DNA of 64,000 bases from assembly GCA_001803165.1 (NCBI GenBank), contig MHAZ01000019.1, positions 124,001 to 188,000 on the forward strand, read 5' to 3'. Both the position numbers and the translations under genes were made by a program. Below are positions 1 through 64,000 of the stretch, in pieces (position 1 is the first letter of the stretch; the number at the start of each line of letters is the position of its first letter). This stretch comes from Stygiobacter sp. RIFOXYC2_FULL_38_25 (GTDB lineage: Bacteria; Bacteroidota; Ignavibacteria; Ignavibacteriales; Melioribacteraceae). Below the pieces are notes generated by a model. It saw only the letters and a list, made by a program, of their open reading frames with translations. It was not told where the DNA came from and searched no databases.

Positions 1-446
1 CTATCAACATAAATAACACCAAATTTTTCATTTTTAGTCATCAACGGAGCGCACATAATTGTTTGTAGTTTCAAATTAATTATGCTCTCGCTTGGATCGC
101 TCGAACCATTAAGTGCCGATTCAATAAATTTTGATTGTCCGGTTTCATAGACATCATTAACAACAGTTGTGGATAATTTGAACAACTCCTGAGGCAGTGT
201 TTTCCCTTCTGCATCTAAGCACAACATGTATTCAAGGTTGCCGTTTTCACTTTTTAAAACTATAAAACCACGTTCCGATTTTGTAATATTTATCGCATTA
301 TTTAGAACTAATTCAAGTACCTCTGACAATACTAAAGAGCTGTTAATTTTCTTTAATATGTCCAGCACTAACTCAAGTTTGGAATTATTGCTTTCCCTTG
401 GTTTAATTGTTTCTTCTATATTTTGTACAAATTCGGAAAGTTTCAA
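1..446 (-). CDS. GAF-domain signalling protein (partial, N-terminus only)
   Basis: This frame is not in the ORF track because it runs off the left edge; I translated it from the reverse strand. It is open from the window edge to the stop upstream of the kinase gene's end. The product begins with about 30 polar residues, followed by a GAF-like domain with motifs such as LVLNNAINITKSERGFIVL and MCAPLMTKNEKFGVIYVD. I chose the TTG at 446 because a GGAG lies 5 nt upstream; a second TTG at 482 is possible but has no ribosome site. It follows the kinase-ATPase-TPR gene after 37 nt, so the two are probably co-transcribed. In related bacteria such GAF proteins continue into sigma-54 activator, cyclase or histidine-kinase domains. 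Which one applies here lies outside the window. Confidence 0.75.
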   Translation of the reverse strand, partial: MKLSEFVQNIEETIKPRESNNSKLELVLDILKKINSSLVLSEVLELVLNNAINITKSERGFIVLKSENGNLEYMLCLDAEGKTLPQELFKLSTTVVNDVYETGQSKFIESALNGSSDPSESIINLKLQTIMCAPLMTKNEKFGVIYVD

Positions 447-483
447 AGCAGCTCCGCTGTTTGTTTTAAATTTATTTTTCAAA

Positions 484-3400
484 CTAGCTTGAATATTTTA
501 ATTCGAATTTAGTAATATCTTTCAAAATCAGATTTAATTCGTCGTTAAGTTTAGCATAACTAGATAAATTTTCAACATCTAATGTGTTTTTTATTTTCAA
601 AACCATTGCCTGGGTTAAATAATAATATTTCTCAGCCTTATAATAATTGCCTCGTTTTACAAAATATTTGCCAGCCAAAAAGATAACCCGCCAAGATAGC
701 GGAGTAATATTTATATTTTTCAACTTTTCCAATGCTCTCTGAATATCATCAAAAGAATCTTGGGTCTTAATTTTCATTTTAAAGAATGCAGCCCAATAGT
801 CCATTTCAATTCCTACAAAAATGTTGTTTTTAGCAAATTCACTTAATTTTTTATCCGTCAATAAACTTTCCGCCTTATCGAGCAATTTCATCTCAATAAA
901 TAAATTAACTAATAAAAAGCTAATGAAAGCATAATTATAATTACTATCTCTTTCATCCGATAATGCTAATTCATCTAAGCTATTTGTTAATAGCTCGATG
1001 GCTGTCTTTTTTTCATCACTTGAGAGTTTAATTAGTCCTTTCAGCAATTCAATTTTCTTATTGTATGATGTTGGAAGCAATTTGTTTTCGGATAATTTAT
1101 TTAACTCGTTAAGAATTGGAAACAATCTACTTACTTCACATAAGGTAAATAATATTTTGCCCTCAAGTAACAATACTTCAGCCAGTTCTACGTAATTGCC
1201 AATATCATTAAATATTAGTTTCGCTTTGGATAAATATTCAACACTTAAATCGTAATTGCATATCTTGAAGTTAACCTCAGCCAGATTTGCTATTGCTATT
1301 CCATATGAATTCTTATCGCCTAAATTTTCGAAGATGGTTTTAGCTCTAGTGTACATTGTAATGGACTTATCATATTCAGCCAGGTCATAATAGAGAACTC
1401 CATAATTAAGAAGTAGTTTCCCTTCGCGTTCTAGATTACCATTTAGCTTATTTAGTTCTAAAGCTTCGCTCCAGAATAATTGGGCGTTTACTAAATCGCC
1501 TTTCATAGCATAAACATTTCCAATATTAATTTTGGCGCCGCAGATTCTATTGGTGAGATTTTCAATGTTGAACAAGTTAATTGCATCATTAAATTTGTTT
1601 ATTGCTGGCGTCGGGTTATTATTATAAAACTCCATTAGACCAATTAATATGGAAGCCTCTCCTCTTGTTTCTGCTTTAATTTCATTCTGAGAAGTAATAC
1701 TCTCGCAAATTGAAAGGGCTTCGTCATATTTGCCTAATTGTAAATTTGCATAACCAATTGAAACAAGAACTTCACATCTTTCTTGAATATCCGAAATGTC
1801 ATCCAGGATTTCATTCAAAGTATCAATACCGCTTTGTAGCTCACCTAGATTTATAAGAACAGTTCCTTTCCTTATTAGCAAAGCCCGCCGTTCTTCGTGT
1901 GTGAGGTTACCGGTTAATGCTTCATCGGATATGCTGTAACAAGAATTATAATCACCATGCAATAAGTATTCTTCGCTGAGATCTGTTTTTATTTTATTTA
2001 GTTTGTCTTCCTCAAAAGGAAGAGTTAATAAATGGCTTAACAGCTCAATGATATATTTATGCGTGGGGACTTTTTTTGCTTTATTTATTTCTATGTAATA
2101 GTGTTTGAAACAATTTTCATAATCCTTTGCCAATTCATAATGATACGCGATAACATAATTACTAACGTTTATGTTTGCCCCAACCAACCAACCTGCGATT
2201 AATATATGATACGGCTGTACGTTTGCAATGTCTGATACTATATAATCTTTATAATTACGAGAATAAAATTCGTATGTGTTGTTTGAGATATTGAGCTGCA
2301 ATATGTTTTCCTCAACTAATTTCGGAATCCTTATGCCGCTTTTTCTGAAAAGTTGCTTTTGAATACTGGTAACAATACTTATGTTTAATGGATTGTTGAG
2401 AATAGCTAGTATTCTAATAAATTCAATTTCATCTTCTGTTAGTATTTTTTTATGATACACGACGAGTTCGTTATTAGAAAGGCTTACAATTTTAGAAATG
2501 TCATTGACATTTTTTAGTATAAAACCTTCATCAAAGTCGTATAGCAAAAGGTAATTACGAACAAGTATTTCGATGAACTTTTTAATGTTGCCCGGTTGTA
2601 AGTCGGTATATTCTTGAATAATACCAAGTAAACTGCGTTGCGGCATTAAATCTGAGCAATTAGTTTCAATAAATTCTTTTGTTTCAACTTCAGAGAATGG
2701 TTTTAAATGTATTATATCAAGTGAGGGATAAAAATCGTTCTTCAATGAAGTTGTCTGCTTCTCTGCGATCAACACCTTAACACCATTTACTACTAGTATT
2801 GGTAATATCAGAGATAACATTTCAATCACAATAGGTTCAAATGTACTCACTTCGTCAACTAGTAAAATAAAGTTCTTCGATTTGGACATTTCGCCCAGAA
2901 CTGCCAAATATTTTTCGATATTTACTTTATCTGGGCTAAATATAATTTGCGCGATTTTCTTTCTAAGCTCTTCAGTTAGATTTGGAAAGACTACTTTGTT
3001 AAAGCAAATAAGTTTGAGTAGCTGTTTTTCCTCTGGCAAAAAATGAAAAAACTGTTCAGAAGAAATGAGTATACAGTTTTCATTTTTTCGGCAGATTTCT
3101 CTAAGCAAAAAAGATTTCCCCGAATTTGACGGACCAACGAAGAGAATTGGTTTATTATTGATAGGATCGGCTATAAAATCCGCGGTATGTTTTAATATTT
3201 CTTCTCTTCCAACAAATACAGTTGCCGCACTCCATCCCATCCACACATCATCTTTTATAGGTATTCCTAAGCTTTTCAGGACGAGCAAACTTGATGAAAA
3301 TCTATTCTCCGGATTACTTTGTAATAATTTTTTAATGACAGAGATATACTTCTGGGATTTTTCATTTTGCGGAAAATCTATTTTGCCGGCAATTTGTTCC

Positions 3401-4059
3401 TTGTATATATCTATTTCATTATCAGAACTGATATGATGTTTATTAAAAATAATTTTATAAAGCAAAGCACCAAGCGAGTATAAATCAACCTTGTAACTAA
3501 GAGGTTCATTGTTTAATACTTCTGGCGCCATAAATTTTAAACTGCCGAAGATTTTATCTCTCTTTTTCGATTTATGAAACGAAAGTCCAAAATCAATTAA
3601 CTTAATTTCATTTGTGGATCTTTTGTAGAGAATATTTTCCGGCTTTAAATCCCCATAAATATAATTAGATTGATGTATGTAAAATAGTGCACAGCATAAT
3701 GAATATATTAATGAATCAACTTCCATTTCAGTTAATTCATTTATCACTCCAACCAGGTTATAACCTTCAAAGTATTCTAGTGCTATATATAAATCGGTTG
3801 GTTCAATTTGAAATCTATCTTCAAGAGTTGGATCAGCGGTGAGCACAATTCCAAAATCGTATGATTTAATTATGTTCGGGTGATTGAAAGTGCGAAGCAC
3901 TAAATGCTCATTTCGAAGATTCTCTTTTTCTAATTCTGAACGCTTATGGGATAGGATTTTGACCGAGACATTTATTTTATTTAAAACATCATAACAAAGG
4001 AATACATGACTCCTGCCCTTTCCAATTTCCTTTAGTACTTTATACCGATGATTGATCAC
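484..4059 (-). CDS. Ser/Thr protein kinase-ATPase-TPR signalling protein
   Basis: This 1191-aa multidomain protein starts at GTG 4059, just before the kinase glycine loop, with no clear Shine-Dalgarno. Residues 6-260 form a Hanks-type kinase: glycine loop EIGKGRSHVF, VAIK-like lysine K34, catalytic D137 in YGDLKPEN and DFG at 156-158. The usual HRD histidine and arginine are replaced by Y and G, so it belongs to the non-RD class. A P-loop ATPase follows (GPSNSGKS at 309-316, Walker-B-like FILLVDEVS). The C-terminal half is helical TPR repeats. The layout recalls PknK/HstK-type kinase-ATPase sensors, in which a GAF module often follows in the same polypeptide. Here the GAF protein is encoded by the next gene. 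It probably acts in the cytoplasm as a signal-integrating kinase; the substrate is unknown. Confidence 0.85.
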   Translation of the reverse strand: MINHRYKVLKEIGKGRSHVFLCYDVLNKINVSVKILSHKRSELEKENLRNEHLVLRTFNHPNIIKSYDFGIVLTADPTLEDRFQIEPTDLYIALEYFEGYNLVGVINELTEMEVDSLIYSLCCALFYIHQSNYIYGDLKPENILYKRSTNEIKLIDFGLSFHKSKKRDKIFGSLKFMAPEVLNNEPLSYKVDLYSLGALLYKIIFNKHHISSDNEIDIYKEQIAGKIDFPQNEKSQKYISVIKKLLQSNPENRFSSSLLVLKSLGIPIKDDVWMGWSAATVFVGREEILKHTADFIADPINNKPILFVGPSNSGKSFLLREICRKNENCILISSEQFFHFLPEEKQLLKLICFNKVVFPNLTEELRKKIAQIIFSPDKVNIEKYLAVLGEMSKSKNFILLVDEVSTFEPIVIEMLSLILPILVVNGVKVLIAEKQTTSLKNDFYPSLDIIHLKPFSEVETKEFIETNCSDLMPQRSLLGIIQEYTDLQPGNIKKFIEILVRNYLLLYDFDEGFILKNVNDISKIVSLSNNELVVYHKKILTEDEIEFIRILAILNNPLNISIVTSIQKQLFRKSGIRIPKLVEENILQLNISNNTYEFYSRNYKDYIVSDIANVQPYHILIAGWLVGANINVSNYVIAYHYELAKDYENCFKHYYIEINKAKKVPTHKYIIELLSHLLTLPFEEDKLNKIKTDLSEEYLLHGDYNSCYSISDEALTGNLTHEERRALLIRKGTVLINLGELQSGIDTLNEILDDISDIQERCEVLVSIGYANLQLGKYDEALSICESITSQNEIKAETRGEASILIGLMEFYNNNPTPAINKFNDAINLFNIENLTNRICGAKINIGNVYAMKGDLVNAQLFWSEALELNKLNGNLEREGKLLLNYGVLYYDLAEYDKSITMYTRAKTIFENLGDKNSYGIAIANLAEVNFKICNYDLSVEYLSKAKLIFNDIGNYVELAEVLLLEGKILFTLCEVSRLFPILNELNKLSENKLLPTSYNKKIELLKGLIKLSSDEKKTAIELLTNSLDELALSDERDSNYNYAFISFLLVNLFIEMKLLDKAESLLTDKKLSEFAKNNIFVGIEMDYWAAFFKMKIKTQDSFDDIQRALEKLKNINITPLSWRVIFLAGKYFVKRGNYYKAEKYYYLTQAMVLKIKNTLDVENLSSYAKLNDELNLILKDITKFELKYSS

Positions 4060-4229
4060 TTTATCTACTACAGTTGGGAATAAATAAAGTTATGAATTTG
4101 AGAGGTCTGAAACTTACAAAGGATAATATGCTTGATAGATGAGGCAATTATTTCAATCCATTTACCTATGAATCCGACATTTGACAAAAAGTTGGATTTA
4201 AATGCAGTAATTAAACAATAGAGACTATG

Positions 4230-5477
4230 TTAATTATTGAGCGAGGATAAATGGGATTCTATCTCAGCTAATAAAGGCTTTGAATGGTTCTTGTGGTAGA
4301 ACTTGAAAGCATTCATTAAATGATTATAAGCGTCTTTTTTATTTCCTTTTTCTTTATACAATAACCCCAATTGATAATTAGTCTCTGCACAATTTAATTC
4401 TTGATTAAGATCGTTATTTAATCTTAAGCTTGTTAATAAAAAGTTTTCTGCTGACGCGTAGTTTCTTTCTCTTAAAGACAATACACCAAGCATTTTATGA
4501 ATATCAGCAAGAGTTAGTTTATCATTTAGCTGGTAACTCAGTACTAAAGATTTCTGAGCATAACTAAAAGCTTCTGCCAAATCACTTTTTTCTAATTGTA
4601 TTTCCGCAATATTTAAATAACACAAATTTGTTATCGGCTGATAACCAAATCGCTTTGAAACTTCCAAACAATCATTATATATATTTAACGCTGCACTATA
4701 ATCCTTTTTATTGCGGTAAATCATTCCAATATTTTGCATAACCTCGGCTTCTCTCCTGGTATCTCCTAATTTTTTGAATTTAGCTAAAGCTTTTTCATAT
4801 AACTCCAACGCCTTAGTCATATTTCCTTCTATATAGGAAATAATTCCAAGATTTACTTCAACCATTCCGGTTAATAAAGGATTTCTTGATTCACCAGAAT
4901 ACATCAAACAATTATTTAATCGAATTGAGCCTGCTTTCAGGTCACCTTTTTCTACATACATAGAACCAATCAAGAACTCACACTGCCCAAGACCATCTTT
5001 TTTATTAGTAACTTCAAAAATGTCGCGCGCTTTTTTGATATTGGTTACCGCGGTTTTCCAATCTGCCTGCTTTATGTGGAATTCTGCAATCAACAATAAC
5101 GCTTCACCCTTTTGATTTTCCATTCCCTTTTCTGAGGCGGAAATTTTAAGTACGATATTTGCAATATCATTTGCAATATCATGCTCTCCCTGAGTAAGAA
5201 GGAGTTTGCCGAACGGCAATAAAAAATCAACATATTTTTTAAGCGACAGTTTCTTTTCTACAAACGTAATTAATGTATCCGTCAGTAATCTAACTTTTTC
5301 AGAAAGGATTGACTCCTTGAAATAAAAGTCAAATAATTCATCTGAAGAACAATCTGAAGGCAATTTTGGATGCAATGTATTCAAGATGGTACTAGTATAT
5401 TCGTCAACATCCTTCTTAGATAGATAGATTTTAATCAACGAATTCAGATCTACTATAAATTTATTTTTTTCATTCAT
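4230..5477 (-). CDS. TPR-repeat protein
   Basis: The ORF opens at 5501, but the ATG at 5477 (MNEKNKFIVD) has a GGA 6 nt upstream and is the better start, giving about 415 aa. There is no signal peptide. Most of the chain is tandem 40-residue TPR-like units, for example LGIISYIEGNMTKALELYEK followed by YRNKKDYSAALNIYNDCLEV. These resemble the TPR half of the neighbouring kinase and of the Rap/MalT type. It is transcribed in the same direction as the kinase, with a gap of about 170 nt. It may be a partner or scaffold of the kinase module, but this is inference from position only. Confidence 0.8.
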   Translation of the reverse strand: MNEKNKFIVDLNSLIKIYLSKKDVDEYTSTILNTLHPKLPSDCSSDELFDFYFKESILSEKVRLLTDTLITFVEKKLSLKKYVDFLLPFGKLLLTQGEHDIANDIANIVLKISASEKGMENQKGEALLLIAEFHIKQADWKTAVTNIKKARDIFEVTNKKDGLGQCEFLIGSMYVEKGDLKAGSIRLNNCLMYSGESRNPLLTGMVEVNLGIISYIEGNMTKALELYEKALAKFKKLGDTRREAEVMQNIGMIYRNKKDYSAALNIYNDCLEVSKRFGYQPITNLCYLNIAEIQLEKSDLAEAFSYAQKSLVLSYQLNDKLTLADIHKMLGVLSLRERNYASAENFLLTSLRLNNDLNQELNCAETNYQLGLLYKEKGNKKDAYNHLMNAFKFYHKNHSKPLLAEIESHLSSLNN

Positions 5478-5627
5478 AATTATTCCGATCATATAAACCA
5501 TTGAATATTGTTATTTGTTAAACAACGGTTTCCTATCATTAAGTGAAATACTTTCGCTAATTGTTTTTAATTAGCTACTCAATCATGAACTATATTTTCT
5601 CTTAGAAGCATTGTGCTAGACAATTAT

Positions 5628-6209
5628 TTATCTACAAAAACCAAATCTAGAAAAGTGAGGAATTACAGCTCCTTCAACCTTCAGAATTCCATCCTTTGTG
5701 TTAACTTCTAATTTATCATACTGAACAAATTCATATTGCCCAGACGGGCTAAGGTAAACAAATCTTACAGAGTTCGGATTGATACCTTTTAAATTAAGTC
5801 CACTATATTCTAAATCTAGCGATAAAGCATTAGTAAACACCATGCTCGGTCCAAAGGTAACCTCAGTCGAGGAATTACTTAGCTCCATACTCAAATTCTT
5901 AGTTCCAATAAAAGCACCGGTCGGAATTTTAAGATGAGCTTTAATTCCGAAATTATTTTCAGAATACTCTATTTCTATTTCACCGCCTCTATTACCGTTA
6001 ATTCTTTCCACCTTAAGTAAGGAAGCTAAAATACCAGACGATTTTTTAAGATTCACTGGCAATGAGATAAGCTGTAAATTTTGAGAATCGTCCATTTTTA
6101 CAGTTTCTGCTAATTTTGAACTTTGCGACGGTTCTAGAATCCCGTCTTGTTTATTGCATCCCCAAAAAACTATCAATAAGGTGGAGAACAACAAAAAGTA
6201 CTTTTTCAT
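5628..6209 (-). CDS. Putative lipoprotein with ZU5-like beta domain
   Basis: This 193-aa protein has a clear lipoprotein signal, MKKYFLLFSTLLIVFWGC, with the lipidated cysteine at residue 18. After a low-complexity linker, the region from about residue 75 (GGEIEIEYSENNFGIKAHL) onward has alternating hydrophobic residues typical of a beta-sandwich. It resembles the ZU5-like domains found in many Bacteroidota and Ignavibacteria lipoproteins, and it ends soon after AVIPHFSRFGF. No catalytic motif is visible. The protein is likely exported and membrane-anchored. It is a single gene with no obvious operon partner, and its function is unknown. Confidence 0.7.
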   Translation of the reverse strand: MKKYFLLFSTLLIVFWGCNKQDGILEPSQSSKLAETVKMDDSQNLQLISLPVNLKKSSGILASLLKVERINGNRGGEIEIEYSENNFGIKAHLKIPTGAFIGTKNLSMELSNSSTEVTFGPSMVFTNALSLDLEYSGLNLKGINPNSVRFVYLSPSGQYEFVQYDKLEVNTKDGILKVEGAVIPHFSRFGFCR

Positions 6210-6352
6210 ATTATATACCTCATATTTATTTAATCCTTTATACTGCAGTATATAATAGCCAGTCCATCAGTGATTGTCAATATGACTGAAGGTATTATAT
6301 GTGCAAAATCACAATATATTTTTATAAATAATTCGTTAATAAGAAAACAGAA

Positions 6353-6415
6353 GAGACCCCAGCCGAGAGTCTCCTCTATACTAAGAAATAAGGGAACCCC
6401 AGCCGTAGAGTTTCC
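6353..6415 (-). terminator. Tandem pair of related hairpins
   Basis: Two hairpins of nearly the same sequence lie 19 nt apart: 6353-6373 (GAGAC/GTCTC stem) and 6393-6415 (GGAA/TTCC stem). Both have the loop CGGCTGGGG when read on the minus strand. T-rich sequence follows each on the minus strand. They lie directly downstream of the small membrane ORF at 6476-6613 and could end its transcript. The duplication of stem and loop is unusual. Confidence 0.5.
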
Positions 6416-6475
6416 TTGCTATCATTTCAATACTATTGTTTTTTAATGTAGAATATCTCACTCAGCAATTCCCAT

Positions 6476-6613
6476 TTATCTTTTATTAACGGAAATCGAA
6501 TACGCTCTTTTTTTTCTTTTGACTTTACTGGCAAGAAATAGAGATACAAAAAGAATCAGAACCGTTAAAAAGAATATGCTAAGCGAAGAATAAATGATTT
6601 CTGTTAAGACCAT
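6476..6613 (-). CDS. Small single-pass membrane protein (45 aa)
   Basis: This ORF is too short for the track. It starts at ATG 6613 with a GGA 6 nt upstream (TGGAATTAATATG) and ends at TAA 6476. Residues 5-28 form one hydrophobic helix (MVLTEIIYSSLSIFFLTVLI...) followed by the basic stretch KVKRKKR, which predicts a helix with a cytoplasmic C-terminal tail. Paired hairpins follow the stop, so gene plus terminator make a plausible unit. I do not recognise a family. The ribosome site and the positive-inside pattern argue for a real gene. Confidence 0.45.
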   Translation of the reverse strand: MVLTEIIYSSLSIFFLTVLILFVSLFLASKVKRKKRAYSISVNKR

Positions 6614-6919
6614 ATTAATTCCATTAAAGGATATAAGTGACTATTTTTATAAAAGGATATATAATATTTTTATATAAAAAGACTAAGTGAACGTTTAAAT
6701 ATACAAAATCGTAATCTATTGTCAAATTGTTTTTTGCAGCTACAAATTAATTTTAGAAGTTTCCGTGTACTATGGAATAGTAAAATATTGTGCGGCTTCG
6801 TCACGTTAGAATAATTCCAAATGTCTCCCAAGGATGTTGGTTTTTAAAAACTAGTCCCATTTTTTTAACTGAAAATCTAGAGGCTTTTATATTTCTCTTG
6901 AACATCTCATTATACATTC
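6614..6919. other. Intergenic stretch
   Basis: This is AT-rich DNA between the small membrane ORF and the UroD remnant. I see the ribosome site of the small ORF and a few residual codons past the remnant's stop, but no other gene or strong hairpin. Confidence 0.5.
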
Positions 6920-7866
6920 CTACATGTTAAATGTAGATTTCATCGCAAAATGGTTTTCATCTGAGATATAGCTTGGGATGCTGTTACCAGAAACAAGTGC
7001 ATATCTACCTCTCTCAGCACTTCGTTCTAACATTTTTAATGAACTTTTGACAATATTTTCTGTAGTGCTTCTTACAAGAAAATCTGAATCAATGCCACCA
7101 AAAATTGCAATATCTGAGTCCCACAACTCATATGCATCTTCTATTGGAATGATTCAATCTTCGAAAGAATGCTTTGCAGCTAATACAGATCATAAATAAT
7201 GTCCTTCATAACATTTTTTACCAGTCAACAGGAATGCAAAATTGCACACTGTCGGCGTTATGAATAGTCTCCACAATTTTTTTATGCCGAGAGAATACCC
7301 ATCTCCTTAGCATATCAGACGAAAGCATTGCCTGATTCTTAAACCCCCAATCATCATTTACAATACAAGCACCTATTGTTTCGATTGACGCAACAATTTC
7401 ATATAAGAGGAAAAATCTGGGACCTATGGCACTAAATATTTGTATGGTAAGTTCTTCATCCATTAAGCACAGAATGCACAAATTTTCAAATCCTATTAAA
7501 TCAATAACATTTGCCAACACACCACCATTGCCGCTCGCAATTAGTTTCATTCAGTAGGGTAAATAACTTTTTAGATCAGAGTAGATTTAATAATCGCCCT
7601 CATCTGCATTTGGTTAAGAATATTTTTCGAAACTTTCACGGTCGGTTATTACACAACCGGAATTAAGTGCTATGCTTTCTTTCTTTTCACTTCTCACATG
7701 GGAAAGATTAACTTATTCGTTCGAACAGCACATGCCTATCTGAAGTATCTAAACTTTCAATTCAGGAAAGTTTTTCAACAAACATGTCATTAAGCGCAGA
7801 TTCAAAAAGGGTTGGACGGGCTGGTGATTTTCGCTGTAATACCTTTATAACGTTTTCACAATCTGG
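6920..7866 (-). pseudogene. Decayed UroD-family (MtaA/CmuA-like) methyltransferase gene
   Basis: Pieces of one uroporphyrinogen-decarboxylase-like protein appear in order on the minus strand but in broken frames. An N-terminal piece near 7857-7770 reads NVIKVLQRKSPARPTLFE. The 110-aa ORF at 7218-7550 contains EIVASIETIGACIVNDDWGF. A C-terminal piece runs through AKHSFED, an in-frame TGA, then IIPIEDAYELW and into the track ORF at 6920-7126 (IAIFGGIDSDFLVRST). The stretch after the HKKIVETIHNAD helix, where the family has its metal-binding HSCG segment, is missing or scrambled. Such proteins move methyl groups to or from corrinoid proteins. The remnant lies beside the B12-type genes at 7965-9613 on the same strand, so it was probably part of that operon. 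It looks non-functional. Confidence 0.8.
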
Positions 7867-7964
7867 CTGAAAGTTTTGACTACGCTTATAAATAATATTG
7901 CCCCCACGATTAACCGCTCAATTAACAAATCATCTAATAAACTGAGCGATACATCTATTAAATT

Positions 7965-8729
7965 CTATTTAGTCGAATGCAGTATTCTCAACTTATTTTT
8001 TTTCGAATCGTTAATGAGTCTTTGTGTACAATCTTTAATAGTACACTCGTCACAACTGTAATCTGAAAATTTAACATTGTGTCCACCACCTATTATCCCG
8101 CTGATGGATTTAATTGGTTGCATAAGCGCCATTTCAGTCAAACTTATTCCGCAGAAGTTTCCAGGTAAAAGCGAGAATAGGAGATGCTGTTCATCAACCT
8201 TCCAGTTACAATAACCGGGGCTATATCCATTGGTAACTTTAAATCCGCTTTTTCTCATTTGCTCAGTAATATGATCGTGCAGAACATTTGCAGAAGATTC
8301 AACTGCTTCAGATGCTACAGTATCATAGACATATCCCAATAATGGATCACCATTTCTAATTAATTCTTTCGAATATGATTCCATTTCAGAGCCAATTGTA
8401 ACACAAAAAACAGCCATACTTTCAGACCTTTTAAGGAACCCGGTTACAATTTTTCCGAGATTGAAAAACTTGTCTCCAATTAAAAGTCCGCTACTGTTGC
8501 CTGCTTTCTGCTTTGTATTAAGTATTCTGTATCCCGCTCTTATATTTATTTTTTTTCGCAGATCAGTAATAGCTGATCCAATTAAATTACTAAAATGCTC
8601 AGGTATTTGGTTAGATTGATAACCAAGCAGAATTTCAATTTCGTTTATATCTATAGAAATATCTTCGTAAGAGATAATTACTTCGAATGTATTTTCCCCA
8701 AGCTCCTTTTCCGGTAGATTTTTTTTCAT
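7965..8729 (-). CDS. MetH reactivation-domain-like protein (B12 reductive activation)
   Basis: This 254-aa protein matches the AdoMet-binding activation domain of cobalamin-dependent methionine synthase, here as a separate protein. Diagnostic stretches are TNGYSPGYCNWKVDEQHLLF, LLPGNFCGISLTEMALMQP and KSISGIIGGGHNV. In the family the first and third bind AdoMet and shape the cobalamin cavity. The C-terminus adds a cysteine cluster, CDECTIKDC, as seen in stand-alone versions that may carry a metal centre. Its start overlaps the end of the homocysteine methyltransferase gene by 4 nt, so the two are translationally coupled. It probably re-methylates cob(II)alamin that has become inactive. No corrinoid-binding subunit is present nearby. 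Confidence 0.8.
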   Translation of the reverse strand: MKKNLPEKELGENTFEVIISYEDISIDINEIEILLGYQSNQIPEHFSNLIGSAITDLRKKINIRAGYRILNTKQKAGNSSGLLIGDKFFNLGKIVTGFLKRSESMAVFCVTIGSEMESYSKELIRNGDPLLGYVYDTVASEAVESSANVLHDHITEQMRKSGFKVTNGYSPGYCNWKVDEQHLLFSLLPGNFCGISLTEMALMQPIKSISGIIGGGHNVKFSDYSCDECTIKDCTQRLINDSKKNKLRILHSTK

Positions 8730-9613
8730 TTTCTGCTTCGGATTTCAGCCGCGATGGCTGTTATATGCAGAGGAGTAGTTCCGCAGCATCCGCCGATAAT
8801 ATTTGCGCCGCAATCAATTAATTCGTTAACTCTGTTTGCCATCATTTCAGGTGTTTCCGGGTAACTTACTTTATTATCTACAAATACTGGCAGACCGGCA
8901 TTTGCTTGTACAAGAACTGGAGTAGCCTGATCAACGGCGCGAATTTCTTTTACGATACCAATCATGTTTTCTATTCCGTTACCACAGTTTGTTCCAATTA
9001 TGTCAGCACCGACATTTTTCATCGCCAATACCATTTCACCCGGCGAAATTCCCATCATTGTTGTGAAATCTCCTGTGGCTGTTTTATCAAAAGTAAATGT
9101 GCACGCAACACATAGGCTTGTAGCAGCTTTTGCAGCCCGAACTGCAATTGATGCTTCTTGTACATCCGTCATTGTTTCAATACAAATTGCATCAACACCG
9201 CCTTTTTTCAAAGCTTCGGCTTGAAGTGAAAAACCATCGTATAATTCACTTTCAGTTGTTTCTCCTAACATCAGCATAGAACCGGAAGGTCCAATTGACC
9301 CAAGTACAAAATGATTATCACCGGCAGCTTCCCGCGAGATTTCCGCCGCTGCATTGTTCAATTCAATTGTGCGTTTATCGAGTCTATAATGTCTCAAACG
9401 AAACGGAGATCCGCCAAAACTATTTGTAAGAATTATATCCGCTCCAGCATCAATGTAACTTTTGGCTATTGCAAACACATCCTCTCTGTGGGCGACATTC
9501 CATAGTTCCGGGCATTCACCCTGCTTCAGACCACGTTGATATAAGTAGGTGCCCCACGCTCCATCTGAAACAAGTACTTTACCTTTTTCAATTTCTTCTA
9601 GTACTGATTTCAT
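8726..9613 (-). CDS. Homocysteine S-methyltransferase (split MetH Hcy-binding module)
   Basis: This 295-aa TIM-barrel protein is of the homocysteine-methyltransferase family (Pfam S-methyl_trans). Zinc-ligand cysteines are visible in GTNCGNG and in the C-terminal GGCCGTTP motif. The N-terminus LVSDGAWGTYL and the ADIILTNSFGG segment fit the family. It has the size of the first MetH domain alone, with no folate, cobalamin or activation domain attached. The following gene supplies the activation domain, with a 4-nt overlap. The expected reaction is methyl transfer to homocysteine to form methionine, with the methyl donor delivered by a separate corrinoid protein. A donor such as S-methylmethionine (MmuM-like) is an alternative, but the B12-type neighbours argue against it. 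Confidence 0.85.
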   Translation of the reverse strand: MKSVLEEIEKGKVLVSDGAWGTYLYQRGLKQGECPELWNVAHREDVFAIAKSYIDAGADIILTNSFGGSPFRLRHYRLDKRTIELNNAAAEISREAAGDNHFVLGSIGPSGSMLMLGETTESELYDGFSLQAEALKKGGVDAICIETMTDVQEASIAVRAAKAATSLCVACTFTFDKTATGDFTTMMGISPGEMVLAMKNVGADIIGTNCGNGIENMIGIVKEIRAVDQATPVLVQANAGLPVFVDNKVSYPETPEMMANRVNELIDCGANIIGGCCGTTPLHITAIAAEIRSRK

Positions 9614-9965
9614 GATTAATTTTTCAATCCGCTTTTGATTTATGGTATAGAATTATATTCAATAAAGTACCCAACTTCAAACTATAGAACTTTTAAAAAA
9701 ATAATGAGGCTGCGATTATGGTTCCTCGGTTATATAGGTGACCAAAAAACCTTCCCTCAGATAGAAGGGTCTTTGGACAATTGGCTAGGAATTAAATCTA
9801 AGAAATTACATTTGAAGAAGTGAATCGTAAATAATTTATTAACATTTGTGGTGATACCAACCTAGAAATGACTTTGCTTATCCTATGTAGAGCGCAGTTG
9901 AGAAAAGATTTTTTCACCGTGGGAAGATGTAAAGAATGTTTAATTGGACAAGACGTAAAATAACT
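9614..9965. other. Intergenic stretch with a weak second hairpin
   Basis: This is non-coding DNA between the permease gene and the methyltransferase gene. On the minus strand near 9742-9770 a short CCTTC/GAAGG stem is followed by TTTTTT, so it may be a secondary terminator. I looked for S-box (SAM) and cobalamin riboswitch cores upstream of 9613 and could not find one. The 62-aa plus-strand ORF here has no ribosome site and looks accidental. Confidence 0.4.
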
Positions 9966-10001
9966 CAAACTAAATCCCGGTTTAATTTGGGACTTAGTTT
10001 G
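9966..10001 (-). terminator. Terminator of the pyrimidine operon
   Basis: A 13-bp stem with one G-T pair (CAAACTAAGTCCC with GGGATTTAGTTTG, minus strand) starts 11 nt beyond the permease stop codon. The loop is about 10 nt, followed by GAGTTATTTT. Its place after the last gene of the operon supports a terminator role. The T tract is modest. Confidence 0.7.
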
Positions 10002-10012
10002 AAATAGACCAT

Positions 10013-11428
10013 TTATTTTTTCATGATTGCAAGGTAAACTAAAAAGGAAACAGCAAAACCAATAAACCAAGCGTAATCATATAAAAATCTAAGTGAAGGA
10101 ACTAACAAACCAATCAAAGCAACAAACACGCCGGCAGCTAACGCATAAATAGCTTTTACATTAAATCCATTCTTGTATTCATACACACCATTTCTTCTAT
10201 AGAGATCAAGCACAACCAATTTGCTTTTCTTCACTAAGAAATAATCACAGATTAATATTCCAGCGATTGGACCCAAGAACCCGGAATAGCCAACTAACCA
10301 TCCAAAGATGTAAGCGCTGTAATCCGAAAGTAATTTCCACGGCATTATTACTATTCCAAGAATTGCTGTCATTAATCCGCCGCGAACAAAATTAATTTTT
10401 GTAGGATAAAGATTTGAAAAATCGTTAGCCGGAGAAACTACATTTGCCGCTATGTTTGTTGTTAAGGTTGCAATCATTAGAGCCAATAGGGAGACTACAA
10501 CAATAATCGGATTATGAAATTTTGAGAGCAGAACAACCGGATCCCAAATCGCCTCGCCGAAAACAACTACAGTAGCTGAAGTAACAGCTACACCAATGAA
10601 CGAATAAAGAGCCATTGTTGGGGGCAGTCCGATTGCTTGACCAAGCATTTGTGCTTTTTGACTTTTTGCAAATCTGGAAAAATCCGGAATGTTGAGAGAC
10701 AGCGTTGCCCAGTAACCAACCATTCCGGTGAGTGATGGAATAAAAAATTGCCAAAACTCTCCGGCAGTTTTGAATTTACTTGGCTGACTTAATATTGGTC
10801 CCCAGCCGCCGCCTTGTACGTATGCCCAAATAAGAAGCACAATTCCAACAACAAGAAGAAACGGCGCGCCAAGAGCTTCAAGCCATTTTATAGATTCCAT
10901 TCCGTTAACAATGAAATAAACATTCATAGCCCAGAAGATTATAAAGCCGGCTGCCGAACCTAAACTCCAAGTCGCCCATTGTGGAATTAAAATGCTAAGA
11001 AGAGAACTTAACGCTTGTCCTCCAATCCATGTTTGAATACCGAACCAACCGCACGCAACAACAGCACGAAGTAAAGCAGGAACATTTGAGCCAAGAGTGC
11101 CGAATGCAGCTCTTGCAAGTACAGGAAATGGAATTCCATATTTAGTTCCAGCATGTGCGTTTAGAACCATTGGAACGAGAACAATAATATTGCCGAGAGT
11201 AATTGTCATAAGCGCTTGCCACCAATTCATTCCACCGGCAATCAACCCGCTTGCCAGCATATACGTTGTAATGCAAACACTCATACCTATCCAGAGCGAA
11301 GCAATATTGTAAGTGCCCCAGGTTCTTTGGTTGATTTTTGTTGGCGCTAAATCTTTATTGAAAAGTTTTGTGTCATTAAGACCGGAAAGATCTGTTTCTA
11401 CTAAGCTTTCGGAAAACAATTTTCCCAT
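10013..11428 (-). CDS. NCS1-family nucleobase:cation symporter
   Basis: This 471-aa membrane protein has about 12 hydrophobic segments and NCS1 (PucI/Mhp1) family features. These are the N-terminal NQRTWGTYNIASLWIGMSV stretch, GIQTWIGGQAL, and the NIAANVVSPANDFSNLYP region in the middle. It would import uracil, thymine, dihydropyrimidines or hydantoins together with a cation across the inner membrane. It is the last gene of the pyrimidine-degradation operon, which argues for a pyrimidine substrate. It is separated from the dihydropyrimidinase gene by about 200 bp containing palindromes. The start at ATG 11428 agrees with the family N-terminus. The exact substrate cannot be read from sequence. 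Confidence 0.9.
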   Translation of the reverse strand: MGKLFSESLVETDLSGLNDTKLFNKDLAPTKINQRTWGTYNIASLWIGMSVCITTYMLASGLIAGGMNWWQALMTITLGNIIVLVPMVLNAHAGTKYGIPFPVLARAAFGTLGSNVPALLRAVVACGWFGIQTWIGGQALSSLLSILIPQWATWSLGSAAGFIIFWAMNVYFIVNGMESIKWLEALGAPFLLVVGIVLLIWAYVQGGGWGPILSQPSKFKTAGEFWQFFIPSLTGMVGYWATLSLNIPDFSRFAKSQKAQMLGQAIGLPPTMALYSFIGVAVTSATVVVFGEAIWDPVVLLSKFHNPIIVVVSLLALMIATLTTNIAANVVSPANDFSNLYPTKINFVRGGLMTAILGIVIMPWKLLSDYSAYIFGWLVGYSGFLGPIAGILICDYFLVKKSKLVVLDLYRRNGVYEYKNGFNVKAIYALAAGVFVALIGLLVPSLRFLYDYAWFIGFAVSFLVYLAIMKK

Positions 11429-11485
11429 AGCTATCCTTTCGTTAATAAGAAGGTGTGCAGAAAAACAAAATGCTTATGCTTACTT

Positions 11486-11621
11486 ACAGAGACCTCAGAA
11501 TAATTATTTCAGTGTCACACTGAAGTCCGTCGGCTGACGGATTGAAGTGTGACAATTTAGTTTGTAGTGTCATGGTTCGACAAGCTCACCATGACTTAGT
11601 CTTAGTATTTCAGAGGTCACT
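11486..11621. repeat. Nested palindromic intergenic element
   Basis: Two hairpins lie side by side: 11514-11553 (GTCACACT...AGTGTGAC with an inner TCCGTC/GACGGA pairing) and 11569-11595 (GTCATGGT...ACCATGAC with the loop TTCGACAAGCTC). An imperfect outer inverted repeat (gacctcagaata / tatttcagaggtc) encloses both. The TTCGACAAGCTC palindrome is a common intergenic repeat core in this bacterial group. The element sits inside the operon between permease and dihydropyrimidinase genes. Confidence 0.65.
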
Positions 11622-11626
11622 TACAA

Positions 11627-13015
11627 TTAATTCCAAGCAAGACCATGTGTATTTCTCTTTACAAAGTTTCCTCGTCCGGCTCTACCAAGAAACTTTTTGT
11701 TTTCAACAATCACTTCGCCGCGAGAGATAACTATATCTGCATCGCCTTTAACTTTCTTACCTTCGAACATAGAATAGTCAACTCTCATATGATGCGTCTT
11801 AGCTGAGATTACAAGTTCTTTTTCCGGATCCCAAATTACAATGTCGGCATCAGAGCCAGGAGCGATTGTTCCTTTGCGAGGATACATACCAAATATTTTT
11901 GCCGGATTAGTAGAAGTAAGTTCCACCCAGCGATTGAGAGAAAATCTTTTTTCGTTTACACCGCCTTGATACATTAGATGCAAGCGGTTTTCCAATCCCG
12001 GACCACCGTTCGGAATTTTTGTAAAGTTTTCTCTACCTAATTCTTTTTGACCTTTGAAATTAAATGGGCAATGATCGGTTGATACAACTTGCAGATCATT
12101 CTTCTGCAAAGCGCCCCACAATTTTTCTTGATTCCATTTTTCTCTTACCGGCGGAGAGAATACATATTTAGCTCCTTCAAATTCCGGTTTGGAAATATCT
12201 TCAAGTGAGAGATATAAATATTGCGGACATGTTTCAGCATAAGCAGGTAGTCCTTTATCTCTCGCATTAACAACTTTTTCAAGCGCATCGTTACAAGTAA
12301 GATGAACAATATAAATTGGAGTTCCAGCCATTTCAGCCAATGCTATTGCACGGTTAGTTGATTCACCCTCAGCGGCTGCCGGACGACTTAACGCGTGATA
12401 TAACGGAGATAGATTTCCTTTTGCCACAGTTTCTTTTACAATATCATCAATCACCATTCCATTTTCTGCGTGCATGCAAACTAGACCTCCGTTCTTAGCG
12501 GTTTGCTTCAATGCCTTATAAATCGTGGCGTCGTCAACCATCAAGACATTCGGGTAAGCAAGAAATAATTTGAAACTTGTTACGCCTTCAGCAACCATAT
12601 CATCCATTTCGCTTATTCGTTCATCGGGCAAATCGGTAATTATCATGTGAAAGCTATAATCAATAGTTGCTTTTCCTTCAGCTTTCTTGTGCCAGATATC
12701 AAGTCCCTCGCGCATACTTTTGCCTTTGGGCTGAATCGCAAAATCAATTAGGGAAGTTGTTCCGCCAAAAGCTGCGCCGATGGTTCCAGTCTCAAAATCA
12801 TCACTCGATGTTGTTCCTCCGAAAGGCATATCAAGATGCGTGTGAACATCTATTCCGCCGGGAATAACATATTTTCCTTTCGCGTCAATCACTTTATCCG
12901 CATTAATATTAAGTGATAAACCGATTGTTGTGATTTTATCTTTCTCGATAAAAATATCGGCAATGTAATCTTGTTCGGCTGTAATTATACGACCGTTTTT
13001 AATTAACAACGACAT
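11627..13015 (-). CDS. hydA: Dihydropyrimidinase (D-hydantoinase)
   Basis: This 462-aa amidohydrolase is the usual length for bacterial dihydropyrimidinases. Visible metal ligands are GIDVHTHLDMPF, the carboxylated lysine in VTSFKLFLAY, histidines in CMHAENG and IVHLTCNDA, and the aspartate in VVSTDHCPF. It hydrolyses dihydrouracil or dihydrothymine to N-carbamoyl-beta-amino acids. A ribosome site AAAGGAG precedes ATG 13015. It lies between the PreA gene and the permease gene, as step two of the pathway. Hydantoinase activity is a usual side reaction. Allantoinase is less likely given the neighbours. Confidence 0.93.
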   Translation of the reverse strand: MSLLIKNGRIITAEQDYIADIFIEKDKITTIGLSLNINADKVIDAKGKYVIPGGIDVHTHLDMPFGGTTSSDDFETGTIGAAFGGTTSLIDFAIQPKGKSMREGLDIWHKKAEGKATIDYSFHMIITDLPDERISEMDDMVAEGVTSFKLFLAYPNVLMVDDATIYKALKQTAKNGGLVCMHAENGMVIDDIVKETVAKGNLSPLYHALSRPAAAEGESTNRAIALAEMAGTPIYIVHLTCNDALEKVVNARDKGLPAYAETCPQYLYLSLEDISKPEFEGAKYVFSPPVREKWNQEKLWGALQKNDLQVVSTDHCPFNFKGQKELGRENFTKIPNGGPGLENRLHLMYQGGVNEKRFSLNRWVELTSTNPAKIFGMYPRKGTIAPGSDADIVIWDPEKELVISAKTHHMRVDYSMFEGKKVKGDADIVISRGEVIVENKKFLGRAGRGNFVKRNTHGLAWN

Positions 13016-13112
13016 GATTCACTCCTTTCAATTTGCTTTCTGTATTCAGCCATCAGCTATCTGTTCCGGTTTTCAGTTATATCTGATTTCCGACAGCTGA
13101 AAGCTGACTGCT

Positions 13113-14432
13113 CTAATGTATTTCAATTCCATGTTTATGTTGAAACTTTGCAAGCTCTTCCCAAGTCATTTGCTTGCCGCTCTTTCTAAATTCCTCGTTT
13201 AACTGATTCCAAGTTTTGGAAGCCGAACCATCATCAATTCTAACCATTGAGATACAGTTTTCAACCGGACAAACTAATGAACATAATGCACAGCCAACGC
13301 AGTCTTTTTCTCTCACTTCAGTTTTACTGCTTCCGTTTTCTTCCGTAAGATCAATACATTGATGTGCTGTATCTTCGCAAGCAACATAACACAAATTGCA
13401 GTGAATACATTTCTGCTGATCAATTCTGGCAATAGTTCTATTCAACAAATCAAAATTTCCAAAATTATCTATACGAGGTAAAGACTTTCCTCTAATCTGA
13501 TCGAGAGAAGTGATTCCCTTTTCGTTCATCCAGTTTGTCATTCCGTCAATCATATCTTCAACGATCCGGAATCCGTGGTGCATTACAGCAGTGCACACTT
13601 GCACATTTGATGAGCCGAGTAAAATAAATTCAAGCGCGTCTCTCCAATTACTAATTCCGCCAATTCCTGAAATAGGAAGATTAACTTCCGGATCAATTGC
13701 TACTTGAGAAAGCAAATGAAGCGCGATTGGTTTAACTGCAGGACCGGCATAACCGCCATGCCCACCTTTGCCGCCAACATTAGGTTTCAATTCGAATGTA
13801 TCGAGGTTAACTCCAATGATACTATTGATTGTATTGATGAGAGTTATTCCATTGGCGCCTGCCGCTTTAGCCGCACGCGCTGGTAATTGAATATTACTAA
13901 CATTGGGAGTTAATTTTACAAGAACAGGTATTGTCGAAATTTCCGTAACCCACTCTGTTATCATTTTGCAGTATTCCGGAACCTGCCCAACCGCCGCACC
14001 CATTCCACGTTCACTCATTCCATGCGGACAACCATAGTTTAATTCAATTCCATCACAGCCTGTATCAATTGTTCGTTTAACTATCTCATGCCAGGTTTCT
14101 CTTTTCGATTCTACCATCAACGAAACTACAACCGCACGGTCCGGCCAAAGTTTTTTCGTTTCTGCAATTTCTCTGAAGTTTGTTTCTATTGGTCTGTCAC
14201 TTATTAATTCGATATTGTTCAAGCCAAAAATCTTTTGTCCGTTGTAATCTAAACCGCCGTAGCGGTTAAATACATTCATTACCGGCTCGCCAATAGTTTT
14301 CCAGACAGTTCCTCCCCATCCTTTTTCAAATGCTTTGCAATTTTGATATGCTGAGTTTGAAGGAGGAGCTGATGCCAGCCAAAAAGGATTAGGAGATTTT
14401 ATTCCAGCGCAGTTAACCGATAGATCTACCAT
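13113..14432 (-). CDS. preA: NAD-dependent dihydropyrimidine dehydrogenase, subunit PreA
   Basis: This 439-aa protein has a dihydroorotate-dehydrogenase-like FMN barrel (residues about 1-320; LNYGCPHGMSERGMGAAVG, SGIGGISNWRDALEFILLG). Two 4Fe-4S clusters follow at the C-terminus, with ligands in CIHCNLCYVAC and CVGCALCSLVCPVENC. With PreT it reduces uracil or thymine to the dihydropyrimidine, or the reverse. The ATG comes 3 nt after the preT stop, and its ribosome site GGAGAAAAA lies inside the end of preT, so translation is coupled. The length matches the Escherichia coli enzyme. Confidence 0.93.
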   Translation of the reverse strand: MVDLSVNCAGIKSPNPFWLASAPPSNSAYQNCKAFEKGWGGTVWKTIGEPVMNVFNRYGGLDYNGQKIFGLNNIELISDRPIETNFREIAETKKLWPDRAVVVSLMVESKRETWHEIVKRTIDTGCDGIELNYGCPHGMSERGMGAAVGQVPEYCKMITEWVTEISTIPVLVKLTPNVSNIQLPARAAKAAGANGITLINTINSIIGVNLDTFELKPNVGGKGGHGGYAGPAVKPIALHLLSQVAIDPEVNLPISGIGGISNWRDALEFILLGSSNVQVCTAVMHHGFRIVEDMIDGMTNWMNEKGITSLDQIRGKSLPRIDNFGNFDLLNRTIARIDQQKCIHCNLCYVACEDTAHQCIDLTEENGSSKTEVREKDCVGCALCSLVCPVENCISMVRIDDGSASKTWNQLNEEFRKSGKQMTWEELAKFQHKHGIEIH

Positions 14433-14435
14433 AGA

Positions 14436-15800
14436 TTATTTTTCTCCTTTCGATTGATCCGACAAAAATGCGTGAATACCTTGAGCAGCTCTCTTACCAT
14501 CGTACGCCGCGTTAACTACTTCTTTGCCACCGTTAATGCAATCGCCGCCGGCAAAAATTTTAGGATTAGTAGTTTGATATGATGTTTGATCAACAATAAC
14601 GCAGCCTTCTTCATCAAGAGTGACGTTTGGAATTGAGCTTAGGAAATTTGATTTTGTTTCTTGACCGATTGCTTTAATAACCATATCAACATTGATTGTA
14701 AATTCAGAACCGGAAATTGGAATTGGTTTTCTTCTTCCTCTAATATCAGGTTCTTCTAATTTCATTTTTACGCATTCAATTCCTTCAACAGAATCTTTAC
14801 CAATAATTTGTTTTGGTGAAGTAAGAAAATGAAAAACGATTCCATCCTTCTTCGCTAACTGATATTCAAATTCGTAAGCAGACATTTCAACATCGCTTCT
14901 CCTATAAATGATGTACACTTGCTCGGCACCTAAACGTTTAGCTTCAGTTGCCGCATCAATTGAAGTATTACCGGCACCAATTACAGCTACTTTCTTACCA
15001 ACATTTACATCTTTCCAATTTTCCGTTTTAACTTTTTCAATAAAATCGAGAGCTCCAATAACTCCGGATAATTCTTCGCCTTGAATTGAGAGTTGCGGAC
15101 TTTCGCCAAGCCCAACGCCTAAGAAAACCGCATCGTGCTGTTTTAAGAGATCATCAACTTTTACAGTTTTACCAATCATCACTTCTGTTTTAATATCAAC
15201 GCCAAAACTTTTTACTAACTCAACTTCTTTTAAGCTGTCTTCCCTTCTCATTTTATACGGAGCTATGCCCCAGGTATTTAGTCCGCCCGGAATTTTATTT
15301 GCTTCGTAAATAGTTACAACATAACCTAACAGAGCTAACTCGGCACCGCATGCTAAACCGGCAGGACCCGAGCCAACAATTCCTACAGACTTTCCATTAT
15401 TAGGCAGTTTGTCAAAGATAGTCGGCATTCCTTTTTCAAAATAATTTTCTATTACAAAGCGCTGAAGTCTTCCAATTTGAATTGGGTCTTCTCCTTTTAC
15501 ATTATAAACACAAGCACCTTCACATAATACATCTACAGGGCAAGCTTTCGCACAAGTAAGAGGCACCCAATTCGATTGATAAATTGTCTTTGCCGAGCCA
15601 AGTAAATTTCCCGTAGAAATCTTTTTTATAAATGTTGATATGTCTATATGAGTAGGACAAGCTTTCATGCATGGAGAATCGTAACAATAAAGACATCGTA
15701 AAGCTTCGGTAGTTGCTGCATTTTGTGTGAATGGCGGATGCAGATCGGAAAAATTCCTCTCGTATTGATCTGCTTGAAGTTTTGGTGCAATATTCTTCAT
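14436..15800 (-). CDS. preT: NAD-dependent dihydropyrimidine dehydrogenase, subunit PreT
   Basis: This 454-aa flavoprotein is built like the GltD small subunit. The N-terminus holds a cysteine-rich 4Fe-4S domain (LRCLYCYDSPCMKACPTHID, CAKACPVDVLCEGAC). An FAD site (VGIVGSGPAGLACGAELA) and an NAD site (VAVIGAGNTSIDAATEAKRLG) follow. It passes electrons from NADH through FAD to the iron-sulphur clusters of PreA. It lies immediately upstream of preA with a 3-nt gap, the standard preT-preA order. A lone GltD or NfnA-like subunit is excluded by the preA neighbour. Confidence 0.93.
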   Translation of the reverse strand: MKNIAPKLQADQYERNFSDLHPPFTQNAATTEALRCLYCYDSPCMKACPTHIDISTFIKKISTGNLLGSAKTIYQSNWVPLTCAKACPVDVLCEGACVYNVKGEDPIQIGRLQRFVIENYFEKGMPTIFDKLPNNGKSVGIVGSGPAGLACGAELALLGYVVTIYEANKIPGGLNTWGIAPYKMRREDSLKEVELVKSFGVDIKTEVMIGKTVKVDDLLKQHDAVFLGVGLGESPQLSIQGEELSGVIGALDFIEKVKTENWKDVNVGKKVAVIGAGNTSIDAATEAKRLGAEQVYIIYRRSDVEMSAYEFEYQLAKKDGIVFHFLTSPKQIIGKDSVEGIECVKMKLEEPDIRGRRKPIPISGSEFTINVDMVIKAIGQETKSNFLSSIPNVTLDEEGCVIVDQTSYQTTNPKIFAGGDCINGGKEVVNAAYDGKRAAQGIHAFLSDQSKGEK

Positions 15801-15837
15801 AGATTTATTCCAATCTAGTTTTTTCGAAAATGACCAG

Positions 15838-17172
15838 CTATGCTTTTAATGCATCATCTGCTATTGTGAGAGCTTCATCAAGATTTTTTACGGCAAAATC
15901 AATGTCTTCTTTTGATATTATTAATGGCGGTGCAATTATAAAATGGCTAACCCACGACTGAATGTAAACACCACGCTTCATCATCTCCGCAGCAATTTTA
16001 TCTACAAGTAAAGGTTTTCCGTTTACTTTATCTTCTTTTGTATTAAATGATTCCTTTGTTTTTTGGTTCTTCACTAACTCAACCGCATAAAAAAGTCCGA
16101 TACCCCTAACATCACCAATAGAAGGATGTTTGGCTTTCAACGTCGATAATTTTTCATTGAGATACTCTCCCATTTCTACAGCGCGGTCAATCAATTTATT
16201 ATTTCTTAACTCATTGATTGCAGCTATTGCCGGAGCCAAAGTTAACGGATGCGCTTCGTATGTATGTCCGTGAGAAAAATAGTGATCGTTAAAATAGTCG
16301 GCTATTTTCATAGTGGTTGCTGTTAAGCCAAGAGGAACATATGCAGAAGTAATTCCTTTAGCTGTTGTTAGAATATCAGGTTGAACATCCCAATGATCAA
16401 CAGCGAACCATTTACCGGTTCTTCCCCATCCGCTCATTACTTCATCTGCAATGAGTAGAACATTATAATCATCACAAATCTTTCTTAGCCTTGGCAAATA
16501 TTCTTTAGGAGGAATTAGAATTCCGTTTGTTCCAACGACAGGCTCAAGAATAATTGCGGCAACATTACTTTCATTCTTAATCATGTGTTCGATGTAGTTT
16601 GCGCACGCAATTTCGCAGTCCGGATAAGAATGATTGAGCGGACAACGATAACAATTACATTCCGGTGCGAAAATTACTCCATCAATTTTGCCGGAAGGTT
16701 CAACAGCCCATCTACGCGGATCACCGGTTGCTGCAATTGATGCAGCAGTAGAACCATGATATGAATTGTAACGCGAAATGATTTTGTATTTGCCTGTGTA
16801 CATTCTCGCAATTTTAATTGCCGCTTCGTTCGCTTCCGTACCTGAAGTAGAGAAATAAAATTTTTCCAAACCTTTAGGTAAAACTTCCAATAATAGTTTG
16901 CTCAACTCAGCGCGTACTTCTGTTGCAAATCCGGGTGCGGCATAGGCAAGTTTTTTCGCTTGATCTTCAATGGCTTGAATAACAGCTTTGTTTTTATGAC
17001 CAATAGAAACACACATAAGCTGAGATGAAAGATCTAAATATTTCTTACCCGCAGCATCTGTAAAGTAACATCCTTCCGCATCAACTATTTGAAGTGGAGT
17101 CCAATTTTTCTGAAATCTCCAGGTACCATAAGTATGTTTCGCGGTTATTGCAACAACTTCTTCCGGTGTCAA
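15838..17172 (-). CDS. Class-III omega-amino acid aminotransferase (beta-alanine type)
   Basis: This 444-aa PLP enzyme starts at TTG 17172, with GAGG 6 nt upstream. Visible motifs are the STSGTEANEAAIKIAR loop, the LLIADEVMSGWGRTG aspartate that binds the pyridine ring, and the Schiff-base lysine in TTAKGITSAYVPLG. In this operon the likely donors are beta-alanine (from uracil) and beta-aminoisobutyrate (from thymine), giving malonate or methylmalonate semialdehyde. It also has an unusual cysteine run, CNCYRCPLNHSYPDCEIAC, absent from many relatives. The substrate range is inferred from context. Confidence 0.88.
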   Translation of the reverse strand: MTPEEVVAITAKHTYGTWRFQKNWTPLQIVDAEGCYFTDAAGKKYLDLSSQLMCVSIGHKNKAVIQAIEDQAKKLAYAAPGFATEVRAELSKLLLEVLPKGLEKFYFSTSGTEANEAAIKIARMYTGKYKIISRYNSYHGSTAASIAATGDPRRWAVEPSGKIDGVIFAPECNCYRCPLNHSYPDCEIACANYIEHMIKNESNVAAIILEPVVGTNGILIPPKEYLPRLRKICDDYNVLLIADEVMSGWGRTGKWFAVDHWDVQPDILTTAKGITSAYVPLGLTATTMKIADYFNDHYFSHGHTYEAHPLTLAPAIAAINELRNNKLIDRAVEMGEYLNEKLSTLKAKHPSIGDVRGIGLFYAVELVKNQKTKESFNTKEDKVNGKPLLVDKIAAEMMKRGVYIQSWVSHFIIAPPLIISKEDIDFAVKNLDEALTIADDALKA

Positions 17173-17237
17173 TTTGTACCTCGTTTATTAAGAGCTGAAA
17201 TCAGAATTCAGAAATAAGGAATCAGTTAAAAATGCTC

Positions 17238-17603
17238 TCATTTTGAATTCCGGATTTTCTCCATGTATGAATGTAAAATTTTACTAACTTCTTCGAGCAT
17301 TGAAATCAAAGATGTAGTTTCAGCATATTCTAAATCGTGTGTTAAAACAATATAGTATCTGCATTCTTCCAACGAACCCTGAGCTATATTAAAAAATCTG
17401 AGTTTGTCCAGTTTCCCATTTTTCCTAAATCCTTCAGCAATGTTTGCGGCTATAGAAACTGCGGCTCTACGAAACTGACTACTTAAACCATATTGTTTTT
17501 CTTTCGGGAATAATTTAGTAATCTTATAAACATTCAAAACAAATTGATGAGCCTTTTGCCATACAATTAAATCTTGAAAACTATTCGATTTAACCTCCAC
17601 CAC
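17238..17603 (-). CDS. Four-helix-bundle protein (S23/23S rRNA intervening-sequence family)
   Basis: This 121-aa protein carries the family signature: LIVWQKAHQFVLNVYKIT, FPKEKQYGLSSQFRRAAVSIAANIAEG and SLEECRYYIVLTHDL. The start is GTG at 17603 or 17600, after GAGG. Family members form small helical pentamers; the function is unsettled. The gene lies between the aminotransferase and beta-ureidopropionase genes of the pyrimidine operon, where it has no evident metabolic role. AT-rich sequence with repeated CAGAAAT/CTGATTTCTG words lies on both sides. It may be a later insertion that kept the operon intact. Confidence 0.85.
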   Translation of the reverse strand: MVEVKSNSFQDLIVWQKAHQFVLNVYKITKLFPKEKQYGLSSQFRRAAVSIAANIAEGFRKNGKLDKLRFFNIAQGSLEECRYYIVLTHDLEYAETTSLISMLEEVSKILHSYMEKIRNSK

Positions 17604-17651
17604 CGCCTCATTTCAATTTATACTGACTTCTGATTTCTGTCTTCTTACTTC

Positions 17652-18527
17652 TTACTTTTGAACATCACCTATCGCCCCATATTCTTCAGGACGCCTATCG
17701 CGGTAAAACTGCCATACGTTTCTTACTTCTTGAATTTCATCTAAATTAAGATCGGCAACAACTACTTCATCTTTATCTCTGCATGCTTGGGCAATAATTT
17801 TACCGCGTGGAGTGCAGAAATAACTCTTTCCATAAAATTCTCCAATGTTCCAGGGGGCTTCCGTACCAACTCGATTAATTGCGCCAACAAAATATCCGTT
17901 GGCAACTGCATGGGCGGGCTGTTCAAGTTCCCACAAATATTCCGATAATCCGGCAACAGTAGCAGATGGATTAAAAATAATTTCTGCACCGTTTAATCCG
18001 AGAATACGGGCTCCTTCCGGAAAGTGGCGGTCATAACAAATGTAAACTCCAATATCAGCATACGCAGTTTTGAAAACCGGAAATCCGAGATTGCCGGGTT
18101 TGAAATAAAATTTTTCCCAGAAACCGGGATTGCAATGAGGAATATGATGCTTCCGGTATTTGCCAAGATATTTTCCGTCGGCATCAATTACCGCAGCAGT
18201 GTTATAGTAAACGCCTTGAATTTCTTCCTCATAAATTGGGACAACAATCACCATGGAATGTTTCTTAGCTACTTCTTGCATCAGTTTAACCGTTGGTCCA
18301 TCGGGAATACTTTCGACAAGGGAATACCATTTCGTTTCCTGTTCGGCACAAAAATAAGGACCATAGAAAAGCTCCTGCATACATAAAATTTGTACACCTT
18401 TCTTTGCAGCATCTTCAATCATCAATAAGTGTTTCTCTATCATTGATTGTTTTACTTTTGCAATAGGTTGTTCAGCAGATATTGAAAGAGTTGCCTGAAT
18501 TAAACCTCCACGAACTGTTCTTGACAT
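17652..18527 (-). CDS. Beta-ureidopropionase / N-carbamoyl-beta-alanine amidohydrolase
   Basis: This 291-aa nitrilase-superfamily enzyme has its Glu-Lys-Cys triad visible in MQELFYGPY, GKYRKHHIPH and YICYDRHFPEG. It hydrolyses N-carbamoyl-beta-alanine, or the beta-aminoisobutyrate analogue, to the amino acid plus carbon dioxide and ammonia. This is step three of the pathway. The motif NPSATVAGLSEYLWELEQPAHA is typical of the beta-ureidopropionase and N-carbamoylputrescine amidase group. The latter is a possible alternative, but the operon decides. AAGG lies before ATG 18527. Confidence 0.88.
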   Translation of the reverse strand: MSRTVRGGLIQATLSISAEQPIAKVKQSMIEKHLLMIEDAAKKGVQILCMQELFYGPYFCAEQETKWYSLVESIPDGPTVKLMQEVAKKHSMVIVVPIYEEEIQGVYYNTAAVIDADGKYLGKYRKHHIPHCNPGFWEKFYFKPGNLGFPVFKTAYADIGVYICYDRHFPEGARILGLNGAEIIFNPSATVAGLSEYLWELEQPAHAVANGYFVGAINRVGTEAPWNIGEFYGKSYFCTPRGKIIAQACRDKDEVVVADLNLDEIQEVRNVWQFYRDRRPEEYGAIGDVQK

Positions 18528-18665
18528 ATTCTTACCTTTAACTTTTTGATAGATAATTTCTCAAGTGTGCTTTTTCATTTTATTACTAGAGACTTCTGAA
18601 ACCGTTTGTGTGAAGTAAAATTCAAAAATACAAAAGGGTTCACAAGAATAATTTTTTCGGGATTG

Positions 18666-18720
18666 ATGAATCAAACCCCTACATTTTTTTTGTAGGGGCT
18701 TCATTCATGAAGCCCGTTTT
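18666..18720. repeat. Overlapping palindromes within the pyrimidine operon
   Basis: A 19-bp stem with two mismatches encloses a T7 loop (ATGAAT.AA.CCCCTACA against its complement, 18666-18708). Its right arm also forms a second, nearly perfect hairpin, GGGCTTCAT/ATGAAGCCC, followed by GTTTTTT on the plus strand. The whole gap 18528-18815 holds this structure plus an outer inverted repeat (gaaaccgtttgtgtgaa / ttcacacaactggtttc). It is a REP-like intergenic element and could weaken read-through from the semialdehyde dehydrogenase gene. Confidence 0.6.
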
Positions 18721-18739
18721 TTAGGTAAATCGCCAACAA

Positions 18740-18772
18740 ATCATCTATTAAATCTAATTCACACAACTGGTT
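18740..18772 (-). repeat. 33-bp dispersed repeat, copy 1
   Basis: The reverse complement of this segment is identical over 33 bp to 30442-30474 (begins AACCAGTTGTGTGAATTAG). Both copies are intergenic. It forms part of the outer arm of the palindromic element between the dehydrogenase and ureidopropionase genes. Confidence 0.75.
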
Positions 18773-18815
18773 TCTGAATAATTAATATTTCAGAGGTCAC
18801 TACTACTTACTTATA

Positions 18816-20270
18816 CTAACTCATCCAGTTTATTTGCGATTCCGGATTCCACTTTACGGTAGTCTTTTTCAGCTTAGTCCAAAATTCAATAGAACTTTTC
18901 CCGGTTATATCGCAAGTGCCAAATTTGGATTCATTCCAGCCACCAAAAGAAAATGGTTCTCTTGGAACCGGCACTCCAATATTAACACCTATCATTCCGG
19001 CACTCGCGCGTTCGCTAATGTATCTAGCCATTCCACCGCTTTGGGTAAAGACAGAAGCTGCATTTCCATACAACGAACTTTTCTGAATTGATAACGCAGA
19101 ATCCACTGTATCTGCTCTTATGATTGCAATGACCGGACCAAATACTTCTTCTTTGGCAATCTTCATTCCCGGTTTTACATTATCAATAACAGTAGGTCCA
19201 ACATAAAATCCGTTTTCTTTGCCGGACACTTTACAATTCCTACCATCTAAAAGAATTTTAGCACCCTGTTGCTCTGCTTCAGTAATATAATTTTCAATTC
19301 TCACTTTTGCTTCTTTGGAAATTACAGAGCCAAGATTCTTCCCCGGAATAATTTTTTTCGCTTCCTCTACAAGCTGCTCAATTATTTTATCAACAGATCC
19401 AACTGCAACCATTACGGATGCCGCCATACAACGCTGCCCCGCACAACCGGACATTGAAGCAGCAACATTTGATGCAGTCATCCCAATGTTTGCATCCGGT
19501 AAAACAATTAAATGATTTTTTGCACCGCCAAGAGTTAAAGCTCTTTTTAGATTCGATGTTGAACGTGTGTAAACTAACTTGGCAACTTTTGTAGAGCCCA
19601 CAAATGAAACGGCTTGAATTCCGGGATGATCACAAATGGCTTCTACAGTATCTTTTGCTCCATGAACAACATTAAAAACGCCGTCAGGCAAGCCGGCTTC
19701 TTTTAGCAAGTCAGCAATTCTGTTCGCGCTTAACGGAACATGTTCGGATGGTTTCAGAATCATACAATTTCCTAACACAAGTGCATTCGGGATTGTCCAG
19801 TTAGGCACCATCAGCGGAAAATTAAAAGGAGTGATACAACCAACCACACCAACCGGATATCGTTCAACACGGCACTCAACACCATTACTAACTTCCATTA
19901 CCTCGCCGGCTGCAAGCTGCTCAAGTGAGCAAGCAAATTCTGTTACTTCGATACTTTTTTCAATCTCTGCTACGCTTTCGGAAATTGTTTTACCATTTTC
20001 CTCATGTATTAATTCGGCAAGTTCATTTAGATTTTTTTCAAGTAAGGTTTTATACTTGAAAAATATTTGTGCGCGTTCTTTAATGGGTTTAGCCGACCAG
20101 GAAGGAAATGCTTTCTGTGCGGCAGTTACGGCGTTATCAATCGCTTCGGCGCCGGAGATAGGTACAGTTGAGATTATTGTTCCATCAAGCGGAGAGATAA
20201 CATCTATGCTTTTATCTCCGCTATCTACAAATTTTCCATCAATATAATTTTTCAAAGAAGGGTACTTCAT
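18816..20270 (-). CDS. mmsA: CoA-acylating methylmalonate/malonate-semialdehyde dehydrogenase
   Basis: This 484-aa aldehyde dehydrogenase is of the MmsA/IolA type. The catalytic cysteine is in GCAGQRCMAAS. The cofactor region VVGCITPFNFPLMVPNWTIP and the PREPFSFGGWNESKFG C-terminus are family hallmarks. It converts methylmalonate semialdehyde to propionyl-CoA, and malonate semialdehyde to acetyl-CoA, with release of carbon dioxide or bicarbonate and NADH. That completes catabolism of both thymine and uracil. It is the first gene of the operon on the minus strand, with AGAGG 5 nt before ATG. The operon promoter should lie in the 280-bp gap shared with the divergent prkA. Confidence 0.92.
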   Translation of the reverse strand: MKYPSLKNYIDGKFVDSGDKSIDVISPLDGTIISTVPISGAEAIDNAVTAAQKAFPSWSAKPIKERAQIFFKYKTLLEKNLNELAELIHEENGKTISESVAEIEKSIEVTEFACSLEQLAAGEVMEVSNGVECRVERYPVGVVGCITPFNFPLMVPNWTIPNALVLGNCMILKPSEHVPLSANRIADLLKEAGLPDGVFNVVHGAKDTVEAICDHPGIQAVSFVGSTKVAKLVYTRSTSNLKRALTLGGAKNHLIVLPDANIGMTASNVAASMSGCAGQRCMAASVMVAVGSVDKIIEQLVEEAKKIIPGKNLGSVISKEAKVRIENYITEAEQQGAKILLDGRNCKVSGKENGFYVGPTVIDNVKPGMKIAKEEVFGPVIAIIRADTVDSALSIQKSSLYGNAASVFTQSGGMARYISERASAGMIGVNIGVPVPREPFSFGGWNESKFGTCDITGKSSIEFWTKLKKTTVKWNPESQINWMS

Positions 20271-20566
20271 GAAAACCTCTTACAATTATTATTTGTAGAA
20301 TTTTCTTCTTTTCTTAAAGAAAATAGAGATTATAAATGAAGAATGAAAGATTTTTTATTGGGTATTAGGTCTGGTTTCGAATCTTCTCAGCCTCTTCCCC
20401 TCTTATTTATCTCAGCTAATCGGATTAAAGTTAAGCACGGAATTTTATCATAACTCAAAATAGTTCGATAATAGAATTGACTCTGATATTTCCATTTCAC
20501 ATCTTTTACTTAGTTCTTATCTTTTTGTAGTACTGCAATGCAATTCCATAAAGAATGGAGGATGTA

Positions 20567-22630
20567 ATGCGTCAAGTAACTACAACCTTGGACAATTACC
20601 TCATTGAGTTGAAAGAGGGAAAGCACCACTTCGAAAATGTTTTTCAATCGCTTGCCCGGATGATCTTCAACGATAAAGACAACATCAAACAAATTATTGT
20701 TAACGGAAAGAATACTTATGATTTTCAAAAGTTCCGTGAAGGGAAAAAACATATAATCGGTTTGTATGACGTTATCAACAGTTTCGTTGCGTTTATAAAA
20801 GATGCTGCTGAACGAGGTGAAAGTAAAGAAATGGCATTTGTACTTGTTGGTGAACCGGGCAACGGCAAAACTTTTTTTGTTGATTACCTTTCAACAATGT
20901 ATAGAGATTTTATAAGCGTGCCGGAAAACAACAAGTACACTTTCAAATTCATTCTGCCGGATGGATTGAGCGGCTATGGCGGCATAAAAGAAATTGAATC
21001 TCAGTCATACGAAGACCCGGTTATACTCCAAATGAATCTTTATGATTCTCCGGAACAAAGCAAAGAAGAATTTTTAAAACTCGGTTTCAAAGAGAAATCA
21101 TTTTTAGATTTCTACGAAAATTTCCGTTCATTGGGCGCCGATACGGAATTCATTCTTAATGATTTTAGGAATTTCTTTAACGGAGACATCGCTAAAGTTA
21201 AAGAATGTATTGAAGTAGTTAAGATTCCAATAAGCTCTACTCTTGGAACAATAACCGGAAAGTATCCGGCTAAAGATAAACTTACGAGCTCCGGCGTTGA
21301 TTTGGTCGGTGAAGAAAGTATTCAAAGACTGCTGCACATAACAAATTCAAATAACCCATACCGTTTCGATCTCAGAAGAGGCGCTCTAGCTCGTGTTGGT
21401 GGTGGCGGAGTTCACTTTGCTGATGAAATTTTTAAGAACAAAACCGATTTGATGAAAATCTATCTCGGCGTAATTCAAAACAGAGTAATAGAAATTGATG
21501 CATTCAAGTGGCCGATTGATACTTTTATAATTGCAACTAGCAACAATACGGATGTTCAGAATTACAGAGCTAACGGAGAAGAGAAACCTATTCTTGATAG
21601 ATGTAAGTTCTGCTATGTTTCTCACAACACTAACTACAAGCTTCAGGAAGAATTAACCCATTACGCTCTTGGCGGTGGAATTAAAACAACATTCACCGGC
21701 AAGGAGTTACACATTGATCCAAATTTAATTTACACTCTTTCTGTAGTAGTAACATTAAGCCGTTTGCCCCGTTTCGAAGACAAACTTACGCCAGTTGAAA
21801 TGATGAAGTTAGCCGCCGGTGAAGTAGCCGGAGAAAAGAGCGCAAAAGCATTGGCTGAAATTGTTGAGCAGCTCGAACATGAATCCGATCTCACAAAAAG
21901 ATTTGGTCAAAAAGGATTGGGGCAAAGAGATTTGGCAAGAATGATAAATACTTTGCGTGGTTTCCCGGAGACGAATGAGGGCGAATGCATGTTTGCTCTG
22001 GATGTATTCAAAGCTGCCGAAGATGTAATTCTGGATTACGTTCAGGATAATAACGACCGCGCCAAATATTTTGAAGATATGAAAATCGCTAAAGGACTTT
22101 ACCGGAAACGCATCCGCACGGAAATGTTCAATGCTTTTATGGACGAACCGACAGCGATTAAGAAAGATGTAATGATGTATGTGAATATGGTTATTGGCAT
22201 GGGCAGAAGCGATTTGGGTCCGGATAAAATTATTACTTATAAAGATCCGCAAACCGGTAAGACCCAGCCAATTAAAATTGATGAGCGCTTTGTGAACGCT
22301 GTTGAAAATGAATTAGAAATGAAAACTCATGAACAGAAAGAATCTTTCAGAGGGCAGATAAGAAAAATTTACGCTCAGAAACTTCAGACAGATAAGAATT
22401 ACGATTTTATGGACAACGTTGATTTAGTTAAAGCAGTTACCGATACAAGACTAAATTCCGATATTGCTTCCGCCGGAGGATTGGTTGGCGCTTTGGCAAA
22501 CAGAACCAACGAAGACAACGAAAAGTTATATAACCGAATCGTTTCTACTATGGCTAACAAACTTAACTATTGTAAAACATGCGCTGAAAAAACAATAGAA
22601 TTTTTCTGTACTCAAGATCATCAGACATAA
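20567..22630 (+). CDS. PrkA-family serine protein kinase (AAA+), copy 1
   Basis: The track ORF opens at 20555, but GGAGG lies 5 nt before the ATG at 20567 (MRQVTTTLDN), which is the better start and gives 687 aa. The AAA core shows Walker A GEPGNGKT near residue 100 and the sensor-like segments GGGVHFADEIFK and DTFIIATSNNTD. It is related to Escherichia coli YeaG and Bacillus PrkA, which form a module with DUF444 and SpoVR proteins linked to starvation, nitrogen stress or sporulation. Here it heads a four-gene operon containing both partners. Protein-kinase activity is known for the family but cannot be read from sequence alone. Confidence 0.88.
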   Translation: MRQVTTTLDNYLIELKEGKHHFENVFQSLARMIFNDKDNIKQIIVNGKNTYDFQKFREGKKHIIGLYDVINSFVAFIKDAAERGESKEMAFVLVGEPGNGKTFFVDYLSTMYRDFISVPENNKYTFKFILPDGLSGYGGIKEIESQSYEDPVILQMNLYDSPEQSKEEFLKLGFKEKSFLDFYENFRSLGADTEFILNDFRNFFNGDIAKVKECIEVVKIPISSTLGTITGKYPAKDKLTSSGVDLVGEESIQRLLHITNSNNPYRFDLRRGALARVGGGGVHFADEIFKNKTDLMKIYLGVIQNRVIEIDAFKWPIDTFIIATSNNTDVQNYRANGEEKPILDRCKFCYVSHNTNYKLQEELTHYALGGGIKTTFTGKELHIDPNLIYTLSVVVTLSRLPRFEDKLTPVEMMKLAAGEVAGEKSAKALAEIVEQLEHESDLTKRFGQKGLGQRDLARMINTLRGFPETNEGECMFALDVFKAAEDVILDYVQDNNDRAKYFEDMKIAKGLYRKRIRTEMFNAFMDEPTAIKKDVMMYVNMVIGMGRSDLGPDKIITYKDPQTGKTQPIKIDERFVNAVENELEMKTHEQKESFRGQIRKIYAQKLQTDKNYDFMDNVDLVKAVTDTRLNSDIASAGGLVGALANRTNEDNEKLYNRIVSTMANKLNYCKTCAEKTIEFFCTQDHQT

Positions 22631-22651
22631 TCCTAAAAAGGAGCGCTTCTG

Positions 22652-23983
22652 ATGGCTGATATTTGTAAGAAAGATAGAACAGAATCTGAGAAGCCTGTTA
22701 CTGATGAAAAAATAAATCTTCTCGATTACTTTCGTTTCGCTCCCAAGGGGTTTATGGGCATTTACGATTATGATGACTCTAAAATAACATTGAACCTCCA
22801 GCCCGGTGGCTATTCTTCTACCAGTAGGCTTTTTGATTTAGACCGGCTTTTGGAACGCGATAAACTCCGTGAGAAAGATGGATTCCCGAGAAAAATAAAA
22901 CTTGGTAAACTTGTTAAACCTTCCAAAGATGGAAAAGATAAGAGTGTAATTATTCCTTCGGCAGCGGAAGAAAAATTTTATCATTGGAACAGCGAACCGT
23001 ATTTAGGCGAAGGTGAATCAACCGGCGGCAATGGAGATGAACAAGAAGGAGAAGTAATTGGTGAAGAGCCATTAAGACCGGATGAAGGTGAAGGACAAGG
23101 GGGTGCCGGTAAAGGTGAAGGCGGCGAGCATGGTACCGGAGCCGATGCTTTTGAAATAGGTAGAATTCTTACAGAACAGTTCGAACTCCCCAACATTAAA
23201 GACAAAGGCAAGAAGACAGCGCTCACACGCTATACTTATGACTTAACGGATTTAAATAGAGGTCACGGTCAAATTCTCGACAAAAAATCTACGCTAAAAA
23301 GAATTGTAAAGACCAATCTTGCAATGGATAACATTGATCTTAAAAAAGGAATTGATACAAGTAAATTTATTGTTACTCCTAGAGATAGAGTTTATAGAAC
23401 ACTGTCTCGCGAAAAAGATTACGAGTCCCAGGCAATAATATTTTTTGTTAGAGACTATTCCGGTTCAATGCAAGGCAAGCCTACCGAAGCTATTGTAACT
23501 CAACACGTTTACATTCATAGCTGGCTTGTTTATCAGTATCAGCGAAGAGTTACGAGCCGGTTTATTGTTCACGATACGGATGCAGTTGAGGTTCCCGACT
23601 TCTATACCTACTACAATAAAAATGTTGCCGGAGGTACAGACATAGCATCGGGCTATCAACTGGTAAACAAAATTGTGAAAGAGGAAAACTTAGCTAGAGA
23701 TTACAACATTTATATTTTTCACGGAACTGATGGAGATGACTCCGATGACGATGGCAGCAAATCATTAGAAGAGTTAAGTAAAATGATTGACTTTGCAAAC
23801 CGGATTGGAATTACAATAGCCGAAAACAGTTACACTTCGAGGGCAAATTCAATTGTGGAAAAATATTTGCGCCGCTCTAAACTGTTAGAAACATACAGCA
23901 AAATTATTCACATGGATTCATTTAAAGCGGATGAAGCCGATGAACAAAGACTAATTGGCAGCATAAAAACGCTGATATCTTAA
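22652..23983 (+). CDS. DUF444 (YeaH/YhbH) von Willebrand-like protein
   Basis: This 443-aa protein has a glycine- and glutamate-rich middle segment (residues about 110-165). A von Willebrand A-like domain follows, with the metal-site motif FVRDYSGSMQG and the later GGTDIASGYQLV and FHGTDGDD stretches. It is the standard partner of PrkA kinases (YeaG-YeaH in E. coli). GGAG lies 8 nt before ATG, only 21 nt after the prkA stop, so the genes form an operon. It is likely cytoplasmic. Its biochemical role is unknown. Confidence 0.9.
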   Translation: MADICKKDRTESEKPVTDEKINLLDYFRFAPKGFMGIYDYDDSKITLNLQPGGYSSTSRLFDLDRLLERDKLREKDGFPRKIKLGKLVKPSKDGKDKSVIIPSAAEEKFYHWNSEPYLGEGESTGGNGDEQEGEVIGEEPLRPDEGEGQGGAGKGEGGEHGTGADAFEIGRILTEQFELPNIKDKGKKTALTRYTYDLTDLNRGHGQILDKKSTLKRIVKTNLAMDNIDLKKGIDTSKFIVTPRDRVYRTLSREKDYESQAIIFFVRDYSGSMQGKPTEAIVTQHVYIHSWLVYQYQRRVTSRFIVHDTDAVEVPDFYTYYNKNVAGGTDIASGYQLVNKIVKEENLARDYNIYIFHGTDGDDSDDDGSKSLEELSKMIDFANRIGITIAENSYTSRANSIVEKYLRRSKLLETYSKIIHMDSFKADEADEQRLIGSIKTLIS

Positions 23984-23985
23984 TC

Positions 23986-25629
23986 ATGAAACTAATAAAT
24001 CAACATACTAAGAAAATTATGGAAGGCTGCAAAGCGAGGGCTAAGGAATTTGGTCTGAACTTTAGTAAAGATACACTTGAGTATTATGTAACCAACGTTG
24101 ATTTAATTGAGCTATCACCCAAACACATGATTCCAACTCTCTACGATTATTGGCTGCAAGACATTCAAGTGCTGCATGGCAAAGGTGAATACGAAATCTA
24201 TCCGAGTAATCCTTACGAAACCGTTATCAACACACGTCCGGTAATTTCCTTTTATAATGATACTAATCCCGATTGGCTAAACGTGATGATTTTTTATCAT
24301 GTAATCGGTCATATAGATTTCTTCCAGAACAATAAGTTCTTTGAAAAAACTTGGGATTATGATTTTAAGCAGAAAGCATTAACTGAAAAAAGAATTATTG
24401 CAAAGCTCAGAGCTCAGAAAGGTCGTGTAGTTGATTATGTTATCGAGTTCGCGAAAAGCATAGATAACCTTGTTAGCTACTTCCGTCATTTGGCGGAAGA
24501 CGAGAACGTACGGAATATTTTAAGCCTTCCCGACAAAGCGGATTATTACTTCAATCACTTTCTTCAATCAGAAAAGAAAATCGGCTTAAGAGAATACCTT
24601 CAAGAAATAGAATTATATAACAAGTGGGAAGAGAAAGAAGGGAAAAGTAAGGTAGAATCTTTTTTTGATAAGGTAACGCTCAAGAATCCGGAATTCGAAG
24701 AGCTATTCCATAACCGTAAAATTGAAAAAGATATTGCCCGCCCGGATTTAATGCAGTTCATAATGAACGAAAGTAAATTTATTAACAAAGAACAAAATGT
24801 ATGGATGAAAACTATCTTCGAAATTATAAGGGATACATCGCTTTACTTTTCACCTATGATGAGAACAAAAATAATGAACGAAGGCTGGGCAAGTTACTGG
24901 CACGAAAAACTATTCCTCTCCGACGATAGAATTAAAGGGCACGAAGTTGCATTCGCAAGAATCAATGCAAAAGTTACCGCGCTCTCAAGAGTAGGGCTTA
25001 ATCCATATGCAATTGGCTGGCGCTTGTTTATGCATGTTGAAGAAATGGCAAATCAAGGAAAGTACACTTACGATTATCAAAAATTAAATAATGCTAATGA
25101 ACGAAAACTATTTGACTCCGATACAAAGAGCGGCAATGATTTCATTTTTCACGTACGCGCAAACTATTGCGATTCAACTTTTGTAAACCGCTTTGTAGAT
25201 CAGGAGTTTGTAGATAAACATAAGCTAATGGTTGTTGGGCAAAGAATTAATATGCAAAAAGGAGTTAAGGAATATTACGTGAAAAGCAGAAAGGCAGAAG
25301 ATTACAAGCAGATGATGTTCGAGAGTTTATACCATCCGCCTCATGTAGCTTTTCACCAAAGGGAAAACGGTACTCTCTATATTAACCATGAGTTTGAAGG
25401 AAAAGAGTTGTATAGAGATTATGTTAAGAACACATTAATTGGAATAGAATATCTGTGGGGAGATACGGTTAAACTAGAAACAACTGAACTTGATTACGAT
25501 GAGATGAAGAGACAATATGCTCAGCTTGATAAAGGAAAAGCGCCTCAAGACATTAAAATCAAACCGGCATTTAACAGAGTTTTGTATACTGTAAAAGATA
25601 AAAAAGTCACCAGACAAAAATTCGGCTGA
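23986..25629 (+). CDS. SpoVR family protein
   Basis: This 547-aa protein has the SpoVR/YcgB hallmarks: MIFYHVIGHIDFFQNN, MMRTKIMNEGWASYWHEKLF, and AIGWRLFMHVEEMANQGKYTYDYQ. The conserved histidines and glutamates in these stretches suggest a metal site. The ATG comes 2 nt after the DUF444 stop and the next gene starts 2 nt after its own stop, so translation is tightly coupled. In Bacillus, SpoVR is needed for spore cortex formation. In non-sporing bacteria it accompanies PrkA and DUF444 in stress responses, which fits here. Confidence 0.92.
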   Translation: MKLINQHTKKIMEGCKARAKEFGLNFSKDTLEYYVTNVDLIELSPKHMIPTLYDYWLQDIQVLHGKGEYEIYPSNPYETVINTRPVISFYNDTNPDWLNVMIFYHVIGHIDFFQNNKFFEKTWDYDFKQKALTEKRIIAKLRAQKGRVVDYVIEFAKSIDNLVSYFRHLAEDENVRNILSLPDKADYYFNHFLQSEKKIGLREYLQEIELYNKWEEKEGKSKVESFFDKVTLKNPEFEELFHNRKIEKDIARPDLMQFIMNESKFINKEQNVWMKTIFEIIRDTSLYFSPMMRTKIMNEGWASYWHEKLFLSDDRIKGHEVAFARINAKVTALSRVGLNPYAIGWRLFMHVEEMANQGKYTYDYQKLNNANERKLFDSDTKSGNDFIFHVRANYCDSTFVNRFVDQEFVDKHKLMVVGQRINMQKGVKEYYVKSRKAEDYKQMMFESLYHPPHVAFHQRENGTLYINHEFEGKELYRDYVKNTLIGIEYLWGDTVKLETTELDYDEMKRQYAQLDKGKAPQDIKIKPAFNRVLYTVKDKKVTRQKFG

Positions 25630-25631
25630 TA

Positions 25632-27911
25632 ATGACAAAGAGAAAGCCCGATATTAATGCAGCGCTGAATTTTCTCGACTCAAATTTAAAAAAGCGAGAT
25701 GCCGGTACTGTAATTACTTTCAAGGAGTTTCTGCAGAAAGCCGGTGATCAGCCAATGCTAATGTTTAGAAGTGTATTCCAGTTATTCAGCAGCATGATTT
25801 ATTACAATGTAATTGAAGAAGACCAGTATGCCGATGATCCCGAAAGTATAAATTTTAAAAATGTAGATACTGAAAAGCTTTTTGTTAAGGATACGGACAC
25901 TCCCTTCTTTGCAGATCTTCCGCTCGCAAACCGACTCCTGAAACTTGCCGATTCATTCAAAGAAGGAACGCAGCAAAATAAAATTTATGTTTTTATCGGT
26001 CCGCCCGGAAGTGGTAAAAGTACATTTGTAAATAATTTGCTCAGGCGCTTTGAGGAATTTACCTGGCTGCCTGAGGGTTTAACTTATGAGTTATTTTGGA
26101 AAATAGACGAAGCTAAATTTGGTCCAAAGTTGTCTGCCGAAATCAAAGAAGCTCTCGAAGAATATTTTACAAAATCGAAACAGAAGCCCGGTGCTTCAAA
26201 GCCATCATTTATCGAAATTCCATGCCCTAATCATGATCATCCAATAACTGTTATACCTAAAGAACAACGCGTAGATGTTTTAGAGAATATTTTGGTGGGA
26301 GATGCTAAAATTAAAATCTTTAACAAAAAAGAATATGAATGGATATTCAAAAAAAACGCGTGTACAATTTGCACTTCTCTTTATAATGCACTTGCTTCCA
26401 AGCTGGACGTTCCTTCGGATATTTTCAATATGCTCTTCGCCAAACGTTATTTATTTAATAGAAGACTAGGAAATGGAATTAGTGTTTTTAATCCCGGCGA
26501 TAAAGAACCGGAAAAATTAATTTACACTAACGATGCTATACACGACGACCTGACTCACATTTTCAGAGATAGCAACCTCGTTGAATATGTCTATTCACGG
26601 TATGCCAAGACTAACAACGGCGTATTTGTGTTGATGGATATAAAAGGCTATAACGAAAAAAGATTTCAAGATTTACATGGAATAATAAGCGAGGGGACAC
26701 ACAAGGTAGATGATATCGAAGAGAACGTTCATTCATTATTTATTGCCGTAATGAATCCGGAAGACAAGGAAAAAATAATTAATAAAGAATCGTTCAAAGA
26801 CAGAATTAAAGAGATAAATGTAAACTACATTCTAAATTATATTGAAGAAGTAAAAATCTATTGTCACGCTTTTGGACAGCAAATCAAAAACAGATTCTTG
26901 CCGGAGGTGTTGGACAATTTTGCCAAAATAATAATTAGCGCGAGACTTAATACTTATTCCGATGCAATGAAGAATTGGATTAAAAATCCAAGGCAGTATG
27001 CAAGATATTGCGACGAAAACTTACTTTTATTAAAACTGAGCATATACAATAATATCATTCCCGGTTATTTAAGCGATGAGGATAGAAGATCGTTTAGTAA
27101 AGAAATCCGGACAGAAATAATTAATGAATCGGAATTGGAAGGATGCAGAGGTTTTTCCGGAAGAGAATCCATTAATATTTTTAATGAATTCTATAATGAA
27201 ATAAGGAGGAAATATCTAGAGGGCGATGGAGTAAAAAAGCATCTGCTTATTACCATGAGCAACATCAAAGAGTTTTTCGAAAAGCACGACGAATATTCTT
27301 CCAAAATTCCAAGAGGGTTTATTGATTCTATAATTCAGCTGTACGATTATGGTCTTATGCAGCAAATTAAGGAATCACTCTTTCACCAAAATGAAGAAAG
27401 AATAAGTAAGGATATACAGAATTATCTTTTTGCATTAAGCTACGATATTGGGGAGAGGCTATCATCACCTTATACTCTGGAGAATATTGAAGTAACGGAT
27501 CAGTTCTACAATTCTTTTGAACAGCATTTATTTAAGAAATCGGTTGATGAGAGTGAAAGAAAAAATTTCAGGAAGGAAATGGCGGCTAAATTTACAACCA
27601 TTGTTCAGGAGATGCAGGCAAACGGAGTTACTTTAGTTGAAACTCATATATATGTTGAGCTCTACAATTCTTATATGAAAAATCTGCGCGAGCATATCTT
27701 TCAGCCGTTTTTGCAGTACACTTCTTTTGAAAACGCAATAAAAGAATATGGCAGCGCTAAATTCCAAAAGTACGATAACAAGACCAGAGAACAGGTAAAA
27801 TACTTGATTAAAAACTTAATGAATAAATTTAAGTACTCCGAAGAGGGGGCAATACAAGTGTGCCTTTACGTACTCAACAACAAAATAGCTGAAAAATTTA
27901 CCGGCGATTAA
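25632..27911 (+). CDS. PrkA-family AAA+ protein, copy 2 (divergent)
   Basis: This 759-aa protein has Walker A GPPGSGKST near residue 120. It also has a PrkA-like metal-binding pattern, CPNHDHPITVIP followed by CTICTSLYNAL, and the conserved VFVLMDIKGYNEKR and IISEGTHK segments. It is more distant from classical PrkA than the family average and longer by about 100 residues. It closes the operon PrkA-DUF444-SpoVR-PrkA2 after a 2-nt gap. Two different PrkA-type proteins in one operon suggest a hetero-complex or sequential kinases, which is inference. It ends before a short gap and the GNAT gene. Confidence 0.85.
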   Translation: MTKRKPDINAALNFLDSNLKKRDAGTVITFKEFLQKAGDQPMLMFRSVFQLFSSMIYYNVIEEDQYADDPESINFKNVDTEKLFVKDTDTPFFADLPLANRLLKLADSFKEGTQQNKIYVFIGPPGSGKSTFVNNLLRRFEEFTWLPEGLTYELFWKIDEAKFGPKLSAEIKEALEEYFTKSKQKPGASKPSFIEIPCPNHDHPITVIPKEQRVDVLENILVGDAKIKIFNKKEYEWIFKKNACTICTSLYNALASKLDVPSDIFNMLFAKRYLFNRRLGNGISVFNPGDKEPEKLIYTNDAIHDDLTHIFRDSNLVEYVYSRYAKTNNGVFVLMDIKGYNEKRFQDLHGIISEGTHKVDDIEENVHSLFIAVMNPEDKEKIINKESFKDRIKEINVNYILNYIEEVKIYCHAFGQQIKNRFLPEVLDNFAKIIISARLNTYSDAMKNWIKNPRQYARYCDENLLLLKLSIYNNIIPGYLSDEDRRSFSKEIRTEIINESELEGCRGFSGRESINIFNEFYNEIRRKYLEGDGVKKHLLITMSNIKEFFEKHDEYSSKIPRGFIDSIIQLYDYGLMQQIKESLFHQNEERISKDIQNYLFALSYDIGERLSSPYTLENIEVTDQFYNSFEQHLFKKSVDESERKNFRKEMAAKFTTIVQEMQANGVTLVETHIYVELYNSYMKNLREHIFQPFLQYTSFENAIKEYGSAKFQKYDNKTREQVKYLIKNLMNKFKYSEEGAIQVCLYVLNNKIAEKFTGD

Positions 27912-27995
27912 TTTCATATCTTGTTAAATACAAAAGGAAATCTTACTTAAACTACTTTAAGATCAGAAATAATTTTCACAAAATAATATACTACT

Positions 27996-28844
27996 ATGAA
28001 CATTTATACAATCCGCAACATGACGGCAACCGAAGTAAAAGATATTGCCACTCGATGGGCAGTAGAAGAGGGATGGAATCCGAGTCCTAATGATGCGCAA
28101 GCCTTTTATAACACCGATACAAATGGTTTCTTTGTTGGTCTGTTGGATAACATTCCAATTGCTTGTATCTCCGCAGTTTCATATGGAGGTACTTTTGGAT
28201 TTATAGGATTTTATATTGTTAAGAAGGAGTTTAGAGGAAAAGGTTATGGTCTTAAGATCTGGAATAAAGCGCTAGAGTATTTGGATTCGCAAAATATTGG
28301 CTTAGATGGTGTTGTTGCCCAGCAAGGTAATTACGTTAAATCCGGATTTAAACTGGCGTATAGAAACATTCGTTATGAAGGACTAGCGGCGGACGTGTTT
28401 GACAACACTACCAGCAGTGTTCCATACTCAAAACATCACTTTGAAAAACTTGTAAAATACGACAGCACACTATTCCCGGCATCCAGAACAAAGTTTTTGG
28501 AATCTTGGGTTAATCTAACTGATGCGCTAACATTTGTTTCGTTTGAGAATGATACGTTGAATGGTTATGCCACTATTCGAAAATGTAAAGTTGGTTATAA
28601 AATTGGTCCTTTATTCGCAGATAATTATGATATAGCTAATTCCTTGTTTATCTCTGCAAATAAATTCGCCGGAGAAGGTTCAATTATTTATTTAGATACT
28701 CCGGAGATTAACCTAAACGCTGTGAATCTTGCTGAAAATTATGGAATGAAAAAAGTATTTGAAACAGCGCGAATGTACACTAAAGAAGAACCAACCATTA
28801 ATGTTAATAACGTTTATGGCGTTACAACTTTCGAGCTTGGCTAG
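27996..28844 (+). CDS. GNAT-family N-acetyltransferase with C-terminal YitH/Acetyltransf_18-like domain
   Basis: This 282-aa protein has a GNAT domain at residues about 1-130, whose acetyl-CoA loop is FRGKGYGLKIWNKAL (Q/RxxGxG/A type). The second half (CKVGYKIGPLFADNYDIANSLF) matches the extra domain of the YitH group. An AT-rich 84-bp gap follows the PrkA operon, so it may have its own promoter. The acceptor substrate is unknown. Confidence 0.85.
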   Translation: MNIYTIRNMTATEVKDIATRWAVEEGWNPSPNDAQAFYNTDTNGFFVGLLDNIPIACISAVSYGGTFGFIGFYIVKKEFRGKGYGLKIWNKALEYLDSQNIGLDGVVAQQGNYVKSGFKLAYRNIRYEGLAADVFDNTTSSVPYSKHHFEKLVKYDSTLFPASRTKFLESWVNLTDALTFVSFENDTLNGYATIRKCKVGYKIGPLFADNYDIANSLFISANKFAGEGSIIYLDTPEINLNAVNLAENYGMKKVFETARMYTKEEPTINVNNVYGVTTFELG

Positions 28845-28914
28845 CTTATAGTTTATGATTATCTGTCAAAGATATTTAACGAACACAAATTCCTTTGATA
28901 GACCAAACGAAATC

Positions 28915-29538
28915 CTACTTAATTAAAATCTGTTTTACTTTTTCCATAAAGTATCCGCTCTCTAAATAACGGTAAAGGTTTTTACCTGGGCATACTGTTA
29001 TAGAAGAATAATCTTTGTGCCCGCGAATTGAATCAGCCGGGACATTATATTTCTTTGCTAGCCAGGTCATAGTCTTCACAACAGCATCCAGCTGGTTCTG
29101 GTTTGGTTCTACTTCTTCAAAATTACCAACAACCTCAATTAATGCGTGCCCGGTCGGATCGTATTCAGTGTTTGTGTCACCCGCATATTTAATATCGCGC
29201 CCCTCATAAACTTTCCCATCGAGATCAATGATGTAGTGGTAGGGAATATCAATCCAGTGTTTATCTCTACGAGACCATGTTTGAAGATTGCGAAGGTATT
29301 GTATGGGGTCTTTTCCTTTGGGAAACGGCTCGCCTTGATGATGAAGTGTAATATGACTGATAGTATGTTTTTTTGCAAGGGAATCAACTGCCGGTGTTCC
29401 TCCCCACTGCTGTGCGGTTATAATTGCATTCTCAAATTTTTGCGAAGAAAATTGTTCTGATGCAGTACAACCGGAAAGGAAATTTGTTACTGAAATGAAA
29501 ATAAAAAAGAGTACTGAATATTTTATCAAATTTTTCAT
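28915..29538 (-). CDS. N-acetylmuramoyl-L-alanine amidase lipoprotein (Amidase_2/PGRP)
   Basis: This 207-aa protein begins with a lipoprotein signal ending in LSGC (lipid on Cys24). The Amidase_2 fold is shown by HITLHHQGEPF (zinc histidine), HIDIPYHYIIDLDGKVYEGRD-like strands, GHALIEVVGNFE and the C-terminal SIRGHKDYSSITVCPG, which holds the second histidine and the zinc cysteine. It cleaves the amide between muramic acid and the stem peptide. It is probably anchored in the periplasm for wall recycling or remodelling. It stands alone, convergent with the GNAT gene. Confidence 0.88.
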   Translation of the reverse strand: MKNLIKYSVLFFIFISVTNFLSGCTASEQFSSQKFENAIITAQQWGGTPAVDSLAKKHTISHITLHHQGEPFPKGKDPIQYLRNLQTWSRRDKHWIDIPYHYIIDLDGKVYEGRDIKYAGDTNTEYDPTGHALIEVVGNFEEVEPNQNQLDAVVKTMTWLAKKYNVPADSIRGHKDYSSITVCPGKNLYRYLESGYFMEKVKQILIK

Positions 29539-29590
29539 AGTAAATATTTCACTCCTTCAGTTGTTCCTAATTTCGATATTTTTTTTGATT

Positions 29591-29739
29591 TAGCCCAAGG
29601 CTTAAGAGGTTGTGTTAATCTTAAAATTTTTATGGTAGCCGCAAGCTTCAGCTTCCGTTTCTTTAATAAAACCGCAACTTGAAAGTTGCGCCTACCAATT
29701 TTCTTGCCATTTTCATACAGGCTCTTAAGTCTGGGGCTA
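29591..29739. repeat. Nested inverted-repeat element, MITE-like
   Basis: Imperfect outer arms of about 20 bp (29591 tagcccaaggcttaagag; 29720-29739 is its complement with a few changes) enclose a second inverted pair (GGTAG...CTACC). Inside lies the perfect palindrome CGCAACTTGAAAGTTGCG (29673-29690). Total size is about 149 bp and there is no ORF. The layout, outer arms around inner palindromes, is the same as at 11486-11621. Confidence 0.6.
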
Positions 29740-29785
29740 TTATGTTAAATCAATTATTAATTGCCCGAAAGCCGTTTCTGCTTTT

Positions 29786-30250
29786 TTAATGACCGTGTTT
29801 TGTTTTTAATTCATTTGCTCTGCTTTTATCAAGCTCTGAATAGATAAGGTCTGAAACCAGTCTATGCAGTTTATTATGATGATATTTATACATACAAATA
29901 TTTTGATTAAACACATACCGGTCAATTCCATTCTGGCTCTTTGAGTATTCAAATCTTCCGTAGAACCAATTATCAATTAATTCATCTTCGGTTCTCTCCC
30001 GCTCAGCAAAATCTCCAATTTCATTAATCGAATAAATCATATCCTTTGGCGAAAAAAGATGCTCTTCTGTGTTCTGAGTTGAAATACGGATTATACCGCG
30101 CACAAATTTATTAACAGATATTACTTCCGTCTCGCGTCTGGAATAGTCCAGCTCGAATTCTAATTCGTGGTGTAAAGCTTCTTGAGAGAATTTCTTAGAG
30201 ACGGATGGGTCTTCATACTTGATTGGTATTAACTTTCTTTCCGGGTTCAT
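29786..30250 (-). CDS. Conserved-type hypothetical protein (154 aa)
   Basis: I do not recognise this protein. It is soluble and highly charged, with no signal peptide or membrane segment. The C-terminal third (YKYHHNKLHRLVSDLIYSELDKSRANEL) looks helical. The start MNPERKLIPIKYEDPS lies after a CTCT-rich leader without a strong ribosome site. The codon use resembles its neighbours, so it is probably a native gene. Confidence 0.55.
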   Translation of the reverse strand: MNPERKLIPIKYEDPSVSKKFSQEALHHELEFELDYSRRETEVISVNKFVRGIIRISTQNTEEHLFSPKDMIYSINEIGDFAERERTEDELIDNWFYGRFEYSKSQNGIDRYVFNQNICMYKYHHNKLHRLVSDLIYSELDKSRANELKTKHGH

Positions 30251-30441
30251 ACAAGACCTCTCTATTGCACAAAAATATTTTGTGTATAAAGATACTGCAA
30301 TTGGAATTAGTTAAAGAAAGTAATCTTTACTAAGGAAGAGTAACTTAAGCCAGAAATAAGCCAGACTTATTTTTACTTCAGTTTTTTGGTTTTACTTTGC
30401 CAGGGTCATTGCTGCATGAAGGGTAAAAAAATAGAATTTAT

Positions 30442-30474
30442 AACCAGTTGTGTGAATTAGATTTAATAGATGAT
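30442..30474 (+). repeat. 33-bp dispersed repeat, copy 2
   Basis: This segment is identical to the reverse complement of 18740-18772. It lies in the 275-bp gap between the hypothetical gene and the AraC-type gene, without obvious flanking arms. Confidence 0.75.
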
Positions 30475-30525
30475 GTGTCCCAAATATTTTCTGCGGCTTT
30501 GACAGACTCGATGAATGCTTTCCAA

Positions 30526-31425
30526 TTAATTTAAAAGATGATTCTTAAATTCCTTCGGACTCATACCAACCTCTTTTCTGAATAGTCTGGAAAAGTAGGG
30601 AGGATTTTCAAAACCAAGCTGGTAAGCTATTTCAGAGATACTCCTTTCTCCTTCAACAATCATATTCTTCGCTTCAGAGATTACAAATAAATGAATCAGC
30701 TCCAAAGCTGTCTTGCCGGTTTCATGTTTCAACAAATCACTTAAATATTTGGGAGATAAATTTAATCGCGAGGCGATATAATTTACAGATGGCAGTCCTT
30801 TACCGCCAGCCTCTCCATTTACGAAATATTTATTAAGACATTCATTGAATTTAGTGACAGTTAAGCCCAATATTGGTTTGCGGTCTATGAACTGTCTTTT
30901 ATAGAATCGTTGAGCATATTTTAAAATAGAATCAAGATGTGAGAGTATAATAGTTTTACTAAATTCATCCGGATTATTATGATACTCCGATTCCATTTTG
31001 TTAAACAAAGACCACATTATTTTTTCTTCTCTGGGTGTTACATGAAGCGCTTCGCTTGTTTCGTAATCGAAGAAATCATATTTCTTTATTTCGTTGAACA
31101 GCGGATGTCCCATTAAAAAGTCTTCATGGATTTCAATTGAGAAGCCCTTCCCTTTTAATTGTACTTTGTGAAGAGAAATAATTTGTCTCGGCTTCATGAA
31201 ATACATAAATCCCCTGTCGTTATCATATTTAGTTTTACCATACCAAATATTACCGGTCTTAAGCCTTTTAAAACAAATGAAATAGAAGTCATAAGAAACA
31301 GCCGTTACCGTTACGGGTGTAGTTGATTTCTTTAATTGCTTCAATCCAAACAATGGATTTTCCGGCAGCGGATATCCTTGAGCTTTATGTAATTCGCTTA
31401 TAGTTTGAAAGTGTTTAGTGCTCAT
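30526..31425 (-). CDS. AraC-family transcriptional regulator
   Basis: This 299-aa protein has a variable N-terminal sensor half. The C-terminal half is a double helix-turn-helix: NYIASRLNLSPKYLSDLLKHETG, then SISEIAYQLGFENPPYFSRLFRKEVGMSPKEF, the classic AraC signature. The N-terminal half resembles the cupin-type domain of Bacteroidota regulators of this length. It may control the NTF2-like and DUF362 genes just upstream, or the aldo-keto reductase further upstream, all on the same strand. That is inference. Confidence 0.9.
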   Translation of the reverse strand: MSTKHFQTISELHKAQGYPLPENPLFGLKQLKKSTTPVTVTAVSYDFYFICFKRLKTGNIWYGKTKYDNDRGFMYFMKPRQIISLHKVQLKGKGFSIEIHEDFLMGHPLFNEIKKYDFFDYETSEALHVTPREEKIMWSLFNKMESEYHNNPDEFSKTIILSHLDSILKYAQRFYKRQFIDRKPILGLTVTKFNECLNKYFVNGEAGGKGLPSVNYIASRLNLSPKYLSDLLKHETGKTALELIHLFVISEAKNMIVEGERSISEIAYQLGFENPPYFSRLFRKEVGMSPKEFKNHLLN

Positions 31426-31512
31426 AACTTACTCGAAATATTTTCTAACTTATAAAATGTTTTTCCTATCTGGAAATTTTTCTATTCTACATTCCAAAAC
31501 TTTACATCTTGA

Positions 31513-31989
31513 TTAATTGGTTGGAGGAGTTAGCAGTCTTGTGAATGATAAGGAAGCTAATTTCCAACTATCTTTCTGATGTATATAAACTTCCGTAACT
31601 TCAAAAGGATTAGTTACTTCATTTCCGCCTACAACTGCAAGCAGCGTAATCCTATTTAGAAGAATTGCAGTATTATCAATTATGTTCACAGACACTTCAT
31701 GGATATCCGCTTTCTTATACCAAATTCCACCGCTTTTAATAATATTGATTTCTTGTTCCTTTCCCCAGAATCCTCCCATATGAACAAACACCGCCTTTTC
31801 GTGAAAGAGAGGGTCTAATTTATCTACATTTTTATCCGACATCCATTGCCATTTGTCTTTGGAAAGATTAATGATTTCTTGTTCCAATGTTGTTCTACTT
31901 ATAGTTGCTGAATTTGCACCCGTCTGCTGTGCATAGGATAATTGCGTACATACAAGGAATAAAAACATAATGAAAATTATTTTTTTCAT
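31513..31989 (-). CDS. Secreted NTF2-like (SnoaL/DUF4440) protein
   Basis: The track ORF begins at 32040, but the ATG at 31989 has GGAG 5 nt upstream and gives a clean signal peptide, MKKIIFIMFLFLVCTQLSYAQQ. The mature part has the cone-shaped NTF2 pattern: a helix with DKWQWMSDKNVDKLDPLF, then KAVFVHMGGF, TAILLNRITL and SWKLASLSFTRL strands. Length (158 aa) and order fit the SnoaL-like group, whose ligands vary. It is probably periplasmic. It lies 62 nt after the DUF362 gene and may be co-transcribed with it. Confidence 0.8.
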   Translation of the reverse strand: MKKIIFIMFLFLVCTQLSYAQQTGANSATISRTTLEQEIINLSKDKWQWMSDKNVDKLDPLFHEKAVFVHMGGFWGKEQEINIIKSGGIWYKKADIHEVSVNIIDNTAILLNRITLLAVVGGNEVTNPFEVTEVYIHQKDSWKLASLSFTRLLTPPTN

Positions 31990-32051
31990 AAGAGCTCCTA
32001 TTGTTTTTAAGTTTCGCAAAAATGAGTATTCATTTTGCACAAACCTACTAT

Positions 32052-33023
32052 TTATTTTCCAATATCAATTATTTTATAACTCCTCTTCCCAAGACCTAGC
32101 TCTGCCGCATGTTCTAAAGTATGAATTGCGTTTTTCTCCTCCATACGTTTGATTAAATCATGTCCGTCATGCGCTTTGTAAACAAGATCTACACAAGCTT
32201 GATCCAATGCAACCGGATCGAGTGAAGCTAAAATTCCGATATCTGCCATGGTTGGATCTGCCGGGCTGGAATCGCAATCACAATCAATGGATAATTTATT
32301 CATCACGCTGATGTAAACAATATTATCTCCGAGACTATTCATTACAGCTCCGGCTGCTTCTGCCATGGATTCTAAGAATTTATTCTGTGGAGTTGTAAAT
32401 GCTTTTGCAAAATCACTTAATTTATCTGTCAAACCGGCAGTGTGAATCCACATTTTACCACTAGCCGAGGCAATACCAATCGACATATTTTTGAAAGCGC
32501 CTCCAAATCCACCCATCGCGTGCCCCTTAAAATGAGAAAGGATAATGAATGAATCATAGTTTTTGAAATGCGAACCAACGAAATCTTCTTTAATATTTTT
32601 ACCTTGAAGAAAAGGCAAAGCAATCGAACTATCTTCATCCATAATATCTACAGCTGCTATTGCTGTAAAACCATGATCAGCAGCCGCTTTCTTATGATCT
32701 TCTGTGTTTGCCCGCTTGCCGGGATAGGCAGTATTGCATTCAACTATGGTACCGTTTACCGACTGAACAAGGTCCTTAATTAAATCCGGCGATAGGAAAT
32801 TGTGTCCCCCAGGTTCACCGGTACTGATTTTTACAGCAACTTTATCTGGTAGGTTTGTGCCCAGTGCTTTATAGATATCCATTAAAGCTATTGGACTGAT
32901 GTTTTTTGTAAAATAGACAACTGGATTTTTAACATCGTCTATTTTCTGTGGAAACCCATTACTTACTAATAAACCTGATAACAAAAAAATAAATATCAAA
33001 CGAACGTGTAATAATCTTCTCAT
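32052..33023 (-). CDS. Secreted DUF362-domain protein
   Basis: This 323-aa protein has an N-terminal signal peptide (LLHVRLIFIFLLSGLLVSNGF). It shows DUF362 features: KVAVKISTGEPGGHNFLSPDLI near the start, FIILSHFKGHAMGGFGGAFKNMSIG in the middle and GILASLDPVALDQACVDLVY near the end. Many DUF362 proteins carry ferredoxin-type clusters. Here the only cysteine-rich spot is DCDCDSS, so the usual 4Fe-4S motif is absent. AGGAG precedes ATG 33023. The function of the family is not settled. Confidence 0.85.
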   Translation of the reverse strand: MRRLLHVRLIFIFLLSGLLVSNGFPQKIDDVKNPVVYFTKNISPIALMDIYKALGTNLPDKVAVKISTGEPGGHNFLSPDLIKDLVQSVNGTIVECNTAYPGKRANTEDHKKAAADHGFTAIAAVDIMDEDSSIALPFLQGKNIKEDFVGSHFKNYDSFIILSHFKGHAMGGFGGAFKNMSIGIASASGKMWIHTAGLTDKLSDFAKAFTTPQNKFLESMAEAAGAVMNSLGDNIVYISVMNKLSIDCDCDSSPADPTMADIGILASLDPVALDQACVDLVYKAHDGHDLIKRMEEKNAIHTLEHAAELGLGKRSYKIIDIGK

Positions 33024-33150
33024 ATTATTTCTCCTAATAAATTGCTTGGATTAAATATACTCACTTACTCCTTTTACTTTTTTTTCATTTCTAAAACAAG
33101 CTAAATTAGATGCTGTATTCAAAGTACAATTTGCCTTCAAGTTACTTTAC

Positions 33151-34396
<1,246 letters not shown>

Positions 34397-34422
34397 AGCC
34401 CACCATTTTTCGACTTTGGGCT
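34397..34422 (-). terminator. Terminator after tRNA-Ser relic A
   Basis: The minus strand folds AGCCCA...TGGGCT followed by TTTTTCTTTTT. It lies just 3' of the oldest tRNA-tail copy and is probably the original chromosomal terminator of the tRNA-Ser gene. Confidence 0.65.
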
Positions 34423-34522
34423 AAATCCATCGTTTCTGGCGGAGAGTCAGGGATTCCTAAGAAGGAGTCCCTTCGGGAGAACCCCGGAGACTTATATTTT
34501 ATTTCGCCTAGTACAAAATAAA

Positions 34523-34548
34523 AAAGCTCACATGCACATATGAGCTTT
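34523..34548 (-). terminator. Terminator after tRNA-Ser relic B
   Basis: The minus strand reads AAAGCTCA...TGAGCTTT followed by TTTATTTTG. It differs in the loop from the next copy at 34635-34660. Confidence 0.6.
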
Positions 34549-34634
34549 TAGCGGAGAGTCAGGGATTCCTCCGAAGGAGTCCCTTCGGGAGAGCCCCGGA
34601 GACTTATATTTTATTTCGCCTAGTACAAAATAAA

Positions 34635-34660
34635 AAAGCTCACATACACATGTGAGCTTT
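34635..34660 (-). terminator. Terminator after tRNA-Ser relic C (left att copy)
   Basis: The minus strand stem AAAGCTCACA/TGTGAGCTTT (10 bp) is followed by TTTATTTTG. It sits directly 3' of the 71-bp left attachment copy. Confidence 0.65.
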
Positions 34661-34661
34661 C

Positions 34662-34732
34662 GCGGAGAGTCAGGGATTCGAACCCCGGAAGGACTTACAT
34701 CCTTAACGGTTTTCAAGACCGCCGCATTCAAC
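34662..34732 (-). repeat. Left attachment copy of element 1 (tRNA-Ser 3' part)
   Basis: These 71 bp are identical to 50078-50148 and end at ATTCAAC, after which the sequences diverge. The copy holds the tRNA from the D-arm side of the anticodon stem to the 3' end and lacks the first 16 nt, so it is not a working gene. Confidence 0.9.
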
Positions 34733-34958
34733 GTTGCTGCAATAACTTATAAGGAATGAATACTAAATTGATAACCGATACTTAAAATTTCAAGCTTTGT
34801 AAACTCCCTCCTTTTTAACCAGAAAAAAAAACGGCTTAAAAAGTATTAACGGTTTATTAAACCGTTAAAAACTAATCTAATACAACTGCTTATAAAATTT
34901 TAACAACTCAAACGAAAGCTTTTCCTAACTAAACAACCAATAAAACAAAGGTACAGCT

Positions 34959-35960
34959 ATGTTCTTAATTAAAAGACGTAATGGTATTTATCATCTGTAT
35001 TATAAGTCTAAGGATGGTAAAAGAAGAACCATATCTACAAAAAAGAACACAAAAAGTGATGCGTATAAATTTCTAACAAACTTTGAAAATGAAATCGAAA
35101 AAAGGGCTAATGAACAAACAACTACCATCAACTTAGAAAGATTTAGGTTAGAGTTTTTGCGAAATTCAGAACGCACCAAGAGTGAAAAAACTGTACGTGT
35201 TTATAAAACTACCTTTAACTATTTACAAAAATATTTAGGTAATGTAAATATTGATACGATCACAAATAATGACATTAAAAAATATCTTGACCACCGCTTA
35301 ACCTCTAGTTCTGTTTTTGCGGCTAGAAAAGATGTTATTAATCTCAATGGGGTTTTCAAATATGCTTTAGAAGAAAACTACACCAAAATAAATCCATGCA
35401 AAGGCATTAAGCAGTTTAAAATTGCTGAAAAACAACCCGTCTACTTTTCAAAACAAGATTATGAAAAATTGTTAAGCATTATAGATAACGTTGAGTTTAG
35501 AAATTTGGTTATGATTGCTGCTAACACAGGACTTAGACAAATGGAGCTACTTTCTTTAAAATGGACGCAAATAGATTTGCAACACAAAAACATTTTATTA
35601 GACCAACGAGTGCATATAACTAAATCAAAGAAAATCAGAAGTGTACCAATTAACAATAATATCTACCCTGTTTTATTAGAAATGCAAAGACTTGCAGCAA
35701 CTGATAATCTGTTTTCTTACACTGGTAGAAATATATCTGTATTAATTTCACAAAAATTCAAATCCTATGTACTAAAAGCTGAATTAAACCCGTCATTACA
35801 TTTCCATTCTTTAAGGCATTCTTTTGCAAGCTGGTTAGTACAGGGTGGTGTAAATATATTTTTGGTTAGTAAGTTATTAGGGCACGCTGATATTAAAACC
35901 ACACAAATTTATTCACATCTAAGGCAAGATGATTTATTAACATCTGTTAACTGTATTTAA
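34959..35960 (+). CDS. Tyrosine recombinase (integrase of element 1)
   Basis: This 333-aa integrase has an N-terminal AP2-like arm-binding region (IKRRNGIYHLYYKSKDGKRR), a SAM-like core-binding domain and a catalytic domain. The R-K-HxxR-H-Y set is visible in NTGLRQMELLSLKW, HITKSKKIRSVP, FHSLRHSFASWLVQGG and LLGHADIKTTQIYSHL. It lacks the extra helix and LLEGxG patch of integron integrases, so it is not IntI. It is close to the integrase of element 2 and probably recombines at the anticodon region of tRNA-Ser. It points into the element from its left end. Confidence 0.92.
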   Translation: MFLIKRRNGIYHLYYKSKDGKRRTISTKKNTKSDAYKFLTNFENEIEKRANEQTTTINLERFRLEFLRNSERTKSEKTVRVYKTTFNYLQKYLGNVNIDTITNNDIKKYLDHRLTSSSVFAARKDVINLNGVFKYALEENYTKINPCKGIKQFKIAEKQPVYFSKQDYEKLLSIIDNVEFRNLVMIAANTGLRQMELLSLKWTQIDLQHKNILLDQRVHITKSKKIRSVPINNNIYPVLLEMQRLAATDNLFSYTGRNISVLISQKFKSYVLKAELNPSLHFHSLRHSFASWLVQGGVNIFLVSKLLGHADIKTTQIYSHLRQDDLLTSVNCI

Positions 35961-36119
35961 AAAATAAACTTTCTATCCCATCATAATGCAAAACAATTTA
36001 TCATAACACCACCCATCCTTTATTGCGAAATATATTTCATTTTCTGAAAACTTTTTATAAAAGAAGACGTTATTTAAATGTAAGAACACATTTAAAAACA
36101 AAAAGCTGAGGAAAGTAAA

Positions 36120-37061
36120 ATGATTGACACAATAATTATCAAAATTTATCGTTCAAGAGAAGAAGTTACAAGACGTATGAAATCTCAGGTAACAAAATCT
36201 TACGAAGGTAAAGAAATAACTTTTCGTAAAGAGCAGTTAAAGCTTATTGGTGGAAATATAACCAAGATTAATTTTAGCTTATCAAAATTTGTTAACGGAA
36301 ACAATTATGAGAATGTACCGTTTGATAAAATAAAATTAGGTGTAGACGCCTTTGTTGAATTATTAAATATACCTTATGAGGAACTTTTATTATCAAGAAT
36401 AGATATTGCCTGTTCATTTAACATGGAACATTCAGTACATAATTATCTATCAAAATTTGAAATGCTTGATAGATTTGACAAAACCATTTATAATAATGGC
36501 ACTATCAAATATTGTAATAAGAATATTACTTTATCATTTTATGATAAACTTTTAGAAATGCGTCAGCATAGAAAAACAGTTCCTACAATCAGTAATATTA
36601 CAAAAAAAGAAATATTGCGCTATGAACTTCAAGTAAGAGGTAATATTAAAAAAGTGATTAATTACGATTCTTCAGAGCAATTGAATATTTGCGCTATCCA
36701 AGACGACAATTTTTTGGAACTACTAGTTGATGCATGGCTTTTTAACTTTCAGAAAGTAATGAAAACACGAACTATTGATTCTCCTTTTCTACCACCAACT
36801 AATTTTATTAAATCCCCAAAGGACTTTAATATATTTTTACAACACCAGGGTGCTAAAACTATTGGGGCTAAGAAAATTAAACCTTTTTTGAAAAACGAGG
36901 TAAAAGATGCCGTGACGCGCAGTAGAATTAGAACGAGCTTAATAAAGTCTAAAGAATATGTTTCAACTTTTGAAACGTCTAAGACAAAAAATGATATGAT
37001 ACGATTAGAAATAAAAGGCAAGGCTGCTTATTACAAAATGCTCGGTAATATTTGCCCTTAG
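36120..37061 (+). CDS. Putative rolling-circle replication initiator (filamentous phage gpII/X type)
   Basis: This 313-aa protein has GAGG 8 nt before ATG. The pattern ELLLSRIDIACSFNM, then YNNGTIKYCNKNITLSFYDKLLEM, then ILRYELQVRG follows the layout of filamentous-phage and plasmid replication initiators (gene II/X family: SRID, YDK and R-E strands). In that family a tyrosine nicks one strand of the origin. I have not located the catalytic tyrosine with certainty. It comes after the integrase and before a long non-coding region that could hold the origin, and a strong terminator closes it. An uncharacterised gene of another family remains possible. Confidence 0.6.
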   Translation: MIDTIIIKIYRSREEVTRRMKSQVTKSYEGKEITFRKEQLKLIGGNITKINFSLSKFVNGNNYENVPFDKIKLGVDAFVELLNIPYEELLLSRIDIACSFNMEHSVHNYLSKFEMLDRFDKTIYNNGTIKYCNKNITLSFYDKLLEMRQHRKTVPTISNITKKEILRYELQVRGNIKKVINYDSSEQLNICAIQDDNFLELLVDAWLFNFQKVMKTRTIDSPFLPPTNFIKSPKDFNIFLQHQGAKTIGAKKIKPFLKNEVKDAVTRSRIRTSLIKSKEYVSTFETSKTKNDMIRLEIKGKAAYYKMLGNICP

Positions 37062-37225
37062 TATGATTAGTTTATATAAAGGGTTCTATTATTACTAATT
37101 CAGTTATATGTATATCAATAGCTAATGTAGTGTATGTTAATTAAAAATAGAAGCGGCGGAAATTAATTTCTCAATTTTTTATTCGCCTTTCAATCGTATA
37201 GATAAGTCTAAAACAATCGCAACAG

Positions 37226-37264
37226 CCCCTCTAAGATGTTTTCATTATCATAGAGGGGTTTTTT
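37226..37264 (+). terminator. Strong intrinsic terminator after the replication gene
   Basis: A perfect 8-bp stem CCCCTCTA/TAGAGGGG with a 17-nt loop is followed by TTTTTT. It lies 165 bp after the replication-initiator stop and ends plus-strand transcription before the G-poor region. Confidence 0.85.
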
Positions 37265-38129
37265 ATATTTTAATATTTTCAAAGGCTTAAATCACTCCCG
37301 CTTTTTATTTTCTGCATTTTCTTAATTCTGTTACAATATTTGTTTACAATCTACTCAGCTATGTTTATCTACATCCTCACCCGCCCCATTACATTTTCTG
37401 TAATATTTTCATTTTGCTCCGTTGTCAGTTACTTCTTCATTCAATTTATTATTCCGCATAAGTTTCATTACATATATAGCAATAACTGGTTTTAGGTATT
37501 CAATCCCCAAATAATATTAGCAATAATCAATTAATATATATCCATATCTCCCCTACTACTTAATCTATAATTCATTAAAGCATTCCATTTTTTCAGTTCG
37601 AAATACGTTGTTCCTTTTTACTTTTCGTCTCTAAGCATTCTTAAGTCGCTACTTATATTTCAATTTCTATGTGCTTGCATTTTCCTTGATATATATTTCA
37701 CCTCGATTAATCTATTACATCCGCAAACACCCCAAGGCACCCTTTTCTTAATTCAACCCTAACTTTTTATCCCTTCATAATTTCAAACGCTCCTCAACGC
37801 TTCTCTTTTGTTTCGTTAAGATTCATTATAAACAGTTCATACACGTTAACCATTTTCCCTATGATAGCTTAATATTTTTATCTCATTCAATAAGTTTCAT
37901 ATGATTTGATAGTATAGCTTTGCATTTCTGTATTCCCAATTATGTTTGTGCTCATTAATTCTAAACCAATATTCTGATATTCACCTTTTAACCTCAAAAA
38001 GCCCCTCAATAGTAAAAAGTATTCACTTCAAAATATTTTTTTGCTAGTTAAAACTATTTTAAAAAAAAATCGTTATTAGATATTAGGTCATAAAACCCTA
38101 AAAGTAACAAATAACAAAATGGAGCAAAA
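37265..38129. other. G-poor non-coding region (possible replication origin or RNA)
   Basis: About 860 bp without any ORF over 60 codons in either direction. The plus strand is rich in T and C and markedly poor in G, unlike the rest of the window. Small direct words such as ATTACATTTTCTGTAAT and repeated TTCAT occur, but I see no CRISPR, tRNA or strong stem. Position after a replication-initiator gene makes a single-strand or double-strand origin the best guess. Confidence 0.4.
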
Positions 38130-38609
38130 ATGAAAATCAAAAAGGAAAAAAAAGAAAAGTTGTATTACTTACTAAAGAGTGCAATAAAAATGCATCATCT
38201 GGTTGACTATTTTTATCCAGACATTCGTCATGGATGGGCGACTGTATATTTTGATAATGATGATAGGGGGCTTGAAATAAGTCTTAGTGAAAAGAGGAAA
38301 GGATATTACATAGTTGGTGAAAGGGATGCATTTTTTGACTATTTGGACTTCTTTAGAAAGGCTGCTAAATCCTGTAAAGAAATGAAGTACAGCCCAAATA
38401 ATGCAATGCTAGAAATTTCTAAGTACTTAATTAAGGGATATATACGAGCCGCTAATAAAAATTCCTTAGCAGAACTTTATAATTTTCTTGAAAGTGAAAT
38501 GCCAGAAGAGTTTAAGAAAATAAAAAAAGGTTTTGCATTCGGTAAAAAGATAATTAAATGGCTTCCCGCAGATCCAAATGAGGGGGATCCAAATGATTAC
38601 ACTGATTAA
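38130..38609 (+). CDS. Hypothetical protein, paralogue 1 (159 aa)
   Basis: I do not recognise this protein. It is soluble, charged and without signal or membrane segments. The first 115 residues align by eye with the next gene product: YYLLKSAIKMHHLVDYF against YQLLNKAVNIKDIADYF, then WATVYFDN against YITVMFEN, then YYIVG against YYFALTG. GGAGCAAAA precedes ATG. A duplicated pair in an element with a replication gene may be element-maintenance or anti-host factors, but no function is visible. Confidence 0.65.
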   Translation: MKIKKEKKEKLYYLLKSAIKMHHLVDYFYPDIRHGWATVYFDNDDRGLEISLSEKRKGYYIVGERDAFFDYLDFFRKAAKSCKEMKYSPNNAMLEISKYLIKGYIRAANKNSLAELYNFLESEMPEEFKKIKKGFAFGKKIIKWLPADPNEGDPNDYTD

Positions 38610-38692
38610 AAGTAATGTTGTTTGATATCAAAAGTTAACAGAATAATTAATCATCAGTTTAAGGCACTATCAGAATACTCAAGGAGAATAAA

Positions 38693-39100
38693 ATGAAATA
38701 TTTGTTAAAAGTTAACCAGAAAGCACCAACAATGTATCAACTATTAAATAAGGCAGTCAACATAAAGGATATTGCAGATTACTTTTCTTACAAAAAAGAT
38801 ATAAATGGATACATAACTGTAATGTTCGAAAATCAAAAGTTCAAGATAATGTTAAATGATAAATACAATAACTATTATTTTGCGCTTACTGGTAAGGAAG
38901 GTAGTGATTTTGTTGATTTATTTAGAAGAGGTTCAAAAGAAAAGTTCAATACATCGTACACTATTCTTGAAGCTAGGAAAAGAATAAAGGATTTATTAAT
39001 TAAGGGGAAAATAAAAAACGAAAATGAAATAGCAGTAAGCATGCTAGAAAATGGATTCTATCGACAAGAGGACAAGAAGAGATTAAACAAACTTTATTGA
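38693..39100 (+). CDS. Hypothetical protein, paralogue 2 (135 aa)
   Basis: Related to the preceding gene product over most of its length (YQLLNKAVNIKDIADYF, YITVMFENQKFKIML, SDFVDLFRRGSKE). AAGGAG lies 7 nt before ATG 38693. The spacing of 83 bp from paralogue 1 suggests co-transcription. A perfect hairpin follows 32 bp after the stop. Family unknown. Confidence 0.65.
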   Translation: MKYLLKVNQKAPTMYQLLNKAVNIKDIADYFSYKKDINGYITVMFENQKFKIMLNDKYNNYYFALTGKEGSDFVDLFRRGSKEKFNTSYTILEARKRIKDLLIKGKIKNENEIAVSMLENGFYRQEDKKRLNKLY

Positions 39101-39131
39101 AGAAGAAATGTATTGCCTTTCTAATTCCTTT

Positions 39132-39153
39132 GGGCAAGGATAACACCTTGCCC
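39132..39153 (+). terminator. Hairpin at the left edge of the cassette array
   Basis: A perfect 8-bp stem GGGCAAGG/CCTTGCCC with the loop ATAACA follows paralogue 2. Only a short T run comes after (GGCTGTTTATAATG), so termination is possible but not strong. The loop contains the last GTTAT (complement) of the array, so the hairpin may instead belong to the terminal attC. Confidence 0.45.
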
Positions 39154-39221
39154 GGCTGTTTATAATGTTGCACAACTTTAAATGCGAAAACGGCGTCCGG
39201 TTGAGTTGCTTGTTAGTTGCC
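39138..39221 (-). other. attC-1 (3' end of cassette 1; degenerate far half)
   Basis: On the minus strand the R'' box GGCAACTAAC overlaps the stop of the RNase H-like gene. It is followed by AAGCAACTCAACCGG, the L''-like stretch shared with the other sites. GGCAACTAAC is the exact complement of the 5' junction GTTAGTTGCC of the same cassette at 40071-40080. The left half lacks the conserved CGGCAACGCCGTTATG, so the array boundary has been altered. Confidence 0.7.
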
Positions 39222-40052
39222 GTCTTCAATTTTTATATTTTTAAATTCTTTTACTGTCCGATATATTTGAATGTGATGAGTAAAAACTTTTTTTATCTTC
39301 ACTATGTACTCATGTCTTCGTTGCAATTTGGATGCTAGTTTATCATCCGAATAAATATTTATCTTTTTGCCAAAATTTGTTGCCTCGCAAATCTCAGAAG
39401 ATATTCCCCATTGTTTGTTTAACGGAGTTTTTAGGAATACATGAATATGGATTTCTTCCTTTTCTTTTAATGACTTATAATTTATCTCAGACCCATCATA
39501 TTTCCTTTTCCCAACTTTAAGACCCTTAATTGCAATACTATCATCAGAGATAGAAAATTGCTTGCCAGCTTTGGCTAATTTATCTGCAACTTTATTTTGC
39601 TTTCTAGGCATATATTCAATGAATACTTTACTACGTGCTAGATCGGCAAGTTTTTTTCTTTTTTTATCTAGCTTATCTAAAAGGTCATGATTTTTTATTT
39701 CTTTACCTTCATGGTTACACCATTTATTTTTTCTCCACTCTTGAATTTTAAATGGGCTAGTTCCATCCTTATCATTTAGTCTGAATCTGTCAGTAACGAA
39801 TATGATTGTGTTAATGTTAGAAAGTTTTTCTCTGTCTTTTTCATAAAGACTAATGACATACTCCATTCCAGAAATCAATGCTTCAAGTTCAAGTCTCTCT
39901 ATATTTGCGCCTTCATATCTACCATGTGACTCTTTGATATTTTCCAACTCAACAGAATCTGGGAATATAATTTCAAAGCCAATTCCACCAGTATTCTTGG
40001 CATCATAATTCATTGAACCATCACATTTAATATATAAAGCATGTGGATTCAT
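39213..40052 (-). CDS. Cassette 1: RNase H-fold protein with C-terminal extension
   Basis: This 279-aa protein has an RNase HI-type domain at residues 1-165. All four acidic positions are visible: D11 in YIKCDGSM, E55 in IERLELEALISG, D88 in FVTDRF and D157 in KQNKVADKLAKAG. That predicts metal-dependent cleavage of the RNA strand of RNA-DNA hybrids. The last 110 residues (EEIHIHVFLKTPLNKQWGIS, HEYIVKIKKVF) form an unrecognised beta-rich domain. It is an integron gene cassette, with its stop inside the R'' box. A ribosome site AAGG lies before ATG. It could remove R-loops, replication primers or reverse-transcription intermediates; a defence role is inference. Confidence 0.75.
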   Translation of the reverse strand: MNPHALYIKCDGSMNYDAKNTGGIGFEIIFPDSVELENIKESHGRYEGANIERLELEALISGMEYVISLYEKDREKLSNINTIIFVTDRFRLNDKDGTSPFKIQEWRKNKWCNHEGKEIKNHDLLDKLDKKRKKLADLARSKVFIEYMPRKQNKVADKLAKAGKQFSISDDSIAIKGLKVGKRKYDGSEINYKSLKEKEEIHIHVFLKTPLNKQWGISSEICEATNFGKKINIYSDDKLASKLQRRHEYIVKIKKVFTHHIQIYRTVKEFKNIKIEDGN

Positions 40053-40071
40053 TAATCCAACCTTACTTTAG

Positions 40072-40262
40072 GCAACTAACGGCGTGGTGGCTAAGGCGCA
40101 GCCCAGAACAACACAGCCGAATTTATTAAACAAATTTTGTATACTTCAAAACTTACATATATTGATACTGCTAAACAGCAAAGCCAATATGGTAGAACGA
40201 ACTTTTATAAATTCACAAATGCCGAAAGCGAAAACGCTGCCGCCTTGAGCAACTTGTTATGT
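40072..40262 (-). other. attC-2
   Basis: Minus strand: CATAACAAGTTGCTCAAGGCGG at one end and GGGCTGCGCCTTAGCCACCACGCCGTTAG at the other. AAGGCG pairs with CGCCTT as L''/L'. The 12-nt R'' region GGTGTACATAAC is the complement of the cassette-2 5' junction at 44024-44035. Confidence 0.85.
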
Positions 40263-40268
40263 ACACCT

Positions 40269-43200
40269 CTAAAATTTATCGAGAAATCTTCTTCTTTTTT
40301 CTCCTTCTGCATAGTTCAATGCGGCTTCAATTTCATCGTTGATATATTTTTTTATCGGGATTAATTTAATACCTAAATCCAATCTATTGGTAATATCCAA
40401 TATCCTCCGCCAATTTAAAGCCATCCTATCACCAAGACTTTCGTTTCCAGTTGTTGAACCTCCATTACCAATCCACCATATCTTGGAATAAATATTAACA
40501 TCTTGTGTTAATTTCAAAAAATGTATATAGGCTTCTTCAAAGAAATCACTTTTTGTGTGTCTCAAAATGTCAACAATCATATTCATCCTAATCAAATCAT
40601 TATAATTGGCATTTATGTAATCTATTATAAATTCATTGCTTTTTTTTATGTTCTCTTCTTTTTTTATTCCAGAGAAAAAAGAATTACAAAAATGATCTAA
40701 TATGCCCATATAAATCTCTTTAGCTGCAATAAAATCAAACACCTTAAATAGTACATCTTGTATATCCTCAACTAGCCAAACTACAGAAAAACTTTTATGC
40801 TCATAAGAACGGTGACGATCTTTTTGTGCATATAAATATTCAATGTATTCCAAAAGGAAATTTTTATCTATTCTAAGTATAGATAGTAATTCACTACCAC
40901 CATAATCATAATGTGAATCAAACCTTTCTTGTTGAATATATGCTTCCTTCACTGTTTCGAAATCATTTTTCAAATATTCACTATGCTTACTAAAAAAGTT
41001 GTGTGTTATTCTAATGGATAAATTCTCACTCTTTCTTTTGCTAACAATTATTTTGAGAATTTTAGTGAATAAATTAGCATCACACTTTAAGTATTTTAAC
41101 AAGTCAGTGAAGTGAATGAATATATGATCATTAATGTCGTTAACTGCTGATACAAGGTTTTTACATTGCGTTTCATCAACCAAATTATCATCCAAATAGA
41201 AAAAGTACTGCAACTTCCAGGTTGCTGATTGATTGTAATCTTTGCTTGAGATAGCAGTCCATATTGATTGAGCTGTATTTTTACTAACTAATAATTTTTG
41301 AAAAGGCAAGTGGGGTACGTATTGGATATCATTATTGTGATTAATTATATATTTAAGAAATTCGATGCCTAATTCATAATTTCTCTTAAAATTTTCATCT
41401 ATTACATAATCAAATGAATTTTTTATACTGTAGGTATTCTTCTCCCAGTTTAATAAATAATTATAATGTTGATAAAATTCAGCAAACGAATCCAAAGAAT
41501 CAAAAACGAAGTATTCGCGAACTTCACTCTCTTTTAATTTCTCATATTCTGCATAATCTTCAAATTCATAAGATTCTTTGTCTCTAAGACGGTCCCAATC
41601 AATTTTTAAGTAAACAAGATATAATTCGTTTAAATATGTACTTTTAAGAATATCAAATGTCTCATCTTGAATATCATTTTCAATGAACCACCGTATTTGT
41701 GATTGCACATAATGACAATGTTGAAAATTAGAATTTGTTAAGTGATTTTTAATTATTTTCAAAACATATATTACATCAAATTCCATCACCTCTTTTACAA
41801 CATCTGGGGTGCGTTGAGAATATTCATTTAGTAGTTGAGTATATGCCTTAACATTATTGTCAAAATCTTTATCTATTTTATCCCATATTTTTTCACGAAG
41901 TATTTTAGTAAGATTATTTAATGGGAAAGGATAATCGTACCAATAGAAAGAATAATTTCTTCCGCCTTTAGTATGATGATATTTATATTGGAGAAAAGAA
42001 GTAGCTATGGCTGGGAAAGTAATTTCGTAAATACTCTCAGATCTATCACTTTTTTCTAATAATAGATTTATCAAAATCTCTTGTCTCTTATATCCCATCC
42101 TTTGATCGTCGGTATCGAACAGCAAATGCTCCCTAATGGTATATATTAATTCGGGAAGTGTTTCGGGTAGTTTTCTTGCATACTCGTAAGCAAGTTCTAA
42201 TGCGTCTTTTAACTTGACAGGGTAATTAAAAAAATTACCGAGTAGTTCTATTATTTTGTTACGATTATATGAAAACTGATTTGTTTCATATTCTGTATAA
42301 TATTTTGTTGCGATGGGTTCGGGAATTGTATTTATATGATTATAAATAAATTCAATAGTTTCTTCCTCTAAATAAAACCAAAATGTAGATAATAGGTTGA
42401 ATGCTTTCTCATCGATAGTTATTACACTTTGCCAATAATTTAATAAAATTGGCTTCACTTTTTCGATTACATTATGATATCCAAAAGTATTATTTGCTGG
42501 TATTATTGTATCTCGAAATCGTTCTATATTAGAATCATAGTAGTATTCTAGAAGAACACTAAAAGAAAGAGTTCCATCCTTGATAAATGACTTATAGAAA
42601 AAATATGTGGATAAATTTTGTTCAGATATTTTCGCATACTCAAATTGTAGTTCTACTAATTCTAACTTATTCAATATATCAATAGATTCGATAAAGTCAT
42701 CATAAGCTAGATCAAACTTACTTAATAAAGAAGCGCATCTTGTTTTATCTTTGTATGGTATGGTATAAAAAAATGCAATTAAGCCTAGTGATTTTAAATT
42801 CACTGATTTTGTTAAATCTATGTTGTCAGTTACGAACCTAGCAAAGTATTGTTCAAATAATTCTGAGACATCAGATAATGCGCACAAATTTTGTTCTTGT
42901 ACAGCAAGTTTAGCCGCCATAATTGCTAAACGTGGATTTCCATCAGCTATTCTGACAATTTCTTTGTGATAATCAGGATTGTATATTTTGAATGATTCGC
43001 TTTTGATAATGTCAATTATCTGCTCATCAGTAAATTTATTGAGATGTAATTCTTCAGGTTTAAATTCAATACATCTATTGGCTATCTCATTTAGCGCATA
43101 GTCTCTTACAGTAATAATGATTTTTAAATTTCCTTTTCTGCTTGATTTGAAATATCCTATAATTTGATTAAAAGAATCAATCCTATTAGCATCATCTACG

Positions 43201-43994
43201 AAAAGTATATAATCACGTTTTGTGTCAAAGTGTTGATATAAATCTTCCAATAAAGAAGCGCTTTTAAATGAAACGCAATATGCAGTATAGTTGAGGTTTG
43301 TTAATAAAAATGAATTAATCCCTTCTAATGCTAATTTTGTTTTACCGACACCGGGCGAACCAGTAATAATAACGAAATTTGATGCGCTGATTGAATTTTG
43401 TAATTGTTTAAGTTCATTATCTCTGTGTACGAACTCGTTATCAAGAGGAGTCGCAACACTTTTAGCTGCTTTGTTGTATTCTTCAATGAATTGTGAAATT
43501 GATACAATTTGACCAGTATCAAGAGGCAAACCAAGGTATTGATTAGATAAATCGCGGTGATGATATAATAATTCTATGGAAAGCTCATCTAGTAGGTAGA
43601 GACGTAAAGAAATTCTTTTCCCTTTTAGTAAGTCTTTCAGTCCATCAACCTCTTGAACTGAAAGCTTAAAATTTGCACATAATATTATTTCTTCAATATC
43701 TTTTAAAGGGATTTTTGTTGTTTTATAATCCAAACATTTTTTTATATCATCTTCCAACTTGTTTTTATTTGAAATGTTTGTTGTATGTTCTACGAAAATA
43801 TATTTACCATTTGGCAATAATTTAAAAGCATCTGGTGTTCCTTTAATGGATTTTTGCTTGCCGGACTGGCTTCCAACACGTGAAAATGCGATGTAATTTT
43901 TATCACGCAACGCTAAAAAAGTATCGCATAATTCTTGGAAAACAGCTTCATTGATTTCAATTAAAGCATTCTCAACAGATTGTAATCTTTTCAT
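40269..43994 (-). CDS. Cassette 2: nuclease-STAND NTPase (nSTAND3/Avs-like)
   Basis: This 1241-aa protein has three parts. Residues 1-150 resemble a PD-(D/E)xK nuclease: SRVGSQSGKQKSIKGTPDAF with D55, then KYIFVEHTT with E69. Residues 185-480 form a STAND NTPase: FVHRDNELKQLQ, P-loop GSPGVGKT (212-219), Walker B YILFVDDANRID, and a winged-helix region. The remaining 760 residues are a long helical array without a recognised fold. Nuclease-NTPase-repeat is the plan of Avs and related STAND immune sensors, in which the C-terminus detects a phage protein and oligomerisation activates the nuclease. Phage defence is therefore the best guess. At about 3.95 kb it is a very large integron cassette. 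Confidence 0.78.
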   Translation of the reverse strand: MKRLQSVENALIEINEAVFQELCDTFLALRDKNYIAFSRVGSQSGKQKSIKGTPDAFKLLPNGKYIFVEHTTNISNKNKLEDDIKKCLDYKTTKIPLKDIEEIILCANFKLSVQEVDGLKDLLKGKRISLRLYLLDELSIELLYHHRDLSNQYLGLPLDTGQIVSISQFIEEYNKAAKSVATPLDNEFVHRDNELKQLQNSISASNFVIITGSPGVGKTKLALEGINSFLLTNLNYTAYCVSFKSASLLEDLYQHFDTKRDYILFVDDANRIDSFNQIIGYFKSSRKGNLKIIITVRDYALNEIANRCIEFKPEELHLNKFTDEQIIDIIKSESFKIYNPDYHKEIVRIADGNPRLAIMAAKLAVQEQNLCALSDVSELFEQYFARFVTDNIDLTKSVNLKSLGLIAFFYTIPYKDKTRCASLLSKFDLAYDDFIESIDILNKLELVELQFEYAKISEQNLSTYFFYKSFIKDGTLSFSVLLEYYYDSNIERFRDTIIPANNTFGYHNVIEKVKPILLNYWQSVITIDEKAFNLLSTFWFYLEEETIEFIYNHINTIPEPIATKYYTEYETNQFSYNRNKIIELLGNFFNYPVKLKDALELAYEYARKLPETLPELIYTIREHLLFDTDDQRMGYKRQEILINLLLEKSDRSESIYEITFPAIATSFLQYKYHHTKGGRNYSFYWYDYPFPLNNLTKILREKIWDKIDKDFDNNVKAYTQLLNEYSQRTPDVVKEVMEFDVIYVLKIIKNHLTNSNFQHCHYVQSQIRWFIENDIQDETFDILKSTYLNELYLVYLKIDWDRLRDKESYEFEDYAEYEKLKESEVREYFVFDSLDSFAEFYQHYNYLLNWEKNTYSIKNSFDYVIDENFKRNYELGIEFLKYIINHNNDIQYVPHLPFQKLLVSKNTAQSIWTAISSKDYNQSATWKLQYFFYLDDNLVDETQCKNLVSAVNDINDHIFIHFTDLLKYLKCDANLFTKILKIIVSKRKSENLSIRITHNFFSKHSEYLKNDFETVKEAYIQQERFDSHYDYGGSELLSILRIDKNFLLEYIEYLYAQKDRHRSYEHKSFSVVWLVEDIQDVLFKVFDFIAAKEIYMGILDHFCNSFFSGIKKEENIKKSNEFIIDYINANYNDLIRMNMIVDILRHTKSDFFEEAYIHFLKLTQDVNIYSKIWWIGNGGSTTGNESLGDRMALNWRRILDITNRLDLGIKLIPIKKYINDEIEAALNYAEGEKRRRFLDKF

Positions 43995-44027
43995 AATTTA
44001 AAATTCTCTTGCGTATTATTTTGGTGT

Positions 44028-44216
44028 ACATAACGGTGTTGTTTTTAAGCCGCCGCCCATAGCAGCAATGCAGTATTGAAAGCCAACGCCAATATTTATT
44101 TACTAATTTGTTTAGTTCACTACATTTAAAAAGCAATTTACATTTGCAACGCAACTCTAAAACTTGTTAAATGCCGCAACGTTTAAAGCAGTCGCTTTGA
44201 GTTGCGTGTTATGTGC
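44028..44216 (-). other. attC-3
   Basis: Minus strand: GCACATAACACGCAACTCAAAGCG at one end and GGGCGGCGGCTTAAAAACAACACCGTTATG at the other. AAAGC pairs with GCTT. The R'' box GCACATAAC is the complement of the cassette-3 5' junction GTTATGTGC at 44948-44956. Confidence 0.8.
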
Positions 44217-44225
44217 ATAATATTT

Positions 44226-44927
44226 CTATTGAACATCTTTTATAAGTTCGGGTATATAAGAATCAAAAAAAGTATCATCTACTACAATATTTTTTTTCTC
44301 CTTTAAGAGTTTCTTAACTTTATAATAATTACGAATACTACCTTTCAAAGCAACCTTTTTAAGATCGTTTTCTAAAGAAAGTAAAGTCTCCTTCATAATT
44401 TTCTCTTGTAATTTGTCTGTAATCAACTGCTTCTTATTATTCAAATCTGCCAGTTGAGTTGAGTCAATTATTGCTGAAATTGAATTAATATATTGATCTA
44501 TTATTGAAAGAATATGTTTAATTGAATGTTCCTTGTTTAATTCATATGCTAAAACGGGTGAGTAAAAACTTATTTCTTTTATCGTTTCATAAAACAATTG
44601 TTCAAATGATTCATTGTTTTTTGATAATTCTTTTTCAACGATTAGGTTTTTAAATACTTTTACAATCAAAACAAATGAAGCTGAATCTTTTTCGTCAAAT
44701 TTTACATCAGGATATTTCTTGCTAATATATCCTTTTAGTTGCTCTACAAAATTGGCAGGATCTACTTTTACTATCTTATTAATTTGCGACCATATTTCTA
44801 GTAGACTGAATAAGGATTGATTAAACACTTTTTTCCTCTCAGTCCTTCTTCGAAGTAAATATCCAGTTGAGCTGATTAAAGCACCAAGCAACGCTCCAAT
44901 TATTAAAACTGATAATTCAGAACCCAT
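44226..44927 (-). CDS. Cassette 3: membrane-anchored helical protein
   Basis: This 233-aa protein has one N-terminal membrane helix (residues about 5-25, LSVLIIGALLGALISSTGYLL) followed by RRRTERKK, so the rest is probably cytoplasmic. The remainder is helical with coiled-coil character (QLADLNNKKQLITDKLQEKI). No catalytic motif is visible and I do not recognise the family. As a single-gene cassette next to nuclease-type cassettes it may be a membrane effector or sensor, but nothing in the sequence proves this. Confidence 0.65.
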   Translation of the reverse strand: MGSELSVLIIGALLGALISSTGYLLRRRTERKKVFNQSLFSLLEIWSQINKIVKVDPANFVEQLKGYISKKYPDVKFDEKDSASFVLIVKVFKNLIVEKELSKNNESFEQLFYETIKEISFYSPVLAYELNKEHSIKHILSIIDQYINSISAIIDSTQLADLNNKKQLITDKLQEKIMKETLLSLENDLKKVALKGSIRNYYKVKKLLKEKKNIVVDDTFFDSYIPELIKDVQ

Positions 44928-44947
44928 AAAAACTCATTAAATAATTA

Positions 44948-45139
44948 GCACATAACGGCGTTGCCGCTAACCGGCAGCCCAGAACAGCGATGCCGAATAG
45001 AAGCAACTAACTTTTATTTATAAAAATGTTTCTTAGAACAAACTACTTTAAAGGGTAACTTAGTTTTGTAAACACAACTTTATAATTACACAACTGCCGC
45101 ACGGAAAAACGCTTTTCGTGTTGAGCGGCTGGTTATGCA
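44948..45139 (-). other. attC-4
   Basis: This is the best preserved site. Minus strand: TGCATAACCAGCCGCTCAACACG at one end and GGGCTGCCGGTTAGCGGCAACGCCGTTATG at the other. GCCGCT pairs with AGCGGC as the L box. The stop codon of cassette 4 lies inside its R'' (CATAAC). R'' CAATGCATAAC is the complement of the cassette-4 5' junction GTTATGCATTG. Confidence 0.9.
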
Positions 45140-45981
45140 TTGCTATATTTATTTAAATATTCTACCCGCTCTTCAGGCGTAATAAACGTTTTATAATCTC
45201 TTGAGTCACTGTAAATAAAATCATCAATTTTAACTATAGAGTTAATCCATTTTGCAATTCTAAAAGCATCATAACGAGTAATAAATATATCTTCAATATC
45301 ACCTTCATAAACTGGTGGTTTGAAAACAGCACTCTTGTTTTTATTGAGGTTCACAATAAAATAAGCATCACGAAAATAATCGACATTGTAATAACTATTA
45401 TTTTTATAACTGGGTATCTTTCCAATCATTAATTCGTAATTTGTATCATATTTACCATCCACTCCTAGTTCAATATTAATAAGTTTGCCAATCGAATGAC
45501 CTAAGGTGGTATTATCAACAACAAGCCCACTATAATATTTTAGATAAATATTAAAATTGCTTTCTTGCTTTAGCAATTCTGCTATATCATCCCAAAAGCA
45601 AATCTCAATAGTAAATCTGTAATCGTTACTGTGATTGAGTAATCTTATAACTTCTTGCAATTTCGAATCCCTATCCAATGTAGTGCAAATTATAATGCGA
45701 ACGAGGGATGGGTTAAAATTGATAGCTTTATTCAACTCGACAGTTATTTCGTTTTTAGAAAGAGAAGTGTCTTTATTTCTCAACTTACATTGAATACCAA
45801 ACCATTGTTTGGTTTGGTTATTACGCCCAAAAACATCAACTCCATCTTGGTTTTGACCACTACGTCCATTTAGATTCACAGAATCATTGCGAGTATCATT
45901 TTTCCAAAGATCATAACACAACTGCTCAAATATATTTGATTCAGATACTTTTGGAATGACTAATGTTCTTAAATCTCTCAT
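45133..45981 (-). CDS. Cassette 4: PD-(D/E)xK nuclease-domain protein
   Basis: In this 282-aa protein residues 15-100 fit a restriction-endonuclease-like fold. FEQLCYDLW gives the first helix, GRSGQNQDGVDVFG holds the catalytic aspartate (D49), and WFGIQCKLRNK supplies Q64-x-K66. This Mrr/Cap4-like domain is often the N-terminal effector of defence NTPases. Here it is fused only to a 180-residue C-terminal part (YNVDYFRDAYFIVNLNK) that I do not recognise. It may be a stand-alone nuclease or an effector lacking its sensor. It is a single-gene cassette with the stop in the R'' box. Confidence 0.75.
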   Translation of the reverse strand: MRDLRTLVIPKVSESNIFEQLCYDLWKNDTRNDSVNLNGRSGQNQDGVDVFGRNNQTKQWFGIQCKLRNKDTSLSKNEITVELNKAINFNPSLVRIIICTTLDRDSKLQEVIRLLNHSNDYRFTIEICFWDDIAELLKQESNFNIYLKYYSGLVVDNTTLGHSIGKLINIELGVDGKYDTNYELMIGKIPSYKNNSYYNVDYFRDAYFIVNLNKNKSAVFKPPVYEGDIEDIFITRYDAFRIAKWINSIVKIDDFIYSDSRDYKTFITPEERVEYLNKYSNA

Positions 45982-45992
45982 AAATATCTCAA

Positions 45993-46220
45993 TGCATAAC
46001 GGCGTTGCCGATAAGCGGCGCCCCAGAACAGGAATGCCACTTAAAAAACAATTGCCGATGATTTAGTAAACTGTGCTTAACTTACATCGTAAGCGCAGTT
46101 TGCAACAATGTTATTTAATAGAACTACCTTAAACAATTTAGCCGATACGGAACGACTAACCCTAAAATTTATATAATGCCAAATGCGAATACGGTGTCCG
46201 CTTGATTGGCTTGTTATGCA
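45993..46220 (-). other. attC-5
   Basis: Minus strand: TGCATAACAAGCCAATCAAGCGGACACCG at one end and GGGGCGCCGCTTATCGGCAACGCCGTTATGC at the other. AAGCGG pairs with CCGCTT. R'' TTAATGCATAAC is the complement of the cassette-5 5' junction GTTATGCATTAA at 47655-47666. At 228 bp it is the longest of the five. Confidence 0.88.
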
Positions 46221-47645
46221 TTAATTTATCTTATTAAATATTTCTTCTGCTTTATAAACCGTGTCATCCAATATTATATCTTTATATTCAAGCGGTTTTC
46301 TAAGTATTAGTCCTTCAATGGAAGTGCAACGGCTTAATGCTACATAAGTTTGCCCGTGTGCGAAGGCGCCATTACCCATATCAACAATGACTTTTGAAAA
46401 TGTCTGACCTTGACTTTTATGGATAGTTAATGCCCAAGCTAATCTTAGTGGGTATTGCTCAAAGGAACCAATTATTCGTTCTTCAATCTTATTTTTTTCT
46501 CTGTCAAAATAATATTCAATATTTTCCCAAAGCTCTCTTTTGACTTCACAAGTATGACCTTCAATATTTACAAAGATTTGGGAAGATGAAAGATTACTTA
46601 TTTTACATATTGTTCCATTAACCCATCTTTTATCTTTATCATTTTTTATAAGTATTACTTGAGCTCCAACTTTTAACTTTAATTCTTCTTCTGTTGGATA
46701 GGCATTGACTTCGAATTTACCTTCTTTATGAGCATAATACATTAATGCTTGAGAGTTAATTCTTTCCAAGTATTCTTGATTAATTTCATTTGCAACTGCA
46801 TTTGTTGGTGTAAGGGTTACATATGAATTTCTATCATATTCACCATTTGGTTTTACACGTTGGTTAAATTTCGTCAAAGATATTCCATTAATTTTCTTTT
46901 CTCTAATTTGATTAAGAAATCCGATAAATTCATTATCTGTCTGTCTATAGATTTTATTCAACTCAAGCATATGGATGTTAATTTTATTAAATACTTTTGC
47001 ACTAAAAAAATATGGACTACCATAATGTTCTGCAAAGTATTCCTTAAGTTCTTGGTCTTTAACTATTGGGGGTAACTGAAATAAATCCCCGATAAAGACC
47101 ATTTGAACACCTCCAAAAGGTAAATTGTTATTGCGATTTAGTTGTAGTGATAAATCAATGCCATCCATTAAGTCAGCGCGAACCATAGAGACTTCATCTA
47201 TTACTACGATATCAAGTTTCTTGACAACTTCTTTGTCACGCAATGGTCTAATTTTATTCGCTTCGATGAATGTTGGTGGGAATTTAAAAAACGAATGAAT
47301 GGTTTGACCATCAACATTAATTGCAGCTAAACCAGTTGGGGCAAGAACAACAATATTCTTTTTGGTAGTTGCACGAAAATACTTAAGCAATGTTGATTTT
47401 CCAGTTCCGGCTTTACCAGTAATAAATATACTTTTACCATCGCCATCAATGATAGATAACGCCAATTTAAAATCATCATTTATTTCAATTCCGGTAATAT
47501 CATACGATTTAATTCTTGTTTTCCAAGAAGGCTGAATTCTTGGTGCTGTCCGAACATAACCAGAAGAATATGTATTAACTCTTTTAGCTGGTTTAAAAAT
47601 CAAATACAGCACGATAATTCCGATTATAACATATACAAGAGTCAT
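46221..47645 (-). CDS. Cassette 5: membrane-anchored Pif1/RecD-like helicase
   Basis: This 474-aa SF1B helicase has Walker A GKAGTGKS at 77-84, Walker B IVVIDEVSM, the GGVQMVFIGDLFQLPP motif and the C-terminal WALTIHKSQGQTFSKVIVDMG and YVALSRC motifs. This is the full Pif1/RecD2 set. An N-terminal hydrophobic helix (LVYVIIGIIVLYLIF) is unusual for a helicase and suggests membrane tethering. As the first cassette after the recipient site it would be nearest any array promoter. It would unwind 5'-tailed DNA at the membrane; a role in blocking incoming DNA is speculation. Confidence 0.85.
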   Translation of the reverse strand: MTLVYVIIGIIVLYLIFKPAKRVNTYSSGYVRTAPRIQPSWKTRIKSYDITGIEINDDFKLALSIIDGDGKSIFITGKAGTGKSTLLKYFRATTKKNIVVLAPTGLAAINVDGQTIHSFFKFPPTFIEANKIRPLRDKEVVKKLDIVVIDEVSMVRADLMDGIDLSLQLNRNNNLPFGGVQMVFIGDLFQLPPIVKDQELKEYFAEHYGSPYFFSAKVFNKINIHMLELNKIYRQTDNEFIGFLNQIREKKINGISLTKFNQRVKPNGEYDRNSYVTLTPTNAVANEINQEYLERINSQALMYYAHKEGKFEVNAYPTEEELKLKVGAQVILIKNDKDKRWVNGTICKISNLSSSQIFVNIEGHTCEVKRELWENIEYYFDREKNKIEERIIGSFEQYPLRLAWALTIHKSQGQTFSKVIVDMGNGAFAHGQTYVALSRCTSIEGLILRKPLEYKDIILDDTVYKAEEIFNKIN

Positions 47646-47666
47646 AAATCTCTCTTAATGCATAAC

Positions 47667-48191
47667 TTATAATTATACTGCATCGTAATAATGTTTAAGG
47701 AACATATATATGCACGGTGCTGCATATCTACGTGCCAATTGTTTCGGTTTTAGCTCATTAACCCATATTTAAAAATAAGGCGTGCATATGTATCACCATT
47801 AAGTTCTGCCGATTTTGTTTTACACAATAGCAATCAAAAAAAATCTATATGGTATTACTCCTATTCTGTAGTTTATCGGTTCCCCCTGCAGTTGTTTAGA
47901 ATGGAACCACTTGTTTCTAGTCTTAACTTAAAATATTTAGAAGTTGATGTCAAATAATATACCCCCGCTTAAGATTTACATTAAAGGAAGAAATATTATT
48001 CAATTTTATATAACTAAGTTTATTTGATTTATACGGTTTATTATAACTTCTTATATACTAAATAAATCAAATAAACTTTCTTTTATATGTAACTGCAAAC
48101 CACATCAAATAATTCTGTCAAAAAATGTTTCTGTATTTCCAGCCGAAGAAATTTTTATTACTTAATCAACAAACAACCCAAAGGAGGTTCT
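47667..48191. other. Non-coding region at the right edge of the cassette array
   Basis: There is no integrase gene and no ORF above 60 codons. The recipient half-site reads ATAAG|TTATGC on the minus strand and lacks the attC arms. Near 47700-47720 there is an inverted repeat ATATGCA...TGCATAT. The only other clear structure is the long inverted repeat at 48016-48078. An array promoter should lie here, but I could not pin one. Confidence 0.45.
48016..48078. repeat. Perfect 16-bp inverted repeat
   Basis: AAGTTTATTTGATTTA at 48016-48031 is exactly complementary to 48063-48078, with a 31-nt spacer. It lies 113 bp before the gene at 48192 and could be an operator, a hairpin or a recombination site. 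Confidence 0.7.
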
Positions 48192-48596
48192 ATGAAAAAC
48201 GTAAGTCTAATTACTACTCTAACAACTTTACTTACTAAAAATAACTTTCAAGTAAAGGAAGTAGAAAAGAACAAAAGTTTAATTGCAATGCGGAAAAATT
48301 ATCCAAGATTATATTTTCAAATAGTTAAAAACTGTGCTGTCGTTAGGAACATAAAAGAGCTAAACAATAATGCAATAAAGGAAACAAATCTACTATTAAC
48401 AGCAATAAATGAATTGAATAAAAGCACTTTACTTAGCAAATACTACTTGCAACCAGATAACAAGCTTTATGCAGAGGCAATAATTATAAATCCTGGTAAT
48501 GAAAAAGAATTTTCAATAATGCTTAATATTATAAAAAATGATATGAAGCAATTACTGGAAAAGTATAGACCAATGAAAAAGTATTTGGGCAGTTAG
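48192..48596 (+). CDS. Hypothetical protein (134 aa)
   Basis: A strong ribosome site (AAAGGAGGTTCT) precedes the ATG, which supports a real gene. The product is soluble and basic with no recognised motif; part of it (LYFQIVKNCAVVRN) may form strands. It converges with the GIY-YIG gene, 10 bp between stops. Function unknown. Confidence 0.6.
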   Translation: MKNVSLITTLTTLLTKNNFQVKEVEKNKSLIAMRKNYPRLYFQIVKNCAVVRNIKELNNNAIKETNLLLTAINELNKSTLLSKYYLQPDNKLYAEAIIINPGNEKEFSIMLNIIKNDMKQLLEKYRPMKKYLGS

Positions 48597-48606
48597 TGTC
48601 TAATAC

Positions 48607-49044
48607 TTATGATAGTTCTTCAATAATCTTTATAAGATTAGTGTCTTTGAATAACTTCTTTACTTTATCTCTATTGATTTTTGCACCTTGTTTGTTGGCT
48701 TCAGGTACCCTTCCGTGGATATCTCTGAACGTAAGTAACAAAGCAGATTCTAAAGCTCTCCATGTTATAACATTTGGTCTTTTACCACTTACAACAACAT
48801 AAAAATCAAGTTGATTAATGCCATGTTTATTCAACAGTAATTTTGCTTTTGCAGCTGCACTTGCCGCAATTCTACCAGCACCAGTTTTAGTTGTGCCTAT
48901 ATATGCAATCTTTGAACGACCATACGTATACTTTATACGATTATTTGCACAACCTATGTAAACTAACTTTTCTTCTTTAACAGCTACTCTTGAAATGGTA
49001 ATTGCTGGTTTTTTAGATTTTAACTTGTCTTTTAAATATGCCAT
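48607..49044 (-). CDS. GIY-YIG-like nuclease protein
   Basis: This 145-aa protein fits the GIY-YIG fold: LVYIG, then KIAYIGTTKTGAGRIAASAAAK with the conserved tyrosine, glycine and arginine, then WRALESALLLTF with the metal-binding glutamate, then GRVPEANKQG. It is small and has no DNA-binding domain attached. Such proteins occur in mobile elements, restriction modules and homing endonucleases. It converges with the 48192 gene, and the structured segment at 49096-49212 lies just upstream of it. Confidence 0.7.
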   Translation of the reverse strand: MAYLKDKLKSKKPAITISRVAVKEEKLVYIGCANNRIKYTYGRSKIAYIGTTKTGAGRIAASAAAKAKLLLNKHGINQLDFYVVVSGKRPNVITWRALESALLLTFRDIHGRVPEANKQGAKINRDKVKKLFKDTNLIKIIEELS

Positions 49045-49095
49045 AATAACTCCCTTCCATTAAACATAAAAAAAGGACGCAACTTCCGTTACATC

Positions 49096-49212
49096 CTTAC
49101 ACGAGGCACTGCCATGCCTACAGTCAAAGACATAAGAAAGCGCGTCCATTAACTGGACGCAACTCTCTTGCTTTGTTCTTGACTGTTTGAAACTTGGCAG
49201 TTTTCGTGTAAG
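49096..49212. ncRNA. Strongly structured 117-nt segment (candidate RNA)
   Basis: Nested complementary blocks fold into one long arm. CTTACACGA pairs with TCGTGTAAG (9 bp), CTGCCA with TGGCAG, ACAGTCAA with TTGACTGT (8 bp), AAAGC with GCTTT, and GCGTCCA with TGGACGC as the tip hairpin. All pairs are in correct nested order. The segment is non-coding and lies between two small genes of element 1. It could be an RNA, a DNA hairpin used in single-strand replication, or a folded recombination site. Strand is undetermined because the fold is palindromic. Confidence 0.6.
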
Positions 49213-49371
49213 AACAACGCAATAGCTGCGTTAATTATTTAGTATTTCTAAATTCTCTTATAACCTCAATAAGTTATTAGAAGCCACAAATTTCAATTCA
49301 ACCTATATAAATATCACTGTAAAATCAATCGTGTGTAATCCAAGCAACTGTAAAAAAAAATAAAATAAACA

Positions 49372-49444
49372 GTGGGCGCACTTTCTACATCTTAACAAAT
49401 AGAATAAAAAAACTAAAAGTAAGTATTTAGAAAGTTGCGCCTAC
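49372..49444. repeat. Inverted repeat before the zinc-ribbon gene
   Basis: GTGGGCGCACTTTCT (49372-49386) is nearly complementary to AGAAAGTTGCGCCTAC (49429-49444). The spacer is 42 nt and AT-rich. The arm sequence resembles the AAGTTGCGCCTACC palindrome at 29683-29697. The remaining DNA of the gap 49045-49473 shows a repeated GGACGCAACT word but no gene. Confidence 0.55.
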
Positions 49445-49473
49445 ATTATTTCAAAAACATAGGAGAAAACTAA

Positions 49474-49773
49474 ATGGCATTACTTCAATGTCCAGAATGT
49501 TATAGCAAAGTATCAAGCTTAGCTAAATCATGTCCTAAATGTGGGGCACCCTTATCTATAAACAATGATATAGAAAAAGAAATAACAACGGTTCAATTAA
49601 CCAGTAAGAAATTAAAAAAGCAGGGCTGCATTTTTCCTATTCTATTAATAGTAATTGCATTAATGATTTCTCAAAGTTCTAGGACAGGTGCACAGATTGG
49701 AGTGTTTCTAGTTTTAGCGGCAGTTATTATTTACTTTGTTACAAAAATTCAAATCTGGTGGCATCATAAGTAA
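49474..49773 (+). CDS. Zinc-ribbon membrane protein (99 aa)
   Basis: The N-terminus holds a zinc ribbon, CPECYSKVSSLAKSCPKCG (CxxC...CxxC). After a linker come two hydrophobic helices (CIFPILLIVIALMI and IGVFLVLAAVIIYFV). It is a common type of small bacterial protein without a fixed function. AGGAGAAAACTAA precedes ATG. It is the last gene of element 1. Confidence 0.75.
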   Translation: MALLQCPECYSKVSSLAKSCPKCGAPLSINNDIEKEITTVQLTSKKLKKQGCIFPILLIVIALMISQSSRTGAQIGVFLVLAAVIIYFVTKIQIWWHHK

Positions 49774-50045
49774 TAAGTAACAAAACTGAGGTTAAGCTGA
49801 GTTATCTCTAAATACATTGCATATTAGCATAAACTTCAATCAAAAATAGGCTTAAAAACGCTTGAAAACGCTTGAAAACGGGGCACTGCGGCTTTATCTA
49901 ACCTAAATCGGGGTTTATTAAGGCTTATTATTAAAAACGGCTCCTCGACTATTAAAAAGCCTTCCAAAAACGATAACCAAAACGAATACTATTTTTTGAT
50001 TATCAGTAAAAAATAGTTTCAACAGCATTTTTTCTTTAAAACAAA
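49774..50045. other. Intergenic, right end of element 1
   Basis: No gene is visible. A 10-bp word ACGCTTGAAA is repeated in tandem near 49857-49879, and GGCTTATTA/TTAAAAACGG words recur. The stretch may contain integrase arm sites. Nothing stronger is visible. Confidence 0.4.
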
Positions 50046-50076
50046 AAAGGCTCAAAACAATTCGTTTTAAGCCTTT
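50046..50076 (-). terminator. Terminator of the intact tRNA-Ser gene
   Basis: The minus strand forms AAAGGCT.AAAAC...GTTTT.AGCCTTT followed by TTTTG. It is supplied by element 1 and differs in sequence from the terminators after the left relics. Confidence 0.75.
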
Positions 50077-50077
50077 A

Positions 50078-50148
50078 GCGGAGAGTCAGGGATTCGAACC
50101 CCGGAAGGACTTACATCCTTAACGGTTTTCAAGACCGCCGCATTCAAC
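50078..50148 (-). repeat. Right attachment copy of element 1
   Basis: These 71 bp are identical to 34662-34732. The copy overlaps the intact tRNA-Ser and supplies its 3' part. Confidence 0.9.
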
Positions 50149-50165
50149 CACTCTGCCAACTCTCC
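50079..50165 (-). tRNA. tRNA-Ser (anticodon TGA)
   Basis: This 87-nt gene has the 7-bp acceptor stem GGAGAGT/ACTCTCC, the D-arm TTGGCAGAGTGGTTGAA, the anticodon stem-loop GGCGGTCTTGAAAACCG with TGA at 50129-50131, a long variable arm and the T-arm GGGGTTCGAATCCC. No CCA is encoded. It is the only complete copy in the window and lies exactly at the junction of the two integrative elements. Its 3' side lies in the 71-bp repeat of element 1 and its 5' side in the 51-bp repeat of element 2. Confidence 0.95.
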
Positions 50166-50168
50166 AGT
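50118..50168 (-). repeat. Left attachment copy of element 2
   Basis: These 51 bp are identical to 56276-56326. The copy overlaps the intact tRNA-Ser and supplies its 5' part and 3 nt of leader. Confidence 0.9.
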
Positions 50169-50193
50169 CAAAAACAACTGATTTTTGAGGCGT

Positions 50194-50201
50194 CAAACAT
50201 A
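50194..50201 (-). promoter_or_regulatory. Candidate -7 element for tRNA-Ser, inside element 2
   Basis: The minus strand reads TATGTTTG, an exact match to the Bacteroidota -7 consensus TAnnTTTG, 28 nt before the tRNA 5' end. A -33 TTG is not evident. If used, the tRNA is transcribed from element-borne sequence. The rest of 50202-50421 shows no gene. Confidence 0.45.
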
Positions 50202-50421
50202 CAAAAGTTTATTTAAAAAGGGTACTTGGTAGTAACTTTTGTAGTAACTTTTTAGCCACCAAAAACAATTCAATGAACGCACTTTATAACAGAAAACCGC
50301 TTGAAGAAATTGCAAGGGGTCGAATCCTTATAAAACTTCAAACGGCTTTCTAAAATCAAACTTTGTTTTTTCGACCAATACAATTTTTTCAACTAAAAAT
50401 AATTTAGCATTTCAAAAATCA

Positions 50422-50652
50422 TTAGTCAACAGTTTCCCACAAATCCACGTCGCCACTTTCTATAATTTTTGATTCAAATACATTACCATCCTTAGAAAAT
50501 ATTGTTTGATGAATTTCTCTATGCACTACATGAACCCTTCCGTCTTTATCTTTTTGGTCAATAATATCAGTAACCATTATTAACTTACTCTCAGATAAAA
50601 CATTTTGAAGTTTTGATTCGATTACTTCAAGTCGGCTTTTTAGATTTCTCAT
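50422..50652 (-). CDS. Hypothetical small protein (76 aa)
   Basis: I do not recognise this protein. A helical N-terminus (LKSRLEVIESKLQNVL) precedes strands (KLIMVTDIID, RVHVVHREIHQTIFS). Its ATG overlaps the stop of the previous gene (TAATG), so translation is coupled. It is the last gene of the element 2 operon. Confidence 0.5.
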   Translation of the reverse strand: MRNLKSRLEVIESKLQNVLSESKLIMVTDIIDQKDKDGRVHVVHREIHQTIFSKDGNVFESKIIESGDVDLWETVD

Positions 50653-50939
50653 TATTTCGCCTCATTCAATTTCTTTTCTAATTGCTCTAACCTTTCCTCA
50701 TATTCAACAGCTTGGATATTGTTTAGGTAGTTGCTACACAAATAGGAGAGGTCTTTTGCTTTTTGGCTTTCCACTTTCCCGTCAATAAAACTTCTGATTA
50801 GTTGCGATTGAATCCTTAAAACGTCTCTAGCTCGCATCCGTTTCCTTCGTGGTAGGATAATAGAAAGGGTGGGGGTGTTTTGATTATCCTTAGTCATTTT
50901 AATTACTTGTAGCTTTTTTTCTTGTTGTTTTGCGTCCAT
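50652..50939 (-). CDS. Hypothetical small basic protein (95 aa)
   Basis: The track ORF opens at 50984, but MDAKQQEKK at 50939 is the more plausible start because the upstream residues are hydrophobic and atypical. The product is basic in the middle (LPRRKRMRARDVLRIQSQLI) and ends in a coiled-coil (VEYEERLEQLEKKLNEA). It may bind nucleic acid, but no family is recognised. Confidence 0.5.
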   Translation of the reverse strand: MDAKQQEKKLQVIKMTKDNQNTPTLSIILPRRKRMRARDVLRIQSQLIRSFIDGKVESQKAKDLSYLCSNYLNNIQAVEYEERLEQLEKKLNEAK

Positions 50940-51033
50940 TAGTATCTCGATTTTAATAAATATCACCCACAGCTTGAAAATCATCGGCTCTTAATCGTAA
51001 ACGAAAAAGAGCCGACTCCCACTAACCAACCAC

Positions 51034-51669
51034 TCAGAGGTTGTCGTAATAAAATCTGTTTTTCGCATTATTATAGAGAATGCCTTCTAGCTCTGCCCAT
51101 GTTCTTTGTTCTAATTCTTTGAACAAAAAAGATAAATGATGTAGAGCGTTCGGGATATTGTTTTCGTGAAAAGTTATAAAGTTTTTGGCTTTTCCAGTTT
51201 CGCGAATATAAATTATATCCGCTTCGTTTAAATCGTGCAAAATTTTCATTGCATCTATAAGGGTTGACAAGTTTTTCTCACGATAGTTGCTTACTGCTTC
51301 CCTCAAGTCTAACAACCTTCTTTCTTTAGCTACATTGAGTGCTTCTGTATATCGAGCATTTAAAATTGTGATTGCTTCGCGTTTCGCTTTTGTTTCCAAT
51401 TTGTGTTCTTTGATTAAATCCGAATATTCAGCTTGTAGTTTTTGGACTTTCTTCTTTTGCGTTTCAATTTCATCGGGAGAAGATTCGCCTAAATGAAATG
51501 AAACGTTTAAATTATTTAGTTTTTTTAATTCCGGGGCTAATCTATCGTTAAGCTCCGAAATTGAACTATCATGTAACAAGACTTCTTTTTCAAGACTTGA
51601 TATTTTTTCTCTGATAGAAAGAGGTTCCGAATATTTTTCGGCAGGTTTAATATGTTTTAAGTGTTCCAT
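51034..51669 (-). CDS. Coiled-coil hypothetical protein (211 aa)
   Basis: Most of residues 15-150 form a coiled coil (LEKEVLLHDSSISELNDRL, EIETQKKKVQKLQAEYSDLI). The C-terminal part (LHHLSFLFKELEQRTWAELEGILY) is helical. No signal or catalytic motif is visible. It lies 12 nt after the replication-organiser gene in the same operon. It might be an accessory replication or scaffold protein; this is inference. Confidence 0.6.
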   Translation of the reverse strand: MEHLKHIKPAEKYSEPLSIREKISSLEKEVLLHDSSISELNDRLAPELKKLNNLNVSFHLGESSPDEIETQKKKVQKLQAEYSDLIKEHKLETKAKREAITILNARYTEALNVAKERRLLDLREAVSNYREKNLSTLIDAMKILHDLNEADIIYIRETGKAKNFITFHENNIPNALHHLSFLFKELEQRTWAELEGILYNNAKNRFYYDNL

Positions 51670-51681
51670 GTTGCTACTCCT

Positions 51682-52509
51682 TTAGTTGGTTGGAAAGTGT
51701 GAATTTATTATTTGAGCAATATTATAAGCTGTCGCACGTTGGTCGAGTTTTCCGACTATATTTTTAATTCTATTGAATTGACTAACGATTGTTCGAGGAT
51801 TCATGTTTTCTTTAAGCCATTTATCGTTGATTTGTAAACAGCCCTTGAAAAATGTTCTAAAGTCAGTCATGCAACTTTCGTTACTAAAATTTCCATTCTC
51901 GCTTTTATAGTGCGCAAGAAGTTTCTCAATAAACTTTAATTCATTTTCTTTATCAATTAATGAATAGGGGTATCCTTTCACTTCAAGATGTTCTTCAATA
52001 AAAACATCAAGTAGGTTCTGGGTTAAATTTTCGGTGATGCCCGTTAGTGGATTCTTAACTTTCTTTATATTCTTTTCTTTCTTGTTTGTCCGAAAGTTGT
52101 TCGGAGTCAGTTCCGAAAGTTGTTCGGAATCCATGTCATTATATGAGAGGGAAAGCCTTGATTTTACTGAGGGATTTTGTTCCGTAGAATTTTGATATTT
52201 TGACCAATTTAAAATTGAAATTATGGTTGTTACTTTTCCGCCTGTGTAGGCAATCATTTTCCTAAGAACCAACAAATCCAGAAATTTTTTAACTGTTTTA
52301 TCGCTCCACTTCCAACGTTTCGATAAAGTTAGTTGTGAGTAACATAACTCACCTGCTATTAATTTAATCTCGATTCCGCGAATAAATACAGTCCGTTCTT
52401 TATAAGATGCCAATAATAGAAGGTCAAGCCACGCTTGCGATTTTGTGAACTTTTCCGAGAAATAAAATTCATTCTCCATTATTTGCCGATATAGTTTTAT
52501 GTAATTCAT
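51682..52509 (-). CDS. Replication-organiser-like protein (phage O/DnaD N-terminal type)
   Basis: In this 275-aa protein the first 105 residues match the winged-helix domain of phage replication organisers. YIKLYRQIMENEFYFSEKFTKSQAWLDLLLLASYK leads into ELCYSQLTLSKRWKWSDKTVKKFLDLL and ends in TTIISILNWSKYQ. The C-terminal half is polar and may contact a helicase loader. In phages this protein recruits helicase to the origin. In element 2 it points to autonomous replication after excision. It is preceded by an 84-aa gene with 1 bp between them. Confidence 0.75.
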   Translation of the reverse strand: MNYIKLYRQIMENEFYFSEKFTKSQAWLDLLLLASYKERTVFIRGIEIKLIAGELCYSQLTLSKRWKWSDKTVKKFLDLLVLRKMIAYTGGKVTTIISILNWSKYQNSTEQNPSVKSRLSLSYNDMDSEQLSELTPNNFRTNKKEKNIKKVKNPLTGITENLTQNLLDVFIEEHLEVKGYPYSLIDKENELKFIEKLLAHYKSENGNFSNESCMTDFRTFFKGCLQINDKWLKENMNPRTIVSQFNRIKNIVGKLDQRATAYNIAQIINSHFPTN

Positions 52510-52510
52510 T

Positions 52511-52765
52511 TTAACTTATCGGCTCACAGAGGGCGCTATTTATTTCAAGTAATAACTCAATGTCTGATTCGGTTTCGCATTGAGTAGCCTCATAAAGAAA
52601 ATCAGTTAATATCAACAAGTCGCATTGTACTGTTTGCGATAGTTCGATTAGTTTTTCTTTAAGCTGTGGGTTTTTTATTTGTTCAATTGCTTTTGTAATC
52701 GGTTCGGTTTTTAGTAATAAAATTCGGTTGCTTTCGTAAAGTTGCAAGAGATTACTTAAATCCAT
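52511..52765 (-). CDS. Hypothetical small acidic protein (84 aa)
   Basis: An all-helical, acidic protein (LLQLYESNRILLLKTEPIT, LLILTDFLYEATQCETESDIELLLEI). It is directly coupled to the replication-organiser gene. Family not recognised. The AGG before ATG is weak. Confidence 0.5.
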   Translation of the reverse strand: MDLSNLLQLYESNRILLLKTEPITKAIEQIKNPQLKEKLIELSQTVQCDLLILTDFLYEATQCETESDIELLLEINSALCEPIS

Positions 52766-52786
52766 ATTAACCTCATTTTGCTAATA

Positions 52787-52836
52787 ACGAGAAAACCCGT
52801 TTGATGTCGTGGCGGAAACATCAAACGGGTTCTCGT
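52787..52836. terminator. Long perfect-stem hairpin in element 2
   Basis: ACGAGAA.ACCCGTTTGATGT pairs with ACATCAAACGGGTTCTCGT (about 19 bp, one bulge), with a 10-nt loop. It lies between the coiled-coil gene (52933) and the 84-aa gene. It may end transcription from upstream genes, although the downstream T run is short. Confidence 0.6.
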
Positions 52837-52932
52837 AAAAATTTATTGTTTGTCTCGCCACGAAACTTTATCAATAATTCTCTAGCGAAATTAAAGTTGT
52901 CTCAGGATTGAAAAAATCCGAGGGGCGGATTT

Positions 52933-53430
52933 TTATTTACGTTTTTTTTGCTTTGTAGTTTTATTGGAGCTGGTTTCGCTTCTGTGGTCTAAATATTTTT
53001 TGTAAAATATTGCAAATTCATCAGAGTCAAATTTCAGTGAAAGTTTTTGAGCTGCCTTTTGTGAGTTTATAATATCCTTTAGAAATTTGGGCGGATTTCC
53101 GATTCCGCTAATCACTCGAAACAAAAGTGTTTTAAGGTCAATTTTTTCTCCTTCATTTCTATACAGTTGATTTTTTTTGCCTTCAAATTCAAATGGAGGA
53201 GAAAATCCGACGCTATCAGTTAAATTAAAAATCATTTTTTCATAATAATAATCAGTAGTGAGATTTTTATTTATTCTCAGTAATTCGCTTTTGTACCATT
53301 CAATTTCTCTTTCCAGAAATTCAATTTCTGATTGTAGTTCCTTAATGGAAAGATTCATCTCTCTTATTTGAGAATTCTGTTTAGCTAACTTTTTTAATAA
53401 TTTATTTTTTTCATTATCAACGTTTTTCAT
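52933..53430 (-). CDS. Coiled-coil hypothetical protein (165 aa)
   Basis: Residues 8-55 are a strong coiled coil (LLKKLAKQNSQIREMNLSI, ELQSEIEFLEREIEWYKSEL). The remainder has a PPKFLKDI loop and a lysine-rich tail (KTTKQKKRK). No family is recognised. It begins 22 nt after the TPR gene ends. Confidence 0.55.
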   Translation of the reverse strand: MKNVDNEKNKLLKKLAKQNSQIREMNLSIKELQSEIEFLEREIEWYKSELLRINKNLTTDYYYEKMIFNLTDSVGFSPPFEFEGKKNQLYRNEGEKIDLKTLLFRVISGIGNPPKFLKDIINSQKAAQKLSLKFDSDEFAIFYKKYLDHRSETSSNKTTKQKKRK

Positions 53431-53451
53431 TATTCCGCCACGAATAGAAAT

Positions 53452-54348
53452 TTATCTTCTCCCCTTCTTTAGAAGTTCAGCTTTGCGAAAGTATATATTT
53501 TGTTTTTCAATATTACCTAGTTTGCCGTATGCTTTGCTCAAAAGTGCATAGGGCTCAGATTGCTTAGGATTCTTATTAAGTGATTCCATGCTGTATTTGA
53601 TTGACAAATTATAATCAGTTTGAACGTAGCATACCTCCGCAATCAAATTATAAAGCATAACACTTGCAAAATCTTTTTCAATGGCAAAATCCAAAACATC
53701 TTTGGCGCGTATAGTATCCGCTATCTGTAAATAACTATATGCTAATTCATAACCGCATAGTGGATGTTCATCGTTCCTGAATTCATACTCGTAATTTTGG
53801 ATTGCTTTACCATACTGGTGCAATTTGAAATATAGACTTCCAAGTGAGGAATAAATCCTTTCATTCGGTTCTAATTCTACTGCTTTTGTGTAATATGAAA
53901 TAGCCTTATCTAAATCGTTTGTGTTTTCATATATACTACCATATCCCTCATAAATTTTGGCATCTGTTGAATCTATAAAAATAGCTTCATCAAGATATTT
54001 TTTCGCAATTTTGTAATTTTTAGTGTAAATGTTGCAATCAGCTAACTGCAAAAAAGCATCCTTAAAAAATGGTTTTCTATTAATTGCTTCAAGGAAATAT
54101 TTTTCGGCTAATTTTAATTTTTGTTTGTTATTCTCAAGAAGGTATCTACCTTGATAATGTAAGCCGAGATAGTAGGGCGCTTCTGAATTTTTGGGATACT
54201 TTTTCATTAAAGACTCTAGTATAGAGATTCCAATTTTCGCAGAGCCTCGAAATAATTCTTCTCTACCTCTTTCTAGTAATTCATCTTCAAATTGTGCAAA
54301 AATCGAATTACTTATAATAATCAACAAAAAGAATAATTTTTTTTTCAT
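53452..54348 (-). CDS. Exported TPR protein
   Basis: This 298-aa protein has a signal peptide, MKKKLFFLLIIISNSIFAQ. Seven or so TPR units follow (ESLMKKYPKNSEAPYYLGLHYQG, YYTKAVELEPNERIYSSLGSLYF). It is probably periplasmic or surface-associated. It is unusual cargo for a small replicating element and may be a fitness gene carried along. Chromosomal Ignavibacteria encode many similar proteins. Confidence 0.75.
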   Translation of the reverse strand: MKKKLFFLLIIISNSIFAQFEDELLERGREELFRGSAKIGISILESLMKKYPKNSEAPYYLGLHYQGRYLLENNKQKLKLAEKYFLEAINRKPFFKDAFLQLADCNIYTKNYKIAKKYLDEAIFIDSTDAKIYEGYGSIYENTNDLDKAISYYTKAVELEPNERIYSSLGSLYFKLHQYGKAIQNYEYEFRNDEHPLCGYELAYSYLQIADTIRAKDVLDFAIEKDFASVMLYNLIAEVCYVQTDYNLSIKYSMESLNKNPKQSEPYALLSKAYGKLGNIEKQNIYFRKAELLKKGRR

Positions 54349-54630
54349 AGAAAACTCATTTTTTTGATTAAAAGTCGTTCGATTTACTCATTCTTTTTCT
54401 TAAGAAACAATTGAATAGGATTTGTCATTTATTTATTCCCTCGCTGTGGTAATATCATAATTTGGAGAATAAAAAGCATCAATTTTATTTTCCTCACAAT
54501 TGTTAATTACTTTGATATTTTATTTCCATGTTTCACGCATTTCCACAGGAATACAGCCCTCTTTTCCTTGTGGTTGGAACTTTGTACTGGCTAAATGCAA
54601 AGTACGCTTTAAAACGCATTTAAAGACGTT

Positions 54631-54918
54631 TCAATGTTTTGGTTTCTCAAACTTCATTGCAATAGTATCGTAAACAAATCTTTGAGAAACATCGAGAATC
54701 CTCGCAAGTTCACTAATATTTTCACCATTATATTTTTTTGCTATATAAGCTCGCTTCATAGAAATTAAATGAGACTCTGAGAAATGAACAGGGGTTTTAC
54801 TAAAAATCGAATATAGTTTGATAAAGGTCTCTTTCCCGAAATCTTCCATTATGATTTTTGCATCACCTCTTAAATATTTTGCAGGTTGCTCTATTTCTTC
54901 AATCCAGTTTAGCGACAT
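54631..54918 (-). CDS. Mor-like transcription activator (95 aa)
   Basis: The C-terminal half SMKRAYIAKKYNGENISELARILDVSQRFVYDTI matches the helix-turn-helix of the Mor/MuC family of phage late-gene activators. The length (95 aa) is a little below Mu Mor. It is the likely regulator of the minus-strand operon of element 2, or of a helper phage. It overlaps the preceding 77-aa gene by 10 bp. Confidence 0.7.
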   Translation of the reverse strand: MSLNWIEEIEQPAKYLRGDAKIIMEDFGKETFIKLYSIFSKTPVHFSESHLISMKRAYIAKKYNGENISELARILDVSQRFVYDTIAMKFEKPKH

Positions 54919-55142
54919 ATAACCTCACAAAACGTAATTGAATTATTATGATTAAACTTTCTCAGAACACTTTTGATTTTTGTTTTCACTCCATAGACTT
55001 GAAATGATTGCTTGCTAAAATCGGTAAGGTCTATTGATTGCTTGATACTTGCACCCACAGCTTTCAAGGCATGGATTAAATTTGCATCCAAAGAATAATT
55101 ATTTGTAGGGATAAGACAGAATATTGATTCAATCGTTTTCAT
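54909..55142 (-). CDS. Hypothetical small protein (77 aa)
   Basis: I do not recognise this protein. A strand-helix pattern (SIFCLIPTNNYSLDANLIHALKAVG, SFQVYGVKTKIKSVLRKFNH) with no motif. Its end overlaps the Mor-like gene, and it starts 21 nt after the integrase stop, so all three are probably one transcript. Confidence 0.5.
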   Translation of the reverse strand: MKTIESIFCLIPTNNYSLDANLIHALKAVGASIKQSIDLTDFSKQSFQVYGVKTKIKSVLRKFNHNNSITFCEVICR

Positions 55143-55163
55143 AGTGCTGCTCCTGTTATGTTG

Positions 55164-56174
55164 TTAGTTGTTTAATACGTTAATAGCATTTTGTAAATCT
55201 TCGCTTCTTAAATGTGAATAAATTTGAGTAACCTTAACCGAACAATGCCCTAATAGTTTTGATACTTGGAGAATTGATACTCCCCGTTGCACTAACCAAC
55301 TCGCAAAGGTATGCCGTAGTGAATGGAAGGTTAGGTTGTCATTTATTGCAGCTTCTCTCACATAACTTTTAAACTTTTGTGAAATGTAATTCGGGTTTAT
55401 TGCTTTCCGGTTCAACGTAAAGACTAACTCACTTGCTTTAGTAAGTTCCCGTTCGACAATTATTTGCATTGCTTTGATTGACAAAGGAATCATTCTAACC
55501 TTTTTTGATTTTGTTATATGGCTCTGATTAGTTAGGGTTAGGTATCTATCTTTGAAATTGATTTGCGACCATTCAAGGGTGAGGAGTTCCATTTGCCTAA
55601 GTCCGGTTTGCATTGCAAAAACAATTAAATCGCTGACGTCCTTTTCTTTGACCTTGTTAAGTAAAGTTTCAAGCTCCAACTCGCTAAAAAACAATGGTTG
55701 TTTTTCCGGTAAACGAAACCGTTTAATTACTTTACAAGGATTTTGCAATAAATAACCTTCCGATATTGCTTTGTTGAAAAGACTATTGAGGCAAATTAAA
55801 TCCTTTCTCGCTTGATAGATTGAACTGTTTTTAATTCTTTGCTCAAAATAATCGTTCATTCTTGAAGGTGTTATTTCTGTCAAGCTAACCTCTCCAAAGA
55901 ATTTTTCGACAAAGCTGTGGGTTAATGAATATGCTTTATGAGTTTTTGGGGTGTGAACGGTCTTCGAGTAATCGAGAAACCTTTGATTAAATTCTTGAAG
56001 TGTTATAGGAGTGAGCTTTTGGAGTTTTCTTTGTTCTAATTCTCGCTCGAATTGGCTAAGAAATTTTAGTGCTTCAGATTTAATTTTTGTACGTGTTGAA
56101 ATTCCGGTTCGTTTACCATTTGGCTTAATGTAAACGATATAATATTTACCGTTGGCTCGCTTAGTGAGAATCAT
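55164..56174 (-). CDS. Tyrosine recombinase (integrase of element 2)
   Basis: This 336-aa integrase is colinear with the integrase of element 1 (NGKYYIVYIKPNGKRTGISTR; TGLRQMELLTLEW; HITKSKKVRMIPL; FHSLRHTFASWLVQRGVSILQVSKLLGH; TQIYSHLR). The R-K-HxxR-H-Y set is complete. It lies at the right end of element 2, opposite to the position in element 1, which fits the use of the 5' tRNA part as attachment arm. It is not an integron integrase. Confidence 0.92.
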   Translation of the reverse strand: MILTKRANGKYYIVYIKPNGKRTGISTRTKIKSEALKFLSQFERELEQRKLQKLTPITLQEFNQRFLDYSKTVHTPKTHKAYSLTHSFVEKFFGEVSLTEITPSRMNDYFEQRIKNSSIYQARKDLICLNSLFNKAISEGYLLQNPCKVIKRFRLPEKQPLFFSELELETLLNKVKEKDVSDLIVFAMQTGLRQMELLTLEWSQINFKDRYLTLTNQSHITKSKKVRMIPLSIKAMQIIVERELTKASELVFTLNRKAINPNYISQKFKSYVREAAINDNLTFHSLRHTFASWLVQRGVSILQVSKLLGHCSVKVTQIYSHLRSEDLQNAINVLNN

Positions 56175-56275
56175 AGTTGAAACTCCTCTAAGTGCGATAA
56201 AAGAATTATGATTTGGTAGTTAAAAAAGTAGTGAGTGAGGGGAAAAAGTTTGATTTGTGAGGAATTTTACTGCTT

Positions 56276-56326
56276 CTTAACGGTTTTCAAGACCGCCGCA
56301 TTCAACCACTCTGCCAACTCTCCAGT
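56276..56326 (-). repeat. Right attachment copy of element 2 (tRNA-Ser 5' part)
   Basis: These 51 bp are identical to 50118-50168. The copy holds the tRNA from its 5' end to just past the anticodon stem and is not functional. A weak promoter-like TATTGTTG lies upstream on the minus strand, probably the original host promoter of this tRNA gene. Confidence 0.88.
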
Positions 56327-56446
56327 ATTTTGCTTCCGTAAAAAAGCGGTACAACAATAATAAAATTCGGAATAATTCTCCATTTTAGTTCAAACATTAT
56401 CCCCCTACTTCTCTTTATATTTACACATGAAATTACATAGAGCACT

Positions 56447-58273
56447 ATGAAAAAACAGATTCTATTACTTTTAGTTCTATTCGGTACATTTTCTTCAGCA
56501 CAAACTAAATTTAACGAACCGCCCAAGTGGGCAAAAGAAGCAGTCTGGTATCAGATTTTTCCGGAACGGTTTTATAACGGTGATAAGTCGAACGACCCAA
56601 AAGCAATTGATATGGAGGGCGCTTGGCCATTCTTTGTGCCGAAAGGCTGGACAATCACTCCATGGACACACGATTGGTATAAACTGCAGCCGTATGAAAA
56701 AGTCCGCGGAAAAAATTTTTATGAGATTGTTAACATCCGCCGTTATGGTGGCGATCTGCAAGGTGTGATTGATAAACTTGATTACTTAAAAAAACTGGGA
56801 ATCACCGCTATCTATCTGAATCCAATTTTTGAATCCCCTTCACTTCACAAATATGATGCAACTATGTATCATCATGTTGATAATAATTTTGGTCCGGACC
56901 CGGAAGGTGATAGAAAAATGTGGGGAGAAGAAGATCCGTCTAATCCAAAAACTTGGAAATGGACAAGCGCTGATAAACTTCTGTTGAAGCTCATCAAAGA
57001 AACTCATAAGCGAGGAATGAAAATAATGCTTGACGGAGTTTTTAATCACATGGGACAAACTTCCTGGGCTTTTCTTGATATCAAAAAGAATCAGCAAAAT
57101 TCTAAATTCAAAGATTGGTTCACAATAAAGAAGTGGGATGACCCGACAACTAAAGAAAATGAGTTTGACTGGCAAGGCTGGGTTGGAATAAAAGATTTGC
57201 CGGAAGTTCGTGAAGATGAGAATGGTATTGTAGCCGGACCTAAAGAATATATTTTTAATTCAGTCAAGCGCTGGATGGACCCAAACGGAGATGGTAATGT
57301 AGAAGATGGAATTGACGGCTGGCGTTTAGATGTTGCCGAAATGGTCAGTCATAAATTCTGGAAAGAGTTTAGAACCTTTGTTAGAGGAATAAATCCCGAA
57401 ACTTATATTGTTGGAGAAGTCTGGTGGGAAGATTGGAATAAATATAAAATGTTTGATGCGCGTCCTTGGGTTGCCGGCGATGAGTTTGATGCTGTTATGA
57501 ATTACCGTTATATGCGTGCTAACAAAAATTTTGTTCTCAACAAAAAAGAGCAAGATGACTCGCAAGCTTATCAAGATTCCTTAACTACAATGATGAAATC
57601 ATTTGGAGATAGTTACTATGCAATGCTCAATTTGCTAGGAAGTCACGATACGGAACGTTTGGCATCGGTAGTTATTAATCCCGATTACAAATACGATCAT
57701 CAAGCAAACGTGAGAGACAGTAAGGAATATGATATTCGTAAGCCGAGCGCAACCGAGAGATTGAAACAAAAACTTATGGTAGCGCTTCAGTTTACACAGC
57801 CGGGAAGCGTACATATTTATAATGGTGATGAAGCCGGAATGTGGGGCGGCGATGATCCGGATGAAAGGAAGCCGAATGTTTGGCAAGAGTTTAAATACGA
57901 ACCGGAAACAACTCATCCTTTTAATAAACCGAGACCGGTAGATGAAGTTAAGTTTGATAATGATCTTTTCAAATTCTATCAGAAGATGGCTTCGCTCAGA
58001 AATTCAAATAAAATACTAAGCTTAGGAACAATCTCATTCAATGTTATTGATAACAATCTAAAGATTATTGGTTATACGAGAGAACTTAACAATGAAAAAG
58101 TTTATGTAATAGCGAACAACAATTCGGAAAGTAATACACTAAATTTAGCTGCGGATGATTTTCTCGGATCAAAAGCCGGCTATAAGGATTTAGTCTCCGG
58201 AGTTTCAATAAAAATGGAGAGAAATCAATACAACATAAAATTAGCGCCATATCAATTAGTCGTGCTTAAATAA
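56447..58273 (+). CDS. Secreted GH13 alpha-amylase-family glycoside hydrolase
   Basis: This 608-aa protein has a signal peptide (MKKQILLLLVLFGTFSSAQ). The GH13 barrel shows all conserved regions: GVFNHMGQ, DGWRLDVAEM (nucleophile aspartate), YIVGEVWWED (acid/base glutamate) and NLLGSHDTERL. The N-terminal WYQIFPERFYNGD and the GDLQGVIDKLDYLKKLGITAIYLNP segment resemble cyclomaltodextrinase/neopullulanase-type enzymes. It degrades alpha-glucans outside the cytoplasm. The TonB receptor follows after 9 bp, so uptake of the products may be linked. Confidence 0.9.
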   Translation: MKKQILLLLVLFGTFSSAQTKFNEPPKWAKEAVWYQIFPERFYNGDKSNDPKAIDMEGAWPFFVPKGWTITPWTHDWYKLQPYEKVRGKNFYEIVNIRRYGGDLQGVIDKLDYLKKLGITAIYLNPIFESPSLHKYDATMYHHVDNNFGPDPEGDRKMWGEEDPSNPKTWKWTSADKLLLKLIKETHKRGMKIMLDGVFNHMGQTSWAFLDIKKNQQNSKFKDWFTIKKWDDPTTKENEFDWQGWVGIKDLPEVREDENGIVAGPKEYIFNSVKRWMDPNGDGNVEDGIDGWRLDVAEMVSHKFWKEFRTFVRGINPETYIVGEVWWEDWNKYKMFDARPWVAGDEFDAVMNYRYMRANKNFVLNKKEQDDSQAYQDSLTTMMKSFGDSYYAMLNLLGSHDTERLASVVINPDYKYDHQANVRDSKEYDIRKPSATERLKQKLMVALQFTQPGSVHIYNGDEAGMWGGDDPDERKPNVWQEFKYEPETTHPFNKPRPVDEVKFDNDLFKFYQKMASLRNSNKILSLGTISFNVIDNNLKIIGYTRELNNEKVYVIANNNSESNTLNLAADDFLGSKAGYKDLVSGVSIKMERNQYNIKLAPYQLVVLK

Positions 58274-58282
58274 AGGTGTTCT

Positions 58283-60517
58283 GTGATACCCAAATTGAAA
58301 CTGTTTCTATTGATAACTGTTTGTCTGTCATTTTTCCATGCTGGTTTGCTCGCGCAAGAAAATGGAACACTCCGCGGAATTGTAAGAGATTCAACTTCCC
58401 AAGAAGTATTGCCATTCAGTACAGTAATGATAAAAGAACTTGGAACCGGAACATCAACAAATAACAGAGGTTACTTTGTTATAACCTCTGTTCCGGCAAA
58501 TAAAAATTATACAGTTATTGTTTCTTATATCGGCTTCAAACCAAAACAAGTTACAGTGAAGGTCGTTGCAGATAAAGTAACCGATCTGGAAATATTTCTT
58601 ATTCCTTCTAAGATTCAGCTGCAAGAAATTGAGCAAGTTGGACAATTTGTAAAAGCAGAAAACACACCCAGCGTTAGCACTACAACTATTTCTGCAAAAG
58701 AACTAAACTCTATACCAAAAGGTGTTGAAACTGATGTGTTGCGCTCGCTGGTAACATTGCCCGGTGTGCAATCTACCGGAGATGTTTCTGCAAAGTTTAA
58801 CGTTCGCGGCGGTGAGAACAACCAAAACTTAATTATGCTTGATGGAATGCCGATCTATTACCCTTTCCACGCAATTGGCTTGTTCAGCGTTGTTGATCCG
58901 GATGTTATTAGCAGCGTAGAGTTTTTCCGGGGTGGTTATCCTTCCAACTATGGCAGAGCTTTATCATCTGTCTTAAAGATTGTAACCAAAGAAGGAAACA
59001 AAAACCGGTTAGCCGGAAACTTCAGCGCGAGTCTTCTTTCACTGAAGGGATTAATTGAAGGCCCAATACCGAATGGTTCTTTTTATTTCAGCGGAAGAAA
59101 AAGTACATCTAACAACATCCTTAAAAAGTTTGTTGATCAAAACGAACTGCCGGTTGAGTTTTATGACGCTTCACTCAAATTGAATTTTTCACATCCATCT
59201 TTTTTTGCCGGTTCTAAATTTACACTTCAAGGCTTGTTCAGCGAAGACAATCTTAATTTCTCAAAGCCTACCGATCCCGATTACCGATGGTCAAATAAGA
59301 TTCTCGGGTTAAAAATATTTTCTGTTGGGACAGACGCACTCACTTTGGATTTTGGAATTGTGTATAGCCAATACATTAATTCCATTTCGCAAAAGCAGAG
59401 CACAATAAAACCGAAAGAAAATGAGATTGATGATTTCACTATTTCTACTGATTTCTCCTATACAATGAGCAGCAAAGACGAAATTAATCTTGGGATTGAT
59501 CTAAAATATCTTAAAACGAAATTGTTTCTGGAAAACCGTTTTGGCTTCCGATCCGATGTTGGCGCTTCCGGTTTAAGCTCAAACGCTTATTTCGGTTACA
59601 AGTTTTTGCAAATTTCCGATGTTGGAATTGATCTTGGTACACGCTTAAATATCGCAAGCGCTGCAGCTAAAGGAGATTTCTTCGAGCCGAGAATTAACGT
59701 ATCATATTCCCCAATTCCGCAATTAATATTCAAAGCAGCATCCGGGATTTACCAGCAAGACATCACTACAATTTCGGATGAACGCGAAGTGCTCTCTCTG
59801 TTTGACCCTGTAATAATTATTCCCGAAGAACTTCCTAAGTCAAAAGCTGTTCATCATATTGTTGGAATGACCCTTAAACTAACAACTGCGTTTTCAATCG
59901 AGACTGAAGGATATTACAAAAACATAATCTCGGCACCAACTTACAACGAAGAAAAAGTTTTATTCTCCGATCCCGATTTGCTGGAAAGCAAAGGTGAAGC
60001 TTACGGCGGTGAGATACAAACCAAGTACAGATCAAATTTATTTGATTTCTCAACTTCCTACTCAATTAACTGGGCTTTCAAAGAAGTCAACGGAATTAAA
60101 TACGCTCCCCGTTTCGATTCGCGCCACAATCTGAATCTTAGTTTTACTTTGCATCTCCCGGCGGATTTTGAATTCAGCGCAAACTGGGTTTATAATTCCG
60201 GGCATCCGTTTACTAAGCAGCTTGGCTACTATCAAAAACTTTCCCTCGATAATTTCTTAGATGATTACAGAACTTATCAGCTTCTCTTTCCGGTTAGATA
60301 TTTCGATTTGAAAAACTCTTCTGTTCTACCGGATTATCACCGGCTGGATTTAATTCTATCGAAAACTATTAATCTCAGTTTTGTTAATCTTCATTTCGAT
60401 ATTAGCGCAATCAATACTTATAACAGAAAAAACATTTTTTATTTTGACCAAACCAGCGGGAAAAGAGTAAACATGCTTCCTTTTCTACTAACAGGAACGA
60501 TAAAGGCTGAGCTATGA
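58283..60517 (+). CDS. TonB-dependent receptor with carboxypeptidase-like N-terminal domain
   Basis: This 744-aa protein starts at GTG 58283, with AAGG 6 nt before it, and has a signal peptide (LFLLITVCLSFFHAGLLAQ). A CarboxypepD_reg-like domain (LRGIVRDSTSQEVLPFSTVMI) comes next. The plug follows (FNVRGGENNQNLIMLDGMPIYYP, VEFFRGGYPSNYGRALSSVLKI), then an outer-membrane barrel. The barrel is shorter than in SusC proteins, so this is a general TonB receptor, not a classical SusC. It follows the amylase gene by 9 bp and overlaps the DUF4249 gene by 4 bp, a common pair. Confidence 0.88.
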   Translation: MIPKLKLFLLITVCLSFFHAGLLAQENGTLRGIVRDSTSQEVLPFSTVMIKELGTGTSTNNRGYFVITSVPANKNYTVIVSYIGFKPKQVTVKVVADKVTDLEIFLIPSKIQLQEIEQVGQFVKAENTPSVSTTTISAKELNSIPKGVETDVLRSLVTLPGVQSTGDVSAKFNVRGGENNQNLIMLDGMPIYYPFHAIGLFSVVDPDVISSVEFFRGGYPSNYGRALSSVLKIVTKEGNKNRLAGNFSASLLSLKGLIEGPIPNGSFYFSGRKSTSNNILKKFVDQNELPVEFYDASLKLNFSHPSFFAGSKFTLQGLFSEDNLNFSKPTDPDYRWSNKILGLKIFSVGTDALTLDFGIVYSQYINSISQKQSTIKPKENEIDDFTISTDFSYTMSSKDEINLGIDLKYLKTKLFLENRFGFRSDVGASGLSSNAYFGYKFLQISDVGIDLGTRLNIASAAAKGDFFEPRINVSYSPIPQLIFKAASGIYQQDITTISDEREVLSLFDPVIIIPEELPKSKAVHHIVGMTLKLTTAFSIETEGYYKNIISAPTYNEEKVLFSDPDLLESKGEAYGGEIQTKYRSNLFDFSTSYSINWAFKEVNGIKYAPRFDSRHNLNLSFTLHLPADFEFSANWVYNSGHPFTKQLGYYQKLSLDNFLDDYRTYQLLFPVRYFDLKNSSVLPDYHRLDLILSKTINLSFVNLHFDISAINTYNRKNIFYFDQTSGKRVNMLPFLLTGTIKAEL

Positions 60518-61500
60518 AAAGAACCGCCATTCTAATTTTACTACTGTTTGCAATAGTTATTCTCGTTAGCTGCGAGGAAAATGTTTCGCCCAAAGGCGAA
60601 CTGCCGGAGAAGTATGCTATTAATTTTATCTTACGCGGCGATACTACTTTTCAAATCGCCTACCTTTCAAAACTGTATGATGTAGAGGGTTACGATCCGT
60701 CAACTTTGAAAACTGATCCGGCAGTTAGCGGCGCAATAATTTATCTAAAGTATTCGGATTCAAATGAAAAATATTACTTAAGGGACACGCTTGATAACAG
60801 CAACATAAACACGGCATATAACACACCGGCTAAATACTATTACATAAAAAACTTTAAGCCGCAATTCGGCAAGCAAATTCAGTTGCAAGCCGAACTACCA
60901 AATACCAATAAGCTTAGTTCTTCTTCTACTACTCCAACCGGCTTGGTTTTCGATAACACCAAATCACTCTCTTATATTCCCGGTCCCCTTCTTGGTCGCG
61001 ATACAACCTATGCTTCTATTTACTGGAATGGTGTTGGACTTGATGTGGTGAAAGCTAAACGCGTAAAAATTATATACTACTATAGAGAGTTAAGCGGAGA
61101 GAAAACACGGCATGAAAAGTTAGTCCCTATAAAATATTCTACTGATGGCATTACTGAATCTATCGTTTATAATGATCTTTCTTTCCAGAACGAATTGAAG
61201 ATCCAGAGGCAACTTCTTACAAAAGCACTAAAAGAAATTTCGGATGGTTATACTTCTAAGGGAAGATTTTCTCTCGCCTATCTTGAAGTTGAGGTTCTTT
61301 CGTTTGACGAAAATTTAACTAAATATTATTCCACGAATTTATTTTATGATTTTGGATTCACGGTACGCAATTATCCTTCCGATCTCACAAACATAAATGG
61401 CGGGTTAGGATTTTTCGGCTCTTATGTTTCAGCCAAGAAAATTCTAAAGTTTGATTCGCAATACGCTTTAAACGAATTCGGCTATCTGACAGAAAAGTAG
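60514..61500 (+). CDS. DUF4249 lipoprotein
   Basis: This 328-aa protein has a lipoprotein signal (ILILLLFAIVILVSC, lipid on Cys20). The body has the beta-rich DUF4249 pattern (LRGDTTFQIAYLSKLYDVEGYD, KYYYIKNFKPQFGKQIQLQAELP). Its ATGA start overlaps the stop of the TonB receptor gene. DUF4249 proteins usually accompany TonB receptors as surface partners, analogous to SusD in role but not in fold. The substrate is unknown; alpha-glucan products are possible from the amylase neighbour. Confidence 0.85.
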   Translation: MKRTAILILLLFAIVILVSCEENVSPKGELPEKYAINFILRGDTTFQIAYLSKLYDVEGYDPSTLKTDPAVSGAIIYLKYSDSNEKYYLRDTLDNSNINTAYNTPAKYYYIKNFKPQFGKQIQLQAELPNTNKLSSSSTTPTGLVFDNTKSLSYIPGPLLGRDTTYASIYWNGVGLDVVKAKRVKIIYYYRELSGEKTRHEKLVPIKYSTDGITESIVYNDLSFQNELKIQRQLLTKALKEISDGYTSKGRFSLAYLEVEVLSFDENLTKYYSTNLFYDFGFTVRNYPSDLTNINGGLGFFGSYVSAKKILKFDSQYALNEFGYLTEK

Positions 61501-61560
61501 CAGATAATAAATCTAATTACTCAGTACTAATTACTAAATACTATCAACTATGTGCTGCTT

Positions 61561-61719
61561 CTAAAAGATTGCGTAGATAAACGGCGCTAGCGCGGAGCCT
61601 TTAGTTAGAACTATCAATCCGCCAAGTAGAATTAAAAAGAAAACAATCGGCATCAGCCAATATTTTTTTCTTTGTCTCAAGAATTGCCACAACTGCCCAA
61701 CTGTTGAAAGTTTGCTCAT
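61561..61719 (-). CDS. DUF5989 small membrane protein (52 aa)
   Basis: This ORF is too short for the track. It starts at ATG 61719 (AAGG upstream) and ends at TAG 61561. The product MSKLSTVGQLWQFLRQRKKY continues into WLMPIVFFLILLGGLIVLTK and GSALAPFIYAIF. WQFLRxRKKxWLxP and GSAxAPFIYxxF are the marks of DUF5989, a one-helix protein. Relatives are found next to SGNH hydrolase and carbamoyltransferase genes. Here an SGNH gene starts 120 bp away on the other strand. Confidence 0.8.
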   Translation of the reverse strand: MSKLSTVGQLWQFLRQRKKYWLMPIVFFLILLGGLIVLTKGSALAPFIYAIF

Positions 61720-61839
61720 TTTTACCTTTTTCTTATCTAACCAAGGGCAAAGTTAAACTTTTCATTCTTCTCGAGTCAAGCAGCTTCTTCCTATGCTATT
61801 CAAATTTGATTATTTTTCAGCAGATTAATCGGAGCTAAT

Positions 61840-63747
61840 TTGGCAAATTCCCGCAAAGCAAATACAACACCGGCAGAGTTAAACAAGCAGAAGCCGAACC
61901 AGAAGCCACCTTTCTATTTTTATCTAATTCTATTTTCTATTCCTTTGTTGTTTTTTGTCCTTCTCGAAGTTGGACTCAGAGTTTTTAATTACGGCGATGA
62001 TTTATCAATGTGGGAACAAGCTACTCCGGGAAAGAAAATCATCAATGCTTATGTAGCTAAAAGATATTTCTCAAATGTTAAGAATCCCCCAACAACTATC
62101 GAAGATGTTTTCGATTCATCCAAAGCTGAAAATTCCTTTCGTGTGTTTGTACTTGGAGAAAGCAGCGCCGCCGGTTATCCATATATGCCCCTCGGCTCTT
62201 TCTCGCGCTACATCCGTAAACGTTTGGAGCTTGCATACCCCGGCAATAAAATAGAAGTTGTTAATCTTGGTATGACTGCAATTTGCAGCTATACAATTAG
62301 AGATTTCATGCCGGAAGTGATAAAACAAAAACCGGATGTTGTACTTATCTACACAGGGCATAATGAATACTACGGCGCTCTGGGTGTCGGCTCGCTGGAA
62401 TCGCTGGGTAAATCGCGGACACTGGTTAATCTTTATTTATCGCTGAACAACTTCAAAACAGTACAGCTCGTAAAAGATTTTCTGCAATGGGTAGTAAAGT
62501 CATTCAGCGGGGAAGAGAAAAAAAGAAACGGAACATTGATGTCTCGCATGGCTAAAGAGCAATCCATAGGACTTGATTCGGGAAGTTTCAACGACGGCAT
62601 TGATCAGTTTGACGGTAATATGCGGGATGTTATACAGATGTGTAAGAATGCCAACATACCTTTGATTCTTGGAACACTCACCTATAATCTCAAAGATCAG
62701 AAACCGTTTATTTCGGTTAAATCAGTTTCAAAACCGGATGCAAATTCTACTTATGCCGAAGCACAAAAGGCTTACGCCAGCGGTAATTATAAACTCGCTT
62801 TAGAATTATTCCGCAAAGCAAAGGATTTAGATGCCCTTCGTTTCCGTGCCCCGGAAGAGATTAACTCTCTTATCCGTAAGTATAAAGATGAATACAGCAT
62901 TGCTGTTGCCGATATAGATTCGGTATTTAATGCAAAAAGCCCAAACGGAATTGTTGGTGATAATCTAATGACCGATCACCTTCACCCAACTCTTGAAGGC
63001 TTTCAGTTAATGGGAAGTGTTTTTTTTGATAAGATGAGAGAGATGAACCTATTGCCAAAGTCAGATCCGGTTATTACCTATGATGCGCAGGATTACAAAA
63101 CACGTGAGGCATTTCTATTTTCTTCTCTTGATTCTACAATGGCAAAGTATAGAATAGCTTTACTGAAAAACGATTGGCCATTTATTGATCCTAAAAATAA
63201 AATTGAAATGCATACACTTCTTCACCCTGCAAATTTCTCAGATAGTATAGCGTACCAATTTATGGAAGATGTAATTACTTGGCCTGAAGCACATGAAAAA
63301 TTAGCCAACAAATTGTCTGCAGAAAAGAAATATGATGAATCAGTAAACCAAATGCGTGTTTTGATTTACCAGTATCCGGTTATCACAGAATATTATAACT
63401 ATATAGACAACGTAGCATTATCATTACTTAAACAAGAAAATTTTGAGCTCGCATATAAAATATTGCAAAAGCGGTATATGATTGAGCCGAATGCTTTCGT
63501 TACAAAATGGCTTGGTAATATTGATTTGAACAACAAGCATATCGCCTCCGCCGTAAAGTATTTGGAAGAAAGCGTTAATTATGATGCCAGTGATATACAA
63601 ACTCTTTACAATCTTGCCGGAGCTTATGCGTTAGATAAACAATACAGCAAAGGTTTCCAGACAATTGAGAAAGTATTACAGAAAGATTCAAATTATCCCG
63701 GTGCCAGAGAATTAGAAATTCAGCTTCGTGGTTTGATTAGTAAATAA
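61840..63747 (+). CDS. Membrane-anchored SGNH/GDSL hydrolase with TPR C-terminus
   Basis: This 635-aa protein starts at TTG 61840 with GGAG 5 nt upstream. A membrane helix at residues 25-48 (FYFYLILFSIPLLFFVLLEVGL) is followed by an SGNH hydrolase: block I VFVLGESSAAGYP, block III-like YTGHNEYYG and the catalytic MTDHLHPTLEG. The C-terminal third contains TPR units (ESVNYDASDIQTLYNLAGAYALD). It probably acts on an ester in the periplasm or cell surface. The DUF5989 gene nearby supports a conserved pair. A two-way terminator follows. Confidence 0.88.
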   Translation: MANSRKANTTPAELNKQKPNQKPPFYFYLILFSIPLLFFVLLEVGLRVFNYGDDLSMWEQATPGKKIINAYVAKRYFSNVKNPPTTIEDVFDSSKAENSFRVFVLGESSAAGYPYMPLGSFSRYIRKRLELAYPGNKIEVVNLGMTAICSYTIRDFMPEVIKQKPDVVLIYTGHNEYYGALGVGSLESLGKSRTLVNLYLSLNNFKTVQLVKDFLQWVVKSFSGEEKKRNGTLMSRMAKEQSIGLDSGSFNDGIDQFDGNMRDVIQMCKNANIPLILGTLTYNLKDQKPFISVKSVSKPDANSTYAEAQKAYASGNYKLALELFRKAKDLDALRFRAPEEINSLIRKYKDEYSIAVADIDSVFNAKSPNGIVGDNLMTDHLHPTLEGFQLMGSVFFDKMREMNLLPKSDPVITYDAQDYKTREAFLFSSLDSTMAKYRIALLKNDWPFIDPKNKIEMHTLLHPANFSDSIAYQFMEDVITWPEAHEKLANKLSAEKKYDESVNQMRVLIYQYPVITEYYNYIDNVALSLLKQENFELAYKILQKRYMIEPNAFVTKWLGNIDLNNKHIASAVKYLEESVNYDASDIQTLYNLAGAYALDKQYSKGFQTIEKVLQKDSNYPGARELEIQLRGLISK

Positions 63748-63770
63748 AACTAATGGTTTAAAAAGAAAAA

Positions 63771-63789
63771 CCCCGCTTGTTCAGCGGGG
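63771..63789. terminator. Bidirectional terminator
   Basis: A 7-bp stem CCCCGCT/AGCGGGG with a 5-nt loop. The minus strand is followed by TTTTTCTTTTT, the plus strand by TCTTCTTGTTT. It lies between two convergent genes and can serve both, better for the minus strand. Confidence 0.85.
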
Positions 63790-63817
63790 TCTTCTTGTTT
63801 CCACCATAAAACTAGAA

Positions 63818-64000
63818 TTACTTCAACAAAAGCATCTTCTTTGTTAAGTTAAAGCTGCCTGCTTCTATTCTGTAGAAATAAACACCGCTGCTCAAGTTTG
63901 AGGCGTTCCAATCAAATGAATATGAACCAGCTTTCATTTGTTTGTTAACAAGAGTTGCAACTTCTTGTCCAAGAACGTTGAAAACTTTTAAGCTAACATT
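63818..64000 (-). CDS. Type IX secretion sorting domain of a secreted protein (partial)
   Basis: This frame is not in the track because it runs off the right edge. The 60-residue C-terminus reads VFNVLGQEVATLVN, then GSYSFDWNASNLSSGVYFYRIEAG and ends in KKMLLLK. This is the Por/T9SS C-terminal sorting domain (type A), recognised by the type IX secretion system and removed on export. The rest of the protein lies beyond the window. It shows that the organism uses T9SS secretion. Confidence 0.92.
   Translation of the reverse strand, partial: NVSLKVFNVLGQEVATLVNKQMKAGSYSFDWNASNLSSGVYFYRIEAGSFNLTKKMLLLK

Follow-up and report, generated by a model that had tools for sequence, protein, structure and literature searches.

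The window, by which we mean the whole 64,000-nucleotide stretch of DNA that was analysed, contains an intact tRNA-Ser(UGA) gene, a clean displaced copy of most of that gene, and two short tandem units in which the 3' tail of the same tRNA is split by a palindrome. The question raised by this locus is what produced the broken tails. The original prediction took them for footprints of earlier insertions at tRNA-Ser, with an integrase-type island as the inserter and a REP-like sequence inserted in the T loop. The features are as follows.

50078-50165, minus strand: intact tRNA-Ser(UGA), the target gene (ARAGORN; Rfam RF00005, 57.8 bits)
34662-34732, minus strand: unbroken displaced copy of tRNA-Ser nt 18-88, with 100% identity over nt 18-88
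34630-34661, minus strand: terminator-like hairpin GCTCACATGTGTATGTGAGC after the clean tail, followed by a T run
34551-34661, minus strand: unit 1 (111 bp), made up of terminator hairpin, short spacer, decayed nt ~49-70, palindrome and intact nt 71-88
34569-34590, minus strand: 22-bp palindrome TCCCGAAGGGACTCCTTCGGAG of unit 1, exact type, between tRNA nt 70 and 71 (T loop)
34520-34550, minus strand: diverged copy GCTCATATGTGCATGTGAGC of the clean-tail terminator-like hairpin, after the unit 1 tail
34439-34550, minus strand: unit 2 (112 bp), laid out as unit 1, with the palindrome slightly decayed
34457-34478, minus strand: decayed palindrome copy TCCCGAAGGGACTCCTTCTTAG of unit 2, at the same nt 70/71 site
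about 34393-34430 (by sequence), minus strand: a different terminator-like hairpin, GCCCAAAGTCGAAAAATGGTGGGC (~34398-34425), after unit 2
55164-56174, minus strand: second integrase (PF00589)

On the minus strand the order is tRNA-Ser(UGA), a 15-kb integrase element, the clean copy of nt 18-88, unit 1 and unit 2. The units correspond to the tRNA-Ser tail copies at +94..111 and +206..223 of locus L183. Two 3' tails in 111/112-bp steps had been predicted, and they are real; nt 71-88 (GAATCCCTGACTCTCCGC) are exact in both units and the preceding nt ~49-70 are slightly decayed in both. The palindrome is indeed located in the T loop, but it is inserted between nt 70 and 71 and does not replace the loop. 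With its arms, the unit 1 palindrome has a predicted fold of -22.2 kcal/mol. The unit 2 palindrome ends in CTTAG instead of CGGAG and has 2 mismatches over 18 bp (match C19:158459). Each unit had also been credited with a different terminator. This is true of the third hairpin (GCCCAAAGTCGAAAAATGGTGGGC); the first two are near-identical diverged copies of each other. The hairpin after the clean tail folds at -12.9 kcal/mol (z -3.9; fold of 34636-34668). The one after the unit 1 tail is weak, at -5 kcal/mol for 34527-34558, a stretch which misses the end of the hairpin. To judge by its sequence, the hairpin beyond unit 2 is probably the original terminator of the tRNA. No recognisable remnant of a nuclease gene was seen by eye in the spacers of units 1 and 2. 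The units are not a chance occurrence, because the 18-nt tails are exact and in register and because the same arrangement is present at about 14 tRNA loci of the genome.

Tyrosine-integrase islands at tRNA genes restore the tRNA and leave a displaced copy. The 15-kb element has a tyrosine integrase at 34959-35960 (PF00589, E 1.5e-31). The copy at 34662-34732 is its right end; it is the native 3' part of the tRNA and pre-dates the arrival of the element. A 1241-aa protein within this island (40269-43994) has nSTAND3/NB-ARC-like NTPase matches and is possibly a defence gene. A second integrase element seems to adjoin tRNA-Ser on the 5' side (window 50166-56323). An unbroken displaced 5' head of the tRNA, at ~56278-56323, adjoins the second integrase; tRNA-Ser is thus apparently bracketed by two integrase elements.

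The DNA flanking the 44 tRNA genes of the source genome was searched for displaced tRNA pieces. About 14 of the 44 loci contain such pieces, broken by this or another palindrome. At Asn, Met, Leu, Ala and Ser loci it is the T loop that is interrupted, at Pro the anticodon arm, and at three Ser genes the D loop. The window palindrome, at up to 2 mismatches, is present in 15 copies in 4.4 Mb, compared with 0 for the reversed control. Other tRNAs broken by the same palindrome were found: six of the 15 copies lie in displaced tRNA tails (Ser (two), Cys, Lys, Arg and Gly). Copies are also found away from tRNAs, namely within ORFs, in intergenic DNA and at attC-like sites. Those within integron attC-like sites (L001, L006, L026 near position 1501; GCCTAAC...GTTAGGC cores, identified by eye) apparently occupy the variable terminal part of the site. 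A dispersed repeat unrelated to tRNA-Ser is excluded as an account of the 111-bp unit, since the tail copied at each tRNA is that tRNA's own.

At several of these loci an ORF of ~80 aa encoding a GIY-YIG protein lies between the intact tRNA and the displaced piece. A Pfam search of the genome gives ten GIY-YIG matches: two are in long proteins and eight are small, and 7 of the small ones are at tRNA genes or displaced tRNA pieces. Two mirror forms exist. One has the order tRNA, nuclease, displaced tail; the other has the order displaced head, nuclease, tRNA. Tail copies in several units carry terminators, as do the window units. The GIY unit at tRNA-Ser(CGA) has a counterpart shortened by deletion at tRNA-Ser(GGA), with 56/59 identity through the 3' end of the latter. 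The displaced tails of these two genes are swapped (L057, G000:C7:158866-161030), as if the ~2-kb segment between them had been inverted at the palindromes. tRNA-Asp (L073, G000:C19:251908) is ~49 kb away from its displaced half and GIY-YIG unit (G000:C19:202477), which suggests a large island between them.

Relatives contain the corresponding full-length units. G046, a member of the same order but of a different family, carries three 306-bp units in tandem downstream of its tRNA-Ser(UGA), all with the nuclease gene intact. Each runs from the GIY gene through nt 49-70 and a palindrome to nt 71-88; the break is at nt 70/71, as in the window. Tandem units with T-loop palindromes and no nuclease are found at tRNA-Ser(UGA) of G044 and G049 and at tRNA-Val of G014. 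Taken with the tRNA-Ser(GGA) deletion form, these make the window units most simply nuclease-less derivatives, and most simply they stood beside tRNA-Ser before the 15-kb island inserted. Units are also present or absent between congeners. The tRNA-Asn GIY unit is present in the source genome and absent in G001, G004 and G005; the tRNA-Pro GIY unit is present in the source genome and G002 and absent in G003-G005. At tRNA-Cys, a GIY unit is found in G001 and G003, a nuclease-less form in the source genome, and neither in G004 and G005. Synteny of the upstream genes holds at the Asn and Cys loci and, at the Pro locus, in G003-G005.

A profile was built from five nucleases of the source genome and searched in named genomes, which gave 80 sampled loci. 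These span Bacteroidota, Ignavibacteriota, Cloacimonadota, Neomarinimicrobiota and several Patescibacteria. The nuclease relative is within 500 bp of a tRNA gene on the same strand in 68 of the 80, mostly at 0-70 bp; of the 12 without a nearby tRNA, several are cut by contig ends. In a second draw across the phylum, 62 of 148 genomes had matches and 25 of 29 loci were near a tRNA. Since the profile was made from tRNA-linked members, the association holds for this clade of nucleases and not for all GIY-YIG proteins.

A displaced tRNA piece (3' tail or 5' head) is found on the far side of the nuclease at 57 of the 68 tRNA-linked loci. Strict split-fragment chains, with at least 20 matched nt, were obtained at 38 of the 68 and at none when a tRNA of another isotype was used. 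Among these 38 inserts, 29 have a hairpin stem of at least 6 bp, as against 9% of random stretches; no target base is lost in 24, and target bases are lost in 14. Between the palindrome and the nuclease gene lies a fairly constant 10-20 nt of tRNA sequence (median 13 nt). The hairpin typically splits the D loop, the anticodon arm or the T loop across phyla, so that the predicted REP-like insert, while exactly where it was placed, is no one-off. Two palindromes are present in some displaced pieces, and in some an arm is replaced instead of cleanly interrupted. The break point, termed X here, varies within Arg-associated nucleases (D loop, anticodon loop, variable region, T loop). Palindromes are genome-specific and do not travel with the nuclease; CCTGCCTGCCGGCAGGCAGG is found in Flavobacteriaceae and TCCCGA...TCGGGA elsewhere. 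At L154:2392-2468, ARAGORN reports a tRNA-Ser(GGA) which has tRNA-Pro-like ends and the palindrome TCCCGA...TCGGGA as anticodon arm; it is probably a palindrome-broken tRNA-Pro mis-called as a gene. Arrays of three units are present at several loci, and arrays reach eight units in G108. The G108 array (L246, G108:C34:6300-10700) has eight GIY-YIG units in ~365-bp steps, each with a terminator, a tRNA tail piece and palindromes.

All five query nucleases match PF01541 (5/5, best E 1.2e-16), and no NCBIfam model matches them. The Y, YxG, R, H and E columns are conserved in the nuclease alignment. By sequence, the closest solved structures are UPF0213 and SLX1, which likewise have a single catalytic domain of ~80-100 aa. 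SLX1 is a structure-specific nuclease. To our knowledge, nucleases of the UPF0213 / SLX1 type are not known as mobile elements targeted to tRNA. As judged from substitution rates, the nucleases are evolving under purifying selection: between two species, the Pro nuclease has dS 0.46 and dN 0.08, and dN/dS is about 0.06-0.3 between tandem copies. On the nuclease tree, tRNA isotype requires 31 changes, compared with a mean of 51.8 when shuffled (minimum 45 of 300). Nearest neighbours from different phyla have an isotype in common in 20 of 73 cases, with 8.7 expected. Host phylum clusters too (21 changes versus 31.7) and the tree is poorly resolved, and we therefore claim target-linked lineages and not a history independent of the host. 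Carriage of the nuclease by phages was considered and rejected, as a scan of 2.9 million viral contigs with the bacterial nuclease profile found no relative.

The reading we prefer, with a probability of roughly 0.7, is that a minimal homing-type element specialised on tRNA genes gave rise to the window units, which would be its decayed tandem copies without the nuclease. That they are relics of GIY-YIG units is very probable, that such units spread in the manner of homing elements is reasonably probable, and a role of the palindrome in blocking renewed cutting is put forward tentatively. The original prediction of footprints at tRNA-Ser is supported by the comparable full-length units of G046; its choice of an integrase-type island as the inserter is not borne out, since both integrase-linked copies are unbroken and the full-length broken units carry a GIY-YIG gene. 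The pattern, as read from the sequences, includes the unit anatomy, the association with tRNA, tandem arrays, presence and absence, selection on the nuclease and clustering by target tRNA.

A full unit would bring the remaining 3' part of the tRNA (the 5' head in the mirror type) and, in many cases, a terminator; it would further have one GIY-YIG gene of ~80 aa, a copy of ~10-20 nt of the tRNA sequence from the other side of X, and a short palindrome at X. Cutting at X, homing, mobility and the blocking role of the palindrome are what we infer from this anatomy. The nuclease would cut the tRNA gene at or near X, and repair from an element-bearing allele would insert the unit there. The tRNA half carried by the unit would complete the host half, and the tRNA would stay functional. 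The host's own half would be pushed aside as the displaced piece; interrupted by a palindrome, it would no longer be a clean target, much like a homing site that contains an intron. Tandem units beside the tRNA would build up through further rounds of insertion or through unequal recombination of the copies; against the homing reading, ordinary unequal crossing-over could produce the arrays. Deletion of the nuclease gene would leave relics of 100-110 bp like those in the window.

Cutting at X is suggested by the fixed interruption point with ~13 nt of tRNA on the nuclease side and by the conservation of the catalytic motifs; the blocking role is suggested by the position of the palindrome. Insertion does not destroy the tRNA gene, as an intact tRNA is beside the nuclease at the 68 of 80 and 25 of 29 loci. 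While the displaced copy is interrupted by the palindrome, the intact tRNA retains an uninterrupted site X, and self-cutting must therefore be limited in some way. This counts against the preferred reading, as do the shifting X of the Arg-associated nucleases, the displaced pieces with two palindromes or a replaced arm, the 14 of 38 inserts with loss of target bases, the palindromes that do not follow the nuclease and lie outside tRNAs too, and the lack of a nuclease remnant in units 1 and 2. Recoding of the carried half to escape its own nuclease was rejected as a solution, since carried and displaced halves are mostly identical.

The palindrome could instead be mobile in its own right, as a REP- or MITE-like sequence moved by a RAYT-type transposase with a preference for tRNA loops; the displaced pieces would then be harmless sites and the nuclease unrelated. 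This is unlikely, although it retains some weight because copies of the palindrome occur in ORFs and attC-like sites as well as in intergenic DNA. The genome has four Y1_Tnp genes, and palindrome families are specific to genomes and not to nucleases. However, the two RAYT-like genes examined have other palindrome families alongside, insertions keep a fairly constant 10-20 nt from the nuclease-side edge, and the displaced pieces of the two integrase elements of the window have no palindrome. A RAYT link of the window palindrome itself was rejected, as, with three of the four Y1_Tnp loci inspected, the RAYT-like genes proved to be flanked by other palindromes. A more doubtful proposal is that small GIY-YIG nucleases aimed at tRNA loops make up a widespread bacterial class of tRNA-restoring homing elements whose cutting plants short palindromic repeats at fixed genomic sites; part of the dispersed REP-like palindromes of these phyla may then be marks of break repair and not transposon copies.

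It is improbable that the units are attR relics of old integrase islands later struck by a REP-like repeat. The same tRNA does bear two integrase elements with displaced copies, but those copies (34662-34732 and ~56278-56323) are free of palindromes. They are only two cases; they support a special link between palindromes and nuclease-type units. Broken units of full length, interrupted at the identical base of this tRNA, encode a GIY-YIG nuclease and lack an integrase, and comparable arrangements are found at tRNAs of every kind in different phyla. Least probable is a functional RNA in which tail, hairpin and terminator aid tRNA processing or termination or act as a sponge. In its favour, the units all retain a terminator-like hairpin together with an extended T arm that can fold. 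Against this, congeners differ in whether a given tRNA has a unit, the window units are in decay, conservation of the hairpin sequences does not extend from one genome to another, and the 5'-head types occur upstream of tRNAs.

Comparable systems are known. In the mitochondria of Allomyces macrogynus (atp6) and Glomus (atp6, atp9, cox2, nad3), mobile endonuclease ORFs are associated with duplicated gene ends; a free-standing endonuclease gene with a substitute 3' end enters an essential gene, and the native end is displaced downstream (PMC3630166). Going by the accessible part of that report, the likeness to the tRNA units is that the substitute end completes the host gene and the native end is pushed aside. 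The same part indicates that the fungal ORFs are in mitochondrial protein genes, with a LAGLIDADG enzyme in the atp6 case, and have a diverged inserted end, whereas the units described here are in bacterial tRNA genes, encode GIY-YIG nucleases and carry a mostly identical half. It describes no junction palindrome (PMC3630166); the tRNA units have one and also have a mirror (5') type. SegB of T-even phages is a tRNA-associated GIY-YIG homing endonuclease which drives tandem amplification of a tRNA-containing segment (PMC13096335). It resembles the nucleases studied here in being a GIY-YIG enzyme near many tRNA isotypes and in the tandem amplification. It differs in residing in phage genomes, and the accessible part of the source reports neither a displaced half-tRNA nor interruption by a palindrome (PMC13096335). 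Because the unit anatomy matches the substitute gene ends of Allomyces and Glomus, and because SegB is tRNA-linked and amplifying, a homing-type element is favoured.

REPs are short dispersed palindromes, some of which are inside genes (PMC3733652). REP / RAYT sequences and the palindromic elements of Rickettsia share these traits with the palindromes described here, which differ in being tied to displaced tRNA pieces and a GIY-YIG gene. Tyrosine-integrase islands differ from the tRNA units in bearing an integrase, in their unbroken copies (the two window examples) and in being kilobases long. The combination of an endonuclease with a substitute gene end is already known from mitochondria. The bacterial tRNA version is apparently undescribed, on the weak evidence that bacterial elements of tRNA, GIY-YIG gene and displaced tRNA were not found in the open PMC literature, outside which most subscription journals lie.

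If the preferred reading is true, these units represent a class of mobile element that is very small, with one gene in ~300 bp, and is widespread in tRNA genes, among others those of Bacteroidota, Ignavibacteriota and Patescibacteria. Elements of this class could account for many small GIY-YIG ORFs beside tRNAs, for broken tRNA copies, for tandem arrays and for some mis-called tRNAs. They would also allow a direct test of how short palindromes reach exact sites.
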